Below, one piece after another: positions 1 through 64,000 of a stretch of 64,000 bases of DNA (position 1 is its first letter; each line of letters begins with the position of its first letter). The DNA comes from Fragilariopsis cylindrus CCMP1102 (taxonomy: Eukaryota > Bacillariophyta > Bacillariophyceae > Bacillariales > Bacillariaceae). Under the pieces are notes generated by a model that saw only the letters and a list, made by a program, of their open reading frames with translations, was not told the DNA's origin and searched no databases. The position numbers and the translations under genes are program-made. The stretch covers positions 372,001 to 436,000 of the forward strand of contig FMBT01000301.1 in NCBI GenBank assembly GCA_900095095.1, read 5' to 3'.

Positions 1-34
1 CAACCTACACCTGGATCTCTTGTTCACCTAGTTG

Positions 35-512
35 TTTTTGTGCCTACCACAACAGCAAAATCAAGTTTACTCTTCAACCACAGGACCAAAAAAGTGGTAG
101 GAGGGTAACACAAGGTTCTCATACACTATGTGAAGGCTACTGCACCCAACCAAAAGAAAGTTCTTCTTTGGAACCATTCCGAATAAGAGATTTTGTGGTG
201 CATTTTGCTCAAAAATATGACTATTTGCGTGCCTACCTCCAACAGCGACATCAACTTTTCTCTTCAACCGCAGGACAAAAAGTGGTAGGAGGGTAAGACA
301 AGGTTCTCATACACTATGTGGAGGCTACTGCACCCAACCAAAAGAGTGTTCTCCTTTGGAACTATTTTGAATGAGAGATTTCTTGGTAAATTTTGCTCAA
401 AATATGGTTATCTGTGTGCCTGCCTCCCACACCAAAATCAAGTTTACTCTGCAACCACAGGAACAAAAAAGTGGTAGGAGGGTTAGGTAAGGTCCTCATA
501 CACTATTACTTG
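35..512. repeat. Tandem repeat, about 188-bp unit, 2.5 copies
   Basis: Three successive units share the core word GTGGTAGGAGGGT, found at 94, 282 and 471, so the period is 188-189 bp. Each unit also carries a TGCCTACC/TGCCTGCC-like start, a CAACCACAGGA-like word, and CTCATACACTAT; the first two units contain CTGCACCCAACCAAAAG. The third unit stops at about 512. A diverged single copy lies at 22430-22545. No coding potential was recognised. Confidence 0.85.
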
Positions 513-1321
513 TGAATAGAAACCATCATCATCCCAACCCACCATTATTTTGGATGTAATTGCAGTTTACCCCTGTTTTCAGAAATATCTTATTAAAATG
601 CAGTCAAGGACCGTACTTAAAATAATCACTGTGGGCTGATTTATGCTCCAAAGCAAAGTTTGACAGCTATTTCCACACAAATACTCATATAGTTACCTAA
701 CCCACCTAAGGCCGGAACCATTGGGGCCTCTGGTTCATATGATACATCTCGTGCAAAATTATTTTAAGTGGATTTTAGCTAAAATAGGGTATTTATTGGT
801 TTTTGTTCCGTGATGAAGAAACTAAACCCCTGGATGTACCCACTGTCTTGCATACGTATAAATATTAAGCATATAATGGGTTCCATGATTTTATTTTCCG
901 GAAAAAGTTGTTGTAGCAAAAATAATAGCCGCATCAAATTAACTAGTAAGATGGTGCGTTAGAGGCTGGTCAGCGTACAGGTATGTGAACATGAACTGAA
1001 AGAGTGCCTTCCATATATTTAAGACCGATATTTGTTACACACATGGTAAGGTAGAGGAACTCTCCCTGACTAAAAAGAAGCATTTTCCTGGAAGTTCTAC
1101 CCTGCTTTGTGCCCAGAACAAGATATCTCATAAAAAGCTGATGTGTGCTGTGTGTGAGTCTACATTGTGAGATACCAGTAGGCTAACAAGACTAAGGAAT
1201 ATAACATTATTCCATCCAATAGTTCAATTGTAAACTTCATACTTTGATTTTCCTAAAAAATGACTTTTTAGGTGTATATACTTGATGCTAAAGTTTTTAT
1301 TATATACTACACTGAGAAATA
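513..1321. other. Non-coding stretch, nothing recognised
   Basis: AT-rich sequence without a convincing reading frame, RNA gene or repeat structure. It separates the 188-bp tandem units from the second dispersed repeat. At the related locus near 22.5 kb these two repeats are almost adjacent, so this stretch could be an insertion between them or sequence lost from the other copy. Confidence 0.5.
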
Positions 1322-1526
1322 GTAGTAAAGTTTTTTTTTGGGGGGGGGGGGTACGAATTTTATTACCCCAAATTGCATTTTTAATTTGGGGGCCCCCGAT
1401 ATTGCTAATTTGGGGATATTTAATTATAACCAGTTACACTTTTTTGGATTTAAAAACAGTTAATTAAAAATAGTATTTTTAACGAAAACCCCCAAATTTA
1501 AAAGTTAAAGTGTGTTGCCTGTATCT
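1322..1526 (+). repeat. Dispersed repeat B, copy 1
   Basis: About 200 bp begin with a T-run and a G-run. They contain GGGGGCCCCC, ATATTTAATTATAA, ACGAAAACCCCCAAAT and end at TGTGTTGCCTGTAT. The same series of words occurs in the same order and orientation at 22556-22766, with roughly 80 percent similarity judged by eye. Both copies end 150-280 bp upstream of a start codon. The family is unknown. Confidence 0.8.
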
Positions 1527-1733
1527 TCCTTTATTGCATATTAACAGCATTTGAGATGCTCGTGCCAGCTTTAATATTTATAAAAGGACTTTTGTCATCG
1601 TCATGTCATGTCAAGTCAGAAAAGAACACTAAAAAAAGATCCACAATTTATCATTCTTCAATGCAGATGCATAGAAGAACAAAACTACAGTATTACAATT
1701 GAAAAGATCACAATAAATAATATCCCAGATCAA

Positions 1734-1763
1734 TTCAAATCAAATCAAATCAAATCAAATCAA
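1734..1763 (+). repeat. AAATC pentamer tract in the leader of the dikinase gene
   Basis: Six or so tandem copies of a TCAAA/AATCA pentamer lie 35-60 bp before the start codon at 1796, probably in the 5' untranslated leader. A similar but less regular tract precedes the gene starting at 8233. Confidence 0.7.
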
Positions 1764-1795
1764 CTTTAAGAGGCAGTTATTACAACGATCTGAAG

Positions 1796-4700
1796 ATGAT
1801 GACGAATGAACAGAATCAACAACTTGTTGTGTCTTTAACAGACTCATCATCGATATCATCATCATCAAAGGAGAATAATAATGTCGTCACTCCAGCGAGA
1901 GTAGGTGGAAAAGCATCCAGTTTAGCGAAATTGTTTGCAATTGATGGATTAGGTGCATCTGTAGTCCCTAAAGCCTACGCATTAACAGTTGATTTTTTTC
2001 AACCATGGATCAATGAAATGAAAGAAAGTGTGAACTTCAAATCATTGACAGCACTTCAGATCAATGATAGTGACAAAAAAGAAAATGAAGAAGAAGAATT
2101 GTTGTTGTGTAAAAAATTACAAGCAACAAGTTATGACTTAACTTTATCAAAAGAACAAACGAATGTCATTCAAATGTTGACGGATGAAATGAATTCAAAG
2201 TCATGGAATGTACCAAATTTAGCTGCTGTTCGAAGTTCCGCACCAGAAGAAGATGGTGTGATTTCTAGTTTTGCTGGAGCATTCGATACTTGCTTAGGTG
2301 TATCATCCACATTTGATGCATTAGAAAAAGCAATTCATACTTGTTTTGCATCATTATGGGATTATCGTGTATTACATTACAAACAAATGAATAATGCTAT
2401 TGCTAATAATAATAGTAGTAGTGACAGCAATAATAACAGCACAGATGATAAAAATAATATTGTTGGTGGATTTGCTGTTGTTGTTATGGAAATGATTGAT
2501 TCACAAATTGCTGGTGTTGCATTTTCAGCTAATCCATTAAATTCAGATCGTGATGAATTAGTTATTGATTCGGTAAGTTTACATTACTGTATCAAGGTTT
2601 TTTGTTAGCTACCTGCTGTTGCGTTCAAGCAGCTTTAGTAGCTTTCACACTTATCATCTCTCTAACGCTCTCTCTCTCTCTCTCTCGCACTCATCTGCCC
2701 TCACACGTACCCATAATTCTCCCTTTCTCCCTCGCCGACGTGACTTATATCAAATTATTTCATCAAAGTCGTGGGGATTAGGTGAATCAGTTGTTGATGG
2801 TAGTGTTACAGCTGATCGGTATATTGTTGATAAAATCAATACTAAACTCATCAAAGAAACATTAGGTATGAAAGGAATTGAAAAACGACTTGGCAAAGAA
2901 GATGGTGGAGTTGTTGAATATATTATCCCAGAAGATGATAAACGACGCACAAAATCAAGTTTATTACCTGATCAACTTGAAGAATTAACAAAATTAGTTT
3001 GTTTAGTTGAAAAATCTTATGGTATACCAATGGATATTGAGTGGGCATTTATTGAAAGATCGAGTGCTACTGATGATGATTCGACTACTAATATTATGGA
3101 TATTAATAAATTAGAACTAAAGTTATTACAAGCACGTCCAATAACAACATTATTTTGTATGGATGATAAAATGATGACACAGCCCGGTGAAAAAAGAAAA
3201 CTATATTTTGATTATAATATTATTAGTGAGGCAACAACAACAACACCATTTACAACAATGGACTTAGATTTTTATAATAAAGTACCAGCAGCGTGTTGTG
3301 GTATTAATCCAAAAGGTGGATGGAAAATGTTTAGTGAAGATGCTGATATGTTATTATTTAATTCATCAACACGTCAATATATGAGTATGTCAATAGCATT
3401 CAAATATTTTTCCACTAAATATATTGCTAATAAAGCAGAATTAATGGATCCATACTTATCATCAATAATTTCATCAAGTGGTTGTAATCGTAAAAAATAT
3501 CGCACAACTAAATTACCAAAGGATATGAATATCAAAAATACATGGTCATTACTAAAGGAAATTCCTATATATCAATATTATAAAATTGGTCAAAAATATA
3601 ATGGTAATCCCAAGCAATCAAAGGAAGAATATATGAAAATTATTCAACATGATATGGAAAAACTTGCATCAATTGAAAGTAATCATCGTGAGAAGTATCC
3701 TAATGGCAGTTTCGGTAGTTTTAAAGAATATTCAATGGAATTATTAGAAGGAGCAGCCCCATCATTATTTGAGGAGTGTGGTTGTATTAATTTTTGTATC
3801 TTAAGTGCAGTTAGTGATTTAGATGAACATCGTCGTAACGGTAAAACCGATGAAATTAAACAAGATTATGAATCATTATGTGGTGGATATATTGGTGACG
3901 AGTTAATGGAAACAAATATAGCAATGTATAAATTATCACGTACATTACCAGAATCGATATGGAAAGAATATGAATACAATACAATGAAATTATTAGCAGA
4001 TCGTATTAAGAAGAATTTAACTTGTCTTGATGAAAAGAAAGATAAAGAATGTGATTTACCAATTGAATTTTTAAGAGCATGGAATACGTTTATGGTAAAA
4101 TATGGTTACGATGGACAAGATCAATTATTTATGAGTTGTCCACGTTATGACGATAGTCCTGAATTATTATTATCAAAATTACGTTTGAATGCAATTGGTC
4201 ATGTCAAAGATCCATCAGTAACACAACAGGAACAGGTTGCGAAACGTCGTGCTGTTATGGCAAAACATGAAGAGGAGGCAAAGGCAAAGTCATGGCCATT
4301 TCGTTCCTTTGCTTTATTAAAAATCCAAAAAAGGAATGCAATATTAGAACATTTAATGTGGATAAGAAATGCACCTAAACTGTGAGTATACACAGTACTG
4401 TACACGAATGAAAGAATGAAATCACCTTACATTACAGCAACAACAGCAACAAACTTTTGTTCCATTCATTCGCTCACTCATTTTATCTACTGTATCTCTC
4501 TTGCAAATTTAATTCGTTTTCTTCTCTTCTTTTTTATGCAGCCATTTAGCAAAAGTTTTTGGGATGATCCGTGCAGAAATATTACGAATTCAAGACAAAT
4601 TACTTGAATCGGGACGTCTAACCGAGATGGGTGATATCTTTCATCTATATCTTGATGAGGTAGACAACGCTATGCTTGAAGACGAAAGCAGCAACATTGA

Positions 4701-5313
4701 CGAAGGAGGAGAACCTGTTCAACTACTAGATCTGATGAAGATTATCAAACCAAGAAAGGATAATTATGAACGTGCGTTCCGTGCAACAGCCTGTCCATTA
4801 TTGGTAGATTCACGATGTCGAATTTTATTACCTGATCCTCCAATATTTAAAGATGGTGAAGAACCCGAAGAAGGTACATTCATTGGATCAGCTGTAAGTC
4901 CTGGAATTGCTACCGGGAGGGTACGGATTATTAATAATCCATCTGAAAAATTTGAAAATGGTGAGGTATTATGTGCTGTCGTAACAGGTCCAGCGTGGAC
5001 ACCGATGTTTGCAAGTGCATCGGCTGTTGTATTGCAGATTGGTGGAGTATTACAGCATGGAGGTAAGTTAGTGTTTTCATTTCTTTTCTTTTTTTATATT
5101 GAATATTCTGTTCGCTTTTTTCTCTATATTATTCGGTTTTGTCTAACTTATCTCTCTTTTCTTTTCTTTCAAAAAGCACTTTGTGCTAGAGAATATGGGA
5201 AACCAGCTGTGTCAAATATTGATATCCACACTCTATTGAAAGATGGAATGTTGGTATCGGTCGATGGTAATACTGGTATCGTCAAGATTATGAACGAGGA
5301 AGAAGAGAAGTGA
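1796..5313 (+). CDS. Phosphoenolpyruvate synthase / pyruvate phosphate dikinase-like protein, 4 exons
   Basis: Exons are 1796-2572, 2769-4381, 4542-5062 and 5177-5313, joined at GTAAGT or GTGAGT donors and AG acceptors, giving 1015 residues. The N-terminal ATP-grasp half shows GGKASSLAKL, then AVRSSAPEEDG...SFAGAF, GVAFSANPLNSDRDE and SWGLGE, the last completed across intron 1. DIEWAF and LLQARPITT close this half. The C-terminal phosphohistidine domain reads GGVLQHGALCAREYGKPAV, completed across intron 3, and the expected catalytic His is present. Family members transfer phosphate from ATP through this His to pyruvate or another acceptor such as rifampicin. The domain order (ATP-grasp, linker, His domain) fits PEP synthase or rifampicin phosphotransferase. 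The C-terminal PEP/pyruvate barrel of PPDK is absent, so the acceptor is uncertain. No plastid leader is seen, so a cytosolic location is likely. Confidence 0.85.
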
Positions 5314-5960
5314 ACATGATGTTTCTTTTATTTGTGTAAAAATGTATAGTAGAAAAAAAGTAAAATAAGATATATCCAATTTAATGTAACTATAGTGTTT
5401 AATCTAACTCTAATACTAGACTTGCTAGCTAGCTAGTACATTGTGCTGCTACAGTATCATTCGAAACGGCAAAGTTATGTTGCTTGGTTTTTCCTTCTCT
5501 ATTCTTTCTGATGTTGATCCTTTTCTTTATATGATTCTTTTCCAAGAAATGTTTTTACATTTCTTTCCAAGGCACGTTCACTCTTCTAATGAGTTATAGA
5601 GAGACCTACTGTAGCTGCTACCTAGCTAGAGTAGGAGCATCATCAACGTTATAGTTCTGGCTGTTTGTTCAACAGTCTTTTTTTCATCATCATCGATATT
5701 GCATGTCAACCACTATTGCTACGTGCACGTCCTCTTCTTGATTGTGATAATACTATGCGATACACCTGACGGTGTTTCTAGATTGAGCGTGAATGAATCA
5801 TCAGTGCTCTTTTTATACGGATTGTATGTACTACCCGAGCTTTTACGTGTAATCTCCTTATATCTCAAGGCGCGTCCCCTCTTATTACGAGACGAGTCGA
5901 GTCTATCCATTTCATAATGCTGATGATGTTGCTGGACGTTTTTGCTGTATAAAAATTACG
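5314..5960. other. 3' flank of the dikinase gene, no gene
   Basis: AT-rich spacer with an AGCT tract at 5424-5436 and several CTACAGTA or CTACTGTAG words. Short open frames here have no coding character. Confidence 0.6.
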
Positions 5961-6281
5961 GTCACTACTTCGATGCAAGCACTAATTAGAAATATAGAAA
6001 TGAAAGGTTCCATGGCTGGGTCTTGTTATTGTTAATAATATTGCAGTGCAGTGCAAGTATTGTTATTGGTATTGCAGGGATATTGTTATTGATATTGTTA
6101 TTGTTATTGCAGTGCGGTATATTTATTTTTATTTATTTGCTTTTGTGCTTAACAGAGAAAAATATTATGAGACTACGGCTTACTTACTGTATGGCTGAAA
6201 CAAAGCGATCTCTTCAGTGCATGCGATCTCTTTCAGTGCATTATTTATCATGCACGACTAAACTAATTCGCCATGGCGAAT
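5961..6281 (+). repeat. Local repeat R, copy 1
   Basis: About 320 bp start at GTCACTACTTCGATGCAAGC. They pass through a TTATTG/TATTGCAGTG-rich block and a GCGGTATATTT word, and end in the perfect palindrome ATTCGCCATGGCGAAT at 6266-6281. Further copies follow at 7010-7130 (partial) and 7186-7471. The spacing and shared order indicate local duplication. No protein is recognisable. Confidence 0.8.
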
Positions 6282-7009
6282 AATACGCCGTACGTGACAA
6301 ATACGCTTTTATTGAACACTGTGCAATTTAGGAGGTTGTTTTTTAATTTTTGCAATGTATTTTTTTCTGTACTCTATGCACTGCTCCCCCAGTTCTTGCT
6401 TTTTATTCACATCTCATCCCATAACAATATTGTTTTTAACTGCAAGTACTACTAGTAGTATCTAGCAAATCAACAAGACAATGGACTTAAAAATAAATAA
6501 GCCATCACGTAATAATGTGAGAGGAAATGAATGGAGATGACATCCACCCAGCGGCTTTTAGTGGGAGTCGATTGATTCTACAAAGACACGAATAATTTTA
6601 TTTTTTTGAAAATTACTTCAAACATACACGTTGCTGATGGATCCTCTTTTAAGGCTCATATAATAAAATGACTAGACAGTTTATTAATATGACAATAATA
6701 GGTTATACTCTGTTATTCGTTTAGCTCATACTCTATTATTCGATTCGGTTTTACGCCTCTCTTTTATGCACCTCTTGTGACGTTTTGAAATTCGACTCCA
6801 TATGCACTTGCCCCTCTGTAGAAAATTCCCCACTGAACCAAATTAAACCGCACCTCTTCATCCATATTAAGTGTACAGAGATCGGTAATTCGACACCACT
6901 CCTGTGATAATCCGACCAGTACCAATGGATTTTTAATGGAATAATTTTCCATTTCAATTCGTTCATTTTACAATAAATTAAGAAAAGAGGGAGCCCAAAT
7001 CCCTTCTAA
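6282..7009. other. Spacer between R repeats, nothing recognised
   Basis: AT-rich sequence with short open frames on both strands that lack codon bias and show no known motif. Confidence 0.5.
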
Positions 7010-7130
7010 ACAATATTGTTACCGTATTGCTACAGTTATTGCAGTGGTATATTTATCTATTCATTTATTTGCTTGTGTGCTTTTCAGAGAGAAAAATGCT
7101 TCTCTTCCTTCTTTATTCGCCATGGCGAAT
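7010..7130 (+). repeat. Local repeat R, copy 2 (3' part only)
   Basis: This copy holds only the right half of the unit: the TTATTGCAGTGGTATATTTAT block, a CTTTTCAGAGAGAAAAA word, and the same perfect 16-bp palindrome ATTCGCCATGGCGAAT at 7115-7130. Confidence 0.75.
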
Positions 7131-7185
7131 GGATAAGCCATTTGTGTTATTTGTGTTATAAGCCGAGAAAAAAGCAACATAAGCC

Positions 7186-7471
7186 GTCACTACTTCGATA
7201 CATGCAGTAATTAGAAATACAGATGTGAAAGGTTCCATTATAATGGCTGTTCTTGTTTGTTATTGATAATGTTGCAGTACAGGTATTGTTATTGGTATTG
7301 CAGTGATATTGTTACTATTATTGTTATTGTTAATTGCAGTGCGGTATATTTTATATATTTGATTTTGTGCTTTTCAGAGAAAAAATATCTTGAGAGCATC
7401 ATGGCCTCATGGCTGAAAAGCGGTTCAATCCATATGGTAGATTTCCTTCCTCTTTATTCGCATTGGCGAAT
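7186..7471 (+). repeat. Local repeat R, copy 3
   Basis: Full-length copy beginning at GTCACTACTTCGATACATGC. It runs through GAAAGGTTCCAT, the TATTG-rich block and GTGCTTTTCAGAG to ATTCGCATTGGCGAAT at 7456-7471. The terminal palindrome has a changed centre here and is no longer perfect. Confidence 0.75.
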
Positions 7472-8232
7472 GGAACGCTTTTAAAGTGCGGTACAGTAGA
7501 AGTATTATGTTACAGTATGCGTTGATCATGTTTGGGTTTTGCTTGTGTGAAGTCAAAAAAAAGATCCATTTTTCGTAACGTTCTTCGCACGAGAGAGTTT
7601 CAGTTGCGCGACAAAAACAGTATTTTTAGTATTCAGCAAGCAAAGAAAGAAAATTATTTAACGAAAAACTGCAAGCAGTGTCATAAAGAAGAGAAAACGC
7701 GAATACCCTTTACTATTACGACTAGCAGTTACAGTCACGACATCGATACAAGAAGATATTATGACTGGCAATTTCAGTACAACATCTATAAAAAGATTGG
7801 CGATGAGGTACAAACGGGGTCATACTTGAGAACGGTATTTGGTATTTTCCCATAGGTATAGATAAATATAGACATAATACACATAATACAGTATGTCATC
7901 AAATAAATACTGCTCTGGAAGAGCTAAAAAGGCTGCTTGTGCGTTTTCTATGTATTTTTTTATTTCTTTCTGAAAACAAGAAAATCATGTAAATGACATA
8001 CATGACACGACAAGAAGACATAAATTAATAGCAGGTCCGAGCTAATGACGCAAGACGCAAGATAGATACACAGTAGTAGATGGAAAGTAAATGACAGCCA
8101 GTAAACTACATTCCAACAACAACAAGTAAAATTCTATCGGACATACCCGTCGAGATTTTCGATCTTATCTTGACGAAATCAAATCAAAATCAAATCAAAC
8201 TCAAATCAAATCAAAATCACAATCTTTTAATA
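7472..8232. other. Upstream spacer of the coiled-coil gene
   Basis: An open frame of about 107 codons at 7532-7855 has no ATG start and no recognisable domain, so it is not called. The last 60 bases hold a degenerate AAATC/AAAATC tract that probably belongs to the 5' leader of the gene starting at 8233. Confidence 0.5.
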
Positions 8233-11200
8233 ATGGGTGATGTCGATGAAATTGTAGAATTACAAAATGCTGCAAAAGAAAGAACAAAAGAAAAAACGAA
8301 AGAAGAAAAGAAATTAAAAAAAGCTAAAATTCGTATCAAGAAGAAAAAAAAAGAATTGGCGGAAACTGCCCTAAAGAAACAAGAGGAATTGAAATTAAAG
8401 ATTGAAGCTGAACAACAAATTGACAAGGATGCCACTGATGCAGATGCTGCCGAAGAACAACGTGTTAAAGATCACAATGCTGAAATTGATCGTGAGTATA
8501 CTGAAAGATTACAAAAAGAATGTAATAGAGAAGAAGAATATAAAAAATCCAAAGAAGTAGAACAATCCAATGCCTTAAAAGAAACATTATTAGAATATAG
8601 TGAAGAGGATCGGAAATTAGAGTTAGCACGTGAAAAAATTAAAAAAAGACAACAAGAATTAATGGAAAACACAACTATAAATAATCAAGAAATGGAACGT
8701 CAACGATTAATAGATCAAAATATTACCCAGGAGGAAGCAGCACAGGAAGAAGAAGCACGTGTACAATCGGCACAACAAGAAAGTGCAGCACATGAACGTC
8801 TACTGGAAGAAGAACGGCTGGAAATGGAAGAGTATAATCAACAATTGGAAATTAAAAATATTGAACGTTTGAAAGCAATTGCTGAAAGTCGATTAAAAAA
8901 AGAAAAAAAAATGTGGGGAATTCATAAACGTGCGAAGGAACGTGGTGAGGTTTTAAAGGTCGAATCGGAAGAAAAGACCAAAGAATTGGAACAAGAATTA
9001 CAAGTACAAGCCCAGAAGGAGGCACAAATCAAGAAGGACGAAGAGGATCAAGTGATTGTGGAAAAAGAACGATTCGAAGTAGAACGACAACGTATGGAAG
9101 AAGAAGATCGGTTAGCAGAAGAGGAAAAAGAACAAGCCAAGATTGCAGCAGAAGCAAAAGAAAAACAAGCGATTATAGCAGCGGCGGTGGCAAAACAAGA
9201 AGAGGCCGATGAATTAATCAATGCAAAACAAAAAGCCAAACAACGTGCGAAGGAATTACAAGAAGAAGGATTTCAAAAAGCTATGGGAATTAAAGCATTA
9301 GCGGAGAAATTAGAAAAGGTACGGATGGAAGAAGAAGAAATTGCCGAAGCGGAAGAAGAAGAACGAATCGCCGAAGAGGTAGCGGAAAAGGAAAGAGTAG
9401 TTCAGGAACGGGAAGAAATTCGTCGACAGGAGGAAGAAGAGGCTAATAAAGTAGTCGAAAGTGAAGAAGCGAGAATATTCCGATTACGAATGGAAAAAAA
9501 GGAAAGAAAACGAAAAGAAATGGAAGACGCCAAAGCCAGAACGGATCTCAAAGCAAAAGAATTAGAAGAACGATTAGCTAAGAAGACAGCGGAAATTGAA
9601 GCAAAGTTACGTGAACAAGAACGGATACGAAAGGAAAAAGAAGCTGCAAAATTGGCAGAGAAGGAACGGTTAGCAAAAGAAAAGAAGGCAGCAAAAGAAA
9701 AATTACGGCTCGATAAAGAAGCAGAAGCACAGCGTGTACAAGAAGAATTGGAACAAGAACGGTTGGAGATGTTAGCAGAGGACGCTCGATTAAAAGCAGA
9801 AGCAGCAGAGAAATTGCAACGACTTGCTGCAGAGCGTGAAGAACGAATGAATAAAATGAAAGCAAAGGCGGAGGCAAAATTAAAAGCTCGTGAAGAGGAA
9901 TTGAGGAAGGAATTAGAAGCAAAAGAAGAAAAAGAAAGGAAGGAGGCGGAAAAGCAGGCGAAATTAGAGGCCGAACGGCTTGCGAAACAAGCAGAGCTCG
10001 ATGCCAAAGCCGCTGAACGAAAACGTCTGCAGGAAGAAGCTATTGAAAAAGCGAAACAAAAGGAGATAGATGATATGTTGGAGAGAATGCAAGAGCAAGA
10101 GGAAGAGGAACAGCGCCTAAAAGGTAAGTAATAAGCAAATTTAGTTTTGGTACAATCCCAACAAAGAATACATGTGTGATTTGTTTGGTGATGTACGCTG
10201 TGTGATGTATGATGTACGTTGTGTGATGTACGTTGTGAATGTATACTTTTTTAAATTCTAATAAATATAAATTTTTCGTTTGTTGTTTTATGAATTTTTA
10301 GATGCAAAGTTAGCAGCAGCAAAGAAAGCACAAGAGATTAAAGATGAGATGGACCGTAAACAGAAAATTATTGAGGAACGTTTAGCTGAAGCTGCATATA
10401 AAGCTCGTGAAGAAAAAGAAGCACGAGCTGCGAAAGAGGAAGCAGAAAAGGCAAGAAGAATAGCAGAAGATGAAGCAAAAATAGCGCAGATTGCTAGAGA
10501 CAAAGAGCGTCGTGATCAAGATGCAAAGGATGCTCTTGAAGCCAAGAAAGCGGCCAAGGATATGGTAAAGAAGAATAAGGCGAAAAAAGAAGAAGAGGAG
10601 CGATTAGCATCTCTGGCGAGAACCAAGGCAATGATAGAGAAAAAAACTGCAGAATTTGAGGCAGAATCTGAAAAGGCTGCGCAAAAAGCACTTAAGAAAG
10701 CCAAGAAGGAGGAACTCAAACGACAGAAAGAGGAAGAGAAGGCTGCAAGGGAGGCTGAAGAAGAAGCAAAGAGATTATCAGATATGAATAAAGGTCTCGA
10801 AAAGATTGAAGCGGCTACAAAAGAAGCCGCAAGAAAATTAAAAGAACGTCGTTATGTTGATGATAGTGATTCGGACGATGATTCGGACGATGAGATGCGA
10901 CAAATGCAATTGAACCGTGCGAAAGAACTAAAATCGGCAAACATCAAAACATTTGATGATAGTGACATTAACTTTGCGGATGATTGTGAAGTAGATGTTG
11001 ATATTGCAAATGAGAAACTATTAAAGATCGAAGCAAATTTGAAGCAATCGAAAGAAAAAGCAGAGAATAAAGACTATTCTGATGATGATGACGACGATGC
11101 GTCTGATGAGTACGATCACACCGCCGGTTTACATTCTTTTGGTGGAGTTAATGATATCATGGCATTTGATGCAAGTGTCAAATTTGACTTTAGTATGAGC

Positions 11201-11851
11201 GATGGTTTGGATGCGGGTTTGGATGCGAATGATGATTTTGAACAGCAACGACTATTGATAGAAGAAAATTTAAAGAAATCGAAAGAAACTAGAGAGAATA
11301 AAAATTATGCATCCGATGACGAGGAAGTCGATGACATCGCCGCTGCACGTTCTCGTGCAGCGGCAGAGGCATTAACATTCTCTCCCATCCCAAAACAAAA
11401 AGCCACATTCAACGAAAGTTTTCAGATCGATTCTTTGGACGAATATGGAATTGATTTAGGAGAAAACGGCGTCGACGATTTTGAGACAATGCGTTTACAA
11501 ATTGAAGAAGATAGGAAAAAAGCAGTTGAGGAATCTAAATACAAACAATTCGAGGAATCTTGTGCATCAATACAGGCTGATGATATTGGTCGTTCTCATG
11601 CCTATGCTCTTGCTACGGGTGAAGGATTAAAATCCCCTGCACCCACATTCTCATCTCCAAAATTCTCATCTCCAGGATTATCATTATTAGAATCTCCTGG
11701 ATTAGAATCACCTATTATTGAAGAGAAAAAGAAGGTAAAGAAAGATAAGAAGGCGAAGAAGGAGAAAAAAGAAAAGAAGGAAAAGAAAGACAAAAAAGAA
11801 AAGAAAAAAAAGAAAAAGAAAGAAGCAGATTCGTCGGATTCGTCGTCATAA
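8233..11851 (+). CDS. Giant Lys/Glu-rich coiled-coil protein, 2 exons
   Basis: Exons 8233-10123 and 10302-11851 join at a GTAAGT donor and TTTTTAG acceptor to give 1146 residues. The ATG at 8233 (MGDVDEIVEL) is chosen because the frame upstream has only a TTG. Residues 1 to about 860 are an almost uninterrupted charged helix rich in K, E, A, R and Q, of caldesmon/trichohyalin/MAP7 style, predicting one very long coiled coil. The C-terminal third contains three acidic repeats, each an Asp-rich patch followed by an (I/L)xIE(A/E)(N/D) helix, at about 11000, 11240 and 11480. These are followed by a Ser/Pro segment and a pure Lys/Glu tail ending in DSSDSSS. No enzyme motif is visible. A structural or cytoskeletal scaffold is inferred, but the exact family is unknown. 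The intron holds short GTGATGTACGTT repeats. Confidence 0.85.
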
Positions 11852-12282
11852 GACTGGATATTATATTACATCATTTTATATTACATTATATACCCCGACG
11901 TCGACGTCGACGCCTCTTTTGATAATAAATAAATAATATTTGTTGGATAAAAAAGATCGTAATAGTAAAAAATTGCATATGATAATACTGTAGCTGAATA
12001 TTCTTCTACAACTACTACTATTACGTGTAGTACGTGTACAGTGTAGTATCTAGAAGAGTGCAATGGAATATTTAACAGCTAGCTATTATTCTTCTCTTGA
12101 CACTGCAGTGGAACTACTAGCTAGCTACAGTAGTCGCAAAAAAGATATCTTAAAATATACTAGATGTGAAAAGGGGGAAAAAAAACGTCTATGAATACAG
12201 CACAGTAGTTTATTTATTTTTTTACCGATTTTTATGTCTTGATTTATTTCTATCTTTTGATTTTTTCCTATGGACGACTTTG
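11852..12282. other. Spacer between convergent genes
   Basis: The 3' ends of a plus-strand and a minus-strand gene face each other. The spacer has AGCTAGCT words at 12077-12084 and near 12117-12124, GACGTCGACGTCGACG at about 11897, and CTACAGTAG words. No gene is seen. Confidence 0.6.
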
Positions 12283-13264
12283 TTATGACGGACTGAGCAT
12301 AGTTCCACCACCACTCAATGGATTGATTGGGAATGGTCCTCTCATATCAGGATCCATACTGTTATGTTCACCAAATGATGAAATATAAAAGGAGAGAACG
12401 AAAAAAAAATATACTGTAAGCACGTAGTATGTACATACAGTACGGTAGTTTGATATAATAGAATAGCACATCAACTCAACTCAAACACAATATATTGTAC
12501 GCAGGTAGTACCGGTAGGCTCATAATAAACAAAGAACGTACGTACCCTTGATATTCCATCGTGTATCGATCACCATTAAAGTCCTTACTTCTTTTATCTT
12601 TTTTATATAATAGTTCACCAAATTCATCTTTAATTTCTTGAAAATCATTTAATTCTTCTAAATCATTCACAATTACATTCGTAATTTCCGGTATTCTGGC
12701 ATTTAAATAAACAGCCGCACGGCCTAAGACAAAAGAACGTGTATGCCAAAATTTACAATCATCGTCATTTGGTATTCGTAATGTTACAGTGGGTCCACAC
12801 AATTCAACAAATTCGATATATCCTGTGATACCAATAGATGCTGCACGATCATGACAACCAAACATTGTCGTGCCATAATCACTGTCAATAAATTCATCTA
12901 AACAGTCAATTACATTCTCTTCATCTAAATACATGGTATCCACTACCGCATCGGATCGAAAATCATCATAGACATTAGCAGCCATATTCAATAATGACGA
13001 TGAAGCTATTCGTCGTTGTTGTCGTCGTCGTCGTCGTCGTGGATTATTATTATTGTCTGTCACTATCATCATCGTCGTCGTCGTCGTCATCGTCATCATC
13101 AGCCCCGTACCAGTAGTAATAGTTTTACTAGTCGAGTCGAAACCGATACCGACGCCAACAAAAGCAAAAGCTTCACAAATAGTATGACAGCATGATGGTA
13201 ATAGAAACAAGAATGAAGCGAAAACAACCACAGTACTAACGTTGTTAGCTAATGTGTGGTACAT
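12283..13264 (-). CDS. Plastid-targeted protein of unknown function, 2 exons
   Basis: Exon 1 is 13264-12546 and exon 2 is 12358-12283, joined by a GTACGT donor and AACAG acceptor to give 264 residues. The internal ATG at 13264 is chosen because it places a hydrophobic signal peptide at the N-terminus (STVVVFASFLFLLPS). This is followed by CEAFAFVGV, a Phe-containing cleavage site like the ASAFAP motif that directs diatom proteins into the complex plastid. A Thr/Met/Arg-rich low-complexity transit region follows. The mature part starts near MAANVYDDF and carries conserved-looking blocks (FWHTRSFVLGRAAVYLN, DFQEIKDEFGELLYKK, RGPFPINPLSGGG). I do not recognise the family. It is divergently paired with a thylakoid-lumen gene. 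Confidence 0.75.
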
Positions 13265-13821
13265 GATTATTTGTGGGACTATGATTATCGTGGGTTTTTT
13301 CTCGTCGTCGCTGTTTTGGAAGCTGCAATAATCTACTGATCTATCAATCTCTCGCGTTTGATATGATGTGATTTGTGATTTGCAATTCGCAATTCTTTGC
13401 AATTCTATTTCTTTGAAAAATTCAATTTCATGATTCATGCATAATTTAACCTTTGTCCATTATGAAATTTCGGTCTGTAGTGCGTTCTTCAACTTTCGTT
13501 CTGACTACTGTAGTTGCATTTTTTCAGAAACGAGCTGAAATCAACACTTTTGTAGGTAGGTAGGTACGTACGTCACCCGTTTTATTCGGGCGAATTATCT
13601 ACTACTGTGTTCTTTGTTCTTTGTTAACAGTTACCCCCCGCAACGCACGGTAAAAAGTTAATCTAAACTGATGATTGATATCAATCATCAAATAATATCA
13701 AACTAAATACGTACCGTAATAAATTTTCACAGGAATACAATCATCACACATACGAAGTAGTAAAGAAGGATCCACCAACCATCCGAATTAAGTGTAAACA
13801 ACAATAACAACAGCGCCAGCC
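13265..13821. promoter_or_regulatory. Shared promoter region of two divergent plastid-protein genes
   Basis: A 557-bp interval separates two head-to-head start codons. It includes a perfect 22-bp palindrome at 13669-13690, centred on GATATC with arms TGATGATTGAT. It also has a GGTAGGTAGGTACGTACGT stretch near 13554 and a run of C in TTACCCCCCGC at 13631. Such an arrangement suggests, but does not prove, co-regulation. Confidence 0.5.
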
Positions 13822-14460
13822 ATGACAATAATGATTGCTTTACGTAGTCTCTTCGTTGTTGTTTTAGTATTATCGGTGATATCATTACCCATGGTGAGAT
13901 CCTACAGTCACAGTAGTCGTACAAGTACTACTAAAACATCCACAACGACAAAGTTAACTACGCGACGCGATATGCTACTCAAAACTGCTTTTATCGGTAC
14001 AGCCACAGCCGCCTCCTTTCTAGTCCAGCAACCGTCAATGGCGGAAGCGGCAAGCGTCACCGCAAGTAAAGCAGATATTGAATTGATTCAGACCACATCT
14101 GATCGGTATCGATTAGCATTGACAGATAAGGAGAAGTTTATTGCAGATATGGCAACCGAACAACAGGACATAACAACGTCACCCTTACCACCACAGATCC
14201 CGGCCATTACCTTCCAAAAACTATCAAAGTTTGCACACAATGTTGATGGCAAGTTGGATGATGCCGATGATTTTCCATTCGTCGCTATTGAGTATGCCGA
14301 ACACGCAGGTGCCGCAAGGGATTTTGCAAAGCTCTCTCGATTAGGGAGGATTGGAGAAAATGGTAGTCCCGAGGTTGCCTTAGATTACGCTAAACGATGC
14401 GTGCTGGAGCTAGAGGAGGCATCCGTCATCCTCGACACATTGCGTCAAGCGGTCGAATAA
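13822..14460 (+). CDS. Thylakoid-lumen protein with Tat-type signal
   Basis: Single exon, 212 residues. Residues 1-28 form an ER signal peptide (SLFVVVLVLSVISL). A Ser/Thr/Lys transit region to about residue 47 follows. Then comes a twin-arginine thylakoid signal: RRD at 48-50, a hydrophobic stretch MLLKTAFIGTATAASFL, and a SMAEAAS cleavage site near residue 77. The mature part is about 135 residues, largely helical and acidic (KADIELIQTTSDRYRLALTD, AIEYAEHAGAARDFAKLSRL). This tripartite leader is typical of nuclear genes for lumenal proteins in algae with secondary plastids. The helical mature domain is about the size of PsbQ-like photosystem II extrinsic proteins, but no diagnostic motif was recognised, so that is only a suggestion. 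A decayed copy of its last 55 bp lies just downstream. Confidence 0.8.
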   Translation: MTIMIALRSLFVVVLVLSVISLPMVRSYSHSSRTSTTKTSTTTKLTTRRDMLLKTAFIGTATAASFLVQQPSMAEAASVTASKADIELIQTTSDRYRLALTDKEKFIADMATEQQDITTSPLPPQIPAITFQKLSKFAHNVDGKLDDADDFPFVAIEYAEHAGAARDFAKLSRLGRIGENGSPEVALDYAKRCVLELEEASVILDTLRQAVE

Positions 14461-14545
14461 CAATAAACAATTATTAACGCGCTTATTAACATTCTACTAC
14501 AGTACTAACTATTCAACTTCTCCTTTTTTAACTCTATTCGTTATT

Positions 14546-14609
14546 TGGAGTTGGAAACGAGGCGTCCGACATCCTTGACACGTTGCGTCCAAGTGGTCGA
14601 ATGATAATT
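14546..14609 (+). pseudogene. Decayed duplicate of the 3' end of the lumen-protein gene
   Basis: This stretch resembles 14404-14464, the last codons and stop of the upstream gene: GAGGCGTCCGACATCCTTG against GAGGCATCCGTCATCCTCG, then GTGGTCGAAT against GCGGTCGAAT. One extra base in the middle breaks the frame. It appears to be the remains of a small tandem duplication or of a lost paralogue. Confidence 0.7.
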
Positions 14610-15033
14610 ATATATATTCAATATCTTTAACAACGTGAAGACTTAACAATCACTTATATCTAGCTATAGTCTAGAAATTAAGTCTACTTTAAAATCATAG
14701 ATATATATAGTATCGAAATTGTCGCAGGTGTACGTACATAAAAATAGAAGGAATTAAAGAAACTTTTTTAGATTTTTTATAAAAAATTATGCAAATATGA
14801 AATGTATTCACTTTTTAATGCAACGCAAAGGAATGCAATACCAATTATATGTTTACTTATATGGATGATGGTGTACTATTTATTTTTCGTTTTGAAGCTG
14901 TGTGTGCGATCGTATGTGGGGATGATCGATTGGTGTAGATGAATGCTGGTTTGATCCATCCGATCATTATATTAGGACTGGACTGAACTGGACTGCACTG
15001 TACTGTTCCGAGAAAATGAATCTTATTTCTTTT
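14610..15033. other. Spacer between convergent genes, nothing recognised
   Basis: AT-rich spacer with a CTAGCTATAGTCTAG word near 14662 and short GGACTGGACTGAACTGGACTG pentamer-like repeats near 14974-15002. No gene is seen. Confidence 0.5.
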
Positions 15034-17708
15034 TTATTTAAAACCAAAACATCCTTGATATGATGATGACGATGACGTCGACGATGATGATGAAGCACCA
15101 CCCCCACTATCACCACCACAAAGTAGATTATTCTTATTCGTCGTTCGTTTCCGTTTTTTGTTACTATCTAGTTGCTGTCCTAAAAATGCATACGTAGAAC
15201 AATTCATTGATTGTGTAGTAGTAGTAGTAGTAGTAGTAGTAGCAGCAGGATCTTTGTTACTGCTGTTGTTGTTATTTTTATTTTTGTTGTTGTTGTTGTT
15301 GTTGCTGGGTCGTCGTGATAGTGATGTCACTGCTGTTGGTAACATAATATTGGCAGTGGTATTATTATTGGTATGACTAACGCTATGACGTATTTTAGAT
15401 TTATAATCACGATAACTAATAGCAATTTTTTCAACACATATTGGTATATCATTTGATATATCAGACCAATATCCTATATTATCCCATATTAGAAATCGAC
15501 CACCACCATTAGGTAAATTTTGTATATCATTAATAATTTCTAATGCAACTTGTTCCTTGTCTGTCTTTTTAACTGTTGTTCTATGTTGTTTGGATTCCAC
15601 TAAACCACGAAATGTAACATTGCCCGGATGGCATAACATACTTGTTCCAGGACGGAATATAACATCAACTGATCGTGGACATTCTATAATTGATAATGTT
15701 TTAGTTGATTGTCCAGATGGTGTCATTTCAACTTCAATTACTTTACGTACACGTAACCATTGTTTTAAATACGTTGTTTTAATATTACCTGTATCAGTTA
15801 TAGGTAAATTTTCAGTTGGTATACCAAATCCTTTTAGGATGTATTGTAATTCTATCCCTTCACCAACATGGAATTTTAATCGATTTCGGTATGATACCGG
15901 TAATGTCATTGTCATCACGCTACGCAATAAATGAAAAAATGGTGTATTTGGTAAACAAAAATGGACAGCAGCAATGCGTATCGGTGCTGCCTCATTACAT
16001 TTCTTATGTAATATACGATCTATTTGATTTGGTAACATCATTTGTGATATTGTTGCACCCTTACTACTACCGCTACCACCATCTTTCTTTGATATTGTTG
16101 GATATACTAAAAATACTACACCCTTTTGTTGAGTTTCTACATCATTAGATGCAACCATCCAAAAGTAAAAGTATGCCTTTATCTTTTGTTGTTGTTGTTT
16201 GTATAGGTGCATGGGTGCATGGGTGCATGGTGGAAGTAGAGAACAGCGGGGTGTAAGAAAAGGTAAAGTCGATACAGTATATACAAACATACGCACGGGG
16301 TCCGGTCCGGTCTGTTCCAGTGAAAACAAATGAAAACAAACAATGAAGATATGATAAAAACTTACTCGTAATGTTGGATCAAATTCCATACCTAAATTAC
16401 CAACAATTGATAATATTCTACGTCCAGCACGATCCTGGAAAAGTGAGGAGTGGAGTGGAGGAACGTGATGCGATGTGATGCGATACGATGCGATTCGATG
16501 AGTGGCAGAGAGAAAGAGAGAGAGATGTGAGATATGAAAAATTCCTCGGGGGGTGAAGACGTACAGTTGAATTGAAAAGAACACAAAGTAAAGTAAGATA
16601 TAGAACTTACACGAAATGGCCATAGTTGATAATATCCAGTCCGTAATATTTGTATCTCGTGTTTACTAAAATCACTTAATTTAATAGATCGTTCTAATGC
16701 ATAATCACCAAATAATTCTTGTACTAAATTTAAATAATTACACAATCGGATTGCTGCTTTTTTGACATCATATAATTCACATCTTAAAAATTTTAAACGA
16801 AATTCAGTTGTATTTACAAATGACGTTGTACTTGTTTTATTTTTCAATAATAATTCTTGACTTTTTTGATATCCTATTTTTAATTCAGATGTATTTGGTA
16901 TAGTATTTAATTCAATTTGAAGTTTTAGTAATGAATTATGTACAAATAATGGATCACCACCATCCTCCAAGTCTTCCGATGGTGCTAAACATTGTACACC
17001 ATGTATTTCTTCATTGATATTATTCCGATCGTTAAAACTTAACTCCATTAATTCTTTGGATAATAATTCATCCACATCCACACCATTTTTACTATCTGTA
17101 TTAATACTAGTTATAGGCGGAGGAGGAGTAGGCGGAGGTGTAGGAGTAGAACTTATACTTGAAGGAGTACTTGTACTTGCAGGAGTATCGTTATTATTGT
17201 TGTTGTTACTTTTATTATTATTCTCACCAAAAATAGTATTACTAACAGCAGTAGCAAATGATGTTATAGGATTCGAATGATGACTGTTAATTCTTTCACT
17301 TGCATCTATCGTAGTAGGAGATGAATCTCTACTACTATTACTACCCGTAGAAGATGTAGTACAACCACTAGCACTACTATTACTTCGACCACTACCACTT
17401 CTATATATACTATCATTGTCTGTTACATCCTCCGGCTTAACAACTGTTACGTTACAGTCTGGCGGGTTATTACCAATACCATCAACACCAATATCGCCGT
17501 ATCCGTGTCCGTGTTGTACGTTTATGTGTTGTCCAATATTCCCAATCCCATTCCCATTCTCATTCTCATCATCAAACAATGAGGTATGAACAGGATCAAA
17601 ATCAAAATCAGAATTAGAAGAAACGGGAGTAGTTCTTATTTCTGGTAAAGTTAATGATAGATCATTATCGCCATAATCATTATAATTATTATTGGGAGGA
17701 TTATTCAT
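15034..17708 (-). CDS. CRAL-TRIO-like lipid-binding domain fused to DUF6824, 3 exons
   Basis: Exons 17708-16611, 16434-16366 and 16176-15034 all join in phase 0 and give 769 residues. Residues 1 to about 240 are low-complexity Ser/Asn/Thr. Residues about 240-540 resemble a Sec14/CRAL-TRIO module: a helical N-terminal part, then YYQLWPFRDRAGRRILSIVG across intron 1, FWMVASNDVETQQKG just after intron 2, and PIRIAAVHFCLPNTPFFHLL. CRAL-TRIO domains bind and exchange phosphoinositides or other lipids. Residues about 560-620 match DUF6824, a domain common in diatoms (DVIFRPGTSMLCHPGN and RFLIWDNIGYWSDI). The tail is Asn/Thr/Ser-rich. Similar two-domain proteins may exist in other diatoms. A role in signalling or lipid sensing is inferred. 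A possible 5' UTR donor lies near 18252. Confidence 0.75.
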
Positions 17709-18752
17709 CTTGATCTTGTGTGATCTTTTGTGTACTAGTATCTTTTTCTCTTTCTCTTTCTATTCTATATGGTAAAAGATGAAACGTTGGGAAGAAGAAG
17801 ACAGTTGCAGACGAAGTATAGAAGAAGAACGCAGAGATGAAAGAAGATGAAATACAATAATGTTGTGTTTGTGAGTTAAAGGAGGCGGTTGCTGTGCTGT
17901 GATTTACTATATGTGTGGTATTGGCGTGTTGTTGTGTAACAGTGATGTGATGTTATGTGTGTGGTTGTTTAATTGTACTGTATATAGCGATGTGATGTGA
18001 TGTGGATGTGAAGAATGTGAATAATTGTGCTCTGTTTTCAGTGACACAAACAGAACACGCGTCAATACAGCAAACACTTATACTGTAACAAAACACAAAG
18101 TGCGAATTGAAACACAGAATCAAATTCAGTTACAGTACTGTAGTTTACAAAAAAGAGCAATGAATTGATTTCGCCGATTTGATTTGAATTGATTTGATAC
18201 ACAGCATGCATGATTTGATAGAGCATTAATTCATACAATAAACGTACTTACCCGCGGTGAGTGATACGCGATGGGAAGAATGAGCAAAGCGCGAATTGCT
18301 TTCTTTTCTTCCTTTTCTTATACCGGTGGAGAGAAATCTTCGAAATTAATTAACAAACTACAGTGATATACAGAACCAGTGAGCGTGTGTTGAATTGAAA
18401 CAACAACAGAATTGAAAACACAAACACAGTTAGTTTATTTATGCGCAGGCGTTGTACTGTAAGGGAGCTTACAGCTGCCTGTTTAAATGCATGCGGGATG
18501 TGAAGGAAGAAAATTATTTTTATTTTTTAATTCGTATTATGCATGCTATGCATCGCTTTTGTTCTTTTGCGATAAGGTTGGTAACCACATTCAACATCAC
18601 AATAAGTCAATGTAAAGTAAAAGGAACGCAAAGGAACAACGTACGGTACTAGTACATGCGCGCATTATTTTTTGGCTGGCGGCTGCGCTCCTTAATTAAA
18701 ACAAATATTACAATAATTAAAATTATAAACGAATTATTTTTAAAAACAAAGG
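17709..18752. other. 5' region of the CRAL-TRIO gene, no other gene
   Basis: Contains runs of GTGATGTGATGTG, and TTGATTTGATTTGAATTGATTTG at about 18177. On the minus strand a GTAAGTACGT donor near 18252 and a CATATAG acceptor near 17768 could flank a leader intron. No convincing ORF was found. Confidence 0.5.
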
Positions 18753-18805
18753 GGTATATGTAACCGAATGCAGTGCCTACAGTGGTATATGTAACCGAAT
18801 GCAGT
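18753..18805 (+). repeat. Short direct repeat, 22 bp, two copies
   Basis: GGTATATGTAACCGAATGCA occurs at 18753 and again at 18784, giving a 31-bp period. The two copies are identical over 22 bases. Confidence 0.85.
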
Positions 18806-18992
18806 ACAGTAAAGATGTATCGATATATCGGCGGTTCATTTTTTTATCATGAGATCATCATCAAAAAGTGTATATAATGTTGTAGTTGTAGTTTTTGATT
18901 ACTGTACTACAGTACATACCCTAGGGTAATTACTACCACAGACGGAGAGGGAGACAAAGCAGAACAGGATTCAAATATGTGCTCCTGGGTAC

Positions 18993-19026
<34 letters not shown>

Positions 19027-22000
19027 GCTGCTAGGTAGGTAGGGGATAGATGTGTCAGCTAGATCCGAGATCATAGAACAATCTCTTTTATATTATATGT
19101 TAATAAGATACCTCTGCAACATATTGTCTTCTTGCCACATCATACTTTTCTTCGTACCTATTAGATTATACTGTTTGTTGTTAACATCCATGTGTGTGCA
19201 TGCTTTACTTTTTGGGTTTAGTAGTAGATAGTCTACCACTTTCTATAGCTGAACACTGTGTGTACAGCTTAAAAGAAGGTTGTGTGGCAAATGGGTTATT
19301 GTGTAGCCCATTCCACTAGTACTAATAGTATTGTGCTCTCTGTTGCTGAGCAACAAGCTGCAAGTTATCCCAAGGTCTTTGTCTTTTTTTTTGAATTGAT
19401 TTGTCCTTGGAAATGCATGTTTTCTTGCGGACACTTGATTTCCCTCCAGTTAGTTATGAATGGCGCATGATGCATCATTTTCTCTTGAACTCATTTCTCA
19501 TTCACTATGTGATATATGATTATTTCTTTACAACCCTATTATTGTTATTTTTGGCCTGGCTGAGTGTGTTACCTGAGTGGGCTTTGGGGGTTCAAAATAG
19601 CACCATGTTTGCCTGTAGTAGATATCATGTGTGTACTACTAATATTTTGAATAGTAACTAGTATATATCTGATTCAGTATCACTGTAAGAACCTCATCAT
19701 CATAAGCAGCAGCAGCATCCATCTATCCATCTATCCATCTATCCATCCATCCATCCATCCATCCATCCATCCACAGTGTAGCAGTGGAAGGGGTTAGATT
19801 TTTAGGTCCAGGATTGGTAACAGTATTCTTCTTTATAATCCATCATGCTTGACTAAATCTCACTGGGGGAGAAAGTGAGCAGAGAGCAGTATGTTGGAAG
19901 GACCAGAGACTGCATTCAGATTCTGCTGCAGCATCACCTGATGGGATGGTGGTAGTACCATTATGATCAGCAGCTGCAGGGGTGAGAGGAAATTAACTGA
20001 TAACACTAAACTTCTACTATCTACTATCTGCAACAACAACAGCGTTTTTGTGCACCAGATTCAACTGCAGCAGCAACATTATGTCATCGCCTGATAGAAC
20101 GGTAGTAGCACCAGTGGGAGCAACAGCTGCAGGAGGAGAAGCTATACACTAACAACTGCTACAACAACAGCAGCAGCAGTAGGAGTAAACTTCCTGTCAG
20201 GAAGGTTGGTGGGAAGAACAGCAGCAGCAGCAGTGTCAACTTGCAAAATATAATAATCAATTGGGATTGCAGACTCAACGGGAGGGCTCAAGTTGTTATA
20301 GACACAAAGGTATAAAGTACCATTCTATAAACTATGGGTACTTTTTACATCTGCTCCTGTGATTTTGGGAATAGGTGGAAACTGTATAACCACTGTGGCC
20401 CTTTCCTGTAAGAAAACAGCAAAAAAACAATGCACATTAGTATTATTGCATGGTAAAGGAGCACAAAGGAGGGGATGACCAGCTGATAAGGTGCCATTGT
20501 ATTTACTGCCTGAAGAAATTTTCCATGAGTAATGGGGTATGGGTAGGAAGTACTGTGAGAGGTGTAAGAAAGAAAACAGAAGAAGAAAAGCATAGAATGA
20601 GTGAATATTGAGGCAACCTGCACCTCATAGTAACCATGCCCATGCAGTAGATAGTTTTTATTCTAAGCAGTGTCGTTGATGCACTTCATGTTATCATATA
20701 TAATGTGCAGTTTGTTGTAAAAACTGGAGGTATGTGCACACAATTCCACCTCTACCTCAAAACATTGCCTGTGGTGTGTGTATTTGCTCCAGTATGGATG
20801 TATGTGTACGTGAATTAGGTTGCATGAAACTATCAAACAAAAAACGGTGGTAGCTGATAAAGAGCTCATGCATTGAAGTAACTAGATTCTCTATTATTTG
20901 TATTATTAAGGGTGGTTTGTTAAAAAATTATATTGTATTATTAAGGGTGTGTTAAGAAATTATAAGTGCTTCATGTTTCTTTGCAATATCTTTCCCTTTT
21001 AAGAGGAAAGATGTGATGTTATTGTTTCATTGTGTTGTGCTTTGTGGTGTATCACTAGTGGAGGTGCTTTATAGCTCTCTAAGCAACTGGGCTAGGATTT
21101 TACTGTTGCTTTTGATATTGCCACTACTTTTACTATTGCCATTGCTTATTTGGTGGGAGGGCATTTCAAAGGGTTTCCTCTCTTTTCTGATTCTATTGCT
21201 AGTACTTTTAGATCTAACCCCATATAAGTATTATATCTAAGCTGTCTGTTTGTATTTGTACGAACAGCCAAACTGAGGTACTTCTTGCTACCTGTACCAC
21301 TCCACTTTCTGGCATTCTAACCCATCCTAGCATGTATAAAGTCCCAATCAGATGGTATAAGCTGAGCTTAATATGGATAGGGTAGATACCTGGACGGGAC
21401 TTTGGGGCGCTAGGTTTGTGTTCTTCACACTGGAAGGTGTTAAAGGGTGTAATGCAGCCTAGGACATGGGAAAATGGCCCATTTGGAGGGGTATGTGATC
21501 TAGCACAGACTCAAAAAGATGAATTATCCCAGAGTAAGCACATGGGATTGACCATATACACCAAAGGTAATATAAACTTGGCGAGCTATGGGCAGGACCA
21601 TGCTGATGTTGGCGCTAAAGGGGGAATACCTGTTTTGGGGCCTACATGACCCTTTTTGGGGCTTAGCACATCCTGACACCTTCCTAACCTCCCTACAGCC
21701 CTAAGCAATAGTTGGACCTTGTAACCATAGGTATAATGTTGAGCTCCATATAATCTTTCAAGGTTATTAGGTGTGTATTGATGGTGCATCACGGCCTTGA
21801 TGATACACGCACTTGGGACTTAAAGAAATTGTGTGTTTTAATAGCAATTGGTTTTGACCCGTGACACCCCAAATATATGTATGATTACATAAAATAATGG
21901 TAGAATCCAAAACCTTTATGAATTAAGTTGATGCCTAGCTATTTTATTTGGGACTCAGCATACCTGGTATGGGTGCGGTATCATCTCAAATATTTTTGCA

Positions 22001-22429
22001 ATGTGTGCATTTTGAGCCATTTTATGTCTATTCTATTATTCCCCGCCCCACCATACCACCAATATGGCAAATGTTCCAAGTATGGTTGATGTATTTTGAC
22101 CATATGCATATATGGAAGGTATCTGGGTGTTGAAACCATGGTCCAATTCCTTTTCTTGTTGTCTTGGCAGCCTATTTCTGAATGGTACTGTTTGTGTTCT
22201 GGAGACAGGAATAAGGTAAGTATGAGGGATCATGACCCTTGGTTCATCCCTATGGGTATGGGATGGATACATAGGTGATATTTTGGTACACGCTGCTGTT
22301 TCTAGAACCTAAAGAGAAGTTATTCATCTTATTGTTCAAAGTTGTTTAATATTCCAATAACCAAACTCCAATGGAGAATTTGCGAGATAAAAATGATACC
22401 AATCAGAATTACTTCAGTCAAGTGATGAT
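18806..22429. other. Gene-poor region with microsatellites
   Basis: No convincing gene in 3.6 kb. It contains a (CT)n tract near 19000-19024, ATCT/ATCC repeats at 19716-19772, CAGCAG-rich patches near 20160-20240, and a segment at about 21280-22270 with fuller sequence complexity and higher GC. Open frames of 60-90 codons occur on both strands but show no motif. This could be old, decayed transposon sequence or a non-coding transcript. Confidence 0.5.
19925..20180 (+). repeat. Diverged tandem duplication, about 130-bp period
   Basis: Two blocks share a series of words: CTGCTGCAGCA/CTGCAGCAGCA, a GATGG/GAACGGTAGTA stretch, CAGCTGCAGG, then TAACACTA/ACACTAACA and CAACAACAACAG. Similarity is patchy and some of it reflects CAG-rich simple sequence. 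Confidence 0.45.
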
Positions 22430-22545
22430 GAGCCACCAGGAATGGTAGAAGGGAAACACAATGTTCTAATACACTATGTGGATGTTTGTGCACCTACCCT
22501 ATTTGGTTTTATCCTCTGTAACCATTTCAAATGGTACTAGTGTAG
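22430..22545 (+). repeat. Diverged copy of the 188-bp repeat unit
   Basis: GGTAGAAGGGAAACACAATG, CTAATACACTATGTGGATG and CCATTTCAAATGGTACTAG follow in the order seen in the tandem units at 35-512, with many substitutions. It sits directly before the second copy of repeat B. Confidence 0.7.
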
Positions 22546-22555
22546 TACATAACAA

Positions 22556-22766
22556 TATTTTTTTACGAAATATTTTGTCCCCAAATATATTTGTGTGTCC
22601 CAATATATTATTTTCGGGGCCCCCTCTATGCTAATTTGGGGGGATTATTAATTATAAACACTGCAGTTAGACTTTCTGGGATTTAAAAAACAATTAATTA
22701 AAAACACTATTTCTCACGAAAACCCCCAAATAGAAAAGTTAATCATGTCATGTGTGTTGCCTGTAT
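22556..22766 (+). repeat. Dispersed repeat B, copy 2
   Basis: It parallels 1322-1526: GGGGCCCC, CTAATTTGGGG, TTAATTATAA, CAATTAATTAAAAA, CACGAAAACCCCCAAAT and TGTGTTGCCTGTAT occur in the same order. It lies about 160 bp upstream of the CCDC25-like start codon. Confidence 0.8.
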
Positions 22767-22923
22767 TAAACATTCTTATTTCAGCTGTGCAACTACTAGA
22801 GCTGTCGACTATCGATTCTCTAGAGACATCTAGAGAGAGACGCAAGACAAAGAAGTGAACTGCGAAGCGATAATAGGAAGGAGTACTGACGGAAGCAATA
22901 GTTAATAAATATTCATATAAATA

Positions 22924-23913
22924 ATGGTATATTATTTCACCTCCCGATGCGGCGAGTATACCATTTACGTAGGCAAAGACAAGTACGAGAATGAAGATCT
23001 GATCAAGTATGGTCTCCCGGAAGACGTAAGTGATGGAATCATGAAGGAGGGTTTGCGTTGCTTTATAGTGGCAATCAATTATGGTGCTAGTGCTGGTAAG
23101 AGGAAATACGCTTACTTCACAAGGATTTAAAGTCATGTATAATGCCGCACTAACACAAATTCTTCGAACTGCATGCACGTCTCTAGGTATGGTTCCATGT
23201 GGATGATTTAAGTAGTGCTCATGTGTATCTGCGTCAAAAGCCTGGAGAAAAATTAGACGATATTACGGAAGATTTGTTGCTCGATTGTTCCAGTTTGGTC
23301 AAGGCCAATTCAATTTCCGGATGCAAGGTACGTACTTCGCATTCCCTAACTTTGGATATACAATCCCTCTGAAAGAAATGCGAGAGGATGATAGTCAGTG
23401 GAAGCCCTTAATGACCCTACTTGATAACCCGTCACCTGTTGTGTTTGTTATTGCGATTTATCACAATTTATTATATATATCGGAAAGATGAACTCTGTCT
23501 ACGTCGTTTACACACGATGGAAGAATCTCAAGAAAACGAATTCGATGCAGGATGGGGCTGTAAGTTATCACAGACCAGACAACGTGCGCAGGATGAAGGT
23601 GGAAAAGAATAAACCCGTAGTAAATGCCTTGAACAAAACAAAGATAGAAGATCATCATCCGAATTTGTGGCAGCTGCAACAGGATCGGGAACGAGAGATG
23701 GTTGATGAGAAGAAGCAGGTTAAGAAGAAACAAATAGTGGAAGAACGGATGAAACAAAAGGAACGTAACTTGGCTGCCCAGAAAACAAAAGAATATCACG
23801 AGGAACAAGAAAAGGGTATAGATGCCCAAATTGAAAGGACTAGATTGGAAAATCTTAACCTCTCAGATGATGATGATTCGGATGAATCTGAAGGAAGCCT
23901 TTTAGGTTTTTAA
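22924..23913 (+). CDS. CCDC25: CCDC25 homologue (NFACT-R domain), 3 exons
   Basis: Exons 22924-23025, 23187-23327 and 23488-23913 join in phase 0 through GTAAGT and GTACGT donors to give 222 residues; human CCDC25 has 208. The protein begins [20 protein letters not shown] and [14 protein letters not shown]. Across intron 1 it continues [16 protein letters not shown] and [15 protein letters not shown]. After intron 2 it reads [17 protein letters not shown] and [16 protein letters not shown]. These blocks match the NFACT-R (DUF814) core of CCDC25 and yeast Jlp2 closely. A lysine-rich coiled coil (residues about 125-200) and an acidic [10 protein letters not shown] end follow, as in the family. 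NFACT-R is a putative RNA-binding domain also found in the ribosome quality-control factor NEMF. The human protein has also been described as a membrane DNA receptor. A partial copy including intron 1 lies at 46090-46300. Confidence 0.93.
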
Positions 23914-24896
23914 AACTGGATAACTGCACTAAATCGGGAGTAAGGTTTATTTGTTTATGAGTTGATAAAAACATGTGATGGAGTTTGGTTTTGAGCTCTA
24001 CAACCGTATTAGTTTATGACTGAGCGACTGTCAATTAGTGTAGTATTGGTGGAATGGAGTGTCTCATAGACTATGATGAGGTGTATCGTATCGACCACGA
24101 TATCAATCTATGTGTACTATAGCTATTGATTAAAACTCTGTGGCTAGAAGAGCTAATGTAATTTGTGTAGTAGGCTAGTATGCTATCAATCCAGAGGGTT
24201 TTGGCCGGTGTGAGTTGTACGGGGGTTGTAGATTCCAAGATCATAGCAGTGGATCATAACAGTTAACTACACACACATACACACACACACACACACACAC
24301 GCACACACACACACACAACCGCACACATGACGCAACGATTGGACGAAGGAAAAAAAAAGGAAACGAACGATACGATACTGAATACAGTACATTGCATTTT
24401 TTACCCTAAAATTCTAAAGTATAATTCTTCAATATCAGTTACTATTTCTAGAAACTGTTCTTTTCTTGTGTAATGTTTTGTGTTTTTATATATAAATTAT
24501 ATTATTCCAGATTGCATAACTAACTGAACTGGTTATGTTAATTGTTGTTGTTTTCCTTTCATTTTTTGCTTTGCTTTTCTTTCTTCCTTAAAAAATGAAA
24601 CAATACTGTATAGATAGATAGATAGATAGTATTGATTACTGAGGTCTAGTCGAGGTCAAGTTAAGTCAAGTCAAGTCAAGTCAAGTTAAGTTAAGTCTAG
24701 TCAAGTTAAGTCACGTCAAGTTCAAGTTCAAGTTCAAGTTCAAGTTCAAGTCTATTGTTTGTAATGTAATTATTATTTGTCCACAATAGTGAAGGGTTGA
24801 TTCGATTCGATTCAATTCAATAAAGGTAGGTAGAAAAATCTAAAACCCATAGCTTTCTCTCTTTTCTCCAATCCAATAATTATTACTAAAATTAAA
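23914..24896. other. Spacer with CA and AAGTC repeats
   Basis: No gene. It contains a (CA)n tract at about 24272-24316, a GATA tetramer tract near 24613, and a minisatellite at about 24651-24752. The minisatellite is built of AAGTC/AAGTT pentamers that change into TTCAAG hexamers. It lies just beyond the 3' end of the minus-strand gene at 24897. Confidence 0.7.
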
Positions 24897-25445
24897 TTAA
24901 AATCGACACAATGAACTTGTCATGTCTAATAGTTTATTTAACCCCGATGTATTATTATTATTATTACCCCCACTATTATTATTATTATTACTATTCTTTG
25001 CTTTTTTTGCTGTTGCTGTTGCTTGTGATTGTGATTTTTTATGTCGTGCTTCTGCATTCCCTGGTGCATGAAAATTCTTATGATAAAATTCAATCGGCAG
25101 ACCACGATTTAAGGCACATTCTGGACATATCCATTCCATACTACCACCTCCAGCATATCCACCCAATACTTCATTTGTGGAACTTGAACTCATACTTGTA
25201 TTATTATTATTGTTTGTATCATTATTACTATCATTTGCTGTCGTTGTTGTTGTTGCTGTTATTGACGTTGACTTATTTGTTCCACTAGTACCACCTTGTA
25301 TAATAAAAACTTTATCTTTTTTCACCCATTTTGAAAAACCACATGATTCACAATCTCTTGGTTTACGATCTAATATTCTTTCTAATACTAATCCACCTTC
25401 AATTGCAACTAAATTACCACTGGAATCTTTTAAAAATTTACCCAT
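24897..25445 (-). CDS. Small protein with a split four-cysteine zinc-ribbon-like motif
   Basis: Single exon, 182 residues, starting MGKFLKDSSGNLVAIEGG. Two Cys pairs, C32-x2-C35 (DCESCGF) and C107-x2-C110 (WICPECALNRGLPIEFYHK), would bind one zinc ion. They are separated by a Thr/Asn/Ser spacer of about 60 residues that looks like a low-complexity insertion. His122 and His126 follow the second pair. The C-terminus is Asn/Gly-rich. The ordered parts have non-random composition and the frame is clean, so it is probably a real gene, but the family is not recognised. Confidence 0.7.
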   Translation of the reverse strand: MGKFLKDSSGNLVAIEGGLVLERILDRKPRDCESCGFSKWVKKDKVFIIQGGTSGTNKSTSITATTTTTANDSNNDTNNNNNTSMSSSSTNEVLGGYAGGGSMEWICPECALNRGLPIEFYHKNFHAPGNAEARHKKSQSQATATAKKAKNSNNNNNSGGNNNNNTSGLNKLLDMTSSLCRF

Positions 25446-26785
25446 TGTTCTCGATTCCGATTTCGATTTTTGCGAGAGAATGTGCTTTGAATGGATGTTG
25501 TCAATGCCTGCTCCTGGCTGCTATTGTTATACCCTCTCGTTCTATACTACCGGTAGTAGCTTGAGTCCTACTATATTGCTCTAGCTTAGATCTACCTGTC
25601 TGTTCGTTTCTTGGTGTCAATAAATTCCGATATCTATTGATTGGCTTGTGACGTGTGACGTGTGACGTGTGTGTGTGTGTGTGTGTTGTCGAGAGAATTT
25701 GTTGTTAATGAATACTTTTGATTTCTTCTTCTTGTTGATTACTGCTGCTGTTGTTGATGCTGCTTGGTGAGTCGATTGTTTGTTTGTCTCACTCAGTTCA
25801 CTCTTTCTTCGTTGTTGTTTTAAATCGGAGACAGTATACGGTAGCTGTGTAGAGAGAGAGAGTGATACTTTAAGAAAGGTCGATAACGGTATGTACTGGT
25901 ACTACTAAATGCACATGTTTCTTGTTGTTGCAAAAATGACAAACTCGCTGATCTGTTTTGGATTTTCTTTTTTACGTACTTCAAAGTAACACATAATACT
26001 TCAAAGTAACACATAACTCGCGGAGTCGTGCGTGTTAACGGTTCTTACATTGGCTCTTAGTGGAACTATGTGACCGACCGTTACCCAAACAGTATATCAT
26101 AGCTAAGTATCATTTGTTCACGCAGGCTCATCAGTCATCCTCATTCACGGATTCAAAAATATTCATTTGAACGATCGAATGAGTCGAACAAACTGCTAAC
26201 GAATGAATAATGAGGATGGAACACATATAAATTAAAGCCTAAATCTCTCGTTTATTAGGATCCAGTCTCTATATTATTGATCAGGTGCGTGTTGTTATAT
26301 GTAGGTATAATAAGCTCGCAGCGTAGAGGATGCAGCGTAGAGGATAGAGGTAATAAGACAGGAACCTGTTTGATCTAATGTACGCATTTAGGATATCACA
26401 GCTGTATGAATGAGTGCTATGGGGAATGAAGGAGGTGGCTTAAAGCACAGAACCTAAGTATGGGACGCGCAAATCATCAACCTGATCCTATATCAATGCC
26501 ACTTGATTTGATTTGATTAGAATTCTACCGGTGATATATCTATCGTGTTCATCGTGGATTCTAAAAGTTTAATTGATCACGACATTGGCAGGTGATTTAT
26601 TGCGGTCACATTATACTAAGACAATCTTTTACTAGATCGAATAGAGTGTTTATGCTACTATATATAGTCAGACTCAAAACTTCTAAAACATATATTCTTA
26701 TACTTGTCGTTATTACTGGCTATTAATGCGTGTCTTTTCTTTGCTGCATCATTATTTCCTCGTTCATGGTTTTGTTCCTCTCTTC
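25446..26785. other. Spacer, no gene recognised
   Basis: Contains GTGACGTGTGACGTGT turning into (GT)n at 25647-25686, an AG tract at 25852-25862, a 19-bp direct repeat ACTTCAAAGTAACACATAA at about 25977 and 25999, and GCAGCGTAGAGGAT twice near 26320-26345. No ORF with domain evidence was found. Confidence 0.5.
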
Positions 26786-29700
26786 TTATTTATTCTTCTT
26801 ATTTCCTTTTTTGGTGGCAATACGATCACGCCATTTCTTTGTTTTTGGTTTGATAAGACTCTTACTAGTAGTATCATTTTTCGCGGTGACAGCAACAACA
26901 ACAACAGCATCATTATCTGAGCTGGTTATAGTAGTTTTCTGTAAATCAGCTACTTTCATTACTTTGTCACCTGTAGATATTGGTAAGGAACGTGAAGTTA
27001 TAGGGGTTTCTTCTTTCGTTTCTATTACGGTCGATGGTGGTGATGATTTCTCCACATCATTGTCATCCTCATCGTCGTCAACGCTGCCATTTACTACTTC
27101 TTTTTGTAATAATTTCTTCATTTTCATTTGCAATTCTTCATTTTCCTTACTTAACGTATCCACTTTATCAGCATCACGACGTTTTTCACGTAAATTGTTC
27201 ATCATACTAATCTGCAAGGAATCAATTTTAGATCTTCGTGACGCTTCATCTTTTTGTGACTTAATTAATTGTCGTTCAACATTATCCTTTTGTTTCAGGA
27301 GGATATCGTATTGTTCTTGTAATTGCTTATAATGGAAATGACATCCTGCTAAGCGTTTACGAATACCCTTTGATTCTTCCTTATCCTTAGCAGAATCATT
27401 CCTTGCCATTACCAACTCCTTCGATAGACGTTCACCGGTTTCAACAGCTTCTTCCATAGCTGTATTTCGATTCGGTTTCGATTTGCGATAGACAAGAGAC
27501 AAAGAAATATACATAGGAAGAAGAGGCGTGAGACGATGACGAAGAGAACGCTTAGAAATGCAACGCATCTCCTGATGATCATACTTTCTTTTACTTTTTA
27601 CTTACCCTTTTCTAATTTACGATGTTCATATACTAGATCCCGATGTTGGGTTTCTACCTTTTCAGTTGATACTAATTCATGTTCAACATCCGCCACTTTT
27701 TCTTTTGTGGTTGATGATTCATTATTTGTTTCAGCTAGTTCTTTATACTGTTCAATAACATCCCATAAATCTTGTTCACGATCCATTTGGTTTTTACGTG
27801 CCTCCTCATATTTTTGTTCCGCTACTTTTAATTCAGTATCAACTTCAATACTTTGTCGTGTATGCGTTGATTGTGTATCAACAATCTTTGCTGTTACTTC
27901 AATAATCCGTTCTTGTAATGCACATTTTTCTTTTTCCAAAACAGCAATTTTATGTGACTTTTCAGTAGAAACTTTTTGATTATCATGAACTTGTACTTTT
28001 GCTTCCTCAAGTTCTTCTTCTAAGGATGTTATCTTATCAATTGCTGTATCAAATTCATGCTGTAATCGATCACATTCACTTTCAAGACGTTTATAATCTT
28101 CCGTCATAAATTTCTCATCTAGAACTAATCCCTTAGTTGTATACAAAGACGACGATGCTGATGATGTCGACAATGATGATGACGTCGAACCATCATCTTC
28201 GTCACCTTCATTTCCATTTTCAGACATATCAAAGGTTGGAGTTTCTTCCTCTAAGAATCCACCATTGCTGTTGGCGTTTCCTCTTTTCTTTGAAACACCG
28301 ATGACCTTTTGTTGACCGTCGGTCGCTGCTGTAACAGCGTCAGCAGCTACTACCGCTTCTTCGTTGTTCTTTCGTTCTTGTTCTTCTTGTTCTGAACGTT
28401 CTTTTTCAAGTTGAAGTAATACTGTAACTTTTTGTTTTACTTTACGTAAATGATCTTTACATGTTGAATTTTCTAATTGCAGTTCCTTATATTGTTGTAT
28501 AACATCTTTAAGTAATCCTTCACGTAATTCAGACTTCTTTTCAAATGAAGTTGCCTTAATAATTGATTCTTCAAGTCTTGCAGTCAAATCAGTTATACGT
28601 AATTGCGATGATTCATAATCTTCACATAACTTATGATGATTATTATGTAATTCATTATATTCCTTTTGTGCCGCAGCTTGTAATTCTTCTTCAACTTGTT
28701 TCGTATGATACGAGTCACCTGTAACACTACTACTAAATGCACCACATGATGATGCCATATCATCATGACATGATGATGAATCAGATGAATCGTCGATATT
28801 GATATCATCCATTTCGTCAAGGTCTTCTCCTTCTTCCTCCAGATATGATGAACCATTATCATTACTGCGACTACCACTGCGACTACCAACAATTAGATTT
28901 TGTGCCATATTCTCTACCGGTGAACTGAAGGTCGTCCAAATACTGGTAAATATTTCTTCAAAGGATTGTTGTTTGCTACTAGTGCCACTACTAGTCACCG
29001 AATTGATATCCATATCTTCATCATCATAGTCACAATCATCATCATCAGATTCGTCACCGTTCATCAAAGATACACTTCGATCAATACGGTATAGACTACC
29101 TGCTGATGGACGAACAACCTTCCTGGTTTTCTTCTTGTTACCATTAATGCTTCTATTTTTTGTATTAATATTCTGGAACAATTCTTCTAATGCTAAAATG
29201 TTTCCTTCCCTAACACACATTTGACGTCGTAATGCAGAATTAGTTTCTTGTAATGTATCTTGCTCGTACTGCATTGAACGGACCTTACGTTCTAATGATG
29301 CAATTTGATCTGTTTTACATATACCATCAATATTTTGATTTACTTGTAGTGACTCTTTTAATAATCGTTGACGATCAGCTTCCATTGTAATAACTTTACG
29401 TGTTATCATTTGTATATTAGACTTGGTATTATCATCACTCTCAGTCTCAGTCTCATCTACAGCTGCGTTATTACCACCACCAACTGATTTAGGTAGTATC
29501 ATATTATTCAACCATTGTACATTCCATTCAGATGCAATATCATCATGATCAGCAGCATCACCATCAACAAGTTCAGGTGTTATGGTAACATCAACATTAT
29601 TTACAATTTGAACCAATTCATTGATTTGTATTTGTAATTTTTGATTTTTATCTTTTATATTTGTTAATGAATCAATTTTATAATTTAAGGATTGGATTTG

Positions 29701-30117
29701 TTTTGTCAGTGATGCAATTTCAATCCCACTTTTTTGTAGTAAATCTCGTAAGGAATGTACCTGTAATGTTAATTCTGAATTTTGTTCTGATTTTAATATC
29801 ATTAATTTATGAGCTTTCTTTTCTGATGGACAACGGAATGTATTAATAACATCCATTAATTCTTCATTTTTTATGATATAAAATTTTAATTCTTGTTGTT
29901 GATCATCATAATCATTTTCTTTTGTCAGTAATATATCTTTTAAATTTTTGAGTTGATTTTGTGTTTGTTGTAACCGTTCTTCTATCGAGCATGATTCACT
30001 ACCAATTGGTGGTGAGTATAATGATAGGGGTGATAATGGTTCTTGCAATACTTCTGCTGCACCATAACCACCACCACACTCAATAAATGGCATAGTAAAT
30101 GAACTACACGCTAACAT
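26786..30117 (-). CDS. Long coiled-coil protein, 2 exons
   Basis: Exon 1 is 30117-27606 and exon 2 is 27459-26786, joined through a GTAAGT donor and ATACAG acceptor to give 1061 residues. The ATG at 30117 is the first in frame; upstream there is only a TTG. Long heptad-rich helices dominate: SIEERLQQTQNQLKNLKDIL, KVRSMQYEQDTLQETNSALR, QYKELQLENSTCKDHLRKVK, KRLESECDRLQHEFDTAIDK. They are broken by acidic or Ser-rich linkers (DESDDDDCDYDDEDMD, SSSLSTSSASSSL). The C-terminus is basic (KKWRDRIATKKGNKKNK). No motor, SMC hinge or other catalytic motif is seen. A structural role such as in the cytoskeleton, centrosome or Golgi tether is possible but not supported by any specific motif. Confidence 0.8.
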
Positions 30118-30916
30118 GATTTGGATCAATTCTCGTCCTTCTACCTTGCTTGATACTAAAGCTTCTGGTTGAAACTGCTACTGATGCTTGACTTGACTGA
30201 CTGACTCTATCTCGTCTAGAGGCAACTTTTCACTCTTTATGACACGCGTCGTACTGTATATCAAAAGTGGGGAGATATGTGTTTGTGATATGTTTCTTTT
30301 AATTTTTTCATTCGGAAAACACTTCGCTCGTTTGCGTTCGCATTCGGTAGAAGAGACACAGCCTAAAGAATGAATGGAAGATCCGTTCGATTGCAATTTT
30401 TCGATCCTTCGTAAGATTTCATGATCAGTTGAATTCAATTTTTGAGATTCGACTCGACTAGTTCGACTCAAATGTACGTGAATGAATCCATGGGTCGTGA
30501 ATGAAAAAGTTATTTTGTAGAACGTGAATGAATGAATGAATCATGTGATTCAAACTCGAAAGCTACGCTTATGCACAGCCAATGAAATGAAATCGACACG
30601 TCACGTGATTGCTAATGCTCACCTCTCATTTTTAGATGAATTTAAAGTCAAGCAGCAGTCGTAATTCTAGTACACAGTAAATTACGGTATTGCATGCTGC
30701 CTGCGACTTTAAACTTTAAAAATAAAAAAGATCCTTTTTTTTTTGTCATCCGATTGATTGATTCTTGTGTTGAAGCATTTTGTTTTCGTTAATGCACATA
30801 CCGTAACAGGGTCATTTAAAAGCATTGCTCTACTAATAGTACAAAAAGTACACTGTCTTTTCCGCACCGTAACGAAAATAATAATAATATCTACTCACCC
30901 CCATCCATCAGCTATT
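30118..30916. promoter_or_regulatory. Divergent intergenic region
   Basis: The 5' ends of the coiled-coil gene (minus) and the methyltransferase gene (plus) face each other over about 800 bp. It contains GAATGAATGAATGAATCATG near 30530 and two TCACGTGATT-type E-box words (TCATGTGATTC near 30541, GTCACGTGATTG near 30600). An in-frame upstream extension of the methyltransferase reaches 30758 but begins with the weakly coding MILVLKHFVFVNAHTV and is not preferred. Confidence 0.45.
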
Positions 30917-32971
30917 ATGTGTAAGTCCACCGAAAGAGCCATGAATGATGACGCGAATGATCCAGTTTTAACAAGTAATGAAACATTACAAGAAGAAACG
31001 CAAACACAAACAGAAGCAGATGATATTGAACGTGAAGTATGGGAATTTATGACACCCCAAGCATGGCATGATAGTGTTGCAGATGAAGGATCAATCTTCC
31101 GTCCAACCTATCAAGCAACAATTGACACTATTCGTAAAACTGCTGAAGAAGGTGGTTATGATGTCATTTTAGAAGTTGGTTGTGGTACTGGTGATATTAT
31201 TGGTTTAATGAATGAACAAAAACCATTAAGGACTTCAATCACGAACTTGAAAGGATTGATTGATGGTAGCAATGCTCAAGCAGAAACAATGATAAAAATT
31301 CCATGTATTGGTGTCGATATTAATATTGATTTTATTGGGTTTTGTCAAAAACAATATCCACAGGAAAGTTGTGAATTCGTCGTAGCAGATGCGTTGTTAT
31401 TACAAGAATGGTGGATTGAACAAGGCAATGATAAGAAGTATAACAAACCACTCGTGGTTTGTGTGAACAACACATTGAATATTATGCCACATGAACTCAG
31501 AGGTGGAGTTGTTGATCAAATGATTGCTGTGGCTGGTAAAGATGGTTTATGTATGGCAAGTTATTGGAATGGTAAGTTTAGTATAATCTATTTGCATTTG
31601 TTTTTATTTACGTCTCTCGTAACGTCACGTCACCTCGTCGCACTATTCTTGTACGCATACCGTACGCACGCGAGGAGTATGGTTTAATTACGTACTCTCT
31701 CCCGTCTCAAAACAATTCAAAACTCACTCACGCTTAATTTCTTTCTCTATCTATCGTTTCCTCTTTCGTTCGTTCACCCTTTATATTATTAATATCAAAC
31801 ATCAAATATAGGTAATTTTTTTGCACATGCTGTTATGAATTATTATAAACAAAATGAACCATTATGTGGTGCATTTAATGTCCATGAACACGTCGATTGG
31901 GATAAACGTATTTTAGTAACACCCACAAATTATGCCACACATTGGCAAACACCATTAGAGGTACAACAATTATTAAGAAGTTATGATGTCGATGTATCGG
32001 ATATAATGAAGTCAAATGATTTATCGAAAACTGGATCCTCACATATTCGATGTGATTCGTTAGCAATATTTGTATGGTTTGATAAATCAAATACATCAAA
32101 TGCCAAAGGGTATTATGATAGTGATGATGCACAAAACTTTTATAATAAAATATGGGCCGGGGAAGATGAATTATTCCATGTGGGTCGGTATGATTTATTA
32201 ACGTCCGAAGAAAAAAATGTGTTCCCAATTGAACAACAAATTCGTCGTGCCGAAGAACTCCACGAATTAGAATTAATGAATAAAATTCGTCATTATTGTT
32301 TACCATCCTCCGAAACAAATTTTGGTTTACGTGTGGTTGATTTAGGATGCGGATATGGTAGTTTATTACGAAGATTATATAAAGAAGGTATGATTTGGAA
32401 AGGAACTGGTGTTGATATTAGTCTTAAAATGTGTAAAGAAGCAAGAAAACGCAATCAAATCGTTGCTGCATCAAATACAATTGAAATATTAGAACAATCT
32501 TACCTTCAAATTAGTGTTGGTAATGAAAGTGTTGATGTTGTTATATCAATGGATTCTTTATTACATGTTGGTCCAGAACGACAACGTGCTGTTATTAAAG
32601 AAGTATATAGAATGTTACGTCCAGGTGGATGGATGATTTTTTCAGATATTATGCAAAATGATAATGCTGATAGTAATGAAATGCAACCAATATATGATCG
32701 TCTCAATCTAAGTAATATGGGTACTATTAGTAATTACAAATCGGCATTAGAAGAAAATGGCTTTGCTAATTTTACAACTGACTTGCATAGTGATAATATT
32801 AGTAAACATTATGGTCACGTGTTAGATATTACACAGAAGAAGGGTCATGAAATTGGTTTGTCTGATACATATATTAAAAAGGCAGAAGTTGGATTAAAAG
32901 TATGGAAAGAAAATTCACCAGGAAATATTGTATGGGGTATTATTGCTGCACAAAAAACGAATAAAATTTAA
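30917..32971 (+). CDS. Double SAM-dependent methyltransferase, candidate glycine/sarcosine/dimethylglycine N-methyltransferase, 2 exons
   Basis: Exons 30917-31571 and 31812-32971 join as W-N-G-N-F-F to give 604 residues. Domain 1 (about residues 50-250) has the SAM-binding motif EVGCGTGD at 86-93 and an acidic post-motif GVDINIDF. Domain 2 (about 325-600) opens with FYNKIWAGED and HVGRYDLL. It then has VDLGCGYGSLL at 394-404, GVDISLKMC and MLRPGGWMIFSD. The FYxxIWxGED/HVGxY signature is typical of sarcosine/dimethylglycine methyltransferases, which make glycine betaine from glycine with SAM. Fused betaine-forming methyltransferases are known from diatoms. Domain 1 is less clearly a glycine/sarcosine methyltransferase, and another small-molecule methylation such as DMSP synthesis cannot be excluded. 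No organelle leader is obvious from this start. Confidence 0.75.
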
Positions 32972-33844
32972 ACATATATACAAATACCAGATACCACATA
33001 TAAGAAAAATATATGAATAGTATACACACCACACATCCAGTTCCTCGAGAAGTAACAAAAGAAAAGAAAATAGTAAAAAACGGAAATATCCATCCACTCA
33101 AGAACAAGAGGAAAAATAAAAACATCAAGTAAATAAATAATTCAGTATTGCAATAATAACCAATCATGCATGCATGCACACATAATAATATATAGTCCCA
33201 AAACAAAAAGTATTTAACCATCACTTCAAAAGCCTACTACAGTAGAACGTACGTACACATCCTAGTAGTAGTCCTGCACGTATAGTTAGTTTAAGTTCTA
33301 TGCATGTCTAGTCATATTTTTTATCTAGCTAGCTAGATCTGAATCGAAACGAATCAATCGGATCATCATTCTGAATTTTTTTAATTGTTATTGCCACTGC
33401 CACTCTACCATTACTTGATTGTTGATACCAATGATATGTGAGGACTACTGTAATTTGTGTTTGTAGGGAAATGATCGACCGACCGGGACCAATCTCCCTC
33501 TCTCTCTCTCTGTCTGTCTAAAGAATTATTCTTCCGGGGCCACATTTTGTGACCTTGTGGGTCCTACATCAAAAGTACTCGTATTTCGCGACTGAAAAGT
33601 ACCTTTTCAAAATCGATATATTTAAATATTCATAACCCCCACAAATTCGCTTCCCCTATCAATCAACCGCGCATTTACAGTGAGACGACACGGATTGACG
33701 GGAGGTGTATTGTTGCGCGGTTTAATACTATTCAGCATTTTGAAAAGTTAATACGGACGGACGTCGTGCCCTCCAATGCTAAATCAGAGATAGTATCCCC
33801 CCAATTAACGGAGGGTATGGGGCAATATGGGCCCGTAACACGCG
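32972..33844. other. Spacer, no gene recognised
   Basis: It contains a 16-bp palindromic ATCTAGCTAGCTAGAT at 33323-33338 in the 3' flank of the methyltransferase and a CT tract near 33501. A less AT-rich stretch follows at about 33530-33830 with words such as GACGGGAGGTGTATTG and GGACGGACGTCGTGCCC. The latter block has no coding frame and could be promoter or an old insert. Confidence 0.5.
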
Positions 33845-34032
33845 AAATAATCAAAAGAATAAGCGTAAATTAGCCTATAAAAATAAATAAAATAGCAATA
33901 AGAGCGCGAAATTTTACAATTATTTGTACCTTTCCTCACTTCATCACTTGACTTGTAACGGTAGAAGCGAGATGACGAAGATGGATGAGGATAAGAAGAA
34001 AAAGAAGAAAATGAAAGTCAATGGCGATGGCA
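33845..34032 (+). repeat. Duplicated promoter and start block, copy 1
   Basis: Leader and first codons of the MscS gene. From ATTTGTACCTTTCCTCACTT through GGTAGAAGCGAGATGACGA to GGCGATGG it is almost identical to 38451-38553. The differences visible in the coding part are GAG/AAG, a 6-bp indel in the lysine run, and AAT/GAT. Further upstream both copies share AAATAAAATAGCAATA and CGAAATAATCAAAA words, but in rearranged order. Confidence 0.9.
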
Positions 34033-37000
34033 AGAAGCGGGACAAGGAAAAAAACGATACAGAGGTATCATTTTCCTTGAGGGATATCCAGAATACTTTC
34101 CCAAAAGAATCAGAAGAAGAAACCATGGTCTTAGCACATATTGAAGAGATTAATCCAGTTTATGATAATGGTAATGATAGTGATAATGACGTTTATGGTA
34201 AAACAGCGACATCGTCATCCGTTCTTCCGGATGATTTTGTTCATTCTATGCAAGAATCAAAACGTAATCAAATGATGATGAAGGAAAAAATGGAAGCAGA
34301 GACGAAGAAACCAAAGAGTAGTCAAACTGATGTTACTAGTAGTTTTATTGATAAAGGAGAATTCACCGATGACGATGATGACGATGATGACAAGATGGAG
34401 GAGGACAATCATGGTGAAAAAGTTGACGTAGAGATGGGTAGTAGACGATTTAAAAGAGGTCAACAACCAAAACTCAAATCTACAACAGAAGAAGAATTGT
34501 ACCGTTATACAAGTTTAATTGTCTCCACACGTAATTCACCAGATACAAGAAACGAAAGCCACACGAGTAAAGGTGGTAGCGGCGACGATAGTAATAATGA
34601 CGACAACAATAATGATGAAGAAGAAAACAACGACCATGTTGATGGTGAGGAAGAGGAAGAGGAACAAGAATCATTAACAAAGTCAGAAAAATTTGCTATA
34701 TTCGTTGGTGGTAGAGGCAATGATGGAAATGGTGATGGTGATCGAGATCAAGACGGTCATGGTTTACGTGGTAATGGTTTTCAATCTTCAATTCGACAAT
34801 CATTTGGTGAAGCACTTCATCTTGTAAAATTCAATTCTGCTGATACGTTCAAATTTATTAAAAATGGATTATGCTATTTGATTATACCAGGATTCATTCT
34901 TGCAATATATCTATATTATGGTAGGTAATATATATTACATTGTGATACATCCATTCATTACGCTCATTACTTTCATTACGTTCATTTCGTCCCGTCCCGT
35001 CACTCGCCGACTCTTCTCACTATCACTATCACTCATCACCCACACGCGCTCTCATTTTAATCTGAAAAAAAACAGGCTTTTTTGGAAGTACTTGGGGAGG
35101 GACGTATCCACCATGCTTCAAGTCCGATACTAATTTATTAAATTCAGCAGCTACTCAATTGGCATCATTAACAGGTACAGGTACAAGCGATGATGATACT
35201 AGTCCTAATACTATAGTATATGTAGACGGTAACTTAACGTCTTTGGACACATCATCGGAATCAGACTCTCCTTCAATGTCTCCGACTACTCATCCAGAAT
35301 CTGCATTTGAAACAAACTATAAATGTAGTGGTGGTACTTATTCGTGGTGGGTACGTACAATATTTAAAAAAGCAACCAATTACTGCTGCTAATGACATAC
35401 TGTATTCTTGACAATTGCTTGTATAAACTTTTTGAATGCACGGGAGCTAACACCTTCTAACTGGATTTTTTTTTGCATCAGGTTTTGTTTGGAATGCGCC
35501 AGTTCATTACGTACAGTTTAGCTGCTGGTTTACAGTTCTTACTCATCGCATACTATCAAAATCAACGTTCACGTTTTATATTATTTGGACCAGCCGGACG
35601 GCTTTTTGTATTGCAAGCAAAAGGAATGGCTCTAACACTCATATTCTGGGGTATACTAGACCTCATCTTACTATATGGGAATAGACCGTTCGTCAAACAT
35701 TGGTTATATTTTACACAATTTGACATGTTCAACAACGAAAAAAATTCCTCAGGTTCTCCAAGATCGTTTATTGCGAGTGCTGACAATCTAAAAATACTGT
35801 TGTATATGATTTCCGTGGGCATCGCCATTGCGTTAAAGCGTTTTACTACCGCAATGCAATTCGCAAAAGCATCCTACTCTCGTTATGCGAACCAGCTTTC
35901 ACATGTACTTAAACATATCTCCCTAATATACAAAGTTGCCAGGGGGTCCACACAAGATCAAAATGATAGCTTTGTCTATAAGGGTACCGATGAAAAATCA
36001 TTCAATATTGCCGTAAACAAGTCGATCATTGACAGTATGAAAAATAATGATGACATCGATTCCACTAAGGACAGTAGTCTTCATCATAAAGACACTGGAT
36101 TGGGTTCGATCTTAGACTCGATTGAAGAGTGGGAAGAAATTGAATTAACAACCAAGAAGAATGAAATTGAAGTATCTCTGAGTGCTTTGGTTCAATATAA
36201 TTGTTCGATAAAAATTCTGGACAGCTTTTATCTATTCTCTTATCCTTTTGGGTATTGTTTCGACCGGTGCAGTGTTTTAAAGAATTCACAGCGTCTCTAC
36301 TTAGAACTCACAATAGAATCATCTGATAATGCACCACTCCACTTTCGGACCTTGGCATTAGCTAGCATGAATAAAGCGGGCAAATTAGATGAGCAAGAAC
36401 TAAAGGATCTCATATATGTTTTCCGTCCAAACCGAGATGGTACTATTTCCATGATAGACTTTTGCAAGTCTATTGACACTGTGTACAAGGAAATTCGCAA
36501 ATTACGTGCCAGTATTGCCAATGAAAGTCGTATGAATGTCGGAGCAGAAACAGGTATCAATTGTATATTCTACGCAATAATGGTATTAAGCGGACTGTTC
36601 TTAGTGTTTGACCGCACAGTAGGTCACGACGACGTAGAGGAAATATTGGCCATTTTTGTAGCATTATTCACCGTAGCAATTCCCTTTGCCTTCTGTTTCG
36701 GTCGCGCAGCAGGCGATTTTGTTATTGGTATTAAATTTATCTTAGTCCAGCGTCCATATGATATTGGTGATCGCATCGCTATTACAGGAGCATCAGAATC
36801 TATTTCAGGTACTGGAAGACCACAGTGGCTTGTCACAGATGTTTCTCTGTAAGTTCACGTAACTGTATATTTGCTTCATCGTAAACACCAGTCTTCTGCA
36901 TTGTCTGCTAGACGTGTACGAATGACAAATATATCAAACTCAATATTTTGTTGTTGCCGTTTTTTTCTTTTCAAAAACATACTACGTATAACATAGGCAT

Positions 37001-37519
37001 CATACGACTTTAGTGTATGACGAATCTCAAGAGACTGCGACAGTCGCCAACGGTGCAATGGCTGGTATGAAAATTTTAAACGGAGCAAGAAGTCAGAACG
37101 CACAAGTTAGCTTCACCCTTTTAGTTGATATCAATTCTGTCATCGATCAAAGAATAAAAACATTCAAGGACGAACTTTTTAAGTATGTTAAGTCAAAACC
37201 TCGACAGTGGTTGAAACCTGTTGCATTCCGAATGAATACACACGAAGCAGATGGCTCTGGTTGTTTAGAGTATGAATTTACATTACAGCATCGGGAATCA
37301 TGGCAACAGATAGGCGCAATCAAAGATTCAAAATCAGATATTCGAAAATTTTGTTTCGATTTAAAGCAATCATTAGGTATGAATGGATCTATTGAAATTC
37401 CTTCCAGTCCTGCTGATAATGGTAGTGATGACGACGGAAGCTGTGATGATGATAACAATGAATACGGTAAGAACGAAGCAAACCCTCTCCTTCTCCTTGT
37501 CGAATCCACATTATTATAG
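33972..37519 (+). CDS. MscS-family mechanosensitive channel with EF-hand region, 4 exons
   Basis: Exons 33972-34920, 35076-35350, 35482-36848 and 36997-37519 give 1037 residues. Residues 1 to about 290 are acidic and disordered after a lysine-rich start. TM segments are visible at the exon 1 end (CYLIIPGFILAIYLYYG) and in exon 3 (LAAGLQFLLIAYY, GMALTLIFWGILDLILLYG). An EF-hand-like region at about 695-755 (MNKAGKLDEQEL, FRPNRDGTISMIDF) precedes two helices (CIFYAIMVLSGLFLVF, ILAIFVALFTVAIPFAFCFG). The MscS signature follows at about 815-845 (GIKFILVQRPYDIGDRI), and the beta domain continues across intron 3. This order resembles the EF-hand channels Msy1/Msy2 of fission yeast and plant MSL proteins, which release ions under membrane tension. 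A GT/AG pair at 37467/37519 could make a 53-bp intron and a different last 12 residues, but it seems too short. Confidence 0.88.
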
Positions 37520-37675
37520 GTACGAAGAAGAAGAAAATAATGCAGCAATAACTCTTAAACAAATTCTTAAAATCTTTTTCTGATACAACTACTGTATTTT
37601 AGTCCCAATGAAATTTAGGGAATTGTATTCATATTCATATTCATATTTTCGTGACGGGCTGCTGTAGATTTGGAC

Positions 37676-37708
<33 letters not shown>

Positions 37709-38375
37709 TGTCCAACATCGAAATGTTATGTTGAAAGTAGGAGGAAATACCAGAATCTTAAAAATTGCGTACTATGTCACAAACGAAAGACACGAAGCCA
37801 AGTAGTACTATTGTTCGTTTAGAACGTATGATTTTTGTTCGCTGTAAATGGAATATAATCAAGGGGTAGGAAGAAAGGAGGCGGGGATTGAATGTTCACC
37901 CCTAAATATTTGATACCGTGTTCAATTAAAATGTGTCTACAGTTAGTACGTTTATTCTCTACTGTACTTCGAAAAAGTAAAACTCAATTATTCTCCGAAA
38001 AACATTACAGTATCTCTAGCCAGAAGCGCTTTAAAATCCGAGTTCCTCCGTTGAGCTTTCAGCAGTGTTGTACTGTACGTATCATATTATTATCAATGAA
38101 GCCAAACATTATTTAAACAACAACAACCAAAAGAAAATTCTTTTGGCGTGCCATTGTGGCGTGCCATTGTCAAAAAATGTCAAGGAATGAAGTTTACATA
38201 GCTGCACTACAAGAACAAAATAATATTTAACGCATTTACATCTTCTCTCTCTCTCTCTCTCTCTAGCTCTAGCTACAGCTAGTGCCAGCTTATGCGGTAG
38301 AGATTCAAGAGAAGAAGCGGAAAACAAGTATGTGTTTGTGCTTTTTCTTCCGCTACGCTGCGGCTTACCGTGTGT
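37520..38375. other. Spacer between the MscS and SLATT-like genes
   Basis: It contains an ATT tract at 37677-37706, a duplicated GGCGTGCCATTGT near 38138/38150, a (CT)n tract near 38245-38264, and CTAGCTCTAGCTACAGCTAG just after it. No gene is seen. Confidence 0.6.
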
Positions 38376-38553
38376 ACCAAATAAAATAGCAATACAGAGC
38401 ACGAAATAATCAAAAAATAATTTCTTTCTGTTCTACTACGCCATTTTGCAATTATTTGTACCTTTCCTCACTTCATCACTTGACTTGTAACGGTAGAAGC
38501 GAGATGACGAAGATGGATAAGGATAAGAAGAAAATGAAAGTCGATGGCGATGG
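38376..38553 (+). repeat. Duplicated promoter and start block, copy 2
   Basis: Nearly identical to 33925-34032 from ATTTGTACC to GGCGATGG, including the start codon at 38504 and the codons for MTKMDKDKKK. It is fused to an unrelated downstream reading frame. The upstream part (AAATAAAATAGCAATACAG, CGAAATAATCAAAAA) also has counterparts in copy 1. Confidence 0.9.
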
Positions 38554-39433
38554 TTTATTGATAGAAAATGGTACCGACTCGCCACGCTTCCATGGCTCTG
38601 CCGAGCATCGTCATGAAACAAAAGCTGACTGGAAGTCATCCGTTTCGCTACAATGTGTATGTAAACATACTCAATGTATGCATAAATTAACAGCTGCTTA
38701 TTTAGAGGCACGACAATTTTGGTTCTTTGCTATTCCTCAAGTATTATTATCAATGCATGGTGCTATATTAGCATTTTTAACAGCATCAGATTTGTTTAAC
38801 GATGTAACGAATAAGTTCATGGCAGTAATTACTGGGTCGATTGTACTTGGATCGGTTTTTATACAAACCGTAGACGGTTCATGTAAATATGGTACCCGAG
38901 CATCGATGCATCGTGGTACAGCAACTGATTTACGAGATCTTTCTTCTGATTTAAAATTGAAAGCTGTCGGTGAAATAGATATTGCTAATAGAAAGAACGA
39001 TAATAAGAATAAGAATAAGAATATTAGTAATAACAGCCCTAGTATTATTGAAGATACGGAAGTAAATCAGGGTGATAAAACGAATAAAGCCAATATATCC
39101 GAAAGTATTGGATTGCTAGCGCGATATCGACAAAGTTCTCAAGGATGTAAGTCATTTGTGGAGTTATCGATCAGTGAAGCATTTGAATTATTAGATACAG
39201 AATTAATGCTTACATTAAATAAAAATTCAATGCGGCATTTTGAAGATGTAGGAGGTAGTGATTGGTTTTCGAATATGTATCTAGGTGCATGTGATCGATT
39301 ATGTGCAGAAATAACATCATATAGATGGTGGCCACTGTTTGCTCCCAATTCCAATCGAGTGGTATCAAACACAATGAAAAAAATTAAACGTGATTGGCAG
39401 GAAGGAGAAGAGTTATGGTTGAAAGAAATCTAA
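38504..39433 (+). CDS. SLATT-like two-transmembrane protein with a borrowed N-terminus
   Basis: Single exon, 309 residues from the ATG at 38504; the frame further upstream has only a TTG. The first 16 or so residues (MTKMDKDKKKMKVDGDG) come from a near-identical copy of the neighbouring MscS gene start. A Cys-rich CVCKHTQCMHK patch and then AYLEARQFWFFAIPQVLLSM follow, with two hydrophobic helices (IPQVLLSMHGAILAFLTA and FMAVITGSIVLGSVFIQTV). Next is KYGTRASMHRGTATDLRDLS. Helix pair plus the trailing RxxxHxxxAxxxxxL helix is the layout of SLATT domains, membrane effectors that in bacteria accompany nucleotide-second-messenger immunity genes. Related proteins occur in algae with unknown role. 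The C-terminal half (about 170-309) is helical and unassigned. Confidence 0.65.
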   Translation: MTKMDKDKKKMKVDGDGLLIENGTDSPRFHGSAEHRHETKADWKSSVSLQCVCKHTQCMHKLTAAYLEARQFWFFAIPQVLLSMHGAILAFLTASDLFNDVTNKFMAVITGSIVLGSVFIQTVDGSCKYGTRASMHRGTATDLRDLSSDLKLKAVGEIDIANRKNDNKNKNKNISNNSPSIIEDTEVNQGDKTNKANISESIGLLARYRQSSQGCKSFVELSISEAFELLDTELMLTLNKNSMRHFEDVGGSDWFSNMYLGACDRLCAEITSYRWWPLFAPNSNRVVSNTMKKIKRDWQEGEELWLKEI

Positions 39434-39678
39434 TATATGGAATGATTACCATGTATTGTATAAAAGGAAAGATTATACGACCTGTGATCAGATGATTAGG
39501 CATAGGACCTAGTTTAAACAGTATGTACTATTATTAGCATACGATGCCATCAATACAATACACGTAAAAGCAGCATCGGATCTGAAAAAAAACACTTCGT
39601 TTTACCGGGGAGACTACTGTATCACACACTATAGAAGTAAGATACTTTACAAGTAAGCTACAAGTAAGGGAGAACACT

Positions 39679-39710
<32 letters not shown>

Positions 39711-39984
39711 ATAGAATAGGATATCTAGTGTTAGAATTTTATTATTCGTGTAATTTATCTTCTTAATAGTACGCACTGTCTATCTTTGCAGTGCAATATT
39801 TATTGTAGCATTCATGCCCAATACACATTGTACGTAATGTATACTACTAGACTAGACTCTAGTCCTAGACTAGACTTTAGACTAGACTTTAGACTAGACT
39901 CTAGACTAGACTCTAGACTAGACTCTAGACTAGACTCTAGACTAGACTCTAGACTCTAGACTTCATCATCAAATTCATTTATTT
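39434..39984. repeat. Spacer with AC tract and CTAGACTAGACT minisatellite
   Basis: No gene. It has a (CA)n tract at about 39674-39705 and a 12-bp minisatellite at about 39846-39962, with units CTAGACTAGACT and a T/C variant at one position. The minisatellite lies between the 3' ends of convergent genes. Confidence 0.85.
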
Positions 39985-41130
39985 TCATCCTTCATCCCCC
40001 CATTTTCCAAATAAACGTTCCGCTGTACCACCCATAATAGATGTTTTTACTGTTTCTGGATAATCTTGTAACCAGACATTCGAAATTAAATCAATTGTTC
40101 CACTGTACGATTCTTGTTGTTCTAATACAAATGGAAAATCACTACCAAACATTAATCGATCTGAACCAAAAACTTCTAATAATGGTTCAAATCGTTCTTT
40201 TTGTAGACGTGTATATGGATATCCATCACGATCACCTAAACGAAATAATGCGGATATTTTAATAATCAATTGATCCGGATAATCTTTCCCTAATTGTAAT
40301 AGTTGTTGAAATACTTTATCATTATTATCATCGTTATCACTACTACTACCATCATCATTACTAGTACTACTAAGTGATGTAAAACTAAAATGATCTAGTA
40401 TCATCATAGTTTTAGAGGATGATTCTAGTAAAGATCTAATATCGTCAATATGTAAATCAAGTCCCTTAAAACACATAATACCAACCGGCATATTTAATTC
40501 ACCACAACGTTTATATACAGCTACACCAGATCCATTGGGTGTAGACATTAACATATTCTTTTTTGAACTTGTTGTGCCTGCTTTATTATTTTCTTCTTCA
40601 ACGAGTGGCCATAAATATGGATTATATCGTACACCCACAAAACCTTGTAATGCTAATTCTTCTAATCGAATGATGGCATCATTAACTGGTAGTAATGGGT
40701 CATGTAATAACATACCCTTGAATATAGTTGGATATTTTTTCATGGCTTCTTCTAATACATAGGAATGATCATACTTATGATTGATAGGTTGTACAATTAA
40801 TGCACCATCCACATTCGATTCTTTCATTTTTGTAAGTAGTGATAATACATTGGCATTATTTTTCAATGATTCTGGTGGTGTTTGTCCATCCTCATATTTA
40901 TACTGTTTCGATTCAATTTCGTTTGCCCAAACATGTAAATGGGAATCAATTATTTTAAATGTTGACGATCCAGCTGATCGTTGCGACGGTGATGAGGGTG
41001 TCGCTTTTGTACTCATACCTCTGACGACGACGTTAACGGAGTGGTTGGCGTAAACCGTCAAATATGTTGCAGCAGTATAAAATGCAAAGCTATTACTAGT
41101 ACGTGTAGTTTTTTTCGAGAAAATATTCAT
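39985..41130 (-). CDS. Amidohydrolase-2 family metal-dependent hydrolase
   Basis: Single exon, 381 residues. Residues 1-57 are Ser/Thr/Arg-rich with few acidic residues and look like a mitochondrial or similar presequence (second Met at 39, MSTKATPSS). The TIM-barrel starts at FKIIDSHLHVW, with His64 and His66 as the first metal ligands. Middle blocks include GALIVQPINHKYDHSY and GFVGVRYNPYLWP. The C-terminal catalytic Asp lies in LMFGSDFPF at about 326-334, followed by GGTAERLFG. This matches the amidohydro_2 family (pyrone-dicarboxylate lactonase-like hydrolases and decarboxylases). The substrate cannot be told. A Ser/Asp/Asn insertion lies near residue 260. Confidence 0.85.
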   Translation of the reverse strand: MNIFSKKTTRTSNSFAFYTAATYLTVYANHSVNVVVRGMSTKATPSSPSQRSAGSSTFKIIDSHLHVWANEIESKQYKYEDGQTPPESLKNNANVLSLLTKMKESNVDGALIVQPINHKYDHSYVLEEAMKKYPTIFKGMLLHDPLLPVNDAIIRLEELALQGFVGVRYNPYLWPLVEEENNKAGTTSSKKNMLMSTPNGSGVAVYKRCGELNMPVGIMCFKGLDLHIDDIRSLLESSSKTMMILDHFSFTSLSSTSNDDGSSSDNDDNNDKVFQQLLQLGKDYPDQLIIKISALFRLGDRDGYPYTRLQKERFEPLLEVFGSDRLMFGSDFPFVLEQQESYSGTIDLISNVWLQDYPETVKTSIMGGTAERLFGKWGDEG

Positions 41131-41797
41131 TCAAATGAAATGAAATTAAATAAAATAAAATAAAATGAACAGCTTTTTTTTATCTATCGTTCGGACGGTG
41201 GAAACTACAATATATTGCTGTTGAGCGATCTTTGCGTTGTTTGTTCTAGTCTGGTCTGGTCTGTTGGCGTCGTTATGATGATTGCCGCTATGATGATGAT
41301 GATGATGATAATGCGGTTGCATGTGTTGTTTTGTTTTCAAAGATTTGTCGATGCTTCCATTCTTCACTATTTAATTAGTATCGGGGGCGGGATCCACCCC
41401 CTGTTTTCTCTAGGCAAATAAACTCAACCCCTTAGTCTTTCCTTCGCACATAAGATCCGGCCCAATAAGAAACTTATTTGAACAAAGCAAAGAAAATATG
41501 CTGAACAATTGTGAAACGAACGGCACATCATCCTCGTAACAGTCGAGCCCAACATACCGTGGTATCACATCATTCGATTGAAGAGAATTCGAAGGATGAG
41601 GCATACAGCAGCTATTATTCTTGTAGCAACTGATCAAACTGTAGATTCATACTGCTAGATTTTTGGAATCCATGCACTGTACTCCTCTACTGTCACCTAT
41701 CAAAACAGGACGTCAGTCATCCATCGTCGATTTATTCTACTAGAGTACAGTAGCTACAGTATCTACTCTGCTGCTGAGATATTAAAACAATAATAGG
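41131..41797. promoter_or_regulatory. Divergent intergenic region
   Basis: It separates the start codons of the amidohydrolase (minus) and the sulfotransferase-like gene (plus). It contains AAATAAAATAAAATAAAATG near 41148, an ATG triplet run near 41290, and CTACAGTATCTACTCTG close to the plus-strand start. No ORF of note. Confidence 0.45.
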
Positions 41798-43378
41798 ATG
41801 ACAATGGTAAAAATTAATAAGGATGAGAATAATAGGACGAATAATAGTAATAATAATGATGACGATGATAATGTTGCTGCCATTATTCGTCGTCGTCGTC
41901 CGCCGTATATAATTTCGTACAGTGTTTTGACTGTCCTATGTTTCTGTATCGGATCATTATTTTCATCCTATAACAGTACTACGAATATTAGTTATGCAAC
42001 GATAAAACTTTACTACCTCATTAATAGTAATTTTTACTATGACGTGAAGATTGAAAGTAGTAGTAGTAGTAACAGCATTATTAACACAACGACTGCAGCG
42101 ACAGCAACAACAGCGACAGCGACAGCGACAGCGACATCAACATTCAACCATACATTTTCGTCGGCGTCGGCGTCGCCGTCGTCACCAGAACATAATGATG
42201 GAGGCAGCAGCAATAATGAAGACATAACAAGTTCTTCGCAACTACCAGTAGCGACGAATGCATCGTTATTATCGTCGTCGTCGTTACAGTTGTTATTGTC
42301 GGTAGACTCAGACTCAGAAGAGGACTCAGAATTAGATTTAATTGAATATATATCACCTGATCCAAATGAAGATATTGATCCATTATCACTTTATGTTGAT
42401 TTAGATAAAGCATTACGTAATGAAGATGATCCTCGTAGATATGTACGTGTATTAAAAAAACCATTAGATCCTACATTCTCTTTATCAAACAAATTAACGA
42501 ATACACCAATTTTTGTAATGACATTACCAAAGGGTGGTACAACAACAATACATAATTATTTTCAATGTGGATATGGACTTCAAAATAATACATATAGTAT
42601 CCATCATCTATATCCAAGTATAAGAAATAATAAACGTATTGCAAATCGTATTGGTACAACAATGAAAAATAATTTAGATCAAAACAAACCAATATTATCA
42701 CCTATCATATATTCAAAGACTAGAAAGACCAACAATAATACAACCAACAGTGATGATAACGACTTAAGTCAATATTCTGTATTCTCAGATTTTGGATCAT
42801 TTGATTTTGTAAAAAAGAATAGGTTGAATAGTAATAATAAACGTAATAAAGAAAGTAGTCCTAGAACAACGTTACTACAAACAGACATATTAGACAATAT
42901 AATCAGATATTATCCAAATTCAACACTACTCTATATACGTCGTTCACCAGACGATTGGTATAATAGTGCAAAAAATTGGGATGGTGGTCAATTATTACAA
43001 AAATTACGTCTATTTAAATCATCCAAATTAACCAATAGTTTTTTCCCATCAAATATTGATCGATATAGTAAATTCAGTTCCAGTGTTAGCAGCGATGATG
43101 GTAATAATGGTCATTCAGATTCCTACCCCTATTACAATAATAATCCTGAACAAGATAAACATATATTTACAACATTTTATAAAAATTATGAATCGTATTT
43201 AAGAAAATTTGTTATCGATCATAATAATGATAATGCTCAAAATAATAATGCTCAAAATCTGACATATATTGAATTACCATTAAATAATGAAACTGGTATT
43301 GAAATGGAAAAATTAACTGGTATATCCTCCAAATTATGTTGGTCAAAATCGAATATTGGACATTACATAGCTACCTAG
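41798..43378 (+). CDS. Sulfotransferase-like type II membrane protein
   Basis: Single exon, 526 residues. A short Asn/Asp-rich cytosolic head and RRRRPP precede one TM anchor at about 37-57 (YIISYSVLTVLCFCIGSLF), the topology of Golgi transferases. A long Ser/Thr/Ala stem reaches about residue 190. The PAPS-binding 5' loop is FVMTLPKGGTTTIHNYF (PKGGTT at 244-249). The 3' phosphate motif is LLYIRRSPDDWYNSAKNW near 375-392. These support a family that moves sulfate from PAPS to sugars or protein tyrosine in the secretory pathway. The acceptor is unknown. The stop codon TAG lies inside a CTAGCTAGCTAGCTAA tract. Confidence 0.8.
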   Translation: MTMVKINKDENNRTNNSNNNDDDDNVAAIIRRRRPPYIISYSVLTVLCFCIGSLFSSYNSTTNISYATIKLYYLINSNFYYDVKIESSSSSNSIINTTTAATATTATATATATSTFNHTFSSASASPSSPEHNDGGSSNNEDITSSSQLPVATNASLLSSSSLQLLLSVDSDSEEDSELDLIEYISPDPNEDIDPLSLYVDLDKALRNEDDPRRYVRVLKKPLDPTFSLSNKLTNTPIFVMTLPKGGTTTIHNYFQCGYGLQNNTYSIHHLYPSIRNNKRIANRIGTTMKNNLDQNKPILSPIIYSKTRKTNNNTTNSDDNDLSQYSVFSDFGSFDFVKKNRLNSNNKRNKESSPRTTLLQTDILDNIIRYYPNSTLLYIRRSPDDWYNSAKNWDGGQLLQKLRLFKSSKLTNSFFPSNIDRYSKFSSSVSSDDGNNGHSDSYPYYNNNPEQDKHIFTTFYKNYESYLRKFVIDHNNDNAQNNNAQNLTYIELPLNNETGIEMEKLTGISSKLCWSKSNIGHYIAT

Positions 43379-43742
43379 CTAGCTAGCTAAATATACTGTA
43401 TCAATAACGATCACGTAACCACGTGCAAACTATACAATAGAGGGTTTACTGTGTCTTTTAGAAGGAAACGCCGGCAACAATATATCAACAACATTTAATA
43501 CTGTTAATCAAACTATTAATATTTGCACAATTACTACTACCTAGCTACTCTACTAGCTCGTACTGTGGTACAAAAAGAATTATGTGTTTGTTATATACAA
43601 TACCGAATCGTAACTGAACCTACCTGTAGCTACAGTACCTGCACCGAGTCATCGAAAAATCGTCTCATTTTGATCTTGATCTCACAAGCAACACATTCTA
43701 TACGAACCCAAGTAACATCGATAATTCTTATCAAAAATAAAT

Positions 43743-43826
43743 CTCGTCGTAGCTCAGTTGGTAGAGCGGTGGACTGTAGAAGGTATTGAAATCCATCGGT
43801 CACTGGTTCGATTCCGGTCGACGAGA
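43743..43826 (+). tRNA. tRNA-Tyr (anticodon GTA) with an 11-nt intron
   Basis: Full cloverleaf: acceptor CTCGTCG/CGACGAG (7 bp) with discriminator A73, D stem GCTC/GAGC with loop AGTTGGTA, anticodon stem GTGGA/TCCAT, loop CTGTAG+A, variable CGGTC, and T arm ACTGG-TTCGATT-CCGGT. The anticodon GTA is at 43776-43778. The intron AAGGTATTGAA at 43780-43790 lies after position 37, the usual eukaryotic site; tRNA-Tyr is commonly intron-containing in eukaryotes. C1-G72 fits the eukaryotic tyrosine identity pair. Without the intron the tRNA is 73 nt. A TTTT at 43830 is the likely pol III stop. Confidence 0.96.
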
Positions 43827-44452
43827 TCGTTTTGTCTCTATTTTAATACTTGCGCCCATGAAATGCGTTTGCTTACTGTACACTGTGGCTTTGGGGTGAC
43901 CGTACGGGCCTGCCTAATGACATACACACATTGTCTATTTTGCATCCAGGATAATAAAATAAGTCTGCATGCCTCTCTTATGCCAACCTCTACCCAGTGC
44001 TTTGCCATCTATCAGAGACAATCATCTTGGCACCCTTACTATCCGTTCAAACTTTTCTCATGATCCCTCTCTGTGTAACAATCTGTTTGGCCTATGATTT
44101 AATTTTCACAGCAACTGCCATGAAACAAGCCCATGCATTAATTCATTCTGTACCTTCTCAAGGCCATGCTCTCATAAAATACATTATGATTGAATCTTGA
44201 CATTCATTGATGCAAGTACATTTTATATTGCCATTGGTGGTACAAAAAGTCATTACTATATACAGTAGTAAATCAATAATACCAACACCTAGATCTGTTA
44301 TTCACCTCACTCACCAGTAGTTCAAGGAAAGAAGATTAACATGGATAAATTTTGCAGTTAATTCAACAAATAATGATGATGATGATGGTACGTACACACC
44401 ACAAAAAGGACAAAGGTATAATCTGCTAGAAGAAAGGGTGGTAATCCCTCAC

Positions 44453-44485
<33 letters not shown>

Positions 44486-46913
44486 TTACTACACACATTT
44501 GCACAGCACATGTAGCTAGCCCAATAGGAAGAAGAATTTTAACAGCAAATGATTTGTTTATATACAACATGTTGTTTGTTGTTGGTGGAGCAACTATTTT
44601 ATAGTATATTGTTAGTGTTTAGTAGCATTAGCAACCGGTGCAAGCATTGTGGTGTAGTACTGAAATATCTCTGCTACTGGTTTTAAATGAAGATTATTTA
44701 GTTAGTAGACTTTTATAGCAGTATTCCTTTTCTTCAACACAAACAACATGCAACAGATCCATCCATCCATCCATCCATCCATCCATTAGGAATGCAACAG
44801 ATATATCAAAACATGTTGTTGTTTTTGGTGGTTACATGCTTTCAGGCAGTCTCCGCTGAGCTTGTTGCTTGCTGCTTCACTTTAAAATCAGAGGAGTATT
44901 GTTGTTTTTATTGTTGTTGTAGTCCCTGCTTTCTATTAAGATCCAAATAAATAGTTGTTAGGTAGAGAAGAGTAGAATGTGATGAATAGTATGTGAATTG
45001 CAATGTAGAGGAGGAGGAACTATAGCAGAAGGGATAACACTCCATCCCTGCTACAGCATCCTCTCCTATGGATGCATACTGATTCTATTCTTGTCAATAA
45101 AATAGTAAAAAACAACAACAACTATAATCAACTTTGCTGTTGCATGAGGATTGGTTGTACAATTCCTGTGTAAACTCCAGCCCCCCCTCCCCCCCTTGTG
45201 TATGTAAGTGGAGTAATTGTGAGGTAAATCAGAAGAATATTTCTACCCCATCAATGTATCTAACAAACACATTATGCTTATAGGTGGAGAAACATTATGT
45301 TTGTGGTTGTAATGTCTGTATATATCATGGATGTAGCTTCAACCGATGATAGATGCTAATTAACTGTATCATCAAAACATCATTTGCCTACCTCTCCTAC
45401 TACTTAATTAGTACCACTCTACCAGTTTTACACGTCATCATAAACCATTCCTTTATTTTTCATATAGTAGTACTGCCCTATCTACCAGCACACACAGAAA
45501 TGTGTGGACTGATGATGCGTTTTGTTGCTGTGCATTCTTGATGATGTGTATATGGATGACAGATAAATTGGTGTGCACCAAAAAATACTAACAAGAAACT
45601 CATAATGCTTTATTACATAAACCTGGTTCAGCAATGGGTTCAGTTGTATCACACTAGCTACCTGCCACCACCACGTACCTACACAAAATACAAACATTAA
45701 CAGAAGCATGCATGCATTTTCTAGCCAAACATGGGATTCTGTAATTTTCTACCAGTCAGATGTAAAATTGTATGCAAATTAACTGCAAGAGGAGGAGGAA
45801 GGAATAAGATGATGGTGTACCAGATGTAAGAACACACCAAAACAAGATAATAAGTTATTTAGGATAATAGTAAGCCAACCAAAGACCTGTCTCAAGTTGC
45901 CTATAATGCCAGTGTAAGCAGCATGAGAGTGTTCCAGTCTTGCTACTGCTGCTAGCTCCCTTTTGCTGTGAACTCAGTCGGCAATTTTTGATGATAAAAT
46001 AAAATAAAGACAAAAAATAGTAATAAGATAATCACGAATGAGATCCTAACTTGTTACTCCTCCCTCGAATTGAAAATTCAATGTTGACACATGGAACCAT
46101 ACCTAGACGAGACACATGCATTTCAAAGAATTTGTGTTAGTGCGGCAGTACACGACTTTAATCCTTGTTAGTGAAGCAAGCGGATTTACTCCCACCACGC
46201 ACCAGCACCATAATTGACTGCCACCAAAGCAACGCAACGCAAACCCTCCTTCATTGATTCCATCACTTACGTCTTTTGGGAGACCATACCATCCCAGGAG
46301 TCAAAATTGAAGACAAAAGCCACAAAGATAGCCACTTTGTTGCCCTTCTAAATAGGAATTACACTAAGCCTTTGCTGTTCCGCTCCATATAATTTAGTTT
46401 AATAGAATATAGAAAGGTATTTGGATATTGAAAGTGTCTTTAATTTATCAAATCTCTTTCAGGAGTTGCAGCTAGCAGCAACAGCAAATTGCTGTTTACC
46501 ATCCATTGTAATCCCTGTACATTTTTTGATGAACTTATTGCTAAATATATCTTGTTCTATGTAGCTATGTTTTACATTCATTGTAACTCAATTCATTTTT
46601 AAATATAGTAGTTGTGAAATTAAGGTTTTGATAACCATTTTTGGCGAAACAAAAAATACAATCGTCATGTCTGTCATGCGTCAGTCGTTGGTTGTTATTC
46701 AGTGCTATGTCGTGCACGCTTTTCATACGTTATCGATTTGAAAAAATTTGAATACAGTAAACTAAAAAATCAAATGAATATTAAAAATGCGGAGAAACAA
46801 AATAAATAAAAGTAGAAGCAACTACCGTTACCGTAGAAGCAGACATCACATCGTCTACCTTCACAATACGATCATTGTTGTAGCTACGGCAGTCGTCTAT
46901 CCAAAACGTAAAT
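43827..46913. other. Gene-poor region
   Basis: No intact gene in about 3 kb. It holds an (AC)/(AT) tract at about 44451-44485, an (ATCC)n tract at 44759-44787, poly-C runs near 45182, and the partial CCDC25 copy at 46090-46300. Open frames are short and featureless. The last 150 bp are the AT-rich leader of the prolyl hydroxylase gene. Confidence 0.55.
46090..46300 (-). pseudogene. Partial CCDC25 copy spanning intron 1
   Basis: The reverse complement matches about 23011-23205: the end of exon 1 (TATGGTCTCCC.AAAGACGTAAGTG), all of intron 1 (GAAGGAGGGTTTGCGTTGC, CAATTATGGTGCT, GCCGCACTAACACAAATTCT) and the start of exon 2 (TAGGTATGGTTCCATGTG). There are substitutions and small indels, including a doubled GTTGC. 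Because the intron is present it is a DNA-level copy, not a retrocopy. Homology fades outside this stretch. Confidence 0.85.
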
Positions 46914-48851
46914 ATGACGACGACGACGACGACGACGACGAGACGAACGAAAACTGCTACGACTGCTGCTGCTGCTGGACGAGGGCGTAGTATTTCCTTT
47001 CTAAAAAAAGTTCCCATCATACAAGGACGATGCTTCTATTTTCTTCCTGTAGTATCATTATTATTACTGTCACTTCTATTACACGTACACGTACAAGTTG
47101 TATATGGTTTTAATGATGAATTATGTTCTAATGACTTTGAAAAGTACGTGTTATGTCACGCTATTAATGATACTATTGAACCACATGGTAGATCAATGAA
47201 ATTACAAAATAAAGATCTAACCTATTGTCCACACAAATGTCAAATCTGTAAACCGATAGATTATTTAGAAGACGACGACGATCAAATTGATCAACAAACA
47301 TTGAAAACATTTTATGAACATGTACATTGTGGATTAGATTATAATACAATACCAAATATATGGAATACAAATAGTAATAATAGTAATGATTCAATGAATC
47401 AAATGTATGAAAGAATTATCACTGATCCGAATTTAATATCCAGATATCGTCCAACGATATTATCACATCCAAAATCCTACGTTCCTGATAAAAACGTTGA
47501 CGTTGACGGTGTCAAAGAAGTCAATATCGATGAAAGTGGTAATGTTGGTATTGGACCATGGTTACTACAATTAGAAGATTTTTTTACCGAGGAAGAATGT
47601 GATGAAATGATACGACAAACTAAAATTGCTATCAATACTGATCCGAACGGTGATGGTAGTGGTTATGCATTCTTGGCTGGCAATGGCGACTATGACAATA
47701 ACGGTTACGACGATGGTTATGACGATGACGGTTACGACGATGACGTGGACGACGGTGATAATAATGATAATAATGAGAATGATATTGCTGCTGGTGTCTG
47801 TGAATCCACACAGGCCTGGTGTGATCCAGATCAATGTATGAAAGAACCCAAATTACAAAATGCCTGGATGAAAATTGAACATTTAGTTGATTTACCATTC
47901 CAGACACATACCGAACCAGTACATTTTATACAATACGTTCCTGGACAAAAATATGGTAGTCATACTGATTCAATACCAGAAGAATTTTATTCTATGACCG
48001 GACCACGGTTATTTACAATCTTATTTTATTTAAATGATATTAACGAAGACAATGGTGGTGAAACATGTTTTTCACAAATTATTAAAAAAAAGAATATAAT
48101 AGATAATAATAACAATAGCAATGATGATAATAATAGCAACGAAACTAATGATGATATAATATGTGTTCAACCGAAAAAGGGACGTGCATTAATATGGCCT
48201 AATGTCAGAATGAATAATAATGATGATGATGATGAAATTACAACCACAATATTATCGCCTGATAATGATGATGATAGTAGCACTAGCACTAAGAATAAGA
48301 ATAATAAAGTAGACAATAGAATTGAAATACCAGAAAATAGAACATGGCATGAAGCAAATCCGATAAAGGAGGGATATAAATATGCTGGAACTGTCTGGTA
48401 TCATTTACGTAATTTTACCTATGCCGAACAAATGGATTGTACTGACATCTATACCGATACTACAAATGATGATGGTAGTTCATCACGTCCCTACTACTTA
48501 GATGGATATGATGGTTATAATGATTATCATCCAATCACTGGTGAATGGTTATGGAAATATGGTGATGATGGCGATGATGATGATGGAAATAATAATAATT
48601 ATAATGATGATGATGATGAATTTTATGATGATGAGGAAGATGAATTTTATGATGACGATAACGATGAGGATGAAAATTTTGATAACGAGGAAGACGAGTT
48701 TTATGATGTCGAAGACAATGTCAATGACCAATATGAGGAGGACGACGAATATCTACTTACCGATGACGAAGATGACAAGGACTATAACGATCATAGATCA
48801 CCACTTGCTGATGACGACGATTATAACGATTCCGATCAGGAACAAGGTTGA
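46914..48851 (+). CDS. Prolyl 4-hydroxylase alpha-subunit-like protein with acidic tail
   Basis: Single exon, 645 residues. A Thr/Arg-rich head precedes a signal anchor (LPVVSLLLLSLLLHVHVQVVYG). A six-cysteine stretch, CSNDFEKYVLCHAIN...CPHKCQIC, looks ShKT-like. The 2-oxoglutarate/Fe(II) dioxygenase core carries the His-x-Asp pair in GQKYGSHTDS (H350, D352), LFTILFYLNDINEDNGGETCF, the distal His in TWHEANP (H479), and the 2-oxoglutarate-binding Lys in KYAGTVWYHL (K489), the correct spacing. The protein should hydroxylate prolines of secreted proteins in the ER or Golgi. Low-complexity Asn/Asp insertions interrupt the core at about residues 250-285 and 395-460. The last 110 residues are extremely Asp/Glu/Tyr-rich, unusual for the family. 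Confidence 0.9.
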   Translation: MTTTTTTTTRRTKTATTAAAAGRGRSISFLKKVPIIQGRCFYFLPVVSLLLLSLLLHVHVQVVYGFNDELCSNDFEKYVLCHAINDTIEPHGRSMKLQNKDLTYCPHKCQICKPIDYLEDDDDQIDQQTLKTFYEHVHCGLDYNTIPNIWNTNSNNSNDSMNQMYERIITDPNLISRYRPTILSHPKSYVPDKNVDVDGVKEVNIDESGNVGIGPWLLQLEDFFTEEECDEMIRQTKIAINTDPNGDGSGYAFLAGNGDYDNNGYDDGYDDDGYDDDVDDGDNNDNNENDIAAGVCESTQAWCDPDQCMKEPKLQNAWMKIEHLVDLPFQTHTEPVHFIQYVPGQKYGSHTDSIPEEFYSMTGPRLFTILFYLNDINEDNGGETCFSQIIKKKNIIDNNNNSNDDNNSNETNDDIICVQPKKGRALIWPNVRMNNNDDDDEITTTILSPDNDDDSSTSTKNKNNKVDNRIEIPENRTWHEANPIKEGYKYAGTVWYHLRNFTYAEQMDCTDIYTDTTNDDGSSSRPYYLDGYDGYNDYHPITGEWLWKYGDDGDDDDGNNNNYNDDDDEFYDDEEDEFYDDDNDEDENFDNEEDEFYDVEDNVNDQYEEDDEYLLTDDEDDKDYNDHRSPLADDDDYNDSDQEQG

Positions 48852-50095
48852 AGAATATATACGATTAGAAGAAGAACGTATAATATGAAACTATTATAAT
48901 CATTCTACATTTTCTTTCTTCCTTTTCTGCCCTCTCCATTCTTATTAATTAGCCATTGTTCTATATCCATGATTTGTATGAATACTATAAACAAGTACTC
49001 TAAGTGAACTGTAACTACATAGAGGACTGCAATATAATACTATGTACATCTGAATGAACGAGGGGCACCCTACTACTGCTTTAACACAACAAATTAAGAA
49101 ATATGATTAGTGTTAACACACAGCATGATTATATCGGATACTACTGTAGTTTAAATACGCTAGAATTGAACGAAGAAGATGCTCTAGCTACTTCCTCGAA
49201 GTTTGATGCTGTTGTTTGTTGGAAATCGAATAACATTTTTTTTTCTTTTCTGCGAAGCTGCTGACACCTACCTCGCTCGTCGTCTTGGGCTCAAGCATTT
49301 TATTCTTAGTATTACTGTTTTTGCACTACAATTTTTCTTTTAAACAGTAACTCTTTATTTTGCATGCATTCAATGCTTATTGGCGGGACGAATTTCATCG
49401 AATCAATATTACGACAGCAGGTAGTAGGTAGGCAACAACATAAATGTGATAATTTGAATTTGAACTTTCTTGAATTACAATCATTCCCTAGTCGCTCCCC
49501 TGCACATTTTCCGTTGCACGGAGGAAGTGCCACTGTAATTCTTCTTATTCATCTACTTACTCAAGAAATGTACAGTACTGTATGAAGAATATTTGATAAG
49601 AGAAAATGCTGAGTATTTTGAAATGGCGGCAACGACGAAGAAGAAGGAAAGAGAGAGAGAGAGAGAGAGAGAGTACGTTCACATTTTTCTGATCTGTATT
49701 TCATAATAAATCAGAATTAAAAAAAAATTACTAACTTACTGTAGCTACTTCCTCAGGCGAGCGCTAACTTTACCACGCGCAGAAGTTGTGAACCCACAAT
49801 AGGCCCAGTGAAGCGCGACTATGCACACGCCCAAAATAGGAAAAGAAGATTTGAAAAAGTAGATACCGTTATGAAAAATGAAAAGATGTTCCGCGCATGA
49901 AAGCAAAATACATAAGATCTCTTACATACTGTATTCAACAAACGATCAGTAAGAAGAAGAAGAAACCAAGCAACGATTCCGATAATTGTCCAACCATAAT
50001 AATATCGTAACATCGTAACGATAAGCACGTCGTCAGTATTGTGGATTTGTCAGTTGTCAGCTACCTGGTACCATACGGTATAAAAATTCAATAAA
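48852..50095. other. Spacer, no gene recognised
   Basis: It contains CTACTGTAGTTTAAATAC near 49142, a TTTCCGTTGCACGGAGG word near 49508 that resembles one near 56426, and an (AG)n tract at about 49649-49672. The 74-codon open frame near 49364 shows no domain. Confidence 0.5.
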
Positions 50096-51280
50096 ATGGC
50101 AGTAACAAAAGCAAATAATAGCAGCAGCAGCAGCAGCAGCAGTCGCCGTCCTCATCGTCCTCATCGTAGTCGTCGTAATCGCACAACAAGCACTGAATCT
50201 GAATCTGGCACCGGCTCTAGCTCTGACTCTGGTAGATCTTATTATCTTGCATTGAAATTAGTTGCAATAATTGGAATAGTATGTTATAGTTGCAGAAATT
50301 TATTGATGTCATATACAAATGATATCACGACGATGGGTCTTGAGCAACAGGCAAAGATTGATCTTCCACGTCCGATAGTAGGCAACAACATCAACATCAT
50401 CGATGATAAAAACAATTCCATCAATAGCAAAGACAATGTAACCTTACGTTCTTCATCTTCTTTGTCGTCAACAACGACAAACAGATCATCATCATTATCA
50501 TCATCATTGTTGCGTGATCCCACTCCCATGAATCAAGATCAACCTATCCCTGATGCATTTGTGTACACCAAGGAACTCTATCCTTTTATATCAAAAGGTA
50601 CTACGCCCGATGATAATGATAACAGGAAGAAGAAGAAGAAGAAAAAGAAAAAGAACACTAAACAAAATATCCTCCAAAATACTACCAACAGTAGCACAAT
50701 AGTCATGAACCCGGAGGTCTATGGGCAGTTGACAAACCAGATCTTCCGAATCAAACAAGCAAGAAAACCCCTACTGATAATGATTAATTCCCACCCATGT
50801 GCCGGCAAAAGTTTTTTCATACACAATCACACAGAAAAATTCATGGGATGTAACTTACTCGATCATGACCAGCTCAACCAAAAGAAATATCCAGGGGCAA
50901 CGCCTGACAGTTCATATCTAATGCGAATTCAGCAGGACAATGTAATTAAAGGAATAGTGACAAACAATACTGCGCTATTGGGAAGTAGCGCTATTGGGAA
51001 GTTGGCCAAAAAGGAGAAGTATGATGATGTTATTTATATTCACGTGATCACACCACTGACAGTAGTAGAGCGAAATCTCAAGGGCCGCCTAGAAGAGGGA
51101 GAGAGAATAGGTAGATGGTCTAAATTAGAGGAGGTGATCAAAAGAAGACAAAAATCATTATTTTTTGCAATAAAAGATGAGGTGCTTGTGGAACCGTTAT
51201 TTGCGACATTTCAGGAGGGACTGGAATTTTGTATCAACACCTACAACACTTACAACAACACTGATGACATGTACATTTAA
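50096..51280 (+). CDS. Membrane-anchored P-loop NTPase, kinase-like
   Basis: Single exon, 394 residues. A Ser/Arg-rich head (SRRPHRPHRSRRNR) precedes a TM helix at about 50-68 (YLALKLVAIIGIVCYSC). A Ser/Asn-rich stem and a nine-lysine run follow. From about residue 222 a globular domain begins, with a Walker-A-like loop INSHPCAGKSFF at about 231-242 after a beta strand LLIMI. LLDHDQLNQKKYPG and a strand VIYIHVITPLTVVERNL with flanking Arg/Lys follow (GRLEEGERIGRWSKLEE), resembling the lid of small nucleotide or metabolite kinases. Type II topology suggests the domain faces the secretory lumen. The substrate is unknown. The domain is intact and I see no broken codon. Confidence 0.75.
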   Translation: MAVTKANNSSSSSSSSRRPHRPHRSRRNRTTSTESESGTGSSSDSGRSYYLALKLVAIIGIVCYSCRNLLMSYTNDITTMGLEQQAKIDLPRPIVGNNINIIDDKNNSINSKDNVTLRSSSSLSSTTTNRSSSLSSSLLRDPTPMNQDQPIPDAFVYTKELYPFISKGTTPDDNDNRKKKKKKKKKNTKQNILQNTTNSSTIVMNPEVYGQLTNQIFRIKQARKPLLIMINSHPCAGKSFFIHNHTEKFMGCNLLDHDQLNQKKYPGATPDSSYLMRIQQDNVIKGIVTNNTALLGSSAIGKLAKKEKYDDVIYIHVITPLTVVERNLKGRLEEGERIGRWSKLEEVIKRRQKSLFFAIKDEVLVEPLFATFQEGLEFCINTYNTYNNTDDMYI

Positions 51281-51381
51281 ATGCAAGATTAATAGAGGTA
51301 AGCCTAAACTTCTATTCAATAGTAGTATAATTTATTCCATTGTCTACGTATTATATCATTAACGAATGCTTATAAGATCCG

Positions 51382-52307
51382 AGTAATAACAGTGACGGTG
51401 ACGAAGACATCAATGATGATGACGACGAAGATGATGATGAAGGCACACACCCGCCACATCAGTTTTCGTACGAAAGCAGCAGCAGAAGTAACAGCAGTCA
51501 AAAAAGAAGGAATGATCTTTCAATACCATATTCTTCTTCAGAAATATACATTCTTCGACAGCGAATTATTTAAACATGCATTAACATGGGCGGTAACATC
51601 AACAACAAAAATTGATAGCGAATTTTCGGATCAAGATGGTAATAATAATAAAGCAAATAATTCTCCAACAACTGCTGGCACTGCCGACGAATCATACCTA
51701 TATGATGAATATTACAACAACAACAACAGCAACAGCAACAATAGTGAAAATCGTTACCTTCAAAAAACAATCCGATTGGCTGGTAAAGTTTCTACTGCAA
51801 TTGGAGAAGATAGTATCCATGGTAACAACTCTCATCGTTCTTCAAGAAGAAATATTACAGGTCAAGGAAGTTTATCGAATAGTATCCAATTAAGTCAACT
51901 CGTTGTGAACAACATTAATAAAGGGCAACAACCAGAATCGAGTATATAGATAGATGATTTCACTATTGATCGTATATACGGTAATGATCATGTCGATTGT
52001 GCATACGACGATGATGATGCAGCATTAGTTAGTTGTATGGAGGGGGATGATTATTACTGCCAGCAAAGCGATAGTTAAACGTGGTTTGATATGGACGGTA
52101 GGTGGAGTTGGACTAGCTGCATTATTGGGATTGGTTATAAAGTGTTTCAATCGTGGTAGCGATGAAGATGAAGTCGATAATATTGGTGCAGTTGTTAATA
52201 ATATTACTGATGGAGGAGGAGAAGGAGGAGAAGGAGAAGGAAGAGTTGGTGGTGGTCCGACTGAAACAGAACAGCTTCCAGCGGGAGGTAGCAGTATAAG
52301 CCGGTAG
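51382..52307 (+). pseudogene. Multi-frame coding remnant or unresolved multi-exon gene
   Basis: Three stretches look like coding sequence but lie in different frames. First, about 51382-51572 reads acidic SNNSDGDEDINDDDDEDDDE and SYESSSRSNSS. Second, about 51540-51949 reads FFDSELFKHALTWAV, YNNNNSNSNNSENRY and RLAGKVSTAIGED, ends at TAG, and continues in the same frame with DDFTIDRIYGNDHVDCAYDD. Third, 52047-52307 reads KAIVKRGLIWTVGGVGLAAL (one TM helix) and a Gly/Glu tail. No ATG precedes the first stretch and no clean GT/AG pairs join them. Either this is a host pseudogene with about three breaks, or exons whose junctions I cannot place. Confidence 0.45.
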
Positions 52308-53204
52308 TTTACGATTCATTCATTCGTTTGTATTTTCGAGTCTCAACAAAATTCCATTGAGACCGTGTGGAAAAGATCCTCAGGATGACAATGTCAATGC
52401 AATAAAGTTTGTCCTACAGCAGAAGAAAGGCGGTTGACCAGAATGAGAAAGTATTAACAAGGACAGATATGACGACGAAAAAACGAATTACAGCCAAGTA
52501 GTCAAACAAATTTCGCATACCGTAGATCGTTTCTTATTATTTCTTTAGAAAAATAATTGTATTTCTTTATTTGTGTATGTAGCACTAAGTTAAATTAAAT
52601 TGATTTAAATTAAATTGAATGAAAAACTATATGTTCTGCTCCTGATTTTCTTATTATTCCATCTTTTTTTCTTCCCCCCCCCCCCCCCCCGGTTCGAACC
52701 GCGATCTTTTACTCATCTTCTATTCGAACTCAAGTAGATTCTGCTTATAGGCGATGTACCGTAGCCTACAGGTACAGTAGTATGGTGAAAAAAAAACGTT
52801 CGCTAATGTATTCACATCCTACAAAAGTTTAAATTTGATTTAATTTATCGTTTTCTTTATTTATTTTAGAATTCTTTCATTTTATTTTTTTACTAAAGTA
52901 TTCTCTTCTTATGCATATTATCGATCTTCATTCGTGTTGTCGATCGGCGGGTAGGTAGGCAGGCAGACACACATCGCCATTATACGACTACCTACTCATC
53001 ATGAACGCACACATTCATTTCTTCCTTCTTTTTCTTGCGTCACATCAATTTATTTTCAGATACAAATATTACCGGATTTGCGTTGTCTATTCATTTCATT
53101 TCACTTCATTCCACAAATTGAAATTTCATTCCTTCACAACGAACTCCGTCCAATTGTACTTGGTACTTTATTGTTTGTTTTGTTTCTTCTAATTTTGTTT
53201 TTTA
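52308..53204. other. Spacer, no gene recognised
   Basis: AT-rich spacer with a poly-C run at about 52675-52691, directly followed by GGTTCGAACCGCGATCTTTT. It also has TAAATTAAATTGATTTAAAT repeats near 52590 and GGTAGGTAGGCAGGCAG near 52950. Nothing codes convincingly. Confidence 0.5.
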
Positions 53205-54417
53205 TTAATCATTAAAATATGGATTCGAATTATTTGGATCTTCATAATATATATCATCATCATCATCACTATCCATTTGATTTGTTTGTGATTGTTGTTG
53301 TTGTTGTGCATACCCATACATTCCACCACCACCACCTTGTCCTTGTTGTCCTCCTTGTTGTTGTCTTTGCTGTTGTTGTTGTTTATTACTATAATAGGTC
53401 GAGGAACACCGTACAATCGCTTTCCCCACCCGACCAATCCAATCATCTTTTTCTTGTTCGGTATCCGCATATAATAAATACGTAATTTCTGGTGTGGAGA
53501 TTTCAAACGAATTTCGTTTTCGTGATTTTAAATCTGCAGATTTGACGGTCGTACATAGTGCTAAATCAATCATCCCATGTGGACTGGAATAGTCATTGGA
53601 ACAATAAAATAAATTCGATCCTTTTAATAAAAAATAACGTCGACGCCAATCCTAATATGTAATGTAAGTACGGTAGTTTGATAATATGTTTAAGAAGAAT
53701 AGAAAGAAATTAATTGCGTGAGATAGAGATTTTTTACTTAGAGAAAGAGAGAGAGAGAGAGGATTGACTTGACTTGACTCGACTCGACGCAACAGTAACA
53801 AGACACCGAAGAGGAACCGTTCTGCGAAAGACAAGACAAAGACAAGAATAAAATACAATTGACGAAACAAACACGATTCAAATGAAACGATAAGGTGTAT
53901 ACATATTATTATACTGTAACAGTAACTGTGCACGTACCTTTAACCACATTGATTGTTTTGTTAAGAAACCTTCATATTCTGGTTGATCGGTATCATATAT
54001 AATGTTTGTATTGGGATCCACATAGGGTGGACGTGATAATTGTGTACGATTACTACTACTTGTATTATTTGTATTTGTAGTGCTGCTGAGAGGATTATTC
54101 GTACTATTTGCATTTACTTGGGATTGAGTTTGACGTGGTTGCTGCAGTTGCGGTTGAAAATCAGAAAGTCGTGGTTGTTGTTGTCGTTGTTGTTGCTCCT
54201 GCTGTTGTTGTTGCGGTTGCATTTGGGGCTGCTGCATTTGCGGTTGTTGCATCTGCGGTTGCTGATGTTGTTGCATTTGCGGTTGCTGCTGCTGCTGAGA
54301 TTGCAGTTGCGGTTGCTGTTGTTGCGGTTGTTGCATCTGGGGTTGCTGCTGATATACTTGAGAAGTAGCTTGAGGAGCTTGTGGAGGAGGAGCTCGTGGC
54401 ATAGGAGAAGAATTCAT
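53205..54417 (-). CDS. PH-domain protein with Gln-rich N-terminus, 2 exons
   Basis: Exon 1 is 54417-53938 and exon 2 is 53651-53205, joined by a GTACGT donor and TATTAG acceptor in phase 0, giving 308 residues. Residues 1 to about 110 are Pro/Gln-rich (QMQQPQMQQPQMQ). The pleckstrin-homology domain spans about 145-255. It starts EYEGFLTKQSMWLK, continues across the intron as DWRRRYFLLKGSNLFYC, has a KSRKRNSFEISTPE strand pair, and ends with the invariant-Trp helix EKDDWIGRVGKAIV. Basic residues in the first loop could bind phosphoinositides. The tail is Gln/Gly-rich and ends in DDDDDIYYEDPNNSNPYFND. A membrane-associated adaptor is inferred; the partner is unknown. Confidence 0.9.
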
Positions 54418-54721
54418 AATTGGACGATCGAATCAATCGGGTTGCTTGTGTTGTTAGTTTACTTCGAAGTAGTTTAGATTCTTTGTGCTTCTCGTGTCTT
54501 TTTGTGTTTTTTATTGTGTTGTTGTTGTAAGTTGCGGATTGCAAAGAAGGGCGGAAAGAGAGGAAGAATGACCCACACCACGCGGCAATAAGCAATATAA
54601 TAACAAGCAAGCATCATCATGGAAGAAAAATGAATTTACTACCGTATTTCTAGGGTTTGGAAATTTCACTAGTTGCCTAAGCAGGTGAAACTTTCAACAT
54701 GAAATTTCGTGAAGTTTCCAT
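54418..54721. other. Spacer between the PH gene and the transposon
   Basis: Short 5' region of the PH-domain gene followed by sequence flanking the inverted-repeat element. Nothing else recognised. Confidence 0.5.
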
Positions 54722-54724
54722 AGT

Positions 54725-54789
54725 GAGGTTGCCTCAAAGACGTTCGATTGAGTCGTTATTTGACTCAACTTTTATTTGAGGCACGTGCA
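54725..54789 (+). repeat. Left terminal inverted repeat
   Basis: Begins GAGGTTGCCTCAAAGACG and ends TTTGAGGCACGTGCA. It pairs with 55998-56062. Subterminal GAGGCA/TGCCTC words continue inward. Confidence 0.9.
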
Positions 54790-55062
54790 TCAAATTCTTG
54801 TTTTGAATCCGTTAAGAAAAAAATTCAGGCACGTGTCAAGATTGAGGGAAGTAACTGCCTCAATATTTTTAAGAGGTGCCTTAAAAATAAATTCAGGTAA
54901 GCCCGTGCCTCAATTTAAAAATTGAGCTAAGTAGCTGCCTCAAATATATATATGCCAATTTTATCGTTACAAAAATTGATGTCATATTAGCCAATCAAAA
55001 AGTACATGACGACACACTTTTCCCAGGTTCACTTTTTAAATCACTGACACACATACTTGTTA

Positions 55063-55495
55063 CTACATACCGTTAAAATGAACAGCAGAAGCTTTAGCTG
55101 GAGCTTTAGCTGGAGCTTTAGCTGGAGATTCAGTTTCACTTTCAGGATCAAAATCAGGATCTTGGATAGGCGAAGGTATGTCAGCTGCAAATAAGAAAGC
55201 AAAATAATATTAGATGTAGAAAGAAGAATGGAAGAAAGCAAAATATTTATTAGATGTAGAAAGAAGTTATCGACTCACCTCGACGGCGGCCTTGTAGTGC
55301 TTGTGATCTCATGTAATCGGCAGCTTTAGATCTAAATTGAGCACGGAATCTTAAGATTGATATTTTGTTTTCAACAAATACGGGAGACAAATCAAATACA
55401 GGGTCGATTTTATCTGTTGCTAAAGCCTTTGGAGATACAGTTCCATCCTCCCAAAGCTTGGCTAGAGCAGCTGTGCAATGTTTGTTCCACGGCAT
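55063..55495 (-). CDS. Small spliced protein inside the transposon, unknown family
   Basis: Exon 1 is 55495-55279 and exon 2 is 55184-55063, joined by a GTGAGT donor and TTTGCAG acceptor to give 112 residues. Residues 1-73 form an ordered-looking domain: MPWNKHCTAALAKLWEDG, PVFDLSPVFVENK, ILRFRAQFRSKAADYMRSQA. The spacing of Trp, Leu and basic/aromatic residues is reminiscent of small helical DNA-binding folds such as Myb/SANT, but no signature is met. The rest is DIPSPIQDPDFDPESETES and three PAKA repeats. A second possible donor, GTATGT, at the 3' end could extend it by a further exon. It may be a transposon accessory protein or a captured host exon. Confidence 0.6.
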
Positions 55496-55997
55496 GATGA
55501 AAACTTACTTTAGCTGTTCTGAGTAGTAATTATGAGATGTATTGATCATTCAAAAATACGTTCTCCCAAGTGATTATATTAGTACAAGAAACCCAAATTG
55601 GAACTTTGTTTTGGATTGAAAATTTGACCTGCCGAATTCGTTGCACCGGCAATGGCAAAATAAGAGTCGTGTCGGTCTAAACCGCCAAAAATATCCACCA
55701 TTGCTGTTGTGGGAACGGATAGTAGATGGGAACGTTCTTGACAAGACTTGTATATGTGTTGTTGTTGAGGCTGTTATGTATTGCTTTGTAATTTATTTCA
55801 AAAGAATAAGTTCACTTTTTTGTGAGCGAGGCGAGAAAAAAATTGAGGCACGGCCGTTTTATTTTCGTTTTTAATCGCGTAAAAAGTACACACAAAAATA
55901 TTTCAGGCACCTGCCAACTTTGAGGCAGTTACTTACCTTTATTTTTAGGCGAGCTGCCGTAAAAAAAAATTCAGGCAGATACTTAACTCAATTTTTT

Positions 55998-56062
55998 TGC
56001 ACGTGCCTCAAAAAAAAATTGAGTCACAAATTGACTCAATCGAACGTCTTTGAGGCAACCTC
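55998..56062 (-). repeat. Right terminal inverted repeat
   Basis: Reverse complement of 54725-54789 with about six mismatches, all in its inner half. It ends GTCTTTGAGGCAACCTC, followed by AGT. Confidence 0.9.
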
Positions 56063-56733
56063 AGTAGGAATGTAACTCATGACACATTTTTTTCCATTCA
56101 CTAATTGAAAGTTTTACGTCAAGTTCCTGGGACTCAACTACTCGTTACTCGAATTGCAAGTATGTTCGCGCTAGGATTTAATTGAAAATCGGAAACACTA
56201 GTAAAACTATCCATCATTCAATTGTGTGCAACTCTATCAATAAAGAATATCTTTCAAAATTTGAAGGTTCCATCTGAACTATTATTCTACAGAGATTTCA
56301 TATATCAACATCCTGAAGTTTTATATTTCCTTCTGAAATAGGGATCCTGATAGACTAAATTAGCATTGTGAAATGCACATTGAAAAAATCAAGATTGACC
56401 TCAACCGATAGCCCACGCGACACTTTCCGGTGCACGGAGGTAGTACTGAACCACTTCTAAGTGAAGCGCATGCTACTAGCAGCTCGCACCTAATAACGCG
56501 CACCTGAGAGCGCGAAGTTCGTTCTTCTTCTTTGAAAGAGAAGATCTGGAATATTTCACAAATCGCGAAAAATTCTTCTGCTTAGTAGTTCTTCTTCTTC
56601 TTTGAAAGAGAAGATCTGTTACGGTGTATTGTTTTCGGTTTACCCTTTCTTTTGTTCTGTTGGTCCTTTTCGTTTTCTTTTCTTTCCTTTCTAAAGATTA
56701 TTAATAAGTTAGTGATGAGCAATCATCGTCAAG
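56063..56733. other. 5' region of the GT32-like gene
   Basis: No ORF of note. A 27-bp direct repeat (TTCTTCTTCTTTGAAAGAG then AAGATCTG) occurs at 56522-56548 and 56592-56618, 70 bp apart, in the presumed promoter. TTTCCGGTGCACGGAGG near 56426 resembles a word near 49508. Confidence 0.65.
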
Positions 56734-58041
56734 ATGAGGGAAAACGTAGGAAAAAGAAAGAGAAAAAATAAACTTGGTACGATCATCAATGTTAAATTTG
56801 CTGTGATTGTAATGGCAATAATAGCAACGGCAATGTCTTATTACTCGTATTGGACCAAGCATTTCGTTCTTGCATCAGATTCCTTGATTAGTCTAATCAA
56901 AGAATCGGCGATTACTCTTCCACAACAACAACAAGAAGAAGAACAAAAGCAAGCATTGTTGTTGCCATTATTGTCACCACCATCAATAGAAACACCACCA
57001 CACAATCTTATATTTACCTACAAGGACAATATATTGAAAACAAAAGAACCACGTGAGCTATACGACAACGTGGTTCAAACGATACGAATGTATCAAAACG
57101 CATGGGGGATTCAATTGCCGGAGACGGCCTACTCTTCCACCACAGATGATGATTTGCGTTACGATAACATAAGCAATGTTTATTTCTTGACGGACAAGGA
57201 ATGCAAAGAAATTATCAAACAAACGGAACCACGATTGTTGCATCGTTTTGTCAACGAGAAAATAGGGATGTTGCGAGGGGATATATGTCGCATATCGGCA
57301 CTGTATCTATACGGTGGGTATTACATGGATCTGGACCTAAGAGCGATACATCCCTTTCTCATCAACAACGACAACGCTGACCACGACAAAAATAATGACA
57401 ACGACAATTTCAACATTCCTTCCGACAACAACAACAACAACAACAACAACAACAGCACAACTACCACCAATGATACTGCTACCACGAATGCCAAAAACAA
57501 AATCCACAAGAATCTTACGTTTGTTACCGTTAATCAAACAGATTCGAAACAATCGACGGTGTGGGGGGAAGCTAAATTTTTTCAGGCATTTATTGTTAGC
57601 ACACCAAAGCATCCGATTCTGAAAAAAACTTTTGATGTGATGGTCGATTATTACAACAATGATACGAAACGAAATTCTAGAGAGCACATGGGTGTCATTA
57701 CACTGGGCAAAGCATATAACGACCTGAGAGTATCGTTATTAGCATCCACAGCAGCAATCAACACCGAGGACAAAAATAGCAACAATGCAGCTGTTGCTAC
57801 CTCTGTTGACAACAACAAAAATAACAAACTTTTGTTGTATTTTCAAACGTCAAAATTGTTGGGAGAAGCATTAATAACTGACATAAACAAAGAATATTGG
57901 GGTTACTCACTACAAAATGGGATAGGTTGTTGCTGCAATTATGTCGTCCACGATTCGATACAAAAAATACCATATTTCTTTTCGAGATTTCCATCTGCCA
58001 TTAAAAGATCACGGCAAAAGAAGTTGTGTTCCGTAACGTAG
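56734..58041 (+). CDS. GT32-like (OCH1-type) glycosyltransferase with DXD motif
   Basis: Single exon, 435 residues. A basic head (KRKRKNK) and a TM anchor at about 20-36 (VKFAVIVMAIIATAMSYY) give type II Golgi topology. The catalytic core shows WGIQLPETAY, MLRGDICRISALYLYGG and YYMDLDLRAI with the DXD pair D199/D201. This block is the hallmark of the Gly_transf_sug domain (GT32, OCH1-like hexosyltransferases) that uses nucleotide sugars and a divalent metal. A run of nine Asn lies just after the core. The acceptor, probably a protein glycan, is unknown. Confidence 0.85.
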   Translation: MRENVGKRKRKNKLGTIINVKFAVIVMAIIATAMSYYSYWTKHFVLASDSLISLIKESAITLPQQQQEEEQKQALLLPLLSPPSIETPPHNLIFTYKDNILKTKEPRELYDNVVQTIRMYQNAWGIQLPETAYSSTTDDDLRYDNISNVYFLTDKECKEIIKQTEPRLLHRFVNEKIGMLRGDICRISALYLYGGYYMDLDLRAIHPFLINNDNADHDKNNDNDNFNIPSDNNNNNNNNNSTTTTNDTATTNAKNKIHKNLTFVTVNQTDSKQSTVWGEAKFFQAFIVSTPKHPILKKTFDVMVDYYNNDTKRNSREHMGVITLGKAYNDLRVSLLASTAAINTEDKNSNNAAVATSVDNNKNNKLLLYFQTSKLLGEALITDINKEYWGYSLQNGIGCCCNYVVHDSIQKIPYFFSRFPSAIKRSRQKKLCSVT

Positions 58042-58724
58042 GTAGTACAGTATTGTAGCAAAAATCACAATTCCTCCTTTTTGAGTTGTCTTGTTGCTTT
58101 TTTTTTTTTGGTTGAACATCATTGTTATGTTTGCTGGGTAATTCTATCAGAAATAGACGTAGGTCTAGCAATATAACCTGTCGCAATGGCGAAGAAAAGA
58201 ACAAATATGCAGATAGGGAATTGATCCGAGAAAACACAAGTTGATGAACGACGTCATCATTGAATTTCATCATTTTTTTTTTTGCAATGATGGACGGTAC
58301 AAAAGTTAACATAATATATGGATATCATTGCTTTTTTACTGAATCAAATTCAAATTCTCTTTATAAACAAGAAATAAAAAAAATGCAAAGAAAATATTGA
58401 CGCTTTTTTGTTTTTCTTTTTTTGTCTATTTAGTACACTAGGCCAGAAAAAAAATTGATGCTTGATGCTTATCCGGATACTATTAAAGGGAATGATTAAT
58501 AGTAAAATCATAATAGGCTATGACGAATACTGTATATAGTAGGTCAATTTGGTTGACTCGAACTCGAACTCGATTCGCTGGTTCTTTTTCAAATTCTACA
58601 TGAAGTAAAAGTGGCGACTGACGATTGACGACGCGGTATATAGACAGCTAGCTAGCTATACAGTAAAATTAATTTATATATTGTTATTAGTAGTTAGTTG
58701 TTTTTAATTTATATTTAGAAGCAC
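58042..58724. other. Spacer between convergent glycosyltransferase genes
   Basis: AT-rich spacer with several T runs and an AGCTAGCTAGCTATA tract at 58646-58659 close to the 3' end of the minus-strand gene. No gene is seen. Confidence 0.6.
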
Positions 58725-58997
58725 TTATCTTTCTACTGTACTTTCTACTTTCTTCTTCCTATTATTATTAGCATATGGATGATCTTTGATATCTTGTTTT
58801 ATTATAGTTGTTAATTCCTCATGACGTTTTTGGACATATAATGGTACGGTAATAAATGCTATTGGAATTTTGGATACTGATACTGATGACAATGATGACG
58901 ATCTATTCTTATTCTTATTTTTATTCTTATTATCATTACTCTTGGCAGCTTGAAACATTTCATTATATACACCATCTTCAAGGTACGTTTTAGTTGT

Positions 58998-59033
<36 letters not shown>

Positions 59034-60611
59034 TTTCGTCATCGTCTTACTTTTATTCTTATTCCTATTCTTATTCTTCCTTTCCAAATCTGTTGATAGT
59101 ACACAATGCATCATAAATTTTAAATCATTATCAATGGTCCGTAATGGTTGATGTAATGCATGACGTTGTGGATGACCATAGGTCAAATACTTATTCCGTA
59201 ATACAGCAGTAGATGTAAAGGTATTATGATAATGAAATCCAACAGGATTTTGATAGGTACCATATCTGATACTATTTGGATCAGAATCATATCGTTTACG
59301 AAATTTACTTGCCGACCATAAAGATAGATCTGTATTACTAACATCACCAATATTACTATCATCATTACCATTATTATTACCAATACCATCAATACAATGT
59401 CCAATCACCATATCCGGATGGATATGTCTACCAATCCTACTTTTTGGTATACATAATGGACTACCTTCTAATTGTATATTGGATGTCGAGAAAACTTTTT
59501 TATCTCTACAATTCTTCTTAACTTTCTTTTTGTTGGTCTCAGAATTATTCTCACTGCCAGATTCATTGTTAGATTTGTTAGATGATTCAATTATCTCAAC
59601 ATTAGTTTCAGTTTCAGTTTCAAAGACATTAAATTGTGGCACATGACATATTTGCATTGCTCTTATAAAGTCTCTTGTAAAGAATTCATCCACATCAGAT
59701 AAATAACCAATATCTTCTGATGTCATACCTTGTTTTTTCCATTGTTTTATTATTTCGTTTCGTTGATTGTGTTCGCGATCTTGGAAAGTAGAATTTTCGT
59801 TTATATATTGTTCAATAATAATATCTGTGGTTGGTCCCCATAAATTCTTAGACTGAAGTAATTTGAAATTCATTTTTACTGTTGTTTCTATATCATCATA
59901 GGAGTTTCCAGAAGGATTAGAATCATTATTATTGTCAGAGTTATTATAGTAGTAGTATTTGAATTGACGTTTACTAAAAGTTTGTGTACGATTGGATTCA
60001 ATAAAGACAGCTGTATGAAATATACCATAGGATTCCATGGCGGTGGTGGCAATGGTATGCCAGGTATCATCGGCTATTAATGTACCCCAAAATATTCGTC
60101 TTCTACGTGGAACATTACCATCATCATTATTATTTTTATCCTTCATATTTAATGTCAGACCATAACGTTGACAACGTTGAGTTTCATATTCCATATTAAT
60201 TTCATCATCAGAAACTGCACGTTGTTTTGTTGCAGCTTGTAATAACATATATTCGGAGGAATTTCGATGAATATCATTTGGAATAATTGGAGTAACGTTA
60301 CTAGTAGTAACAGCAGTATTAGTACCAGTAGTATTTATTGTCGTTGTTGTTGTTGTTGTCTGCTTTTTTTGCTGCTTTTTTGGATTCCAGAATAATGATT
60401 CATAATTATTCTCATTCATATTCACATCTACAATAATTTCGAAATGATAATAATGTTTAAGTAAATTGAAATTATAACTTATAACAGCCACAATAAAACT
60501 AACAAAAAATAGTACCAGTACCAAATTATTATTACCATTCTTATTCCTTGTCGTCTTCGTCGTTGTCGTCGTCGTTCGACGCAGTCCTTGTTGTTGTGGT
60601 GTCATAATCAT
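58725..60611 (-). CDS. GT17-like glycosyltransferase
   Basis: Single exon, 628 residues. A Thr/Arg/Asn head precedes a TM anchor at about 30-48 (LVLVLFFVSFIVAVISYNF), then a Thr-rich stem. The core includes RRIFWGTLIADDTWHTIATT, FHTAVFIESNRTQTFSKRQF, and IGYLSDVDEFFTRDF with the acidic DVDE motif near residue 303. These resemble GT17 enzymes (beta-1,4-mannosyl-glycoprotein N-acetylglucosaminyltransferase family), where ESN and SDVDE are landmarks. NPVGFHYHNTFTSTAVL lies further on. Acidic, Lys/Asn and 12-Gln low-complexity inserts are scattered through the protein. Golgi N-glycan processing is inferred. Confidence 0.78.
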
Positions 60612-61334
60612 ATATGGATTGTTGTCTATTTATATCTGTATTTGTAATTGTATTCGACTAGTTCCAACGGACAAACCTCCTCAATCGACTCGACTCGACT
60701 CAACTCGACTCAACAGAATCACAATCACAATCACAATCAAATCGAGGGTGCTACCGCTACAGGTAGTATATAGAGTTGTTCTGTAGCTTATATTGGTGTG
60801 TGGTATGGACTGTAGAATACGACGATTGTTGTGATTCGATTCGATTCGATTCAACTCGCATAATGCGATGATGGCGATGTAATGTTATTGAGTTGTTGAA
60901 TAGGGAATGATCGATGTAGAACAGTATATCAAGTTGTGTTTTGTTTTTGCTTTTATCTAGACAAGATCTTCGGCGAAGATCAATGTTTGGGCCTGTGGGA
61001 CTGAGCGACTGAATATACTTAATCACTGTACTATTAGTACTTTTAGTCCCGTTTTCTGTCCTTTCCCCCTTTACGATCTTCTCCCCCGTTTTAATATGTT
61101 TTGTTTGCGCAATTTCCTTTACTGTACTTTCCGTGCAACGCCCTAATTCACCCGCGCGTAATTAACAAGTTCAACGACGAAATTTGCAAGGAGGATGAGG
61201 GAAACTTGTGACTTTAACCCTCTATTTTGTGAGCTCATCGCACAATTTTTTATGCATTGTACGAAAGTCATTTACTGTAAGTTCCTACTAAAGTATAGTC
61301 AAGTCATGGTAAGTTATAAAAGTATCAATACTAA
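60612..61334. other. Spacer with GACTC and GATTC pentamer tracts
   Basis: 5' region of the GT17-like gene. It contains TCGACTCGACTCGACTCAAC near 60684, CACAATCACAATCACAATCA near 60720 and GATTCGATTCGATTCGATTC near 60836. No gene is seen. Confidence 0.65.
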
Positions 61335-64000
61335 TTACTTCTTCATGTTATTTCTTAAAGTTTTTAATTCTTCAACACGTTTTTCTGTACCATGAAATTG
61401 ATCTAAACATTGAATCATTGATGTATAGGTTATTTCATTAGGTCCACCTTCTTCTCCTAAATCACCATTGTCATATCGTATATTCAATTCAATAAAAAGT
61501 CTTTCCACTTCATCAATAATAATACGATCAGCAGTATTTGTTGCTGTCACATCTGATGCTGATGCTGATGCTGATTTTGACCATGCATCAATAAGAATTG
61601 AATATGTACGAACGTTAGGTTTAGCAGCAGTATATGAACCATCTTCTTTCATCATTTTCCATACCTTATTTGCACCTACTACATCTCCATGTCTAGCATA
61701 TGCATCCAAAACAGAATTGTATGTTATAGTATCAGGTTTTATTACCGTTTTACTATTGTTATTCTTATTCTTCCTCATTGATTGTAAAATTTGTAGTGCA
61801 CGTTGAGGTGAATTTGGTTGATTTGATTTACTCCAACAATTAATAACACCATTATAGGAATATATATCTGGTCCATTCCCTTTTAATTCGCCTCGTGAAT
61901 ACAAATCAATCATATCATTCAGTAGTGATTCGGCTTCATCTGGTGCATCAATTGTTGCTTCAAGACTATCATAATTTTGAGAGGATGATATTGATTTCGA
62001 ATATGTATCAATCAATGTATTGAAAGATTGTACATTTGGTCTGGCCATTCTATTACCATTATTCAAATAATCATCTTTCATCATTTCCCATACAAGTTTA
62101 GCACCAACAATATCCCCACGACGTGCATGTGCATTTAGAACTGCAGTATACGTTATAGTGTCAGGCTAAATAGATAGACGAAAAAGAGGTTAAGGAGAGA
62201 AAATGAGAGAGAGAGGTGTGAGTGTGTATAGTTGTGCCTCTTTCTATGTCTTTATACTAAACGAAGGAACGAACGAACGATTCAAAAATATGCCTTTGGA
62301 ATGTGAATGGGGGTACACACACTTTGCCATGACTTTTGAACTTTGAAAAACTTTTGAATGAAACTAAAACCTACCCGTAATCGTTTATATTTTATTTTAT
62401 CACTTTCATATTTCAATATCATTTTCTTTAATATGTCTAAACAATGCTTTGCGGATTGGATACTATTATTTGATTTACCCCAACAATTAATCACACCATT
62501 ATACGTGATCGTATCCGGAAAATCTTCCAGTTCACCCTTGGAATGTAAAAGTATCATTTCTTTTAGAAGTGACTCAGCTTCTTCTGGTGCATTATCACAA
62601 TCATTATTATTATTATTACTGTTGTTGTTATTGTTGTTTATTGATTTGGACCATGCATCAATTAATATATTATAGGACCGTACATTTGGTCGGCAGTTAC
62701 TATTGCTATTATTATCTCCTCCTCCATTATTATTATTTTTGGATTGCAGTTGCATCATTTGAAAAACATTAGTTGCGCCCAAAATATTCCCTTGTCGTGC
62801 ATAGGCATCAATCACCGAATTATAGGTGATTGTATTTGGTGCAATATTTTGATCAATCATTTGATTTAGTAAATCTAATGCACGTTGTGGACCATCAGTG
62901 GTATCTGATTTACTCCAACAATTTATAACAGCACTATAGGTGATTGTATCGGCACCATTCTCAATTTCACCCATTGTATACCATTCTTGTAATGTTGCTA
63001 ATAATTTTTCAGCTATTTCTGGCATACTATTATTATTATTATTATTATTATTCTTATTATTGTTGTTGTTGTTGGTCTCACCGCTACCACTACTGAAATC
63101 TTTATTATTACTATCATTGTTATTGCTTTTGTTATTAGTACTTTTATTACTACGTGCATTATTCTTATTCAACGTTATATGTTTCGAACAGGCATTAATC
63201 ATGGTATTAAAACTTCGTACATTTGGTTTCGCATTACTATTTTGATTTTGTTTATAATCATGAATTTGTAATTGAAATACTTTCGAGGCACCACCAAAAT
63301 TACCCTTCTGGGCATACCCATTAATCACACTATTATAGGTCACCACATTCGGTACTAAATTACTACCACTACTACCTGATTTTGATTTCTTAGTAGATGA
63401 CGATATTGTGATCATATCTTTCAATATTTGTAATGCATATTGTGGTGCATTCTCATCATTCCGTGATTTACTATAGGCATTAATAACTTGATTGCAATCA
63501 ATAACATCCACATATGGACGACTATAACTATTCTTTTTTATATTCATATTTCTGTGACTTCTTTGTGGTTGACCTTGATTTTGATTTTGACCTTGACCAC
63601 CTTGACCACCTTGAACTACTTCTGCTCCTGCTTCTTCTCTATTATTAGGTGCAAAATTCTTCTCTTGCTGTTGTTCATTTTCATTTATATTGTCACTATC
63701 GCTATCACTACTATAAAGTTGTATCATTTTTCGTAGTACTTTTTCTGCTTCCTTTGGTCCATGGGGTGCTTTAATTTGTGACCACATCCTTATTTCTAAT
63801 CTTAAAGATTGTATATCATCTACTGCTTCTTCGTTTATTTCAATTTCTGTTTCGTTTTGGTGTTGTTCGTTGCTGCTGCGACGTAGTTCCTGTTGATGTT
63901 GTTGCTTCACCTGCCGTTGTCGTTGTGGCTGTTTTTGTTTTTGTTGCTGCTGCTGATTTTCATCCCTAACAACAGAGAGTTTCAACGGATGACGACGAGA
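61335..64000 (-). CDS. Pentatricopeptide-repeat (PPR) protein, 5' end beyond the window
   Basis: Exon 1 runs from the window edge (64000) to 62375 and exon 2 from 62165 to 61335, joined by a GTAGGT donor and TTTAG acceptor in phase 0. This gives at least 819 residues; the frame is open to the edge, so the start is missing. After a Gln-rich leader many 35-residue helical repeats follow: PNVVTYNSVINGYAQKGNF, PNVRSFNTMINACSK, DTITYSAVINCWSKS, PNTITYNSVIDAYARQGN, DTITYTAVLNAHARRGDIV, PDTITYNSVLDAYARHGD, PNEITYTSMIQCLDQF. This P-class PPR layout binds single-stranded RNA, usually organelle transcripts. Asn, Ser and Gln tracts interrupt several repeats. The organelle leader would lie outside the window. 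Confidence 0.92.

Follow-up and report, generated by a model that had tools for sequence, protein, structure and literature searches.

A short inverted-repeat element in the diatom Fragilariopsis cylindrus: a probable internally deleted derivative of a larger Harbinger-like transposon

The short element and its setting

The locus lies in a 64,000-nucleotide stretch of the Fragilariopsis cylindrus CCMP1102 genome (the window: the whole stretch that was analysed). It holds a short element with inverted ends and, between them, two exons on the minus strand. The features are given below in window positions; C-numbers here and throughout are contigs of the same genome (67.9 Mb, 818 contigs).

54722-54724, plus strand: left target site duplication, AGT
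54725-56062: whole non-autonomous element, 1,338 bp, with ends as in an 8,079-bp element on C706
54725-54789, plus strand: left terminal inverted repeat, 65 bp; 59 of 65 bases equal to the right one, the first 30 identical
54725-54945: left TGCCT[C/G]AA zone; motif starts at 54730, 54776, 54824, 54856, 54906 and 54936
55063-55184, minus strand: exon 2, including a stop supplied by the proposed deletion join (112 residues, against 405 in C706 and C609)
55076-55079: proposed internal deletion junction; a 4-bp microhomology, AAAT, is present in both parent arms
55185-55278, minus strand: intron, GT..AG; position and phase identical in the C383 relative
55279-55495, minus strand: exon 1 of the truncated accessory gene; C383 relative at 37%
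55840-56062: right TGCCT[C/G]AA zone; motif starts at 55843, 55902, 55920, 55970, 56004 and 56050
55998-56062, minus strand: right terminal inverted repeat, 65 bp
56063-56065, plus strand: right target site duplication, AGT

The initial annotation had described a compact inverted-repeat transposon with ends of about 65 bp, perfect over the outer 30 bp, a probable AGT duplication and dense subterminal motifs on both sides, and each part of this description stands. The repeat finder reports inverted arms of 89 nt at 82%, and TGCCTCAA, read on either strand, occurs nine times within the 1,338 bp (four of these inside the terminal repeats) against twice in the remaining 62,662 bases of the window. 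An empty site with a single AGT, by which the insertion could have been checked, was sought through the genome and none was found for this copy; its right flank enters a dispersed repeat of about 150 bp (56193-56342), which starts some 130 bp right of the element and has at least 39 further matches.

A glutamine-rich frame on the minus strand (53878-54417) starts about 305 bp from the element, which lies upstream of it; on the other side, about 670 bp separate the element from a frame (56734-58041) that has a glycosyltransferase sugar-binding match. Elsewhere in the window, positions 8001-12000 have a strong purine skew (GC skew 0.28 and AT skew 0.50 at 8001-10000), which the few, short A/G-rich tandem arrays found there do not explain.

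The larger relative and the internal deletion

A genome search with the left 279 bases of the element gave at least six matches, two of them the element's own ends; other copies with the same ends, as the initial annotation had proposed to look for, thus exist on C706, C609 and C514. On C706 both ends delimit a segment of 8,079 bp with AGT on each flank. C609 has one such end followed by 5.5 kb of the C706 interior at 98.3%, and then the contig ends, while C514 carries a lone diverged end of the same type, preceded by GGT. At least one short copy with these ends exists, namely the one in the window.

Against C706 the window element splits into two aligned blocks (990 bp, 99.5%; 355 bp, 99.7%), which meet at an AAAT common to both parent arms, and we therefore read it as a deletion derivative. 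As in other MITE-like, non-autonomous derivatives, the ends of a larger element are combined with a duplication of its own, at a site other than that of C706, and with no transposase. Its near-identity to C706 marks it as young and, judged from sequence, shows recent movement. The remark that no transposase is seen holds for the short copy, but the larger relatives carry a transposase gene. A larger relative with a transposase gene, which the initial annotation had proposed to look for, exists on C706, but this gene, located at the end opposite the accessory gene, is broken into two frames with an early stop. No intact transposase between ends of exactly the window type was seen in the genome, the transposase end of the C609 copy being missing.

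A locus on C611, 93% similar to the C706 site, is without the C706 element. Around the insertion point some of the surroundings are missing as well (84 bp by BLAST, 103 bp by alignment), so this empty site is not clean and may reflect either imprecise loss of the element or a separate deletion.

The two-exon gene proposed from the letters has its GT..AG intron and its 112 residues, but it is not a whole gene: it is the truncated front of a 405-residue gene present in C706 and C609. The first 108 or so residues are parental except for one change. Between C706 and C609 the full gene differs by six silent and two replacement changes. Besides the window, exon 1 was found on C706, on C609 and, at 37%, on C383, four places in all, and a profile of exon 1 run over the examined loci was significant in C706, C609, C411 and C383 only; the N-terminal parts of the C706 and C383 proteins match at 1e-8. 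The suggested profile search with the small protein did not reveal a family. The accessory protein has no Pfam match over cut-off and no Myb/SANT match, exon 1 gave a single PDB match at the level of chance (E 0.56), and of four proteins compared with NCBIfam three had no match and the fourth scored 18.4 bits against a cut-off of 450. A single-sequence fold of the window exon 1 was poor (pLDDT 57). As the front part of the accessory protein, the product of 112 residues is in all likelihood a by-product, and it might possibly inhibit transposition.

Sister elements, transposases and a shared MYND gene

C383 carries a more distant relative, an element of 6,899 bp with ATT on both flanks. Its ends differ from those of the window family, and both end families begin GAGGT. 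The inverted arms measure 52 nt at 88%, six nt of which belong to the flank, and TTCCGGTT, on either strand, occurs seven times in the end zones and twice outside the element in the 10-kb locus. Within it lie an accessory gene, whose intron has the position and phase of that in the C706 and window gene, a MYND gene split over two frames, an open transposase frame of 357 residues and two more frames. The C383 and C706 elements share one layout, in which a two-exon accessory gene close to one end faces a transposase gene close to the other. The C383 insertion has an empty counterpart on C164, where the joined flanks match through the junction at 82% with one ATT, about 50 bases to the right of it aligning poorly. 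C383-type ends also bound a short element of 483 bp on C80, whose two flanks differ (AGT and AAT). A 245-residue frame of the C383 element (L027:4549-5286) has a Topoisomerase VI B transducer match at 21.6 bits, the cut-off being 24.

The transposases can be followed in a chain. The C706 pieces match the C383 protein at 3e-45 (33% and 51% identity in the two pieces), and the C383 protein matches those of C678 (2e-34), C489 (5e-28) and C158 (2e-16, 25% identity). The C158 protein has a DDE_Tnp_4 match over the Pfam cut-off (4.2e-8); the C678, C489, C90 and C570 transposases have DDE_Tnp_4 matches below it, and those of C706 and C383 have no Pfam match over it. In an alignment of nine rows the first catalytic D is present in all eight rows that reach it, and the second D and the E in seven of seven. 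Membership of the superfamily was judged by a DDE transposase alignable over the catalytic region at E < 1e-4, and it is through its relatives, from C706 to C383 to C158 to DDE_Tnp_4, that the window family is connected to the PHIS/Harbinger-like transposases. Searching PDB with the transposase alignment gave no match, and among viral contigs the C678 transposase query gave 12 pattern matches, none of them confirmed. On C158 the DDE_Tnp_4 match lies in a 589-residue open frame (L047:3081-4850) that also matches ubiquitin (5e-13); this may be a fusion of a ubiquitin-like domain to a transposase, or the frame may run two genes together.

The groups of this superfamily are divided by their duplications: ANT in Pangu, TWA in PIF/Harbinger and CWG in NuwaI, the last called mainly animal (Han et al. 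2015, PMC4482050). Perfect ANT duplications flank three of the four two-ended copies of our two end families (AGT, AGT and ATT). The fourth is the C80 copy, and with the lone ends on C609 (AAT) and C514 (GGT) included, ANT is found at nine of ten ends. By its duplications and its transposase chain, the window element would thus be filed as a Pangu-like (ANT) Harbinger-type element, and the initial label of an unknown family gives way to that of a deletion derivative whose relatives' transposases lead to DDE_Tnp_4.

More remote cousins carry other duplications. Elements of 6,813 bp on C90 (L057:2280-9092) and 6,915 bp on C570 (L058:315-7229) have ends beginning GAGC, flanked by CAG/CAG and CTG/CTG respectively. 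These cousins show that the target duplication varies between groups of the transposase family within one genome. The two ends of each element agree weakly: 23 and 25 of the outermost 60 bases match without gaps, the perfect run at the tip being 4 and 12. Their assignment to a CWG type, as in NuwaI, is thus a lead. A similar end, GAGAGCCCGCGA, also preceded by CAG, is present on C56 and C678, and its partner end was not found on either contig. No inverted ends were found in 19 kb on C158, and on C489 there was only a weak pair of arms with flanks that do not match. Inverted arms of 156 nt on C90 proved to be tails of an LRR-like gene. Such a tail (L007:5750-6025) is repeated at dozens of places genome-wide, with copies close to the related transposases on C90, C56, C678, C570 and C489. 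On three of these contigs (C90, C56 and C678) the transposase has a frame of 321-393 residues facing it.

The MYND gene lies inside both the C706 and C383 elements, and a third copy sits beside the C158 transposase; as the ends on C158 were not found, only its position next to that transposase places this third copy. In C706 and C158 the MYND gene is a single open frame. DNA identity is 90% between C706 and C383 (726 bp), 86% between C706 and C158 (823 bp) and 93% between C383 and C158 (675 bp, plus 144 bp at 78%). A search with the protein gave 14 matches, the long ones being these three loci, followed by 61-residue stretches on C88 and C164 and then by finger-region matches elsewhere. The copies are thus 86-93% identical in DNA, against 25-51% of residues for their transposases, and this disparity would be explained by exchange between families or, alternatively, by repeated capture from a donor unseen in the assembly. 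We raise tentatively, as a possibility we would not yet bet on, that these diatom transposons carry the MYND-finger gene as a specialised cargo, which passes between element families; its protein might help the transposon, for instance as a chromatin or anti-silencing factor. If confirmed, the sharing would amount to cargo exchange between transposon families in a protist. Our literature search found no paper joining MYND, transposon and diatom; a MYND gene near an LTR element (PMC3562529) is not related to the present case.

Two of the contigs above are partly alike: C164:480000-489000 and C88:714000-723000 are 99% identical over 6.7 kb. The genome also has 27 silicon-transporter (PF03842) matches, all 27 over the family cut-off, from which it was taken to be a diatom's. 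This identity and the pairing of the silicon-transporter matches suggest uncollapsed haplotypes in the assembly.

Alternatives, proposed movement and known systems

Could the long C706 segment simply be two short elements with other DNA between them, the window copy being the original short form? Its LRR- and MYND-like sequences are found elsewhere, its transposase is broken, and both C706 ends are seen together only once, all of which would speak for such a composite. Other evidence makes it very improbable, however: C609 repeats the same interior behind the same end, a single AGT pair flanks the whole segment, C383 has the same layout with its MYND gene inside, C611 is without the entire stretch, and the join in the window shows microhomology. 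Slightly less credible still is a domesticated host gene, caught between old transposon ends and encoding a 112-residue protein with a host function. The frame and its intron are open, and the silent and replacement changes between C706 and C609 speak of selection, but on the element's full gene, not the truncated one. The stop, moreover, is supplied by the deletion join, the four places at which exon 1 was found all lie in the window/C706 transposon or its C383 relative, and the element is too close to C706 to be old. A canonical PIF/Harbinger element, that is a Tourist-type MITE with TWA targets, would account for the DDE_Tnp_4-type relative, the second gene placed tail-to-tail and the internal deletion. 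With duplications of AGT, AGT and ATT instead of TWA, and an accessory protein without a Myb/SANT match in Pfam, we consider it very unlikely and reject it on the sequence of the duplications.

We favour, with a probability of roughly 87%, an internally deleted non-autonomous derivative of an 8.1-kb Harbinger-like (PHIS) transposon with ANT targets, as in the Pangu group. To explain its movement, we propose that the transposase and accessory protein of a related full element would bind TGCCTCAA-type motifs in the ends, and that the bound element would be cut out and then inserted at an ANT site. The deletion itself may have arisen when a full copy was excised and the break faultily repaired, a step with which the microhomology at the join would fit, and the short copy was probably moved in trans by a full element. 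Given that the C706 transposase is broken, the window copy would have left its parent before that damage, or else there would have been an intact source in another place, which could be a copy not seen, the part missing from C609, or a related family.

What was an unplaced repeat is now part of a traced family: beside the short derivative it has a large parent and a distant sister, whose transposase frame is open and for which an empty site was found. This provides a concrete pair for testing the movement of ANT-targeting Harbinger-like elements. Tourist/mPing-type MITEs are moved by a PIF/Harbinger element, and the window element resembles them as an internally deleted derivative that two proteins of a full element would move in trans. 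It is unlike them in its ANT target and in its number of short copies, one with window ends having been found as a lower bound.

The likeness to Pangu elements (PHIS; PMC4482050) lies in the ANT duplications, the DDE transposase and possibly a second ORF without known motif. In our family that ORF is present in C706, C609 and C383, with the Pfam and folding results given above; for Pangu, the Results of the naming paper speak of no known motif and its Discussion of Myb/SANT, and the role of the second gene is stated there as unknown (PMC4482050). Pangu TIRs are usually 11-40 bp and start AG or GG, a wording that describes what is usual and not a definition (PMC4482050), whereas ours are longer, at about 65 bp in the window type, and start GA. 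The full elements here are also larger, 6.9-8.1 kb against an average of about 3.5 kb, and hold extra MYND- and LRR-like sequence. Pangu hosts include one heterokont and two algae (PMC4482050). Unlike the present elements, those of the brown alga Ectocarpus come without mention of MYND in the main text of their study (0 occurrences, PMC12477816). As that study describes them, they are ANT Harbinger elements with two tail-to-tail genes (PMC12477816), and, compared by this description, the diatom elements resemble them in both their duplications and their gene arrangement, in another stramenopile.
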